Assembly: GCA_039196715.1 (NCBI GenBank)
Contig: JBCCUP010000043.1
Coordinates: 1 to 38,938, forward strand
Length of the DNA: 38,938 nucleotides
Direction: 5' to 3'
Origin: Pseudomonadota bacterium
GTDB taxonomy: Bacteria; Pseudomonadota; Gammaproteobacteria; CALCKW01
In this document: positions 1-38,938 of the stretch, one piece after another
Layout: each line of letters opens with the position of its first letter
Position numbering within the stretch: the stretch's first letter is position 1
The notes under the pieces: generated by a model
What the model saw: only the letters and a program-made list of their open reading frames with translations
Told to the model about the DNA's origin: nothing
Databases searched by the model: none
Translations under genes and position numbers: made by a program

Positions 1-1
1 C

Positions 2-109
2 GAAGACGGCTGGAAAGGCCGCCTCGAAGACCGCCGTCCGGCGTCCAACGCGGACCCGTACAAGGTCGCAGCCGCGATCATCAAGACCAGCACGGAAGCG
101 CTGAGCTAA
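2..109 (+). CDS. Glutamine synthetase (GSII-like), C-terminal fragment
   Basis: This is the last 35 codons of a gene that begins before the window and ends at TAA 107-109. The visible peptide contains G-R-L-E-D-R-R-P-A-S-N-A-D-P-Y, which closely matches the C-terminal glutamate-binding segment (EDRRPASNxDPY) of eukaryotic-type and GSII-type glutamine synthetases. That enzyme condenses glutamate and ammonia in an ATP-dependent reaction in the cytoplasm. The conserved arginines of the motif are present. The subfamily (GSII or a GSII-like beta-grasp paralogue) cannot be settled from so short a piece. A strong intrinsic terminator follows 43 bases downstream, so the gene ends its transcription unit. 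Confidence 0.7.
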   Translation, partial: EDGWKGRLEDRRPASNADPYKVAAAIIKTSTEALS

Positions 110-152
110 GGCTCGGCACAGAGTGGCACGCCCGACCCGGGCGTGAAGAAGG

Positions 153-179
153 CCCCGCGCTCGCCGCGGGGTTTTTTTT
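153..179 (+). terminator. Intrinsic terminator after the glutamine synthetase gene
   Basis: A perfect 7-bp GC stem (CCCCGCG 153-159 with CGCGGGG 165-171) and a 5-nt loop are followed by eight T residues (172-179). It is oriented to stop plus-strand transcription before the kinase gene. Confidence 0.9.
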
Positions 180-282
180 GCCCGCACGCGCCGCACACGG
201 GGTTGACGTGTCGAAAGCGGACGCGGTCGCCACCGGGCGCACTGGTCTACACTGAAGGGCCCCTCGCCTCGGGTTCCGCCTC

Positions 283-1236
283 ATGGACGAGTACCCCAAG
301 CTCAAGCTGCCCGACAGTCCCCAACTGATCGTCGAGCAGACCGACAAAGCCCTCGCGCAACGCCTGGACCCCAACTTCCGCTACGGCTACTTCAAGACCG
401 TCGCCAAGGGCGGCAAGTCACTGATTCAGTCGTGCAAGGACATGCACCTCAATCGGGTCGTCTGCTACAAGTCACTTTTGCCCGAATTCGCCGACGACGA
501 GATCGAGCAGAAACGCCTGCTTCGCGAAGCGCGCGTGTCGGCAATGCTGCAACACCCCAACACGGTCCCGACCTACGAGCTCGGTCGCACCAACAAGGGA
601 CACCTCTATTTCACCATGAAGCTCGTGCACGGCTACACCCTGCGTGAGATCTTCAACTACCGCGAGCGCTACGACCTCGGCCAGCTCGTGGGCATCATCG
701 TCGATATCGCGTACGCGTTGGAGTACGCGCACAAGACCGGCGTCATCCACCGCGATATCAAACCCGAGAACATCCTCGTCGGCCCCTACGGCGAGGTGTT
801 GCTGCTCGACTGGGGCCTGGCTAAGGTGTGGGACAAGGACGGTCAGCCCGCGCACCTCGAGGGCGAGTCGCTCGACAACGACACAACCGAACTCAGCATG
901 ACCGGCGCGCAGAAATTACAAGGCTCGCCCTACTATATGTCGCCCGAACAGATCCGCCGCGACCCGGACATCGACGCACGCACCGACCTCTTCAGCCTGG
1001 GCGTGGTCCTCTACGAGGCGGTGACCGGCCGCACGCCGGTCGAAGCCGAACGCATCGACCAGATCATCGATGCGACGCTCCACGACACCCCGCCACGGCC
1101 CTCGGACGTCGCCCGCGCCGTCCCGAAACTGATCGACACCACCATCATGCAGTGCCTCGAGAAAGACCCCGACGCGAGACTGCAGACCGCCGGCGAGATA
1201 ATCCGCCTGCTGAAAGAGGAATGGTCGCTGGTCTGA
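283..1236 (+). CDS. Hanks-type serine/threonine protein kinase, DWG variant, cytosolic
   Basis: This 317-residue protein is essentially a bare kinase domain that would phosphorylate Ser/Thr on unknown substrates. The glycine loop near residues 41-51 is degenerate (A-K-G-G-K-S). The ATP-anchoring lysine is K63 (VCYK) and the alphaC glutamate is probably E82. The catalytic loop H156-R-D-I-K-P-E-N163 is intact. The magnesium motif is D176-W-G rather than DFG, a variant seen in several bacterial kinase subfamilies. An SPE motif lies at 220-222 and the structural Asp is D235. There is no membrane segment, PASTA repeat or sensor domain, and no phosphatase gene is adjacent. The ATG at 283 has only a weak ribosome binding site. 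The gene stands alone between a terminator and glyQ. Confidence 0.85.
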   Translation: MDEYPKLKLPDSPQLIVEQTDKALAQRLDPNFRYGYFKTVAKGGKSLIQSCKDMHLNRVVCYKSLLPEFADDEIEQKRLLREARVSAMLQHPNTVPTYELGRTNKGHLYFTMKLVHGYTLREIFNYRERYDLGQLVGIIVDIAYALEYAHKTGVIHRDIKPENILVGPYGEVLLLDWGLAKVWDKDGQPAHLEGESLDNDTTELSMTGAQKLQGSPYYMSPEQIRRDPDIDARTDLFSLGVVLYEAVTGRTPVEAERIDQIIDATLHDTPPRPSDVARAVPKLIDTTIMQCLEKDPDARLQTAGEIIRLLKEEWSLV

Positions 1237-1330
1237 CACCGCCTCGGGCGCCAACGCGGCTGCTGGCAGCCCGAGGCGCCCTCGGGAGGACCCGGGTGCA
1301 TCGCGCGCCCGTGTGCCACGAAATGCCGGA

Positions 1331-1336
1331 TATAAT
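1331..1336 (+). promoter_or_regulatory. Putative -10 box of the glyQ operon
   Basis: A perfect TATAAT lies 30 bases before the glyQ start codon. No good -35 hexamer stands at the expected distance, so this is a candidate only. A GGAG ribosome binding site follows at 1356-1359. Confidence 0.45.
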
Positions 1337-1365
1337 GTGGGTTTAGCCATCCACTGGAGCCCGAC

Positions 1366-2307
1366 GTGACCGCCGCCGCGCCCGCGAGCCAAGACATACG
1401 CACCTTCCAAGGCATGATCACCACGCTGCAGGACTACTGGTCCCGTCAGGGCTGCATCGTCCAGCAACCGTACGACATGGAGGTCGGCGCCGGCACCTTC
1501 CACACCTCCACTTTTCTCAGGGCGATCGGTCCGGAGCCCTGGCACGCCTGTCACACGCAGGCCTCCCGACGTCCCACCGACGGCCGCTACGGCGACAACC
1601 CGAACCGTCTGCAGCATTACTACCAGTTTCAGGTGGTCATGAAGCCGTCGCCAACCGACATGCAGGCGCTCTACCTCGGCTCGCTCGAGGCGCTTGGCTT
1701 CGACGCGCTGACCCACGACATCCGCTTCGTTGAAGACAACTGGGAATCCCCCACACTCGGCGCCTGGGGCCTCGGCTGGGAAGTCTGGCTCAACGGCATG
1801 GAGGTGACACAGTACACCTACTTTCAGCAGTGCGGCGGCCTGGAATGCAAGCCCGTGCTCGGCGAACTCGCCTACGGCATCGAGCGCCTCGCGATGTACA
1901 TTCAGAACGTCGCCAGCGTCTACGACCTGATCTGGGCACACACGCCCAACGGTGCCATCACCTACGGCGATGTGTTCCACCAGAACGAAGTCGAGCAGTC
2001 GGCGTACAACTTCGAGCACGCAGACGTCGACGAGCTGTTCCACCACTTCGACGCCTGCGAGCGCGCGTGCAACCACCTGCTCTCGCTCGAAACACCGCTG
2101 TCGCTGCCGGCCTACGAGCACGTCCTGAGCGCATCGCACGCATTCAACCTACTCGACGCACGACACGCCATTTCCGTCACCGAACGTCAACGCTACATCC
2201 TGCGTGTGCGCACCCTGGCCCGCGGCGTCGCCGAGGCCTACGCCGCCAGCCGTGAACGCCTGGGGCACCCGCTGCTGCGCCAGCCAACTGCGGAGGTGAG
2301 CGCGTGA
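1366..2307 (+). CDS. glyQ: Glycyl-tRNA synthetase alpha subunit
   Basis: GlyQ is the catalytic alpha chain of the bacterial alpha2beta2 glycyl-tRNA synthetase, which charges tRNA-Gly with glycine. The 313-residue product matches the E. coli protein along its whole length. Conserved blocks include TFQGMI near the N terminus, [52 protein letters not shown] and [11 protein letters not shown]. The start is GTG 1366, set 6 bases after a GGAG sequence; the next in-frame ATG would remove part of the conserved N-terminal block. The stop overlaps the glyS start (GTGA at 2304-2307), so the two subunits are probably translationally coupled. Confidence 0.97.
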
Positions 2308-4379
2308 GCACCGCATCGCTGTTGATCGAACTTGGCTGCGAGGAACTGCCGGCCCACGCTATCGGGCCGATGGCCGAGGCACTCGGCACACAGTTGCAGC
2401 AGGCACTCGACAGCGACGGGCTGGTCGCGACCGACGCGACCGTCGAGGTCTTCGCCACCCCGCGCCGCATCGCCACGGTGATCTCCGCGGTGGGCGACGC
2501 GCAACCCGACCAGACCCAAACACGCACCGGCCCGGCCGTGGCGGCCGCGTTCGACGCTGCGGGCGAACCGACGCCTGCGGCGCTGGGCTTCGCCCGCTCC
2601 TGCCAGGTGGACGTCAGCGCGCTCGAGCGAGCCACCGACAAACAGGGCGAGCGCCTCGCGTTCACCTTCGTGCAAGCCGGGCAAACGCTGACGGAACGAC
2701 TGCAGGCGAGGCTGCCAACGGTGTTCGACCAACTGCCGATGCCGAAGCGGATGCGCTGGGCCGACGGCGACGAGAGCTTTCTGCGACCGGTGCAGTGGCT
2801 GTGCGTGTTGCACGGTGACCAGGCGCTGGCCGTCGAAGCGCTCGGCTTGCAGAGCAGCGCACTGAGCCGCGGGCACCGCTTCCACGCCCCCGAGGCCTTC
2901 GCTGTCAGCCACGCCGACGCCTACGCCGAGACGCTGCGCAGCCAGGGCGAGCTCGAACCGGATTTCGGCAGGCGCTGTGACAGCATTCGCGAACAGGTCA
3001 CGGGCCTTGCCGCGGAACTCGGCGGCACGCCGGTCCTGCCGGACGCTCTCGTGGCCGAGTGCGCTGCGCTGGTCGAGAAACCCGTCGCGCTCGCCGGGCG
3101 TTTTGATGAGGCTTTCCTCAGTGTACCGAAAGAAGTGCTGATACAGACCATGCAGGACGATCAGCGCTACTTCGCCCTGCTCGATGACAGCGGTAACCTG
3201 ATGCCCGCCTTCATCACCATTTCAAATATCGCAAGCCTGAACCCTGACACGGTGCGCGAAGGCAACGAACGCGTGATCCGGCCGCGTCTGGCCGACGCCA
3301 AGTTTTTCTGGGACCACGATGTGCAGCAGCCGTTGGCCTCACACCTGCCCGCATTGAAATCGGTGGTGTTCCAGAAGCAGCTCGGCACCTTGCACGACAA
3401 GACCGAGCGGCTGGTGCGGCTGTCGCGCCACATCAGCGCGGAACTTGACGCCGATCAGGTTCTGACCGAGCGCGCCGCGCGGCTCGCCAAATGCGACTTG
3501 ATGACCCAGACCGTGTACGAGTTCCCCGCCATGCAGGGCATCGCCGGCAAGTACCTGATCCACGGTGAAGGGGAGTCGATCGCCGTCGCCGAGGCGATCG
3601 AGCAACAGTATTTCCCCAAACAGGCCGGTGACGACACTGCATCGGGCATCGTCGCACAGGTGTTGTCGATCGCAGACAAGGCCGACACCCTGACCGGCAT
3701 TTTCGCACTCGGCCAAAAGCCGACAGGCACCAAGGACCCCTTCGGTTTGCGTCGGGCCGCGTTGGGCCTGTTGCGCACGCTGATCGAACGCGACCTCGAC
3801 CTCGACCTGCGCGAGCTCTACGCTGCGGCGGCGGACAGCTTGCGCAAACAACTCGACGATACCGACAAAGCCCTCGACGCCCTGCCCTACACCTGGGAGC
3901 GATTGCGTGCCTACTACGGCGACCAGGGCATCGACGCGAGTGTGGTCGACGCGGTCATGGCACGCGGCGTGACCCGCCCGGTCGATTTCAATCGCCGGGT
4001 ACACGCGGTCACCGCATTTCTGGCGATGCCGGAATCCGACGCCCTGGCCGCGGCCAACAAGCGCTGCCGCAACCTTCTCAAGAAGGCCGATACGGACGCG
4101 GGCGCAATCGACACGGCCTTGCTCGGCGACGACGACGAGCGCGCCTTGCACGAGGTCATCGTGTCGACCCGCGCCGACGTCGATGGTCACCTCGCACGGG
4201 CCGACTACCCCGCGGCACTCTCGTCGCTCGCCGCGCTGCGCGCGCCGGTCGACGCCTTCTTCGAAAATGTCATGGTCAACGTCGACGACCCTGCGGTAAA
4301 AGCAAACCGACTCGCCCTGCTGCGCGCCCTAAGTGAACTGTGCTCGGAAGTGGCCGACGTGTCGGAGCTGTCCCGGTGA
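2304..4379 (+). CDS. glyS: Glycyl-tRNA synthetase beta subunit
   Basis: GlyS is the tRNA-recognition beta chain of the alpha2beta2 glycyl-tRNA synthetase. It has 691 residues, near the usual 689 of E. coli. It opens with the diagnostic [12 protein letters not shown] block (residues 6-17). The middle carries [16 protein letters not shown] and [16 protein letters not shown], and the C-terminal part is the helical anticodon-binding-type region. The GTG start at 2304 overlaps the glyQ stop by 4 bases. The TGA at 4377-4379 overlaps the GTG start of gmhB in the same way. Confidence 0.97.
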
Positions 4380-4924
4380 AGCTGGTCGTGCTCGACCGCG
4401 ACGGCGTGATCAACGCCTGGCGGCCCGACGGCGTGCCCTCACCCGAGCTCTGGGAACCGATCGAGGGTTCCCTCGAGGCCATCGTCCGACTGAACCTCTC
4501 GGGCTACCGCGTGGTCGTGGCGACCAACCAGTCCGGGGTCGCGCGCGGGCTGTTCGACCTCGGCGACCTGCACGCCGTGCACCGCAAACTGCACAGCGCG
4601 CTCGACGCACTCGGCGGCCGCGTCGACGCGATCCTCTACTGCCCGCACCGGGACGGCGATGAGTGCGACTGCCGCAAACCCAAACCCGGCCTGCTGCACG
4701 ACGTTGCACGCCGTCTCGGCACGGAACTGGTGGACGTGCCGGTGGTCGGCGACGCCCTGCGGGATATGCAGGCTGCCATGGCGGTGGGCGCGCGTCCCTA
4801 CCTGGTGCGCACCGGAAAAGGGGACCGCACGCTCGAGGAAAACCCTGCACTCGCGCAGCAGGTTACGGTGTGCGACGACCTCGCTGCCGTCGTCGACCAG
4901 TTGCTGACCGCCAAAGAGGCCTGA
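4376..4924 (+). CDS. gmhB: D-glycero-beta-D-manno-heptose 1,7-bisphosphate 7-phosphatase
   Basis: GmhB removes the 7-phosphate from heptose bisphosphate in the synthesis of ADP-heptose for the lipopolysaccharide inner core, which implies a Gram-negative envelope. The 182-residue protein is a HAD phosphatase. It has nucleophile and acid/base aspartates D7 and D9 (DRDGVIN), the T50-N-Q-S-G motif, and a late metal-binding GDALRDM block with D126. The family zinc ligands C89, H91, C97 and C99 surround the loop before KPKPG. I chose GTG 4376, which overlaps the glyS stop and has GGAG at 4364-4367. A frame upstream (from 4340) stays open but lies inside glyS. Confidence 0.9.
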   Translation: MKLVVLDRDGVINAWRPDGVPSPELWEPIEGSLEAIVRLNLSGYRVVVATNQSGVARGLFDLGDLHAVHRKLHSALDALGGRVDAILYCPHRDGDECDCRKPKPGLLHDVARRLGTELVDVPVVGDALRDMQAAMAVGARPYLVRTGKGDRTLEENPALAQQVTVCDDLAAVVDQLLTAKEA

Positions 4925-4928
4925 GACC

Positions 4929-5684
4929 GTGTCGCACTCCCCCACGCCCTCACGCGCGCTGACCGCGGTGCGCAGCCTGCTGTTCACACTGGTGTTCTTT
5001 GCCTGGACCGTCGTCTTCTGTTTCGTGATGGTGGCGTCCTTCCTGGTGCCGCTGGTCTGGCGCTACCGGATCGTGCGTATCTACATCACCGGCACGCTGC
5101 TCGCACTGAAGTACATCTGTGGGCTGACCTACCGTGCCGAAGGCCTCGAGCACGTGCCCGACGAGCCGAGCATCATCTTCAGCAAACACCAGAGTACCTA
5201 CGAAAACTTCGTGCTGATTGACGCGCTGCCGGACTCCACCTACATCGCCAAGCGCGAACTGCTCTACGTGCCGTTCTTCGGCTGGGGCATGGCGGCCTTG
5301 AAGTACATCACCATCGACCGCGCACGGGGCAAGAAAGCCATCCAGCAGATCATCGACCAGGCGAGAGTACGATTCTCGATGGGCCTCTGGGTCACGATCT
5401 ACCCCGAGGGCACCCGGCTCCCGCCCGGCGAGAAAGTGGAGTACAAGGCCGGTGGCGCCCTGCTCGCGGCCGCGACCGGCCGAAAGGTCGTCATGGTTGC
5501 ACACAACTCGGGCGAGTTCTGGCCCCGGCGCAGCTTCCTGAAGTGGCCAGGCACTGTCGACTTCGTGATCAGCCCACCCTACGAATCAGAGGGCAAGAGC
5601 GCGAGCACGATCCGCACGGAAACGCAGGCCTGGATGGAAAACGCGAGCGACCGCATCCATGTGCCGAACCGTTTCCCGAGCTGA
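4929..5684 (+). CDS. plsC: 1-acyl-sn-glycerol-3-phosphate acyltransferase (PlsC family)
   Basis: This is an inner-membrane acyltransferase of the PlsC family, which makes phosphatidic acid from lysophosphatidic acid. It has 251 residues. An N-terminal hydrophobic stretch covers about 14-45. Motif I is H87-Q-S-T-Y-E92, that is HX4E rather than the usual HX4D, a form seen in relatives with HQSTWE. Other family blocks are FFGWG, IDRARGKKAI (129-138) and the phosphate-binding YPEGTR (158-163). The start is GTG 4929, four bases after the gmhB stop. The order glyQ-glyS-gmhB-acyltransferase is also known in pseudomonads. A role in remodelling other lysophospholipids is possible. Confidence 0.88.
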   Translation: MSHSPTPSRALTAVRSLLFTLVFFAWTVVFCFVMVASFLVPLVWRYRIVRIYITGTLLALKYICGLTYRAEGLEHVPDEPSIIFSKHQSTYENFVLIDALPDSTYIAKRELLYVPFFGWGMAALKYITIDRARGKKAIQQIIDQARVRFSMGLWVTIYPEGTRLPPGEKVEYKAGGALLAAATGRKVVMVAHNSGEFWPRRSFLKWPGTVDFVISPPYESEGKSASTIRTETQAWMENASDRIHVPNRFPS

Positions 5685-5703
5685 TACCGAAGCCGGGCCG
5701 GGT

Positions 5704-6564
5704 TCACTGCCGCACGGCACGCGGTGACATGCCTGTGACTTTTTTGAATTGCCGGCTGAAGTAGGATGGGTCGGCAAAGCCGAGCGCGTATGCCACCTCC
5801 GACACACTGAGGGCGGTGAAACGCAGCAAGCGCTGCGCCTCGAGGCATTTGCGCCGGTTGACCACCACCACCGGGCTCAGGCTTAGGCACGCCGTCGTCG
5901 CCCGCCGCAGGGTCCGCTCGGTCACCTTGAGGCGCTCGCAGTAGTCGCCAATGGTGTCATCGCGCGTGTAGTGCCGCTCCACGTCTTCGATGAAGGCGTC
6001 TACCAATTGCTGCTGAGCGTTCACACCGATGACCGTCGGCTCGGCGTGTTGCTCACAGGCTGCGACGGCGTCGCTGACCAACCGAAGCGCCGAGGTGGTG
6101 ACATGCAGACGGCGGCCCGACTCGCTGAAGCAGCGCCACAGCGCCGCGCCGCTGGCAAACACGCCGTGATCTGCTGCGAGCGGTACCCAACGCGGCGCTG
6201 CGAGGAGTGAGAGCCAGCCGCGATCACCGGTCAGGCGCTCGTACTCTCGCAACAGCGCGTGGCTGATCGACACGACCTGGCCCGCCGCACCGGGCGAGAA
6301 GGCGAACTGGTGCACGACCATCGCTGGCACGATCAGCACACCCGCGCCGCGGAGCTGCAGGCGCTCGGCGTCCAGCTGGCAGTCGGCCCGACAGCGCTCG
6401 ATGACAAAGAACTGAAACAGATCGCTGTGCCGATGGCGACGGATGCGGTGCTCGTGCCGCACGATGCTGGCGGCCAGGCATTCGACGTGGATGTCGTCCA
6501 GCGCCAGGGCACTGCGCGAACTGCCGTAGACGGCCGGTGCCGGGATCAGGGTGTCGCTGGCCAT
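5704..6564 (-). CDS. pobR: AraC-family regulator, probable activator of pobA (PobR-like)
   Basis: This is a DNA-binding regulator with an N-terminal cupin-like effector domain and a C-terminal AraC double helix-turn-helix. The last 90 residues carry the family signature (VSEVAYALGFADPSYFSRQF, then KKVTGMSPRAVR). It faces pobA, the usual place for the AraC-type PobR that senses 4-hydroxybenzoate; the effector is inferred from this position. I prefer the internal ATG at 6564. It leaves a 94-bp regulatory gap, and its N terminus (MASDTLIPAPAVYG) resembles PobR proteins. The longer frame from 6615 adds 17 residues without a visible ribosome binding site. GAGG stands only 2 bases before 6564, so the start is uncertain. 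Confidence 0.82.
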   Translation of the reverse strand: MASDTLIPAPAVYGSSRSALALDDIHVECLAASIVRHEHRIRRHRHSDLFQFFVIERCRADCQLDAERLQLRGAGVLIVPAMVVHQFAFSPGAAGQVVSISHALLREYERLTGDRGWLSLLAAPRWVPLAADHGVFASGAALWRCFSESGRRLHVTTSALRLVSDAVAACEQHAEPTVIGVNAQQQLVDAFIEDVERHYTRDDTIGDYCERLKVTERTLRRATTACLSLSPVVVVNRRKCLEAQRLLRFTALSVSEVAYALGFADPSYFSRQFKKVTGMSPRAVRQ

Positions 6565-6617
6565 GGCCTCGAAGACAGACACTGCAATGTCCGAAAAGTA
6601 CCCGTATTTGCACATTT

Positions 6618-6636
6618 AGTCCATTACGCAGGCCAT
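6618..6636 (+). promoter_or_regulatory. Candidate AraC-type operator: tandem half-sites before pobA
   Basis: Two direct repeats, AGTCCAT (6618-6624) and AGGCCAT (6630-6636), are spaced 12 bases apart, about one helical turn. They overlap the putative -35 region of pobA. Direct-repeat sites in this position are typical for AraC-family activators. The assignment rests on position and repetition only. Confidence 0.3.
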
Positions 6637-6652
6637 CGGGATACCGTTTAAT
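6624..6652 (+). promoter_or_regulatory. Putative pobA-lig operon promoter
   Basis: The -10 TTTAAT (6647-6652, 5 of 6 consensus) lies 17 bases after a poor -35, TTACGC (6624-6629), as expected for an activator-dependent promoter. The predicted transcript start falls on or beside the pobA ATG (6659), and no Shine-Dalgarno sequence is visible. This suggests a leaderless mRNA. Confidence 0.4.
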
Positions 6653-6658
6653 GCATGT

Positions 6659-7840
6659 ATGAGCAAAACCTTCCGCACCGCGGTCGCGATCATTGGCGGC
6701 GGCCCGTCCGGCATGCTGTTGGCACAGACCCTTGCGCGCGCCGGCATTGAAAGCGTGGTGCTGGAGCGCACCAGCCGGGCGTGTGTGCTCGCACGCATCC
6801 GCGCCGGGGTACTGGAGTGGGGCTCCGTCGAGACGCTGCGTGCGGCGGGTGTCGGCGAACGAATGGACCGGGAGGGCATTGTGCACACCTCGGTGGGCAT
6901 GGCGTGGGACGACAGCGCGCACCTGATCGACATCGCACACGCGTCGGGCCGCTCGATGATGGCCTTCGGCCAGACCGCGCTGACCGAGGAGCTGTACGCC
7001 GCCCGCGCGGCTGACGGCCAGGCCGTGTTCCACGGTGTCGAGACAGTCAGCCTGCACGACGTGACCGGCACGCCGAGCATCCGATTCGAGCACGAGGGCA
7101 CTGCCCACACCCTGCAGTGCGACATCATCGCCGGGTGCGACGGCTACCACGGCGTGAGCCGCCAGGCGATTCCGGCTGACAAACGTCGGGAATTCGAGAA
7201 GGTCTACCCCTTCGGCTGGCTCGGCATCATGTCGGAGACCCCGCCCTTGCCAGAGCTCTGGTATGGGGCCGGCGAGCGTGGTTTCTGCCTCGCCTCGCAA
7301 CGCAACCCGATGCTGAGCCGCTACTACGTGCAGTGCCCGTTGTCGGACACCGTCGAGGACTGGTCCGACGACCGCTTCTGGTCGGAGCTGACCGCGCGCC
7401 TGCCCGCGCACCTCGCGGACCAGGTTGTCACCGGCCCGTCGATCGAAAAGTCGATCGCGCCGCTGCGCAGTTTCGTGTGCGAACCCATGCAGTGGGGCAA
7501 GCTGTTTCTCGTCGGTGACGCCGCGCACATCGTGCCCCCGACGGGCGCGAAGGGGCTGAACCTCGCGATCTCCGACGTGCACTACCTGTCGCGCGGCCTG
7601 ATCGAACACTATCGCAGCGGCGACAGCACCCGGCTGCAGGCCTACTCGGACACCGCCTTGCGGCGCGTTTGGGCGACAACCAAATTCAGTTGGCAGATGA
7701 CCAATCTGCTGCACCGCTTCCCCGAGAACGACGCAATTGATATCCGCCTGAAACGGGCGGAGTACGATTTCCTGACCCAAAACACCCTGGCTCAGGCCGC
7801 GCTCGGCGTACAGTACGCCGGCGTGCCCTACGAAGACTGA
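6659..7840 (+). CDS. pobA: 4-hydroxybenzoate 3-monooxygenase
   Basis: PobA is an FAD-dependent aromatic hydroxylase that converts 4-hydroxybenzoate to protocatechuate using NADPH and oxygen. The 393-residue protein aligns from end to end with the Pseudomonas enzyme. The FAD dinucleotide fold is I-I-G-G-G-P-S-G (11-18), and the flavin/NADPH motifs GCDGYHGVSR and VGDAAHIVPPTGAKG are intact. The substrate-pocket tyrosines in SRYYVQ and near the C terminus (YAGVPYED) are present. It is the first gene of the catabolic run and supplies the substrate of LigAB. ATG 6659 is the only sensible in-frame start. Confidence 0.96.
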   Translation: MSKTFRTAVAIIGGGPSGMLLAQTLARAGIESVVLERTSRACVLARIRAGVLEWGSVETLRAAGVGERMDREGIVHTSVGMAWDDSAHLIDIAHASGRSMMAFGQTALTEELYAARAADGQAVFHGVETVSLHDVTGTPSIRFEHEGTAHTLQCDIIAGCDGYHGVSRQAIPADKRREFEKVYPFGWLGIMSETPPLPELWYGAGERGFCLASQRNPMLSRYYVQCPLSDTVEDWSDDRFWSELTARLPAHLADQVVTGPSIEKSIAPLRSFVCEPMQWGKLFLVGDAAHIVPPTGAKGLNLAISDVHYLSRGLIEHYRSGDSTRLQAYSDTALRRVWATTKFSWQMTNLLHRFPENDAIDIRLKRAEYDFLTQNTLAQAALGVQYAGVPYED

Positions 7841-9102
<1,262 letters not shown>

Positions 9103-9103
<1 letters not shown>

Positions 9104-10053
9104 TGCGCATCGCCATGGCCGGCAACGGCGCCTTTGCCAACAAGCACCTCGACGCCGTGGCCCGCATCGACGGGGTCGAGGTCGTCACCATCGTCGGGCG
9201 CGAGGGCGACGACGATGGGTTGCGTGCTGTCGCGGAGAAGCACGCCATCGCGGACTGCACCACCGACTTCGACAGCGCGCTGGCGCGTGAGGACGTGGAC
9301 GCAGTGATCCTCACCACACCGACACAGTTGCACGCCGCGCAGGCGATCGCCTGCCTAGAGGCCGGCAAGCACGTGATGACCGAAATTCCGATGGCCGACA
9401 ACCTCGCCGACAGCGAGGCCCTGGTGGCCAAGCAACGCGAGACCGGTCTGGTGGCGATGGTCGACCACACGCGCCGGTTCAACCCGAGCCACCAGTGGCT
9501 GCACACGCAATTTGCCGCTGGCGAGCTCAGGCTCCAGCACCTCGTGGTCGAGACCTACTTCTTCCGACGCACCAACACCAACGCCCTCGGCGAACCGCGC
9601 TGCTGGACCGACCACCTGCTCTGGCACCACGCCTGCCACACTGTCGACCTGTTCCAGTACCAGACCGACGAAATCGCCAGTCACGTGCAGGCCATGCAAG
9701 GCCCGACACACCCCGAGCTCGGCATCGCGCTCGACATGAGCATCGGTATGAGTGTGCCCTCAGGCGCGTTGTGCACCCTGAGCCTGTCGTTCAACAACGA
9801 CGGGCCGCTCGGCACCTTTTTCCGCTACATCTGCGACAAGGGCACCTGGATAGCGCGCTACGACGACCTGGTCGACGGCCGTGAACAACCGGTGGACGTG
9901 TCCGAGGTCGACGTGAGCACCGACGGTATCGAGCTCGCCGACCGCGAGTTCATCGCCGCCATCCGCGAGGGACGTGAGCCCAACAGTTCGGTGGCGCAGG
10001 GGTTGCCGGCAATGCAAACCCTGGATCGTCTCGAACGCGTGCTGCACGGGTAG
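9103..10053 (+). CDS. ligC: 4-carboxy-2-hydroxymuconate-6-semialdehyde dehydrogenase
   Basis: LigC oxidises the hemiacetal form of the ring-cleavage product to 2-pyrone-4,6-dicarboxylate with NAD(P)+. The 316-residue protein belongs to the Gfo/Idh/MocA oxidoreductase family. It has an N-terminal Rossmann fold (MAGNGAFANKHLDAV, 5-19), the TTPTQLHA loop, an E-I-P in place of the usual E-K-P motif (GKHVMTEIP), and DHTRRFNPSHQW in the substrate half. Its place directly behind ligB, with a 1-base overlap (TGATG at 9101-9105), makes the specific assignment safe. Confidence 0.93.
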
Positions 10054-10058
10054 TTGCC

Positions 10059-10931
10059 ATGCCCAGTCCCGGTTACCTGCCCTGGCACCCCAGTCCGAAG
10101 CGACCCGACACCGCGTTGCCGGCCGGGGCCTGCGACGCGCACTGCCACGTGTTCGGCCCCGCTGCCGACTTCCCCTTCGCCCCCACGAGCACCTACGAAC
10201 CCGTGGATGCCTCGGCGACGGACCTCTTCGCGCTGCACAAACACCTCGGCATCGCGCGTTCGGTTATCGTGCAGGCGAGCTGTCATGGCACCAACAACGA
10301 CGCTATGGCCGATGCGCTGGTTCGCGGCGGCGACAACTACCGCGGCGTTGCGGTGGTCGCCAACACGGTGAGCGAGGAAGAACTGCAAGCCCTGCACAAC
10401 GCTGGCGTGCGCGGCGTGCGCTTCAACTTCGTCAAACGGCTCGGTGGCGGCAAGCCCTTCGACTACTACGCGCCGATCATCGACAAGGTCGCTGCGCTGC
10501 AGTGGAGTGTCGTGGTCTACCTCGAAGCGCACGACCTCGCCGAGATCGCCCCGTTCATCCAGCGGATTCCCGTCCCGGTGGTCATCGATCACATGGGCCG
10601 GGTGCCGGTACAGGCCGGCACGACGTCGGACAGCTACCGACTGCTGGCGAGCCTGCTCGAAGACGACCACTTCTGGGTCAAGATCAGCTGCCCGGAGCGG
10701 CTGTCCCAGTCCGGCCCGCCGTATGCCGACGTCGACACAGTCGCCCGCGCGCTGCTCGCGCACTGCCCCGATCGCGTCCTCTGGGGCACTGACTGGCCTC
10801 ACCCCAACATGAAATCGCACATGCCGGACGACGGTCTGCTGGTCGACCGCCTGGTCAGCGTCTGCGACCACGACAGCGCGGTGCTGCAGCGCGTGCTGGT
10901 GGACAACCCGACACGCCTCTACTGGAGCTGA
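10059..10931 (+). CDS. ligI: 2-pyrone-4,6-dicarboxylate hydrolase (lactonase)
   Basis: LigI hydrolyses 2-pyrone-4,6-dicarboxylate to 4-oxalomesaconate. It is a cog3618-type amidohydrolase that works without a divalent metal. The 290-residue protein has the family signature D-A-H-C-H-V-F-G-P (26-34, with H28 and H30), IDHMGRVP in the middle and WGTDWPHPN near the C terminus, which carries the conserved aspartate. It starts 5 bases after the ligC stop; the ribosome binding site is weak. The four-base gap to ligK indicates a common transcript. Confidence 0.93.
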   Translation: MPSPGYLPWHPSPKRPDTALPAGACDAHCHVFGPAADFPFAPTSTYEPVDASATDLFALHKHLGIARSVIVQASCHGTNNDAMADALVRGGDNYRGVAVVANTVSEEELQALHNAGVRGVRFNFVKRLGGGKPFDYYAPIIDKVAALQWSVVVYLEAHDLAEIAPFIQRIPVPVVIDHMGRVPVQAGTTSDSYRLLASLLEDDHFWVKISCPERLSQSGPPYADVDTVARALLAHCPDRVLWGTDWPHPNMKSHMPDDGLLVDRLVSVCDHDSAVLQRVLVDNPTRLYWS

Positions 10932-10934
10932 CGC

Positions 10935-11627
10935 ATGCGACACGTCGCCGTTCGCCACATCCGACGCGTCGACGCCGACACGGTCGACGCCTTCCGTTCA
11001 CAGGGTGTGGCCACCGTGCACGAGGCCTACGGCCGACAGGGCCTGTTGAAGCCCTACATGCGCCCGATCTACCCGGGCGCGCAGACCGCCGGCAGTGCCG
11101 TGACGATCCTCGCGCAACCGGGTGACAACTGGATGGTGCACGTCGCGATCGAGCTCTGCCAACCCGGCGACGTGCTGGTGGTCGCGTGCACCACCGACAA
11201 CACAGACGGCATGTTCGGCGATCTGCTCGCGACCTCGGCCAAGGCGCGCGGTGTGCGCGGCCTGGTCATCGACGCCGGGTGCCGCGATGTGCACGACCTC
11301 AAGGCCATGCAGTTCCCCGTGTGGTCACGCGCAGTCAGCGCCAAGGGCACGGTCAAGAACACCCTCGGCGCCGTCAACGTGCCGGTGGTGTGCGCGGGCC
11401 AGCTCGTGCACCCCGGCGACCTGATCGTCGCGGACGACGACGGCGTCGTGTGCGTGCGCCGCGCGGATGCCGCGGACGTGCTCGACAAAGCCGCTGCGCG
11501 CGAGGCGCTGGAAGCCGACAAGCGGAACCAGCTCGCGGCTGGCGTGTTGGGGCTGGACATGTACAACATGAGACCGGGGCTCGAGGCCGCAGGCTTCACC
11601 TACGTCGACAGCCCGGACGACCTGTAG
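10935..11627 (+). CDS. ligK: 4-carboxy-4-hydroxy-2-oxoadipate aldolase / oxaloacetate decarboxylase
   Basis: LigK performs the last step of the pathway, splitting 4-carboxy-4-hydroxy-2-oxoadipate into pyruvate and oxaloacetate; family members also decarboxylate oxaloacetate. The 230-residue protein is a class II RraA-like aldolase. It carries the [11 protein letters not shown] start block and V-I-D-A-G-C-R-D, whose Arg-Asp pair is the family's metal and substrate site. The C-terminal tail ([18 protein letters not shown]) is typical of CHA aldolases and is absent from plain RraA. GGAG lies 8 bases before ATG 10935. Confidence 0.92.
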
Positions 11628-11692
11628 TGCTCCAGCCCTCTGTAAACCACGGATTCAGCGCCCCTGTACGGAAGGCGCACTAGGACCGCACC

Positions 11693-12703
11693 ATGATCAT
11701 CGACTGCCACGGACACTACACCACCACCCCGCCGGGCGTCGGTGCATACCGCGACGCACAGAAAGCGGCGCTGGAGAACGACCCGGCTCACGTCGGCGAA
11801 AAAGGCGTTATGGCGGTCAGCGACGACGAAATCCGCGAATCGATCGAGACCAATCAGCTCCGATTGCAGCAGGAACGCGGCACCGACCTCACGATCTTCT
11901 CGCCCCGTGCAAGCTGGATGGGCCACCACGTCGGCAACGCAAACACGAGCCGCTTCTGGACAGAGCACCAGAACGACATCATCCGCCGCGTGTGTGACCT
12001 CTTTCCGAGCAACTTCGCCCCGGTCGCCCAGCTGCCGCAGTCACCGGGTGTGCCACCGGCCGACTCGGTGGCCGAGATCGACCGGGTCGTCGGCGGCATG
12101 GGTTTCATCGGCATCAACCTCAACCCCGACCCCTCGGGCGGCTGGTGGAACGGTGTCTCACTCGCCGACCGGGCTTTCTACCCGATCTACGAAAAGATGG
12201 TCGAGTACGATATCCCGGCGATGATCCACGTCAGCGCCGCCTGCAATCCGGCCTTTCACACCACCGGCAGTCACTACCTGGGCGCCGACACCACGGCCTT
12301 CCAGCAATTGATGATGTCCGATGTGTTCAGCGACTTCCCGTCGCTCAAGGTCATCATTCCGCACGGCGGCGGCGCCGTGCCCTACCACTGGGGCCGCTTC
12401 CGAGGGCTGGCGCAGGACCGTGGGCTGCCGACACTCGACGAACTGGTGTTGAACAACGTCTATTTCGATACCTGCGTTTACCACCAGAGCGGAATCGACC
12501 TGCTGCTGAAGGTCATCCCGGCCAAGAACATCCTGTTCGCCTCGGAGATGATCGGCGCGGTGCGCGGTGTCGACCCGGAGTCCGGCCACCATTACGACGA
12601 CACCAAACGGTACATCGACGCAAGTGAGCTCGACGCCGACGACAAGGCGATGATCTTCGAAGGCAACAGCCGGCGCGTGTTCTCTCGCCTCGCGCTGCCA
12701 TGA
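11693..12703 (+). CDS. ligJ: 4-oxalomesaconate hydratase
   Basis: LigJ adds water to 4-oxalomesaconate (enol or 4-carboxy-2-hydroxymuconate form) to give 4-carboxy-4-hydroxy-2-oxoadipate. The 336-residue protein is a zinc-dependent amidohydrolase-fold lyase that opens with I-D-C-H-G-H-Y (H6 and H8 as metal ligands). Further metal-site blocks are MIHVSA, IPHGGGAVPYH and FASEMIGAVRG. An AGGA sequence stands 7 bases before ATG 11693. The 65-bp gap from ligK is the longest in the run, but I saw no terminator in it. The stop overlaps the ligU start (ATGA). Confidence 0.93.
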   Translation: MIIDCHGHYTTTPPGVGAYRDAQKAALENDPAHVGEKGVMAVSDDEIRESIETNQLRLQQERGTDLTIFSPRASWMGHHVGNANTSRFWTEHQNDIIRRVCDLFPSNFAPVAQLPQSPGVPPADSVAEIDRVVGGMGFIGINLNPDPSGGWWNGVSLADRAFYPIYEKMVEYDIPAMIHVSAACNPAFHTTGSHYLGADTTAFQQLMMSDVFSDFPSLKVIIPHGGGAVPYHWGRFRGLAQDRGLPTLDELVLNNVYFDTCVYHQSGIDLLLKVIPAKNILFASEMIGAVRGVDPESGHHYDDTKRYIDASELDADDKAMIFEGNSRRVFSRLALP

Positions 12704-13767
12704 GCGTCGGCATCCCCTGCAGCTGGATACGCGGCGGCACGAGCAAGGGCGCCTACTTTCTCGCAAGCGACCTGCCTGCCGACGAGCCGGAACGCGACCG
12801 GGTGTTGCTCGCCATCCTCGGCAGCCCCGACCCCCGGCAGATCAACGGCATCGGCGGCGCAGACCCGCTGACCTCCAAGGTCGCGATCGTCTCGCCACCG
12901 AGTCGCACCGACGCCGACATCGATTTTCTGTTCCTGCAGGTGTTCGTCGACAAACCGGTGGTCACCGACGCACAAAACTGCGGCAACATCCTCGCAGGCG
13001 TGGTGCAGTTTGCGGTCGAACGGGGACTGCTCGCCGCCCGCGACGGCACCACCGTCGCGCGCGTGCACATGCGGAACAGCGCGCAGGTCGCCGAGGTGGA
13101 GATCCGTACCCCCGGCGCCCGCGTGACCTGGTCGGGCGACGCGCAGATCGACGGCGTGCCCGGGTCGGCGGCGCCGGTGTTGCAGAATTTCCCGGAGGCA
13201 GCCGGCAGCAACTGCAGCGCGCTGCTGCCCACCGGTAACGCGCGCGACACCGTGGCCGGCGCCGTGGTCACGCTGATCGACAACGGCATGCCCGTCGTCG
13301 TGTTGCGGGCGAGCGACTTCGGTATCAGCGGCACGGAGACCCGTGACGCGCTCGATGCCAACGACACGCTCAAGGCTGGGCTCGAACGGGTACGTCTCGC
13401 CGCGGGCCCGTTGATGAACCTCGGCGATGTCAGTGACAAGAGCGTACCGAAGATGACGCTGGTGTCGGCGCCGCAGCACGGTGGCACTGTCACGTCGCGG
13501 ACCTTCATACCCCACCGCTGCCACGCCTCGATCGGGGTGCTCGGTGCGGTCAGCGTGGCCACCGCCTGCGTGCTCGAGGGCAGCGTGTGCGACGGCATCG
13601 CGGGCAAACCCGACGCCACCGGCCGGGTGTCAGTCGAGCACCCGATCGGCGAGGTATCGGTCGTCATGGCGACGTCGATCGACGGCGGCGAACTCACGGT
13701 GAGCAAAGCCGCCGTGCTGCGCACGGCCCGAAAACTCTTTGACGGCACCGTGTACCCTGCCGACTGA
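12700..13767 (+). CDS. ligU: 4-oxalomesaconate tautomerase (PrpF family)
   Basis: This 355-residue protein belongs to the PrpF/diaminopimelate-epimerase fold family. LigU in sphingomonads, and GalD in pseudomonads, isomerise 4-oxalomesaconate before hydration by LigJ. K60 (TSKVAIV) and C94 (QNCGN) have the same 34-residue spacing as the catalytic Lys and Cys I recall for LigU. The start motif SWIRGGTSKGAYF and a late HPIGEVSVV block fit PrpF proteins. It overlaps ligJ by 4 bases, so coupling is likely. PrpF aconitate isomerase is a formal alternative, but no 2-methylcitrate genes are nearby. Confidence 0.88.
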   Translation: MSVGIPCSWIRGGTSKGAYFLASDLPADEPERDRVLLAILGSPDPRQINGIGGADPLTSKVAIVSPPSRTDADIDFLFLQVFVDKPVVTDAQNCGNILAGVVQFAVERGLLAARDGTTVARVHMRNSAQVAEVEIRTPGARVTWSGDAQIDGVPGSAAPVLQNFPEAAGSNCSALLPTGNARDTVAGAVVTLIDNGMPVVVLRASDFGISGTETRDALDANDTLKAGLERVRLAAGPLMNLGDVSDKSVPKMTLVSAPQHGGTVTSRTFIPHRCHASIGVLGAVSVATACVLEGSVCDGIAGKPDATGRVSVEHPIGEVSVVMATSIDGGELTVSKAAVLRTARKLFDGTVYPAD

Positions 13768-13786
13768 GCCCTCAGCGACGGCAACC

Positions 13787-14557
13787 ATGGCACAGCACAC
13801 CTTCGGTGTCATCGGCACCGGCCATTTCGCGTCCTACACGATCAAGGCCCTGCGTGCTGGCGGCAACACCGACCCGATCGTGCTCTCGCCGCGCAACGCC
13901 GACTACGCCGCGGCGCTCGCCCGTGACCAGGGCTGCCGCGTTGCCGAGGACAACGCCGCTGTCGTCGCGGCGGCCGACACCGTCCTGCTCGCGGTCAGAC
14001 CCCACCAGCTCGACGCCGCCCTCGCCGACCTCCGGTTCCGGCCCGAGCAGACCGTGTTGTCGTCGCTCGCAGGGGTGCCGCTCGCCACCCTGCACGACAA
14101 GGGGCTGCCAGCGCACACCGTGCGGATCATGCCATCGAGTTTCGTCGAAGCCGGCGATGCGGTGTTCCCGCTGTTCCCGCCCTCCAACGCAGTCGAGCAG
14201 CTCTTTGCCGCCGCAGGACGGGTGGTCGTGTTCGACGACGAAACCGCATTCGAGCGATCGGTGCTGATCGCCTGCGCGCACGCGTGGTGTTACGCGCTGC
14301 TCGCGCACATGACCGACTGGTTCAGCGAACACGGTTGGCCCGAGGACGTGGCCCGCGACATGGTCGTGCGCCACCTGCGCGGCACCACGACCTACGCCCT
14401 GGCACACCCCGATACGCCGTTCGACGCCATCCTCGAGGGCATTGCCACCGACGGCACCTTCACCCTGGCCGGACTCGAACACTTGCACGCGCAGGACGCA
14501 TTCCGCCCGTGGTCCGAGGCCTTCGCCCGACTCGACCGCGAACTGAACCCGAACTGA
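13787..14557 (+). CDS. ProC-like NAD(P)-binding protein at the end of the lig operon
   Basis: This 256-residue protein has the fold pattern of pyrroline-5-carboxylate reductase (ProC). An N-terminal Rossmann domain opens with FGVIGTGHFASYTIKAL, VLLAVRP follows near residue 70, and RIMPSSFVEAG replaces the usual VRxMPNTP segment. In the C-terminal helical part the ProC substrate motif (SGSGPAY) is absent and the GGTT turn is altered to D-G-T-F-T-L-A-G-L. It may therefore not act on pyrroline-5-carboxylate. It lies 19 bp after ligU on the same strand with no terminator between, so it probably belongs to the 4-hydroxybenzoate operon. Its substrate is unknown. ATG 13787 is preferred over an upstream frame that overlaps ligU. 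Confidence 0.75.
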   Translation: MAQHTFGVIGTGHFASYTIKALRAGGNTDPIVLSPRNADYAAALARDQGCRVAEDNAAVVAAADTVLLAVRPHQLDAALADLRFRPEQTVLSSLAGVPLATLHDKGLPAHTVRIMPSSFVEAGDAVFPLFPPSNAVEQLFAAAGRVVVFDDETAFERSVLIACAHAWCYALLAHMTDWFSEHGWPEDVARDMVVRHLRGTTTYALAHPDTPFDAILEGIATDGTFTLAGLEHLHAQDAFRPWSEAFARLDRELNPN

Positions 14558-14569
14558 GGCAGACGCCAC

Positions 14570-15343
14570 TCACTCCCGCGCCAAACCGAACAGCGCTGCG
14601 GTGTTGCGCTCGGCCTGCGTAACGATGTGTTCCACCGGCTGCGCGCGCAGGGCTGCCACGCAGTCGACCACCTCCGGCAGGTACGCCGGCTCGTTGCGCT
14701 CGCCGCGGTGCCGGGCACCCGGCTGGTCGGGCGCGTCGGTTTCGAGCACCCACACGTCGTCCGGCAACCGGCGCACCAGCTCACGCAACCGCGTCGCCCG
14801 GTCGTGTGTCACCGCCCCGCCGATGCCGAGGTGGAAGCCGCGGTCGATCAGGGCACAGGCTTGCTGCCAACTGCCGGAGAAACTGTGAAACACCCCGGTG
14901 AGTCCGGGCGATCGGCGAACGCGCTGCGTGGCGAGGTCGACGGCCTTGCGCGCGTGCACGATCACCGGCAATCGACGCGCCGCGGCGACGGCGATCTGCG
15001 CATCGAACAGGCTGAGCTGAACCGCCTCGGTGTCCCGCGCGTTGACGTGAAAATCGAGACCGCACTCGCCCACCGCGACCGCGTCGTGGTCATCGAGCCA
15101 GTGCTCCAGGCGTGCAGCCGCACCGGCGCCATGCGCGTCGAGGTAGCACGGGTGCAGCCCGTAGGCAGCGTGGCACAGCCGATCGGCAGCGGCCACCGCC
15201 GCCACGGCCGACCAACGCTGTTCGGTGACGGACGGCAATACGAAGCGCTCGACACCGGCCGCGCGCGCGCGCGCGACGACCGCAGCACGGTCCGGGTCGA
15301 AGGCCGGAAAGTCGAGGTGCACGTGCGAGTCGATCAGGGGCAT
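14570..15343 (-). CDS. tatD: TatD-family metal-dependent hydrolase / DNase
   Basis: TatD proteins are metal-dependent nucleases of the amidohydrolase fold. The 257-residue protein starts with MPLIDSHVHLDFPAF (metal ligands in DSHVHLD). GECGLDF, VIVHARKA, FHSFSG and VLETDAPDQP follow, all in family order. It resembles the YjjV subgroup. ATG 15343 lies inside the 3' end of the preceding aldo/keto reductase gene (10-base overlap). The frame stays open further upstream, but that part is a low-complexity Arg/Gly-rich shadow of the neighbour. It converges with the lig operon, 12 bp from its end. Confidence 0.9.
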   Translation of the reverse strand: MPLIDSHVHLDFPAFDPDRAAVVARARAAGVERFVLPSVTEQRWSAVAAVAAADRLCHAAYGLHPCYLDAHGAGAAARLEHWLDDHDAVAVGECGLDFHVNARDTEAVQLSLFDAQIAVAAARRLPVIVHARKAVDLATQRVRRSPGLTGVFHSFSGSWQQACALIDRGFHLGIGGAVTHDRATRLRELVRRLPDDVWVLETDAPDQPGARHRGERNEPAYLPEVVDCVAALRAQPVEHIVTQAERNTAALFGLARE

Positions 15344-16371
15344 GGGTTCGGCTGCCGTGCGTGCGTTTCGCCGATGGCGCGGCGCAGTGGCCGCGCTGGC
15401 GCCAGGGCCGCCGCCGCGGTGTTCTCGCGCAATTGCGCCTCGGTGCTCACCCCCATGACCACGGTCGACACCCCGGGTTGCGCCACGGTCCAGCCGAGGG
15501 CCATTGCGGCGGGTGTGACACCGTGCGCCTCGGCAATGGCGCAATACCGTCCCACCGAAGCCGTGGCGCGCTCCGTGGTGTAGCGGTCGTAGTAGTCCGG
15601 CCACCGTGCCAACCGGGTGGCATCAGGGCGAGTGCCGCCCTGGTATTTTCCACTCAGCACACCGTCGGCAAGCGGTGCGTACGCCATCAAGCCAAGCCCC
15701 TCGCGGTGCAGCACCTCGCCGAGACCGATCTCCGCGGTGCGGTTGAGCAGGTTGTAGGGGTTCTGCACGCTGACCACGCGCTGCAAGCCATGCCGTTCGG
15801 CCAACATGAGGTAGTGCATGACGCCCCAGGGCGTTTCGTTCGACAGGCCAATGTGCCGGACGCGGCCCTCTTCCACCAGCACCGTCAGCGCCTCCAGCGT
15901 TTCGAGGATGGGTGTGGCACCGTGGTCGTCGCGCGGTGCGTAGCCAAGCCGACCGAAGTAGTTGGTGCTGCGCGCGGGCCAGTGCACCTGGTAGAGATCG
16001 AGGTAGTCGGTGCAGAGCCGATCGAGGCTGGCCGACACCGCGTCTCGAATGTGCGTGCGTGTGAGCTGCGGCCCACCGCGCAGGTAGCGCAGCTTCGCAG
16101 CCGGGCCGCTGACCTTCGACGCGATGCACACACGGTCGCGGGCCTGGCGCGCCAACCAGACGCCGAGGATCGATTCGCTCGCGCCCTGCGTTTCCGCGCG
16201 CATCGGCGAGGCGTAGCTCTCGGCCGTGTCGAACGCGGTCACACCCAACGCGAGGGCGGCATCGAGCAGGTCCTGCGCGAGCGCAGCGTCAACCTGCTCG
16301 CCGAAATTCATCGTGCCAAGGGTCAGTGCACTGACCGTGGGGCCCGCCGTGCCGAGTTGACGAAGCTGCAC
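15334..16371 (-). CDS. tas: NADP(H)-dependent aldo/keto reductase, Tas-like
   Basis: This 345-residue aldo/keto reductase reduces aldehydes or ketones with NADPH; the natural substrate is unknown. The catalytic tetrad is visible as D48, Y53, K86 and H130 (FDTAESY, IASKVSG, YQVHWP). The YQVHWPAR...NYFG segment, the length and the VSVQNPYNLLNR block point to the Tas group. The start is GTG 16371, with AGGAGG 7 bases upstream, a clear ribosome binding site. The 3' end overlaps the tatD start, suggesting one transcript. Confidence 0.88.
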   Translation of the reverse strand: MQLRQLGTAGPTVSALTLGTMNFGEQVDAALAQDLLDAALALGVTAFDTAESYASPMRAETQGASESILGVWLARQARDRVCIASKVSGPAAKLRYLRGGPQLTRTHIRDAVSASLDRLCTDYLDLYQVHWPARSTNYFGRLGYAPRDDHGATPILETLEALTVLVEEGRVRHIGLSNETPWGVMHYLMLAERHGLQRVVSVQNPYNLLNRTAEIGLGEVLHREGLGLMAYAPLADGVLSGKYQGGTRPDATRLARWPDYYDRYTTERATASVGRYCAIAEAHGVTPAAMALGWTVAQPGVSTVVMGVSTEAQLRENTAAAALAPARPLRRAIGETHARQPNPCP

Positions 16372-16485
16372 CGGGCTGCCTCCTGCGCCGTGTCTTGCCG
16401 TGCGTCGATCCGCCCTAGCCTATTGACTGGCGCGGTCGGACGCCAGTCCGTGCGGCAGTCCCACTGCGTGGGTGTCGCCGCGGTG

Positions 16486-17655
16486 TCAGTCGATCAGCAA
16501 GGTCAACACGCTGGTGTGGCTGTAACGCCGCCCGGCGTGGATGTCGCAGTCAGCCCGGTAACCGATCAGCGGGAACTGCCCCAACGCGGCTCGGATCGAG
16601 GCGAGCTCGGTGCCTGGCGCGCTGTTCGACACACGCCCGCCGATGTACACGCCGGCGCGGATGGTGCGTCCCCGCGTGCGTTCGACCGCCTGGCACAGCA
16701 GCGTGTCGAAGTGTCGCCATGCCGCATCGCCGTCGCGGCGGTAGAAGCGCAGCCGCCCACTGAGTGCAATCCGTTCGTCCACGCGAAACGAACGGGTGAC
16801 CGGGTCGATCGAGAGAAAGTCGGCGGGCGCAAAGTCCTCACCGCCGGTTTCAGTCGCGAGTGCGGGACAGATGAAGCTGGTCAACCGGTCGAGATCGCGA
16901 CTCAGGAGTTCGCCAGCCTCGTCGAACAACACGTCAAGCGCCGGCCGGCCGTTCAACTCGCGGATGTCACCACCAGCCATGCGGGTGACGGCGTGGGTGC
17001 TGCCCAACGGGGAGCAGCCGAGTGCGCGGCCACTGAAGACATCGACGTCACGGCCGAAGACCACCCCGGACACGCCACCGCTGATCACGTTCACCGCAAG
17101 CTGCAGTCCCGGTCGCCGCCGGCCGATCAGGCCACCGACCAGCGGCGCGTCGCCGATGTACCGACTGAGTTCATCGACCATGTCGAGCCCACCGGGGTTG
17201 CTCGCATCGCCGTGAATCAGCGCACCGCTGAGTCCGTTGCGCTGTCGCCAACCGTGCAGGCTTGCCAGGCGCCCGGCCAGACTTCGACGCGCACCGGCGA
17301 GAATGCGGAACTGGTCGACCGCCACATCACCGACCATGATCGCAAGGCTGCCACCGTTGCGGTATTCGACGCAGTCGGCCATCAACCCGTCGACCGTGGC
17401 GCCGACCCAGTTGACGCGCGGGAACGCACGGTAGAGTTTTTCGATCAGCGGCTCGAACTGGTCGATCAGATCAGTGGAGAGGTACACCACCCCCAGCGTC
17501 GCGCCAACCGGCGCGTCCTCGAGTTGCGCCAGGCATTCGGGCAACATGGCATCAATGTGTCGCCCAGCCGCGTGACCAACGGCAAAGCCGCCCAGGGCAC
17601 GGGAACGAAGCACGGGATTGACAGAAACAAGGCCCTGCATGAGGCGCGGACTCAC
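16486..17655 (-). CDS. FIST domain (FIST_N + FIST_C) sensory protein
   Basis: This 389-residue protein has the two-part FIST architecture. An N-terminal FIST domain (about 30-220) contains VGATVDGLMA and the turn VGGLIGRRR, and a FIST_C domain (about 225-370) ends in AGVYIGGRVSNSA. FIST proteins are thought to bind small ligands such as amino acids, and are often linked to chemotaxis or two-component partners; none is adjacent here. There is no signal peptide or membrane segment, so it is probably cytoplasmic. The frame starts at GTG 17655; an ATG at 17640 (residue 6) is an equally good start, and neither has a strong ribosome binding site. Confidence 0.8.
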   Translation of the reverse strand: MSPRLMQGLVSVNPVLRSRALGGFAVGHAAGRHIDAMLPECLAQLEDAPVGATLGVVYLSTDLIDQFEPLIEKLYRAFPRVNWVGATVDGLMADCVEYRNGGSLAIMVGDVAVDQFRILAGARRSLAGRLASLHGWRQRNGLSGALIHGDASNPGGLDMVDELSRYIGDAPLVGGLIGRRRPGLQLAVNVISGGVSGVVFGRDVDVFSGRALGCSPLGSTHAVTRMAGGDIRELNGRPALDVLFDEAGELLSRDLDRLTSFICPALATETGGEDFAPADFLSIDPVTRSFRVDERIALSGRLRFYRRDGDAAWRHFDTLLCQAVERTRGRTIRAGVYIGGRVSNSAPGTELASIRAALGQFPLIGYRADCDIHAGRRYSHTSVLTLLID

Positions 17656-17808
17656 ATTCGACTTGGGCGCAGTCTACGAACGCCACACCGGACCCAGCGA
17701 GACCCAGTCCACACTCTACACGCCGCACGGTCGCGCACCGCTGCGAGGCCATCGACACTGGTTCAGGTTTGATACTGGTCGCGCGCAACTGGCTCAGGCG
17801 TGTGCGCA

Positions 17809-18519
17809 TCATGGCGCCAAACGCTCGAATTCGAGGTCCTGTACGCGGTGCCCGAGCAGGAGCCCGCGCGCTTCGAAGCGCGTTTGCATGCGGTAGGCCG
17901 GCGGCTCGGAAGCCAAGCCCTCACCGACGCGGTTGCGGAACTGGGCGCAGGTGCCGATCGCCTCGTGCATCCATTCGGCGTAGGGCTCCCAATCGGTCGC
18001 CAAGTGCCAGACCCCACCCGGCACGATGGCACGTGCGGCGATTTCGGCAAATTCGGCGTTGATCAGACGGCGCTTGTGGTGCCGCTTCTTGTGCCAGGGG
18101 TCGGGGAACAACACCAGCAGGCGCGCGACCGACGCAACGGGCAAGCGTTCGCCGAGCGCAATCACCGCGTCCTGCTCGAGCACGCGCAAGTTGGCGATGC
18201 CGGTCTCCTGCATGCGGTGTAGACAGTGGCCCACGCCGGGACGGTGCACCTCGATACCCAACACGTTGATGTCGGGGTGCGCCGCTGCCAGCGACACCAG
18301 GCTTTCACCGTTGCCGAAGCCAATCTCGACCCAGAGCGGCGCGTCGCGCCCGAACAGGGTGACCGGGTCGATCGGGGTGTTGTCGACAGGCACCCCGAAC
18401 GCCGGGTACAAGTCGTTGAGCGCGCGCGACTGCGAACCGGTCAATCGACCGCTCCGCAGCACGAAACTGCGCACGGCGCGGCGTGGCACGTCAGGTGGGT
18501 TGGGGGCGTCTTCGGTCAC
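17809..18519 (-). CDS. trmB: tRNA (guanine-N7-)-methyltransferase
   Basis: TrmB methylates guanine 46 in the variable loop of tRNA with S-adenosylmethionine. The 236-residue protein has the SAM motif E-I-G-F-G-N-G-E-S (65-73), the ligand block LGIEVHRPGVG, the catalytic-loop signature LLVLFPDPWHKKRHHKRR and the late ATDWEPYAEWM. All are diagnostic. It stands on its own, about 150 bp from the FIST gene and 130 bp from the HDOD gene, all on the minus strand. Confidence 0.95.
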   Translation of the reverse strand: MTEDAPNPPDVPRRAVRSFVLRSGRLTGSQSRALNDLYPAFGVPVDNTPIDPVTLFGRDAPLWVEIGFGNGESLVSLAAAHPDINVLGIEVHRPGVGHCLHRMQETGIANLRVLEQDAVIALGERLPVASVARLLVLFPDPWHKKRHHKRRLINAEFAEIAARAIVPGGVWHLATDWEPYAEWMHEAIGTCAQFRNRVGEGLASEPPAYRMQTRFEARGLLLGHRVQDLEFERLAP

Positions 18520-18619
18520 GGCGGCGTGCGGGTACCTGCGAGGCGCGTAGGGTACCGCGTCACTGTCAGGCTGTCAGGTTCGGACAGGGTTGGCTTTCGG
18601 TCCGGGCGAACAGCCGAGA

Positions 18620-18636
18620 CTGCCCACAGTGGGCAG
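18620..18636 (-). other. Hairpin downstream of the HDOD gene
   Basis: A 7-bp perfect inverted repeat (CTGCCCA 18620-18626 with TGGGCAG 18630-18636) lies 13 bases after the stop codon of the HDOD gene. No T-run follows on the minus strand. It may protect the 3' end or help Rho-dependent termination, but it is not a classic intrinsic terminator. Confidence 0.3.
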
Positions 18637-18649
18637 CCCCCATACGGAC

Positions 18650-19885
18650 TCAGGCGATCCGTCGGTTGCCATCGTTGGCCGAGTAGCACTGCTCGAGCAG
18701 CACATCGAGGTCCCGCAGGCCGAGGCCCTTGCGACCCAGTCGCGTGATCAGCACCGAGTCGTCGACCAGCTGCACGCGGTTGCCGTTCACGTCGATCGGC
18801 AGGTACTCGGTGGCGACCCGGCAGATGTCGCCGAGCTGGATCGCCTGGGACAGGGTCGGCTTGCCCGAGGTGGCGAGCTCCACCGCCTTGATCAGGCGCT
18901 TGTCGATGCCCATGCGGATCATCACCAACTCGGTCACCAGACCCTTGAGCAGGAAGACGGCGTCGTCCAACTGTTTCTCGGCTTCGAGGCGCTCGGCGAG
19001 CTCGGGGTCGGTGAGCAACAGAGTCGCCACACCGCAGCCGCTGAACATGCCGGCCATTTCGGCCGCCAGGGGGTCGACGTCCTCGATGCGCTCGGCGATC
19101 AGCCGACAGAAGTGGCCGACGCTGCACAGGTAGTCGCTCGCACGGCGCAGACGCGCGTGCAGGACTGAGCCCCCGTCCGGCCAGGGACAATTCTCAAGCA
19201 CCGTCTTGAGGTACAGGATCAACTCGTCGGCATCGAAGCCCATCGCCAACTGTTCGAGCTTGGTCAAGCCGCTGCGCGCAAAGGATTCGCTGTTCATCAC
19301 TGCGAAGCTGGTCATGTGCAACGCGAGAAACGGGTCCTTGCGCAGCATCTCGACCAGCAGCTCCCGGTCCGGCTCGCCGAGCTGCAACACTTTTTCGAGG
19401 CGCGCCACTGCGCTCGGGTCCACCGGCACCTTGAGGTCACGGGAGGTGTAGGCGGAGATGATCTTGTCGAAGAGCGGTCGAACGTTGTCGGCAATGTCGA
19501 GCTCCTGCACCAACGTCGACGACGCGATCTGCTGGTTCATCAGGACCGAGAACTGCTTGCGGTCCACGCGCACGAGCTGGGTCTCCTCGAGCGCGATCAA
19601 CTCTGCCGGGCGCGGGTTGCGGTCGAACAGCGGCGGCTGGTTCTCGTGCTTCGCCCGCACGGTTTCCTCAACGCCGTTGTGCGTCTTGGTTTGCACCGAC
19701 CCGCTCACGAGAAACACCATCCAGCGGTGTTCGTCGGCACCGAGCAGCTGCTGCCGCTTGCTCATCGTAAACGCGGTAGCGCCCCGGGAGAGTTGCGCCA
19801 GGTGCGCGTCGCTCAGGTTCTGCAGCGGATCAAATCGCTTGAGGGTCGAGACCAGCAAATCCTGATCGGAAGTCGGTTGGGTCAT
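18650..19885 (-). CDS. Cyclic-nucleotide-binding-like / HDOD domain regulatory protein
   Basis: This 411-residue cytosolic protein has two parts. Residues about 15-125 resemble a cNMP-binding jelly roll (LSDAHLAQLSRGATAF, MVFLVSGSVQ, ELIALEETQLVRVDRKQF). Residues about 160-350 form an HDOD domain, a catalytically silent relative of HD phosphohydrolases (GEPDRELLVEMLRKDPFLAL, LEQLAMGFDADELILYL, SDYLCSVGHFCRLIAE). Such proteins take part in signalling that affects motility, biofilm or the cell cycle; the ligand and partners here are unknown. ATG 19885 follows AGGAG by 8 bases. A good promoter lies about 170 bases upstream. Confidence 0.82.
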   Translation of the reverse strand: MTQPTSDQDLLVSTLKRFDPLQNLSDAHLAQLSRGATAFTMSKRQQLLGADEHRWMVFLVSGSVQTKTHNGVEETVRAKHENQPPLFDRNPRPAELIALEETQLVRVDRKQFSVLMNQQIASSTLVQELDIADNVRPLFDKIISAYTSRDLKVPVDPSAVARLEKVLQLGEPDRELLVEMLRKDPFLALHMTSFAVMNSESFARSGLTKLEQLAMGFDADELILYLKTVLENCPWPDGGSVLHARLRRASDYLCSVGHFCRLIAERIEDVDPLAAEMAGMFSGCGVATLLLTDPELAERLEAEKQLDDAVFLLKGLVTELVMIRMGIDKRLIKAVELATSGKPTLSQAIQLGDICRVATEYLPIDVNGNRVQLVDDSVLITRLGRKGLGLRDLDVLLEQCYSANDGNRRIA

Positions 19886-20047
19886 CGCAGGCTCCTGTGC
19901 ACCGTACCGGCACGCGTCGACGCGCGTGCTCTCAGCCCGAATTCAAAGCAACAAACCCGCCAGTTGACCTGCCGATTCCCCGCCGGACCGCGCCCGACAC
20001 AGGGCACTGGCCGACACCGCATCACCAGCCGTGTCCCACCCGATTTT

Positions 20048-20067
20048 AGTGCTTTATATCAATCACT
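20048..20067. promoter_or_regulatory. 20-bp imperfect palindrome over the HDOD-gene promoter
   Basis: The sequence AGTGCTTTATATCAATCACT equals its own reverse complement at 16 of 20 positions (symmetry AGTGnTTnATATnAAnCACT). It covers the -10 hexamer of the minus-strand promoter, so a dimeric repressor bound here would block transcription. The protein that binds is unknown. This is an AT-rich island in otherwise GC-rich DNA. Confidence 0.5.
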
Positions 20068-20080
20068 TGAGCGATGTAAA
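20053..20080 (-). promoter_or_regulatory. Sigma-70-type promoter for the HDOD gene
   Basis: On the minus strand, -35 TTTACA (20080-20075) and -10 TATAAA (20058-20053) are separated by 16 bases; each matches the consensus at 5 of 6 positions. The start of transcription would be near 20046, giving a leader of about 160 nt before ATG 19885. I see no other gene in 19886-20091. Confidence 0.6.
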
Positions 20081-20091
20081 CCAGAATCCGA

Positions 20092-20653
20092 TCAACAGAG
20101 CATCAGCGTCCATCCGGCGCAGCGGGCGCAGCGGGCGCCGATGGCAACAGGAACGTTCTCTTGGATTCCAGTCGATTCCTCGACGGCAGTCGCGCCGAGT
20201 GCGCGTAGGCGCTCCACCACGTGCTGCACCAGCACCTCCGGTGCAGACGCACCCACTGTCACACCGACGTGCGCGGCGCCTTGCACCCAGGCCGAGTCGA
20301 TAGCCTCGGCGTTGGCAATCGGGTAGGCCGGGATGCCGCTGCGCTCGCCGCGCTCGCGCGACCGGTTGGAGTTCGAGCTGCTGGTCGCACCGACCACGAG
20401 CAACACTGCCGACCGCCCGCGAGACACCGTGGGCGCTCAGGATGACAGTCTAGTCATCGGGAACGTCGTCACGTTCCTCGACGAAGACGGCGCCTTTTTC
20501 GCGCAGCCCGTTGACGACGAATCACTTGTGCACGACTTCGTGGCGCACGTGAAGTGACGGACCGTGCAACTGCAGCGCGCGCTCGACGACCTCGATCGCA
20601 CGATCGGCACCGGCACAGACACCGCGTGGATTCGCTGACAGGACTTCCCTCAC
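20092..20653 (-). pseudogene. ispH: Decayed ispH (4-hydroxy-3-methylbut-2-enyl diphosphate reductase)
   Basis: Intact IspH makes IPP and DMAPP in the last step of the MEP pathway. Reading minus from GTG 20653, directly after the lspA stop, codons 6-81 match the IspH N terminus: [34 protein letters not shown] and SAHGVSRAV. TGA (20524-20522) and TAG (20452-20450) interrupt this part. At about 20405-20415 the frame shifts and roughly 120 codons are missing. The second fragment then matches the C-terminal third: LLVVGATSSSNSNR, GIPAY, HVGVTVGASAPEVLVQ and ERLRALGATAVEE, with homology fading near 20152. Only the first of three cluster cysteines (RGVCAG) remains; the DATCP and CYAT regions are deleted. 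It cannot encode an active enzyme. Confidence 0.9.
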
Positions 20654-21145
20654 CTACCCCTTGTCTTCGGCGGCACGGGCACCCGGCTCGCCGCGCAACG
20701 ACACCCAGATCATCAAGGCCGCACCGCCCGTGATCGCCATGTCGGCGACGTTGAAGGTGGGCCAGACGAAGCTGCCGTAGTACCACTGCACGAAATCGAT
20801 CACGTAGCCCAGGCGCACCCTGTCGATCAGGTTGCCGATGGCACCAGCCAATATCAGGCTCAAACTGATCGACAACACCGGCTCGCGCCGCCAGGCCCGC
20901 CAGATCCAGACCACCAGCACGACACTGACAACCACGCTGACCACGACGAAGAACCAGCGCTGCCAACCGCCGGCGTCGCTCAGGAAGCTCCAGGCCGCCC
21001 CGGTGTTGTAGGCGAGGTTCCAGTTGAACCAGCTCGCCACCGGCACCGGTTGGCCATAGGCGAGGTTGGCCTCGGCGACGACCTTGCTGATCTGGTCGAG
21101 CACCACGATCACGGCACTGACCGCGTACAAGAGAGCGGGCCGCAT
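20654..21145 (-). CDS. lspA: Lipoprotein signal peptidase (signal peptidase II)
   Basis: LspA is an inner-membrane aspartyl protease that cleaves the signal peptide of lipid-modified prolipoproteins. The 163-residue protein shows four hydrophobic segments (about 4-20, 63-82, 91-106 and 133-152). The catalytic dyad is D108 (GNLIDRV) and D135 (FNVADMAI), and the conserved NTGAAWSFL loop is present. ATG 21145 overlaps the ileS stop (TGATG), so translation is probably coupled. Its own stop (20654-20656) is immediately followed by the GTG of the ispH remnant. The fkpB gene that often stands here in gammaproteobacteria is missing. Confidence 0.94.
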   Translation of the reverse strand: MRPALLYAVSAVIVVLDQISKVVAEANLAYGQPVPVASWFNWNLAYNTGAAWSFLSDAGGWQRWFFVVVSVVVSVVLVVWIWRAWRREPVLSISLSLILAGAIGNLIDRVRLGYVIDFVQWYYGSFVWPTFNVADMAITGGAALMIWVSLRGEPGARAAEDKG

Positions 21146-23976
21146 CAGCAAAATTCCCGCACCTCACCCTCGCCCAGCACATTCTCGACACAGCGACCGC
21201 AGAGGGCCGGGTGCGCCGGGTCAATGCCGACGTCCGCGCGCCGGTGCCAGCAACGCACGCACTTGGTGTGCTCGGATGCCGCCACCCCCACGCGAAGCGC
21301 GCCGCCGGCAAATTCGGTCTCGACGGCGTCGTCGGGCGCCGACTCGAGCGGTGAAACGACCGCACTCGACGTCAGCGTGACAAAGCGCAGCTCGTCGCCA
21401 AGCCGCCCCAGAGTCGCACCGGTGTCGGCGTCGGCGTACAGCGTGACCTCGGCATCAAGTGAACCACCCACCTGTTTGGCGTTGCGTGCATCCTCGAGCG
21501 CCCGGTTGACCGCCATGCGCACATCCAGCACCCGCTGCCAGTCACCACGCGACAGCGCACTGTTGTCGTCCAGCGGCGGCAGATCGGTGTACCAGGTCTC
21601 CAGGTGCACCGACGCACTTCGCTCGCCTGGCAGGTGCTCCCAGATCTCGTCGGCGGTGAAGGAGAGGATCGGGGCGATCCAGCGCACCAGGGTCTCGGCC
21701 ACGCGGAACAGCGCGGTCTGGGCCGAGCGCCGCGCACGGCTGTTTTCCGCCGTGGTGTACTGGCGGTCCTTGATGATGTCGAGGTAGACCCCGCCGAGGT
21801 CGACCGCGCAGAAGTGGTGGATCTTCTGCACAACCTGGTGAAACTGGTAGGCGGTGTAGTCGTCCTGAATTGCCTGTTGCACTTCGGCCGCGCGGTCGAG
21901 CACCCAACGGTCGAGCGCGAGCATCGCCTCGGGTGCGACGCTGTGTTGTGCCGGGTCGAAACCGTTGAGGTTCGACAACAGGAAGCGCGCCGTGTTGCGG
22001 ATGCGGCGGTAGGCGTCGGCGTTGCGCTTGAGGATTTCGCGCGACAGGCTGATCTCGCCACTGTAGTCGGTCGAGGCGACCCACAGGCGCACGATGTCGG
22101 CACCGAGTTCCTTCATGATTTCCTGCGGCTCGATGCTGTTGCCGAGCGACTTCGACATCTTGTGGCCCTTCTCATCCACCGTGAAGCCGTGGGTCAACAC
22201 CTGCCGGTACGGCGCGTGGCCGTTGATCGCGCAGGAGGCCAGCAAACTCGAGTGAAACCAGCCGCGGTGCTGGTCGGAGCCCTCGAGGTACATGTCCGCC
22301 GGGTAGGTCTGGCTGTCGCGGCGCTGAAGAACGTGAAAGAAGGTCGTGCCGGAGTCGAACCACACGTCCATCACATCGGTTACACGGCTGTATTCCGCCG
22401 CGTCGTCAATCAGCTCCTCGCTCGCGAGATCAAACCAGGCTTGTATCCCACCCTGCTCGATGTGGCCCGCGACCGTTTCGATGATGGTCTGCGTCTCGGG
22501 GTGCAGCGAGCCAGTCTCCTTGTGCACGAACAAGGGGATCGGGATGCCCCAATACCGTTGCCGCGAGATGCACCAGTCGGGCCGGTTGGCGATCATGCCC
22601 TCGATGCGAGCCCGGCCCCAGCCTGGCACCCAGTTGACCTTGGCGATTTCGGCGAGTGCCGTGTCGCGCAGCCCCTGTTGGTCCATGCTGATAAACCACT
22701 GAGGCGTCGCACGGTAGATGATCGGGGTCTTGGTGCGCCAGCAATGCGGGTAGCTGTGCGGGTAGTCTTCGGCCTTGACCAGCGCCTTGTGCTCGCGCAG
22801 CACCTCGAGCATGTGCGCATCGACCTTCATCACATGCTCGCCGCCGAACAGCTCGACGCGCGACTTGAAGAAGCCGTTGTCGTCGACTGGCTCGAGCAGT
22901 TCGAGGCCGTACTCGCGCGCCACGTTGAAGTCGTCAACTCCGTGGTCGGGTGCCGTGTGCACCGCACCGGTGCCCGCCTCCAGTGTGACGTGCTCACCGA
23001 GCATGATCAGCGACTGGCGCGCGTAGAACGGGTGCTGGAGTTGCATCTTGTCGAAGGCGCCGCCCGGCGCGGTCGCATCGACCTGCCACTCGGCGACGCC
23101 GTAGCGCTGCATGGCAGCCTCGACCATGTCGGCCGCCAACACGACCTGCTCCAGCCCGAGGCCGAGGTCGGCCGAGACCAGCGCATAGTCGAGCTCCGGG
23201 TGCAGAGACACACCGAGGTTGCCGGGCAAGGTCCAGGGGGTCGTGGTCCAGATGAGCACCGAGAGCGGTGCCGCGCCGTCGACCCCGAACGCGGCGCGCA
23301 TGGCCCCGGCGTCGACGGCGGCGAAGCGCACGTCGATTGCGGTCGAGACCTTGTCCTGGTACTCGACCTCGGCCTCGGCGAGCGCCGAGTGCGCGCCCCA
23401 GCTCCAGTACACCGGTTTCACGCCTTTGTAGACGTGGCCACGCTCGATGATCCGACCGAGCGCACGCACCGCGTCCGCCTCGTTCTGGAAACTCATCGTC
23501 AGGTAGGGGTCATCCCAATCGCCGAGGATGCCAAGGCGTTTGAACTCGGTGCGCTGCGCGTCGATCTGGCCAAGCGCGTACTCGCGGCAACGCGCTCGGA
23601 ACGCACCAACGTCGACGTCTTTGCCCGGTTTACCGATTTCCTGCTCGACCTTGTTCTCGATCGGCAGACCGTGGCAGTCCCATCCTGGGATGTAGGGTGA
23701 GTCGTACCCGTCGACCTGCCGGCTCTTGACAATGATGTCCTTGAGCACCTTGTTGACCGCGTGCCCCATGTGGATCACGCCGTTTGCGTATGGCGGGCCG
23801 TCGTGCAGGATGAACTTCGGCCGCCCGGCACTGTGATTGCGAATCGCCGCGTGCAAGTCCATCGCCTGCCAGGCGGCGAGCCGGTCCGGCTCGCGTTTGG
23901 GCAGGTTGCCGCGCATCGGGAAATCCGTGTGCGGCAGGTTCAGAGTGTCTTTGTACGGGTTGTCGTCTTTGCTCAC
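21145..23976 (-). CDS. ileS: Isoleucyl-tRNA synthetase
   Basis: IleS is a class I synthetase that charges tRNA-Ile and edits misactivated valine. The 943-residue protein has the HIGH motif as H69-M-G-H72 and KMSKS at 606-610. A large CP1 editing domain lies between them ([25 protein letters not shown]). A C-terminal zinc ribbon holds the pairs CVRC and CGRC. The length fits the bacterial type (E. coli 938). The start is GTG 23976, with only a weak GGA upstream. A 276-base leader separates it from ribF, and it is followed directly by lspA. Confidence 0.97.
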
Positions 23977-24148
23977 GGCAGGTATCCACGCCGAGTCGGC
24001 GTTCAGGCTGAGTGTTGAGAATCACGTCGCGAAATGTGGTGGCCAAGCGGATCGGCCCGCGGCCGGACAGGTCTCGAAGACACTGCGGCGCCCGGTGCAC
24101 GTTCCGGTGTTGCCAGCACACCCACCGGCGTGTTTCTGCAAGCGTTCA

Positions 24149-24165
24149 GGGCACAACATGTGCCC
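24149..24165 (-). other. Perfect 7-bp inverted repeat in the ileS leader
   Basis: GGGCACA (24149-24155) and TGTGCCC (24159-24165) are perfectly complementary around a 3-nt centre, about 170 bases before the ileS start. It could be an RNA hairpin or a protein site. No T-box sequence is present. Confidence 0.35.
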
Positions 24166-24179
24166 GATACGGTCATAAC

Positions 24180-24200
24180 GGCTAACCCCTCAGTTTAGCC
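24180..24200 (-). other. Hairpin in the ribF-ileS gap
   Basis: GGCTAA (24180-24185) pairs with TTAGCC (24195-24200) around a 9-nt loop. It is the middle of three inverted repeats in the 276-base region between ribF and ileS. Its function is unknown. Confidence 0.3.
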
Positions 24201-24223
24201 TAAAGCACACCCCGACCGGGTGT
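24201..24223 (-). terminator. Possible weak terminator after ribF
   Basis: On the minus strand a 6-bp stem (ACACCC/GGGTGT, 24223-24207) is followed by GC and then TTTA. The stem lies about 30 bases after the ribF stop, but the T-run is short, so termination would be partial at best. Confidence 0.3.
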
Positions 24224-24252
24224 CTTGCCGGGGCCGCTCACGCCAGTACGGT

Positions 24253-25185
24253 TCAGGCGGAGCGCGCCACCCAGTCGCGCGCCGCGCGGGCATCGTCGGC
24301 GATCGCCGCCTTCAGCGCGTCGAGCGAGGCGAAGCGCTGCTCTGGCCGCAAGCGGTGCCGCAGGGTCAGCCGAAGGTGGTGACCGTAATAGTCTCGCTCG
24401 GTGTCGAACACGTGAACCTCGACCCGTGGTTGTATGCCGTTGACCGTCGGGCGGCTGCCGACGTTGCAGACACCGAAGCGGTCGGGCTCCCCCACCTCAG
24501 AAACGCCGACGACAAAGACCCCGGACACCGGCAGCACCCGCCGACCCGGTTTGAGGTTGGCGGTCGGGAAGCCGAGCGTGCGGCCGAGGGCGTCGCCGCG
24601 TATCACCCGCCCGCTGAGCGTGTAGGGGCGTCCCAACAGCTTTTCAGCCAGCGCGAGGTCGCCCGCGGCCAGTGCGTCGCGCACCCGCGTGCTGGACACG
24701 CGTGCATCGCCACTCAACCAGGTCCGGGTCGACTGCACCTCGAAGCCGTGCTCCGCGCCCGCCTCGACAAGCATGTTGAAATCGCCCGCCGCGCGCGCGC
24801 CAAAGCGAAAATCGTCACCGACAACAAGGTGTCTGACCCCGAGCCCATTCACCAGCCAGCGGCTGACGAAGGCCTCCGGCGGCTGACTCGAAAAGCGGCC
24901 GTCGAAGCGGCACACGAGCACCCGGTCAACGCCCGCCGCTGCGAGCAGGGGCAGCTTCTCGCGCAAGGTCGTGAGCCGTGCCGGGCAAGCGTCGCCACCG
25001 AAGTGTTCGCGCGGTAGCGGCTCGAAGGTCATCGCAACCGTCGGCAGTGCAAGCGCATCTGCCCGCGCCCGCAGCCCGGCCAGCACCTGTTGGTGCCCGG
25101 TGTGAACGCCGTCGAAGTTGCCGATCGTGGCAACGCAGCCCCGGTGTGCCGGGCGGAGGTTGTGGAGGTGGCGGATCAGTTCCAC
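24253..25185 (-). CDS. ribF: Bifunctional riboflavin kinase / FAD synthetase
   Basis: RibF phosphorylates riboflavin to FMN and adenylates FMN to FAD in the cytosol. The 310-residue protein has an N-terminal nucleotidyltransferase domain with GNFDGVHTGHQ (22-32), then RVSSTRVRDAL. The C-terminal flavokinase domain carries GDALGRTLGFPTANL and the late RVEVHVFD block. I start it at GTG 25185 (MELIRHLHNL), which matches the normal N terminus. The frame is open further upstream, but that part overlaps murJ in another frame. It begins 20 bases after murJ; the order murJ-ribF-ileS-lspA is common in gammaproteobacteria. Confidence 0.93.
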   Translation of the reverse strand: MELIRHLHNLRPAHRGCVATIGNFDGVHTGHQQVLAGLRARADALALPTVAMTFEPLPREHFGGDACPARLTTLREKLPLLAAAGVDRVLVCRFDGRFSSQPPEAFVSRWLVNGLGVRHLVVGDDFRFGARAAGDFNMLVEAGAEHGFEVQSTRTWLSGDARVSSTRVRDALAAGDLALAEKLLGRPYTLSGRVIRGDALGRTLGFPTANLKPGRRVLPVSGVFVVGVSEVGEPDRFGVCNVGSRPTVNGIQPRVEVHVFDTERDYYGHHLRLTLRHRLRPEQRFASLDALKAAIADDARAARDWVARSA

Positions 25186-25205
25186 GGTGCAGCAGCTCGA
25201 TGTTC

Positions 25206-26783
25206 TCAGGGACCGCCAACCGTCCGAAGCGCGGACGGTCGCAAGCCCATACATGCCAAGGCTGTCACATAGGCTGCGGTAGAGGCGGCAATTATACCGC
25301 CGAGCGTCAGCACGCGCTGACGCATCGCCACCTCGCCCCACCACGCCGGCTCCGGCGACAGCGCCCACATCACGAGCACCATGACCGCGCAGGCCACGGC
25401 GAGCTGCGCCGCAGCCCGCGCGCCAGCCCGACTCGGTCGCCAGCTCACTGTGTCGCGCAGGCAAAAGGCAAGCAGACCCGCTTGCAGCAGCGTGCTCAGC
25501 GCCGTTGCGGCCGAGAGCCCGATGTGGGGTGCGGCGTGGCCCGCGCGCAGCAGGCCGAGGCCGAACAGCACACAGCCGATCATGTTGAGCGCCATGCAGC
25601 CGACGGCAATGCGCACCGGCGTACGCGTGTCCTGCCGCGACGAGAAAGCCGGCGTGAGCACCTTGATCACGATCAGCGCAGGCAACGCCAGGGCCAGCAC
25701 CCGCAGAGCCAGTGCCGCCATGTCACGGTCGGTGTCATCAAAGGCCCCGTACTGGAACAGGGTCGCAATCACGGCGTCGGCGAGGCCGGCGAGGCCGAGC
25801 GCCGCCGGCAGACCCAGCAGCAGCCCCACGAACAGCGCCCACTGCACCGTGCGCTCGAAGGTGTCAGTGTCGGACCGTTGGTGGACGCGGGCGAGCTGCG
25901 GCAGGATCACCGTGCCGAGCGCCACCCCGATCAGGGCGTGCGGGAACTCGAGCAAGCGATCGGCGTAATAGAGCCAACTGACGCTGCCCGCCACCATCAT
26001 TGACGCCACCACCGAGCTCACCAGCGCGTTGAACTGGTATACCCCGGAACTCAACACAAAGGGCATCAACAGGGCCATGACCTTGCGCGTGCCCGGGTGT
26101 CGCCAGCCCCAGGACGGGCGCACCAGCAAGCCGAGCCGCGCAAGCGCCGGCAATTGGAAACCGAGCTGCACCACGCCCGCCAGCAGCACACCGATCGCAA
26201 GCGCATGGACCGGTTGCTCGAGCATCGGCGCGAGCCAGATCGCCGAGCCAATCATGCAGAGGTTCAGCAGAATCGGCGTCGCCGCCGGCACCGCGAACCG
26301 GCCGCGGCTTTGCAACACCGCGCCAGCTGCCGCCACAAGCGAGATGAAGAACACGTAGGGAAAGCAGATCCGGAGCATGGCGACCGCGGGGTCGTAGCGC
26401 TCGCCGTCGCCGACGAAACCGGGCGCGAAGACCCACACCAGCACGGGTGCGAGCACTGCGCCGAGCGCCGACACCGCGATCAACACCCCGCCGAGGGTGC
26501 CGATCACGTGAGCAATCAGATCGCGTGTGGCTGCTTCGTCGCCACGGGCATCGGTTTCGCTCAGTACGGGAACGACCGCGTGCGACACCGCACCCTCGCC
26601 GAACAGCCGACGCAGCAGGTTGGGGATACGAAAGGCGACAAAGAAGGCGTCGGTCAGGGGTCCGGCGCCGAAGCTCACGGCGATCACGAGGTCGCGCACC
26701 AGGCCGGCGACGCGCGACAGGAAGGTCATGCCACTGACGACCACGCCCGAACGCAGCAGGCCGCTCGCAGCGCGTTCGCTCAC
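25206..26783 (-). CDS. murJ: Lipid II flippase MurJ (MviN)
   Basis: MurJ moves lipid II across the inner membrane for peptidoglycan synthesis. The 525-residue protein is strongly hydrophobic, with about 14 membrane segments. It begins with the family block GMTFLSRVAGLVRD, then FGAGPLTDAFFVAFRIPNLLRR and LFGEGAVSHAVVPV. The GTG start at 26783 follows a G-rich run. It is divergent from rpsT, with about 100 bp between them. Confidence 0.95.
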   Translation of the reverse strand: MSERAASGLLRSGVVVSGMTFLSRVAGLVRDLVIAVSFGAGPLTDAFFVAFRIPNLLRRLFGEGAVSHAVVPVLSETDARGDEAATRDLIAHVIGTLGGVLIAVSALGAVLAPVLVWVFAPGFVGDGERYDPAVAMLRICFPYVFFISLVAAAGAVLQSRGRFAVPAATPILLNLCMIGSAIWLAPMLEQPVHALAIGVLLAGVVQLGFQLPALARLGLLVRPSWGWRHPGTRKVMALLMPFVLSSGVYQFNALVSSVVASMMVAGSVSWLYYADRLLEFPHALIGVALGTVILPQLARVHQRSDTDTFERTVQWALFVGLLLGLPAALGLAGLADAVIATLFQYGAFDDTDRDMAALALRVLALALPALIVIKVLTPAFSSRQDTRTPVRIAVGCMALNMIGCVLFGLGLLRAGHAAPHIGLSAATALSTLLQAGLLAFCLRDTVSWRPSRAGARAAAQLAVACAVMVLVMWALSPEPAWWGEVAMRQRVLTLGGIIAASTAAYVTALACMGLRPSALRTVGGP

Positions 26784-26811
26784 TGTTCCCCCCCACGGGC
26801 GTCTCTATGCG

Positions 26812-26840
26812 TTGACATGCCGCCAAAAATCGCAAATACT
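26812..26840 (+). promoter_or_regulatory. rpsT promoter
   Basis: A perfect -35 TTGACA (26812-26817) and -10 AATACT (26835-26840, 4 of 6) are separated by 17 bases. The transcript would begin near 26847 and carry a leader of about 40 nt before rpsT. Confidence 0.7.
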
Positions 26841-26885
26841 AGGGAGCTTAGCTGCGAATACAGAACTCGTCCGGAGACGATACCA

Positions 26886-27152
26886 GTGGCCAACACCGCA
26901 CAAGCCCGCAAGCGCGCCCGCCAAGCCGAAACCCACCGCCAGCGCAATGCGTCGTTGCGTTCGCGCATGCGCACCAGCGTGAAGGGCGTCATCAAGGCGC
27001 TCAACGGCGGCGACGCCGACGCCGCGCGCTCGGCATACCAGGCCATGGTCCCGCAGGTGGACAGCATGGTCGGCAAGGGCCTACTGCACAAGAACACCGC
27101 AGCCCGTTACAAGTCGCGACTGAACGCGCGCGTCAAGGCACTCGCCACCTGA
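26886..27152 (+). CDS. rpsT: 30S ribosomal protein S20
   Basis: S20 binds 16S rRNA at the base of the small subunit. The 88-residue, lysine/arginine-rich helical protein starts MANTAQARKRARQAE and carries SLRSRMRTSVK and NTAARYKSRLNARVKAL, as in all S20 proteins. The start is GTG 26886 with GGAGA about 8 bases upstream, although the same frame is open far upstream as an antisense shadow of murJ. A strong terminator follows the stop. S20 genes often use non-ATG starts. Confidence 0.96.
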   Translation: MANTAQARKRARQAETHRQRNASLRSRMRTSVKGVIKALNGGDADAARSAYQAMVPQVDSMVGKGLLHKNTAARYKSRLNARVKALAT

Positions 27153-27169
27153 CAGCGCGACCCGCGCGG

Positions 27170-27199
27170 AAAAAGCCGGCCACGGGCCGGCTTTTTTTT
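27170..27199. terminator. Bidirectional intrinsic terminator between rpsT and proB
   Basis: GCCGGCC (27175-27181) and GGCCGGC (27185-27191) form a perfect stem with a 3-nt loop. Eight T residues follow on the plus strand, and five A residues precede on the left, giving five U for minus-strand transcripts. It can end both rpsT and the convergent proB transcript. Confidence 0.9.
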
Positions 27200-27204
27200 G
27201 CGCC

Positions 27205-29455
<2,251 letters not shown>

Positions 29456-29719
29456 TCAGGCGCCGGCCGGCACAACGTCGATGAACTTGCGCTTCTTCGC
29501 GCCACGCACCGAGAATTTCACGCTGCCGTCCACCTTGGCGAACAAGGTGTAGTCCTTGCCGCAACCCACGTTCATGCCGGGGTGGAACTGGGTGCCACGC
29601 TGGCGCACCAGGATGTTGCCGGCGAGCACGGCTTCGCCGCCGTACTTCTTCACGCCCAGGCGTTTGCTCTCGGAATCGCGGCCGTTGCGTGTGGAGCCTG
29701 CTGCTTTCTTGTGTGCCAT
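29456..29719 (-). CDS. rpmA: 50S ribosomal protein L27
   Basis: L27 reaches into the peptidyl-transferase centre with its N-terminal tail. The 87-residue protein starts [22 protein letters not shown], and [15 protein letters not shown] follows; both are diagnostic. ATG 29719 is chosen over a frame start 21 bases upstream because L27 proteins begin exactly there. It lies 38 bases after rplU. Confidence 0.97.
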
Positions 29720-29757
29720 GTCTGCGTCCGTCGTCAGCACCGCCGAGCCTGGGTGGC

Positions 29758-30069
29758 TCAGGCGACTATGGATTCGATTTTCAGTTCGGTGTAGTTCTGG
29801 CGGTGCCCCATCTGCTTGCGGTGGTGCTTGCGGCGCCGGAACTTGATGATTTCGATCTTCTTGGCGCGCCCGTGCGACAGCACAGTGGCCTGCACTTTTG
29901 CACCGTCAACCAGCGGGGCGCCGACTTTCACGCCGTCGTCGCCGGACACAAGCAGAACCTGGTCCAGTTCGACGCTATCGCCTTCGCTGGCCGCAAGGGT
30001 CTCGACTTTCAGGCGATCACCTTCGGCTACGCGGTACTGTTTACCGCCTGTTTTGATTACCGCGTACAT
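29758..30069 (-). CDS. rplU: 50S ribosomal protein L21
   Basis: L21 binds 23S rRNA early in 50S assembly. The 103-residue protein has the standard start [18 protein letters not shown] and the basic block [16 protein letters not shown] near the C terminus. It is the first gene of the rplU-rpmA pair and has a good promoter about 40 bases upstream. Confidence 0.97.
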
Positions 30070-30106
30070 GTCGCGCGTCTCTGCACTTTACTGAATCAAG
30101 CCCGAC

Positions 30107-30135
30107 ATCTTAGCGTTTGGTCTCAGGGGCGTCAA
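30107..30135 (-). promoter_or_regulatory. rplU-rpmA promoter
   Basis: On the minus strand, -35 TTGACG (30135-30130) and -10 TAAGAT (30112-30107) are separated by 17 bases. The leader to rplU would be about 30 nt. Confidence 0.65.
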
Positions 30136-30215
30136 TACGTGCGCCGGCTCCCATTCCCTCGCCCACAGTGCAAAGGGTAGACTGGCGCGCCCCAGCCCTG
30201 TCTGCACGACACGCG

Positions 30216-31184
30216 ATGAAAATCGACGCCATCAACGCCCTCATTGACGACGACATGGCGGACGTCGATCACTGCATCACGACCCGGCTCGCCTCGGACG
30301 TCGCACTGATCAACCAGCTGTCGGCCTACATCGTAGGCGCGGGCGGCAAACGCCTTCGGCCTCGGCTGCTGCTGCTGGCCGCGCACGCCTGCGGCTACCG
30401 CGAGCCGAGTGCCCACACGGCGGCGGCTATCGTCGAATTCATCCACACCGCCACGTTGCTGCACGACGACGTGGTCGACGAATCGAAGCTGCGCCGAGGG
30501 CGGGAGACCGCAAACGAGCGCTGGGGCAACGAAGCCGCCGTGCTGGTGGGCGACTTCCTGTACTCGCGCGCCTTCGAGATGATGGTCGACATCAACAGCA
30601 TGCGGATCATGCAGATCCTGGCCAGCACCACCAACACCATCGCCGAAGGCGAGGTGCTCCAGTTGATGAACATTCACGACGCCGACACGACCAAGGCGCG
30701 GTACTGGCAGGTGATCGAAGCGAAAACAGCCGTGTTGTTTGCGGCCGCGACGCGCATCGGCGCGGTGCTTGCCGAGCAGCCCGACGGTGTCGAAGACGCG
30801 CTCGCACGCTACGGCTCACACCTGGGTCGCGCATTTCAACTCGTTGACGACGCACTCGACTACAGCTCGGACAGCGACACCCTCGGCAAGGAGATCGGCG
30901 ACGACCTGGCCGAAGGCAAGCCCACCATGCCGTTGCTGATCGCGCTCGAGCGCGCGACAGCCGCTGAACAGACCTGCATCCGCGACGCCATCGAAACGGG
31001 CGGGCGCGACCGCATTGACGACGTCATGGCAGTCATCTCGCGCACCGATGCCATCGCCGAAACCCAGGCCCTGGCCAAGCGGGAAGCCGATGCCGCCGTC
31101 GCGGCACTCGCCGGTGCACCGCAGAACGCCTACACCGAGGCGCTGTCAGGACTCGCCTACTACGCGGTTGGCCGCGACCACTAG
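30216..31184 (+). CDS. ispB: Polyprenyl (octaprenyl-type) diphosphate synthase
   Basis: This trans-prenyltransferase makes the long isoprenoid side chain of ubiquinone or menaquinone from IPP. The 322-residue protein has the first aspartate-rich motif D84-D-V-V-D88, the second D211-D-A-L-D215, GKRLRPRLLLL near the N terminus and the KEIGDDLAEGKPTMP block. Its place divergent from rplU is the usual one for ispB in proteobacteria. The chain length of the product cannot be read with certainty. ATG 30216 matches the usual N terminus; the frame is open 99 bases further upstream, across the promoter region. Confidence 0.92.
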   Translation: MKIDAINALIDDDMADVDHCITTRLASDVALINQLSAYIVGAGGKRLRPRLLLLAAHACGYREPSAHTAAAIVEFIHTATLLHDDVVDESKLRRGRETANERWGNEAAVLVGDFLYSRAFEMMVDINSMRIMQILASTTNTIAEGEVLQLMNIHDADTTKARYWQVIEAKTAVLFAAATRIGAVLAEQPDGVEDALARYGSHLGRAFQLVDDALDYSSDSDTLGKEIGDDLAEGKPTMPLLIALERATAAEQTCIRDAIETGGRDRIDDVMAVISRTDAIAETQALAKREADAAVAALAGAPQNAYTEALSGLAYYAVGRDH

Positions 31185-32341
31185 TGACGCCGCCGGATCA
31201 GGCCGACGGCCATGAAGGCGATAGCCAGCAGCACCAGCGGCGAGACCGGCTCGGTCGGCACGGCGCCCTCGAGTGAGCGCAGGCCGGGCCGCGCCTCGAG
31301 GGTCTGGGCGGCGTCGGCGATCGGGTTGGCCGGGTCGCCAAGCTGCACGAAACACTCGCGGTCGAGCGTCGGCGAGATGGCATCCACACTGCAGGCACTC
31401 ATCTGCAGACTGAGGTCGGAGCGCACGGTGGCTGCCATCAGCAGATTCGACTCCCCGCAGGCCCACGAACTGTCGTGCGAGGCGCCCAGGATGTGCGCGA
31501 GTTCGTGCGCCACGGTGATCAATTCCATGCGCAGTCGAGACACGCTGACGTCATGCCCGTAGGGATCGCAGACGCCCGAGGTGTACGCCAGGCCCACGCG
31601 CCGGTCGAACAGGGAGGCGCCACTGAACAAGTGCACGAGCCCCACGCCATCGGGCAGGGTCGTGTCCGACTGGCGGTAGTTCCGAAAGGCCATCAACACG
31701 TCTTCGAGCGTGCCGCCGCTCTGGCGCAACGGGTCACGTGTGGGATCCTCGATCACGCGCACGGCCCGGAGGTCGAGTGCGAGGCCCAACTGTTCACGAA
31801 ACAGCCCGTCCACCTGATTGATCAGGGCAATGGCGCGCCGACGGCCCTGCCCGTCCGAGGCCTCGTCGTACAGGCTGTCAACCACAGCGGCCAGTGGCAA
31901 CACCCGTGACACGCTCACAGATCGCGGCTGCCCGGTTGCCACCTGCTCCATCCAGACCACACCCGAGCGGCGTGTCTGCACCGAGAACAAGGCATCCCCG
32001 GTGCGCACCAGGCCTGACAACCAGCGCCCGTTCGGGTCCACACTGACGCGGGCCCAACTGCCCGCACTCGATTCGACGTCGCCGACCAGGTGCAAGGCAC
32101 CGCGGTCACGGCCACCCGCACGGGTGACGTCGCGCACCGCGTCGCCGGGCCGAAGGACCAACGCAAGCTCGACCTCGCCGCGAACGATCTGCAGCCGCCA
32201 GATGTCCGCGTGCGGCTGCGACTCGAGCGAGTAGGCGACCGCCCCGCCAGCGCGGGCCGTCACCGTACTCGAGAGCAGCCAGGCGACAATCAGCAGCAGT
32301 GTTCGCAAGAGGGTCTGCCAGTTCACGCAGGCCGGTTCCAA
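31181..32341 (-). CDS. Secreted M12B-like zinc metalloprotease with C-terminal membrane anchor
   Basis: This 386-residue protein is probably exported and surface-bound. A hydrophobic signal sequence (about 10-32, ending TVTARA) leads into a pro-like beta-rich region (35-150). A metzincin domain follows, with zinc motif H279-E-L-A-H-I-L-G-A-S-H-D290 and Met-turn N-L-L-M302. Several cysteines (C258, C295, C317, C330) could form disulphides. The C terminus (SPLVLLAIAFMAVGLIRRR) is a single membrane helix with an arginine tail, resembling CTERM-type sorting signals. The HExxHxxGxxHD pattern fits the reprolysin/adamalysin group; the substrate is unknown. The frame opens with TTG 32341; GTG 32326 is an alternative start, and neither has a clear ribosome binding site. 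Confidence 0.8.
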   Translation of the reverse strand: MEPACVNWQTLLRTLLLIVAWLLSSTVTARAGGAVAYSLESQPHADIWRLQIVRGEVELALVLRPGDAVRDVTRAGGRDRGALHLVGDVESSAGSWARVSVDPNGRWLSGLVRTGDALFSVQTRRSGVVWMEQVATGQPRSVSVSRVLPLAAVVDSLYDEASDGQGRRRAIALINQVDGLFREQLGLALDLRAVRVIEDPTRDPLRQSGGTLEDVLMAFRNYRQSDTTLPDGVGLVHLFSGASLFDRRVGLAYTSGVCDPYGHDVSVSRLRMELITVAHELAHILGASHDSSWACGESNLLMAATVRSDLSLQMSACSVDAISPTLDRECFVQLGDPANPIADAAQTLEARPGLRSLEGAVPTEPVSPLVLLAIAFMAVGLIRRRH

Positions 32342-32451
32342 TTGGGGTCACCGTCACACTATCTCCGCGCGCAGCGTCACACATTGACCGCACTCTCAGT
32401 TTCCGGCGCCAATGTCAGTCACGCGATACAGAGTGAGGCGCCTGTCGCACT

Positions 32452-33012
32452 TCAGGGGCGTCTTGCGTCGTGTGCCTCGCCCGGCGCCAACGCCCCGAGC
32501 GTCCAGTCGCCGATGGACACGCGCACCAGGCGCAGGGTCGGCAGGCCGACGGCGGCCGTCATACGCCGAATCTGCCGGTTGCGCCCCTCCTGCAGGCCGA
32601 CTTCGATCCAGGCAGTCGGCACGGTCTTGCGAAAGCGCACCGGCGGGTCGCGCGGCCACAGCCACTCAGGCTCGTCGATGCCGCGCACCCGGCACGGGCG
32701 CGTCGGTCCGTCCTTGAGGACCACTCCCCAACGCAACGCGGCGAGCACTGCGTCATCGACAGCACCTTCCACCTGCACGAGGTAGGTTTTCCACTGCTTC
32801 GATGTCGGGTGCGTAATGCGCTGTTGCAAGCGGCCGTCGTCGGTCAGAACCAGCAGGCCCTCGCTGTCGCGATCGAGCCGCCCGGCGACGCGAAATCCCG
32901 GCAGCTGAAGGTGCTGCGCCAGACCCGGGTGGCCATCCACGTCGGTGAACTGGCTCACCACGCCGTAGGGCTTGTTGAACAGCACCACACGCCCGGGACC
33001 TGAGGGCGTCAT
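32452..33012 (-). CDS. rluE: 23S rRNA pseudouridine(2457) synthase
   Basis: RluE isomerises U2457 of 23S rRNA to pseudouridine. The 186-residue protein aligns over its full length with E. coli RluE. It has YGVVSQFTD, the catalytic G-R-L-D47-R-D-S-E-G-L-L-V-L-T, DEPEWLWPRDPPVRFRKTVPT and EGRNRQIRRMTAAVG. There is no N-terminal S4 domain, as expected for this subgroup. ATG 33012 overlaps the stop of the exonuclease gene by 4 bases (ATGA), so it is the last gene of a coupled three-gene set. Confidence 0.93.
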   Translation of the reverse strand: MTPSGPGRVVLFNKPYGVVSQFTDVDGHPGLAQHLQLPGFRVAGRLDRDSEGLLVLTDDGRLQQRITHPTSKQWKTYLVQVEGAVDDAVLAALRWGVVLKDGPTRPCRVRGIDEPEWLWPRDPPVRFRKTVPTAWIEVGLQEGRNRQIRRMTAAVGLPTLRLVRVSIGDWTLGALAPGEAHDARRP

Positions 33013-33905
33013 GCCGCCACCCGATCGGCCCGTCCTACCAGGGCGTCCACCGCCACGCGCTCGAGGCCGAGCCTCGCGCCAACGTCGACGACCCGCGCGG
33101 CCGTAGTGGTTGGCGCAGTGGCTGCGCCGTCATCAAGCGGGACGTCGACCAACTGCACCAGCGCTCGGGCGGCATCCACCTGCGCACGGTGGGCAAGCAG
33201 CACGTCAGCGAGCCCGGGCGCGGCGCGGACGCCGAGCGACTGCCCGCGGTCGAGGTGCTCGAAAAGCGCCTCGACACTGCCCCACCGTCGAATCAGCCTC
33301 GCCGCAAGCCCCCGGTTGATGCCAGATACCCCCGGCACGTTGTCGGCGGCGTCGCCGCAGAGCGCGAGTACCTCGGGCAACCGGTCGGGCGTGACGCGCA
33401 GGCCCTTGTGCACGGTGGAGTAGGCCTTGCGTTGCCCCGCAGCGAGGTGCCAGTACTCGTCCCCGGGGCGCAACACCTGCACGAGATCCCGATCGGCGCT
33501 GACAACGACCACCGCACGCTGCGCCGTCCGGGCACGCCGCGCCAGCGTGGCGATGATGTCGTCAGCCTCGTGGGCGTCGTCCTGCAACGCAGCAAACCCG
33601 AGCTGCGCCACGACGCTTCGGGCATCGAGGCGCTGCTGTGCCATGGTCGGCAAAACGGCCGGGCGCTGCGCCTTGTACGCCGGAAAGCTCGCACGCCGCT
33701 GCAAGTGCTCACGCGGCCCATCAAAGGCGCAGATGACGTGAGTCGCCCCACCCGCAGCGATCTGTGCCAGCGCGTCCACCAGCCCGCGGACCGCGCCGGC
33801 GGCACGACCGTCGCGGTCACGGTAAGCCTCCCCGTGGTGCCGCAGTCCGTTGTAGAGGTAGATCGAGGCGTCGACCAGGTAGAGCCTGTCGTCTCGCGGG
33901 TTCAG
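33009..33905 (-). CDS. 5'-3' exonuclease / flap endonuclease (Xni-like), probable CTG start
   Basis: This 298-residue protein is a FEN-type nuclease like Xni (ExoIX) and the N-terminal domain of PolA, but with no polymerase domain. It has Y-L-V-D12-A-S at the N terminus, D62 in CAFDG, E113-A-D-D116, SADRDL (D138, D140) and the helix-hairpin-helix block GDAADNVPGVSGI (184-196); the metal ligands look complete. The first ATG, GTG or TTG in frame (GTG 33779) would remove 42 residues, including the catalytic Asp12. Upstream of it the frame holds no standard start before a stop. CTG 33905 overlaps the TGA of the M48 gene and has AAGGTGG about 4 bases upstream. Confidence 0.85.
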   Translation of the reverse strand: MNPRDDRLYLVDASIYLYNGLRHHGEAYRDRDGRAAGAVRGLVDALAQIAAGGATHVICAFDGPREHLQRRASFPAYKAQRPAVLPTMAQQRLDARSVVAQLGFAALQDDAHEADDIIATLARRARTAQRAVVVVSADRDLVQVLRPGDEYWHLAAGQRKAYSTVHKGLRVTPDRLPEVLALCGDAADNVPGVSGINRGLAARLIRRWGSVEALFEHLDRGQSLGVRAAPGLADVLLAHRAQVDAARALVQLVDVPLDDGAATAPTTTAARVVDVGARLGLERVAVDALVGRADRVAA

Positions 33906-35347
33906 CGGACCACCTTGATGGTTTGCCCCGCACGCGCCTGGCCATCCGGATAGCGTCCATTGATCAACCGCAGGCGCTGCACCGCGAAGTCACCGAGCGC
34001 GGACCGGCTCGCCAACGTCTCGAAATTGTCGGCACCGCCAACCCGCACGACCGACAGCCGACGCGCTTTTGCGAGCCTTCGACCGCCGTCGTCGAGGCGA
34101 TCGAGGCTGTCAGCGACTGACCGAATTTCCGGCGTCACAGCTTGAAGCTGCGCGGGGGACTGCGCAGCGGCCAGGAAGGTGAAGGCCTGCGTGTCGCGGA
34201 CCCAGGTCGTCATCAACGCCGGTCCGGGCTTGCCCCACGGGGTGTTCGGCAGGTCCACGTTCGACTCGACGCCGCGCATGCCGCGTGCGCTGCGTGTACG
34301 GCCGGCCACCTCACGGCCAAGCAGTCGCTGTTGCACATCTTCCGGACGCGTACCTGTGTCCACGCTGGTCACGGTGAGCTCCATGTAGGCACTCTGGTCA
34401 GCGCGCGCGAAGATGACTTTGGTCGGGCTGTTCTGGATGCGCCAGTTGTCCGGTGCACGCACGGTCAGGTCGAGCGGCAGGTGGTAGAACGCGTTGCCGC
34501 GGATGATGCCCTCCGCTTCGCTTTCGCCAAAGACCATACCGTCGATCATGTCGAGGTAGCGCTGTCGACCGTCGTCCGTGGCACCCGCCACGAATCGGTT
34601 GGCGGCGCGCACGACTTCCTGCAAGCGCGTGTCGTTGTCCGGGTGGGTCGCGAACAGGCCGTGGTAGCGGCGTGGCTCGCGCCCCTCGGCCGCCGCGAGT
34701 TCGCGGTCGAAGAGCTCCTGATCCTTGAGCACACGCACCACATCGATCATCCGCTCGGGGTTGCGACCGGTGTTGGCGAGGTACTCTGCCCCGAGACGAT
34801 CCGCTTCGAGTTCGTGGCTGCGCCCGTAGCCCGACACCAGCGCCTGCGAGCCCGCCGAAATCAGGTCGTTGTAGGCCCCGTCGGTGCTCGCCGCGAGCAC
34901 CGCACTCAAAATGCCGGTGACACCCTGCGTGCTCTGCTGGCGAACACCGTGCCGGGCTGTCACATGTCCGACCTCGTGCCCAAGCACACCCGCCAGTTCC
35001 GCCTCCGAATTGAGGTAGGCCATGATGCCGCGGGTGATGTAGATGTAGCCGCCCGGTAAGGCGAAGGCATTGATGTCCGCGCTGTCCACCACCGAAAAGG
35101 TGAACGGCAGTGTCGATCGGTGGCTGATGCGGGCGATGGCCTGGCCGACGTCGTTGACGTAGGCCTGCAGCGCCGGGTCATCGTAGAGCGGGTATTGCTG
35201 GAGGATCTTCGGGTGCTGGCTCGCACCGAGGGCGATCTCCTGCTGCTCGGACATCAGCACCAGGTCGCGGTCGCCGGTGACCGGGTTGACCGCACAGCTC
35301 GCCGCCAGAACAAAGAGCACCAGCGCACCACACAACCGCAACCTCAT
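33902..35347 (-). CDS. M48-family metalloprotease, probable lipoprotein
   Basis: This 481-residue periplasmic peptidase is related to the BepA/YfgC and LoiP group, which handles outer-membrane protein quality. The N terminus is a lipoprotein-type signal (hydrophobic 6-17, then A-A-S-C18). The M48 domain has the zinc motif H124-E-V-G-H128 and the third ligand E181 in SHELEADRLG. The C-terminal 200 residues lack recognisable TPR repeats; the end (from about 430) resembles the basic tail of such Zn-dependent proteases. I chose ATG 35347, with GGGAG 7 bases upstream; ATGs at 35389 and 35377 would lengthen the signal region. It is the first gene of the set with the exonuclease and rluE. Confidence 0.88.
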   Translation of the reverse strand: MRLRLCGALVLFVLAASCAVNPVTGDRDLVLMSEQQEIALGASQHPKILQQYPLYDDPALQAYVNDVGQAIARISHRSTLPFTFSVVDSADINAFALPGGYIYITRGIMAYLNSEAELAGVLGHEVGHVTARHGVRQQSTQGVTGILSAVLAASTDGAYNDLISAGSQALVSGYGRSHELEADRLGAEYLANTGRNPERMIDVVRVLKDQELFDRELAAAEGREPRRYHGLFATHPDNDTRLQEVVRAANRFVAGATDDGRQRYLDMIDGMVFGESEAEGIIRGNAFYHLPLDLTVRAPDNWRIQNSPTKVIFARADQSAYMELTVTSVDTGTRPEDVQQRLLGREVAGRTRSARGMRGVESNVDLPNTPWGKPGPALMTTWVRDTQAFTFLAAAQSPAQLQAVTPEIRSVADSLDRLDDGGRRLAKARRLSVVRVGGADNFETLASRSALGDFAVQRLRLINGRYPDGQARAGQTIKVVR

Positions 35348-35434
35348 CGCCCGACTCCCGTCATTCCCTCGTGACATTGTATCCCGCATCGCGGGACCGA
35401 GCCGCCACGGCCTGTCAGGCCGTCATCCAGGCAC

Positions 35435-35458
35435 AAAAAAAGGGCGCCAGTGGCGCCC
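35435..35458 (-). terminator. rpmE terminator
   Basis: On the minus strand a perfect 7-bp stem (GGGCGCC/GGCGCCC, 35458-35442) with a 3-nt loop is followed by seven T residues. It lies 27 bases after the rpmE stop. Confidence 0.9.
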
Positions 35459-35484
35459 TTTTCTCGAGGCAGGCCGTGGCCGGA

Positions 35485-35688
35485 TCACTTCGCACCGAAG
35501 CGACGACGGAACTTGTCGACCTGACCCGCAGAGTCGACGATCTTCTGCTTGCCGGTGTAGAAGGGGTGGCAGTTGGAGCACACCTCGACGCCCAGGTCCT
35601 TGCCGAGCGTGGACCGCGTCTGAAAGGTGTTCCCGCAGCTGCACGTGACGTCGATGTTGGTGTAGTCGGGGTGAATTTCGGCTTTCAT
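35485..35688 (-). CDS. rpmE: 50S ribosomal protein L31 (zinc-binding type)
   Basis: L31 forms part of the bridge between the subunits. The 67-residue protein starts [19 protein letters not shown] and contains the four cysteines (C16, C18, C37, C40) of the zinc-binding C+ form, plus HPFYTGKQK. An AAGGAG ribosome binding site lies 8 bases upstream. It is a single-gene unit with its own promoter and terminator. The zinc form means ribosomes can act as a zinc store; no C- paralogue is seen here. Confidence 0.97.
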
Positions 35689-35721
35689 GGCCCCAGCTCC
35701 TTAACTTCTTGCGAATCAACC

Positions 35722-35750
35722 AGTATATGGGTGTTATTGGGCAGATTCAA
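35722..35750 (-). promoter_or_regulatory. rpmE promoter
   Basis: On the minus strand, -35 TTGAAT (35750-35745) and -10 TATACT (35727-35722) are separated by 17 bases. The leader would be about 27 nt. Confidence 0.75.
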
Positions 35751-35795
35751 GACACAATCGACGGTTGCAACTGGCACGGTAGAACTGCCCGCCCC

Positions 35796-36944
35796 TCAGC
35801 CCGGCAGAAAACCGAGCACCACCTCGTTCAGCCAGCGGTAGCCAAGCTCGGTGCAGCGCAGCCGCCCGCTGTCAGCGGGCTCGACCAGGCCGCGCGCAAC
35901 AAGGCCCGACCAGGTGTCTTCGATTGCGGTAAAACGGCGCCCGGTTTCGACCTCAAAGCACGTCACGTCCACACCGTCCACCAGCCGCAGGGCGTTGAGC
36001 ATGAACTCGAAGGGCACCTGATCCGCTGCCACCTCCGACACCTCGGCCGATTGCACCTCGGCGGCGAGGTAACGCTTGGGGTGTCGGTGTTTCCAGCGCC
36101 GCTCGACCACGCCGGCAGACCGGGTACGCTTGCCGTGCGCACCGGCGCCGATGCCGAGGTAGTCACCGAATCGCCAGTAGTTGAGGTTGTGCGCGCAGGC
36201 CCGACCGGCCCGGGCGTAGGCGGAAACCTCGTAGCGCGCGTAGCCAAGCTCACCGAGCACGGCCGCGCCCTCGAACTGCATGGTCGCCTGCACGTCCGCC
36301 TCAGGCAGGTTCGCGGGCGGTGTCTCGGCAAAGCGCGTGTTGGGCTCGAGCGTGAGTTGGTACCAACTGAGGTGCTCGGCGCCGAGTGCGGTGGCACGCT
36401 GCAGCTCCTCGAGCGCCGCTGCGACCGACTGGCCCGGAAGCGCAAACATCAGGTCCAGGTTGATGTTGTCGAACCCGGCCCGTCGCGCCAGGGCAAAGGC
36501 GTTTTCGGCGTCCTCGGCCGAGTGAATCCGCCCGAGCGCGGCGAGCCGGTGGTCGTCGAAACTCTGCACGCCGATCGACAGTCGGTTGACCCCCGCCGCG
36601 CGGAAACCGGCAAAGCGCGCGGCCTCGGCGGTGCCCGGATTGGCCTCAAGCGTGATTTCAGGCGAGCCGACGAAACCAAAGGCGGCGTCCAGCCACGAGA
36701 GAATGCGGCCAATGCCATCGGCGCTGAAGAGCGACGGTGTGCCACCGCCAAAGAACACTGTCTCGATGCGCCTGCCGTCGTGGCGAGTCGCTTCGGCGTC
36801 GATATCGCGCTTCAGCGCTTCGAGGTAGGCTGCCTCGGGCAACGCACCGCGCAGACCGTGGCTGTTGAAATCGCAATACGGGCACTTCTGTACGCACCAG
36901 GGCAGGTGCACATAGGCCGACAGCGGGATATCAGAGCGAGACAA
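35796..36944 (-). CDS. hemW: HemW, radical SAM haem chaperone
   Basis: HemW is a radical-SAM protein related to oxygen-independent coproporphyrinogen oxidase that binds and delivers haem. The 382-residue protein has the cluster motif C17-V-Q-K-C21-P-Y-C24-D-F, FFGGGTPSLF, EANPGT, NRLSIGVQSF, NLDLMFALPGQ and GIGAGAHG. The single cysteine-triad block with CVQKCPYCDFNSH is of the HemW rather than the HemN type. I place the start at TTG 36944, just before the conserved [15 protein letters not shown], giving the normal length (E. coli 378) and a 14-base overlap with rdgB. The frame is open upstream inside rdgB, but that part has no homology I recognise. Confidence 0.9.
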   Translation of the reverse strand: MSRSDIPLSAYVHLPWCVQKCPYCDFNSHGLRGALPEAAYLEALKRDIDAEATRHDGRRIETVFFGGGTPSLFSADGIGRILSWLDAAFGFVGSPEITLEANPGTAEAARFAGFRAAGVNRLSIGVQSFDDHRLAALGRIHSAEDAENAFALARRAGFDNINLDLMFALPGQSVAAALEELQRATALGAEHLSWYQLTLEPNTRFAETPPANLPEADVQATMQFEGAAVLGELGYARYEVSAYARAGRACAHNLNYWRFGDYLGIGAGAHGKRTRSAGVVERRWKHRHPKRYLAAEVQSAEVSEVAADQVPFEFMLNALRLVDGVDVTCFEVETGRRFTAIEDTWSGLVARGLVEPADSGRLRCTELGYRWLNEVVLGFLPG

Positions 36945-37530
36945 CGTGTCGAAGCTGCGGCAGAAAAAGGCTGAGCGCCCGTGCCCGGTGACTGACCGCT
37001 TGCTTCTCGTCGGGGGCGAGTTCAGCTGCACACCGATCCAGACCGTCGGGCTGAAACACCGGGTCGTAGCCAAAGCCCCCCTCGCCGGCCGGACTCAGCC
37101 GAATCGAACCCGTCCACTCGGCAGACGCGATGATCGGCGCCGGGTCCGTTGCGCTCCGCAGGAACACCAGCGTGCAGTGGAACGCAGCGCGCCGTTGCGG
37201 CGGCGCTACGCCCCGGAGCTCATCGAGCAGCTTCCGCCAATTGTCCGCATCACTTGCGCTGTCACCGGCGTAGCGCGCCGAGTGCACGCCGGGTGCGCCC
37301 TGCAGGGCCGCCACCCGAAGCCCCGAGTCGTCGGCGACCGCTGGCAAGCCACTCGCCTCAGCGGCATGACGCGCCTTGATCAGGGCATTCTCAACGAAGC
37401 TCAAGCCGTCCTCGGCGGGCTCATCGGGTGTGAACTCAGTGCGTGCAACCACGGTCACGCCGCTCGCAGCCAGTTGCCCGGCCAACTCGCGCACCTTGCC
37501 GGCGTTGCCGGTTGCCAGCACCAGTTTCAC
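36931..37530 (-). CDS. rdgB: dITP/XTP pyrophosphatase
   Basis: RdgB hydrolyses deaminated purine nucleotides (dITP, XTP) and so keeps them out of DNA. The 199-residue protein has [12 protein letters not shown] at the N terminus, [34 protein letters not shown] and [13 protein letters not shown], all diagnostic of the family. The start is GTG 37530, overlapping the rph stop (GTGA). The order rph-rdgB-hemW is usual in gammaproteobacteria. Confidence 0.96.
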
Positions 37531-38246
37531 GTCTCAACCAGCGTGTCGCGTTGCAGGGCATGCAAGGTCTCGGTGCCGGACTTGGCGAGTTCCAGCATGC
37601 GCAGCAATTCGTCATGGCGGAAGGCGTGCCCTTCGGCGGTCCCTTGCACTTCGATGTAGCCGCCAGCCTCGTTCATGACCACGTTCATGTCGGTCTCGGC
37701 CTGCGAGTCCTCGGCGTAGTCGAGGTCGAGCACACAACTGCCGTTGTAGATGCCAACCGACACCGCCGACACCATGCCGATCAACGGCGAGCGCTTGAGA
37801 CCCTTGCGCTTCATTAGCGCTGAAACCGCATCACTCAATGCAACCCATGCCCCCGTGATTGAAGCGGTGCGTGTACCGCCATCCGCCTGAATGACGTCGC
37901 AGTCAAGTGAAATCGTGCGTTCACCGAGCGCTTCGAGATCGACCGCTGCGCGCAGCGACCGCCCGATCAGGCGCTGGATTTCGAGGGTGCGCCCGCTTTG
38001 CTTGCCGGCATTGGCTTCGCGCCGCATGCGTTCGTGGGTCGAGCGCGGCAACATGCCGTACTCGGCTGTGACCCAGCCTTGGCTTTTACCACGCAGGAAA
38101 GGCGGTACGCGCTCTTCTATCGACGCGGTGCAAATGACCTTGGTACGGCCGAAGCTGACGAGGACGGAGCCCTCTGCATGGCAGTTGACGTGGCGCTCGA
38201 AGGACACGTCGCGCAACTGATCGACAGCGCGGCCGCTGGGTCGCAT
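37527..38246 (-). CDS. rph: Ribonuclease PH
   Basis: RNase PH is a phosphorolytic 3'-5' exonuclease that trims tRNA precursors. The 239-residue protein matches E. coli (238) in length. It has [12 protein letters not shown] at the N terminus, [64 protein letters not shown] and the late [20 protein letters not shown] 38246 has GGAG 8 bases upstream. A perfect -10 box lies about 50 bases before it. It is the first gene of the rph-rdgB-hemW unit. Confidence 0.97.
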
Positions 38247-38292
38247 AGGGAAACTCCTGGGGTGAGGCTCGACAGAGGGCGAAAGGGGCGCG

Positions 38293-38298
38293 ATTATA
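38293..38298 (-). promoter_or_regulatory. Putative -10 box of the rph-rdgB-hemW operon
   Basis: TATAAT reads on the minus strand from 38298 to 38293, about 40 bases before the expected 5' end of the rph coding region. No good -35 stands 16-18 bases upstream. The gap 38247-38336 is shared with the divergent yicC gene. Confidence 0.5.
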
Positions 38299-38336
38299 GC
38301 CTGTCTCCCCGCTCGAATCCGCACACGGACCCCGCC

Positions 38337-38938
38337 ATGTTGCTCAGCATGACCGCCTTCGGCAGTGCCCAACGCGACACCCTTGCAGGCACGGTCAGCG
38401 TCGAGCTGCGCTCGGTCAACCACCGCTACCTGGATGTGACCGTGCGCGCACCGGAGGAGCTTCGCGCGCTGGACAACCGCGTGCGCCAGCGGGTTGCCAA
38501 GCGGCTCGCGCGCGGCAAGGTCGAGTGTGCGCTGCGTTTCGAGCTTGCCAGGACGACCGACCCGAAGGCCGTCGCCTACAACGCTGACCTCGCCCGCCAG
38601 GTGGTCACGGCAATGCGTGATATCGCTGCCGACATGGGTCAGGACGCCAGCTACCAACCCGACCCGGCTCGCGTGCTGGCCTGGCCGGGCGTGCTGACTG
38701 CCTCGCAGGTCGACCTCGACGCCCTTCAGCACGCGGCGCTCGAGACACTCGACGAGGCACTCGAGGCAGCGGTAGACCACCGCACGCGCGAGGGCGAGGC
38801 GATTGCCGAGCACCTTGCCTCCCGCGCGCGGGAGATCGGCACCATCGTGTCACGACTGCACGCCCGCCGCCCGGCCGTGCTCGCGCACCAGGCCGAGCGC
38901 TGGCGGTCCCGCCTGGACGAGCTCGGCACCGACGCCGA
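38337..38938 (+). CDS. yicC: YicC-family endoribonuclease, 5' part (runs off the window)
   Basis: YicC proteins are endoribonucleases thought to act on small and messenger RNAs. The first 200 residues are present, without a stop before the window ends. The N terminus [14 protein letters not shown], then [29 protein letters not shown] and [13 protein letters not shown], is the family's N-terminal domain. The start of the helical middle region follows, with [23 protein letters not shown] 38337 is favoured over ATG 38349 because family members carry three or four residues before SMTAF. It is divergent from rph, the standard gammaproteobacterial arrangement. Confidence 0.92.

Follow-up and report, generated by a model that had tools for sequence, protein, structure and literature searches.

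Organisation of the lig cassette

The window analysed here is a stretch of 38,938 nucleotides from a gammaproteobacterial draft genome, and it carries a catabolic cassette in which pobA, ligABC, ligI, ligK, ligJ and ligU are all present and co-directional on the + strand. The first gene, pobA (6659-7840), encodes 4-hydroxybenzoate 3-monooxygenase (TIGR02360, 565.2 bits, cut-off 538.7) and is followed by ligA and ligB, which encode protocatechuate 4,5-dioxygenase alpha (7845-8255; TIGR02792, 126.8 bits, cut-off 108.6) and beta (8252-9103; PRK13366, 420.8 bits, cut-off 317). Next come a ligC-like gene for a CHMS dehydrogenase of the GFO/IDH/MocA fold (9103-10053; OxRdtase_C, 302.9 bits), a ligI-like gene for a PDC lactonase (10059-10931; Amidohydro_2, no NCBIfam model above cut-off), ligK for CHA aldolase (10935-11627; TIGR02798, 353.9 bits, cut-off 304.5), a ligJ-like gene for an OMA hydratase (11693-12703; Amidohydro_2, no NCBIfam match) and ligU for 4-oxalomesaconate tautomerase (12700-13767; NF033377, 506.4 bits, cut-off 440). 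PobA, LigA, LigB, LigK and LigU pass curated cut-offs; LigC, LigI and LigJ are named by Pfam domain and gene order. The left flank of the cassette is an araC-family regulator gene (5704-6615, - strand; HTH_18 and AraC_binding domains), divergent from pobA. On the right lie genes for a TatD-type hydrolase (tatD; 14570-15346, - strand) and an aldo/keto reductase-like protein (akr; 15334-16371, - strand), which we count as backbone; the names of the backbone genes (tatD, akr, FIST, trmB, glyQ, glyS and others) were read from the sequence rather than taken from a profile scan. A second 4-oxalomesaconate-tautomerase-like gene, 42% identical to ligU (NF033377, 465 bits), lies elsewhere in the same genome (L076; G000:C123:6101-7138) on a contig of 8.1 kb that holds no further matches to the lig genes of the window.

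Behind ligU lies the gene that we call proCL, which runs from an ATG at 13787 to a TGA at 14557 on the + strand and encodes 256 amino acids; Pfam domains, a structure model and alignment identify the product as a paralogue on the pyrroline-5-carboxylate (P5C) reductase fold. The start at 13787 agrees with that of the sister species (L037:4263), and a TTG at 13739 was rejected, as it merely gives the longest frame. Only 19 bp separate proCL from ligU, and convergent tatD ends 12 bp past the proCL stop codon. A scan of 13400-14900, which finds consensus matches only, returned no terminator-like or sigma-70-like site; read-through from the lig genes into proCL is thus likely, judging from the sequence. 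Together with the spacing and the convergent tatD, this means that the operon can extend no further than proCL, in agreement with the preliminary description, and we infer that proCL is co-transcribed with the lig genes. The same description placed proCL outside the known 4,5-cleavage pathway, which the gene content bears out, the known steps being covered by the other genes of the operon. The route from protocatechuate to pyruvate and oxaloacetate requires no reduction, and this argues that proCL is not a core step.

Fold and sequence motifs of proCL

We found both halves of the P5C reductase fold superfamily in proCL, with the Rossmann domain F420_oxidored at 44.3 bits (cut-off 21.6) and P5CR_dimer at 32.4 bits (cut-off 25). 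The AlphaFold model of the protein has a pLDDT of 94.2 and a pTM of 0.86. When this model was used in a structure search, the first 39 rows by Z were all P5C reductases (Z 22.9-25.4 over 244-254 residues), and a shorter P5C reductase chain came next at Z 19.8. Imine reductases, which carry out NADPH-dependent imine reduction and resemble proCL in their Rossmann half, reached Z 17.1-18.0 with rmsd 4.4-5.7, below the range of the P5C reductases. The earlier suggestion that proCL keeps the ProC fold therefore stands.

Compared with ProC and PYCR1 (TIGR00112; PDB 3tri, 5uau and 2ahr), proCL has in common the whole fold, the Rossmann GxGxxA motif (GTGHFA in proCL, with SPRN after the second strand), the helical dimerisation domain and the carboxylate-binding threonine of the C-terminal loop; it differs in being only about 20% identical, in lacking the SGSGPAY kink and the GGTT turn, and in scoring below the family cut-off. 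TIGR00112 gives it 86.3 bits, under the 196.75 required of a ProC equivalog. The best-scoring NCBIfam model is PRK06476 (NF005063), itself named 'pyrroline-5-carboxylate reductase', whose match spans nearly the full length of proCL, yet at 120.5 bits it does not reach its cut-off of 254. The fold, the P5CR_dimer domain and the name of this model are what would favour a second P5C reductase, an isozyme of proline synthesis; this we regard as very unlikely, given the two scores, the loss of both ProC motifs and an ordinary proC in the same genome (G000:C18) that has LSGSGPAY and SKGGTT. The presence of that gene also rules out proCL as the only P5C reductase of the genome.

Both motif changes given in the preliminary description were recovered. 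At the SGSGPAY kink site proCL reads A-CAHAWCY, with the gap placed according to the alignment, and no proline is left in either alignment. In the model, helix 152-181 is unbroken; as a control, a ProC-side protein from an archaeon, which retains CGPGY, was modelled and shows a helix break at 169-170. Of the 58 aligned sequences, 18 of the 19 on the ProC side have the kink proline, against none of the 39 on the paralogue side. The loop ATDGTFT replaces the S-(P/K)-G-G-T-T of ProC, with its last threonine, Thr226, kept. This residue is equivalent to Thr238 of PYCR1 and Thr236 of E. coli ProC; Ile219 stands at the position of Val231 and Val229, respectively, and Phe225 takes the place of the first threonine, a position held by threonine in 15 of the 19 ProC-side rows. 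In PYCR1, according to one structural study, Thr238 binds the substrate carboxylate and, in some of the complexes, Val231 binds the amine, while the proline ring is in contact with the helix kink (PMC7939384). E. coli ProC is described as using Thr235, Thr236 and Val229 in substrate binding and is reported to reduce the six-ring P6C as well (PMC12899673). From these positions we infer that proCL remains a reductase for carboxylated imines, in which the pocket for the ring has changed. Thr226 is not invariant on the paralogue side (24 T, 12 N and 3 S of 39 rows), a point against this reading. The altered motifs are common to the whole paralogue side and so do not point to a lig role.

Phylogeny and neighbourhoods of the paralogue group

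A maximum-likelihood tree was built from 57 rows (L002, L014, L022 and L117 were left out, and L093 and L051 are the same gene). In this tree, proCL of the window, its counterpart in the sister species G001 and a protein from a Thiotrichaceae MAG form a clade (100/98), which sits with seven rhizobial genes in a group of 10 rows (99/95); the side that contains proCL is split from the ProC side by a branch supported at 100/96. Identity to proCL is 68% for G001 and 55% for the Thiotrichaceae protein, the nearest relative from outside the genus, whose gene is a solitary one, flanked by ung and a GGDEF gene (names read from sequence). Members of the wider group are annotated either as 'pyrroline-5-carboxylate reductase' or as 'NAD(P)-binding domain-containing protein', and our search of the open-access literature turned up, among the titles listed, no paper on this gene or on any activity of the group.

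Single-protein scans of viral contigs and genome contigs returned no relatives. An alignment-based query gave 25 loci with relatives, 23 of them outside the genus. The rhizobial plasmid proteins, annotated as NAD(P)-binding, are 40-46% identical to proCL and have the same ATxGT(Y/F)T loop and ACL(A/S)G(W/F) helix; their loci differ, being of an amino-acid uptake type. In all five that were read (5/5), the ProC-paralogue gene lies beside ehuABCD, an aspartate dehydrogenase gene and a GntR gene, with no match to the lig genes of the window in the stretches read. These recurrent rhizobial plasmid loci (L032-L036) also have genes for an M24 peptidase and an amidase. At L032 the aspartate dehydrogenase is over the PRK13302 cut-off; the M24 peptidase and the amidase are under those for ectoine hydrolase and AtzE, and we therefore rejected the locus as a clue to the substrate, from which none can be inferred.

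Other relatives also lie near genes for nitrogen compounds: one from Shinella zoogloeoides has a polyamine-type ABC transporter on one side and a GntR gene on the other, and more distant members follow an aminotransferase gene in Gemmobacter (annotated as aspartate aminotransferase family) and in a Rhodobacterales MAG (class III). A relative on a Deinococcus plasmid adjoins DNA polymerase genes, and one from Cocleimonas lies beside cytochrome bd-type and Rieske-type genes (read from sequence). At L121 (G751:C23, 3528-6008), a ProC-paralogue gene is co-directional with genes for a PhyH-type dioxygenase and a beta-keto acid cleavage enzyme (BKACE), with gaps of 0 and 3 bp. With DNA polymerase, cytochrome bd/Rieske and BKACE/PhyH genes among the neighbours, the putative link to nitrogen compounds is frequent and not general. 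We also observed a tandem pair of ProC-paralogue genes at L054 (1511-3031), on a Rhodospirillaceae MAG contig.

Presence and absence of the cassette within the genus

Both lig carriers within the genus, the window species and G001, have proCL (2/2). The gene order in G001 is pobA-ligI-ligK-ligJ-ligU-proCL-tatD, as in the window minus ligABC: ligI follows pobA directly (L037/L042; G001:C555, 1-600), and a ligABC set is found on another contig (L082; G001:C90), with a LigB that is 56% identical to that of the window. In a third species, G003, the site is empty (L133; G003:C144, 3279-5014). There the backbone reads kinase, glyQ, glyS, gmhB, plsC and araC, then tatD, akr, FIST and trmB; araC lies 86 bp from tatD, and the nine-gene block including proCL is missing. 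Neither LigA nor LigB was found in G003. The G002 contig runs on for 359 bases past tatD, and no match to proCL occurs in them. LigA is absent from G002, and this genome has a homologue of its own, 38-40% identical, beside branched-chain amino-acid-type ABC transporter genes.

Within the genus, proCL occurs where the cassette does and is missing where the cassette is missing; this linkage draws on two carriers and a single empty site that can be read, all in draft genomes of one genus. The empty site may reflect loss in G003 or gain in the window species and G001. The araC product of G003 is 48% identical to that of the window and its gene could be a leftover of the cassette; pobA lies elsewhere in both G003 and G002, so that in G003 the araC at the empty site need not be an orphan. 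Insertion of the lig operon upstream of an older proCL-tatD pair is ruled out, as tatD of G003 has no proCL beside it.

Between the window species and G001, proCL has a dN of 0.22 and a dS of about 1.4, the latter near saturation. Its 68% identity compares with 78-92% for the four lig genes compared (ligJ, 92%) and 61-69% for backbone genes. These values indicate that proCL is under purifying selection, with a weaker constraint than that on the pathway enzymes.

The preliminary description had allowed for an unrelated passenger. In its plain form, this would be a gene caught behind lig by chance, which moves and is lost with lig through adjacency and shares with its relatives elsewhere a function that has nothing to do with the pathway. 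We consider this a real possibility, though one we would put at short of an even chance. The faster divergence of proCL than of the lig genes, at a pace like that of the backbone, fits such a passenger, as does the place of its relatives in amino-acid, polyamine or aminotransferase loci or on their own. The comparisons within the genus speak the other way: in G001, proCL stayed beside ligU though ligABC left that operon; G003 lacks proCL and the cassette though it kept tatD; and the readable bases of G002 hold no match. The purifying selection on proCL likewise counts against a plain passenger.

Association with lig genes outside the genus

We found that LigA is absent from all ten of the out-of-genus genomes with relatives in which it was looked for, out of 23 such loci (L043, L045, L046, L047, L049, L050, L052, L053, L055 and L061, where the relative is limited to its first 67 residues). 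In the reverse direction, 64 other genomes with lig genes or ligK were examined. Of these, 59 came from the phylum sample, being the 60 of 398 genomes that exceed the ligK cut-off, chosen on ligK alone, minus that of the window; the other five (G215, G062, G076, G257 and G006) have gammaproteobacterial clusters with LigJ and LigK in the stretches read. Nine genomes over the NF033377 cut-off, with LigU as the sole window gene in the stretches read, were left out.

In none of the 64 does a ProC-like gene lie 20 kb or less from ligK, with distances read by eye and contig breaks that may hide neighbours (the G062 contig is 8.8 kb long), and 14 have no ProC-like gene at all. The nearest pairs, 21 kb apart in G006 and 25 kb in G561, both involve genes that score as ordinary ProC. 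A member of the paralogue group occurs in four of the 64, placed by the tree in G215, G567 and G309 and by score in G514, and in each case lies on another contig than ligK or 129 kb away. In the set examined, orthologues are found mostly outside lig clusters, the outcome that the preliminary description had itself named as a refutation. Thus, in these genomes proCL is not a regular component of lig operons outside the genus, and the two counts (0/10 for LigA and 0/64 for linkage to ligK) argue against an ancestral lig role. Both counts, and the distant placement of the four paralogues, fit a passenger.

The same survey bears on whether proCL could be a hidden redox variant of the pathway that reduces or oxidises a keto acid intermediate, e.g. 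OMA or CHA. Its identical position behind ligU in both carriers would be in keeping with this, but no known step is left for it to fill, and in the stretches read the five gammaproteobacterial LigJ and LigK clusters have no such gene. We accordingly give this reading very little credence.

Proposed role of proCL

The reading that we favour, with a little better than an even chance of being right, is that proCL is an imino-acid reductase which a lig cassette specific to this genus has taken up, and that it is accessory there and performs no pathway step; this estimate refers to its class and its place. On this account, proCL would be an enzyme with the P5C reductase fold that uses NAD(P)H to reduce an imine with a carboxylate group, probably a nitrogen-containing compound other than the substrate of ProC. 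It would derive from a paralogue group distinct from ProC, with members often in loci for the uptake and use of amino acids or polyamines, and would have been recruited once, becoming the last gene of the pobA-lig cassette in an ancestor that the window species shares with one sister species. The enzyme would now be made together with those of 4,5-cleavage, carrying out none of the steps from protocatechuate to pyruvate and oxaloacetate. It may instead remove or salvage a nitrogen-containing by-product of the running pathway, for which ammonia adducts of CHMS and imines of the pathway keto acids are candidates, or handle an unrelated imino acid.

The ring-cleavage semialdehyde, CHMS, is normally removed by LigC, which counts against an adduct role for proCL. 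The glutamate dehydrogenase RjGDH5 of R. jostii belongs to an enzyme family unrelated to that of proCL. In a 2026 report, RjGDH5 turns CHMS and ammonia into dihydropyridine dicarboxylates, and 2,4-PDCA also forms without GDH5, to a lesser extent (PMC13254512). The preliminary description had supposed that the semialdehyde reacts with ammonia to give cyclic by-products, and these findings are in accord with it. The products of CHMS and ammonia belong to the carboxylated cyclic imines on which enzymes of this fold act, so the adduct idea is chemically sound, and it is chemically credible that proCL could handle ammonia adducts of the ring-cleavage semialdehyde. Like the proposed proCL, RjGDH5 as described there uses NAD(P)H for amine/imine chemistry on the product of 4,5-cleavage; the difference is that RjGDH5 makes the dihydropyridine, whereas proCL would remove it.

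In its specific form, the proposal is that proCL reduces the cyclic imines of the CHMS-ammonia dihydropyridine dicarboxylates before they are oxidised to dead-end 2,4-pyridinedicarboxylate. The kept carboxylate threonine, the replaced first threonine and kink, and the place of proCL as last gene of the cassette are compatible with it, but several observations weigh against: no such gene lies beside the other lig or ligK genes examined, the genome of the 55% identical relative is without LigA, and the motif changes are shared by paralogues unlinked to lig. Furthermore, by atom count the non-enzymatic formation of 2,4-PDCA involves no redox step, so that a reductase would have to act early. We therefore think it rather improbable that proCL acts in this way, and assign an equally small probability to its being a dedicated clean-up reductase for CHMS-ammonia dihydropyridine-2,4-dicarboxylates, which would make it the first of its group for which a physiological substrate is known. 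Since the adduct role falls within the accessory reading, the readings overlap, and the likelihoods given to them need not sum to one.

In the open-access literature, we found nothing that joins protocatechuate, P5C reductase and ligJ, and nothing on Granulosicoccaceae with protocatechuate or on carboxy-2-hydroxymuconate with imine reductase. Should proCL be no more than a passenger, it would illustrate on a small scale how a gene is recruited into a catabolic cassette. If the role on CHMS adducts were true, bacteria with 4,5-cleavage would face a by-product problem that engineers exploit for pyridine dicarboxylates, and engineers would gain a gene that they could leave out or put to work. The clear context of proCL and the one natural empty site make it a convenient starting point in the search for a substrate in the wider ProC-paralogue group.
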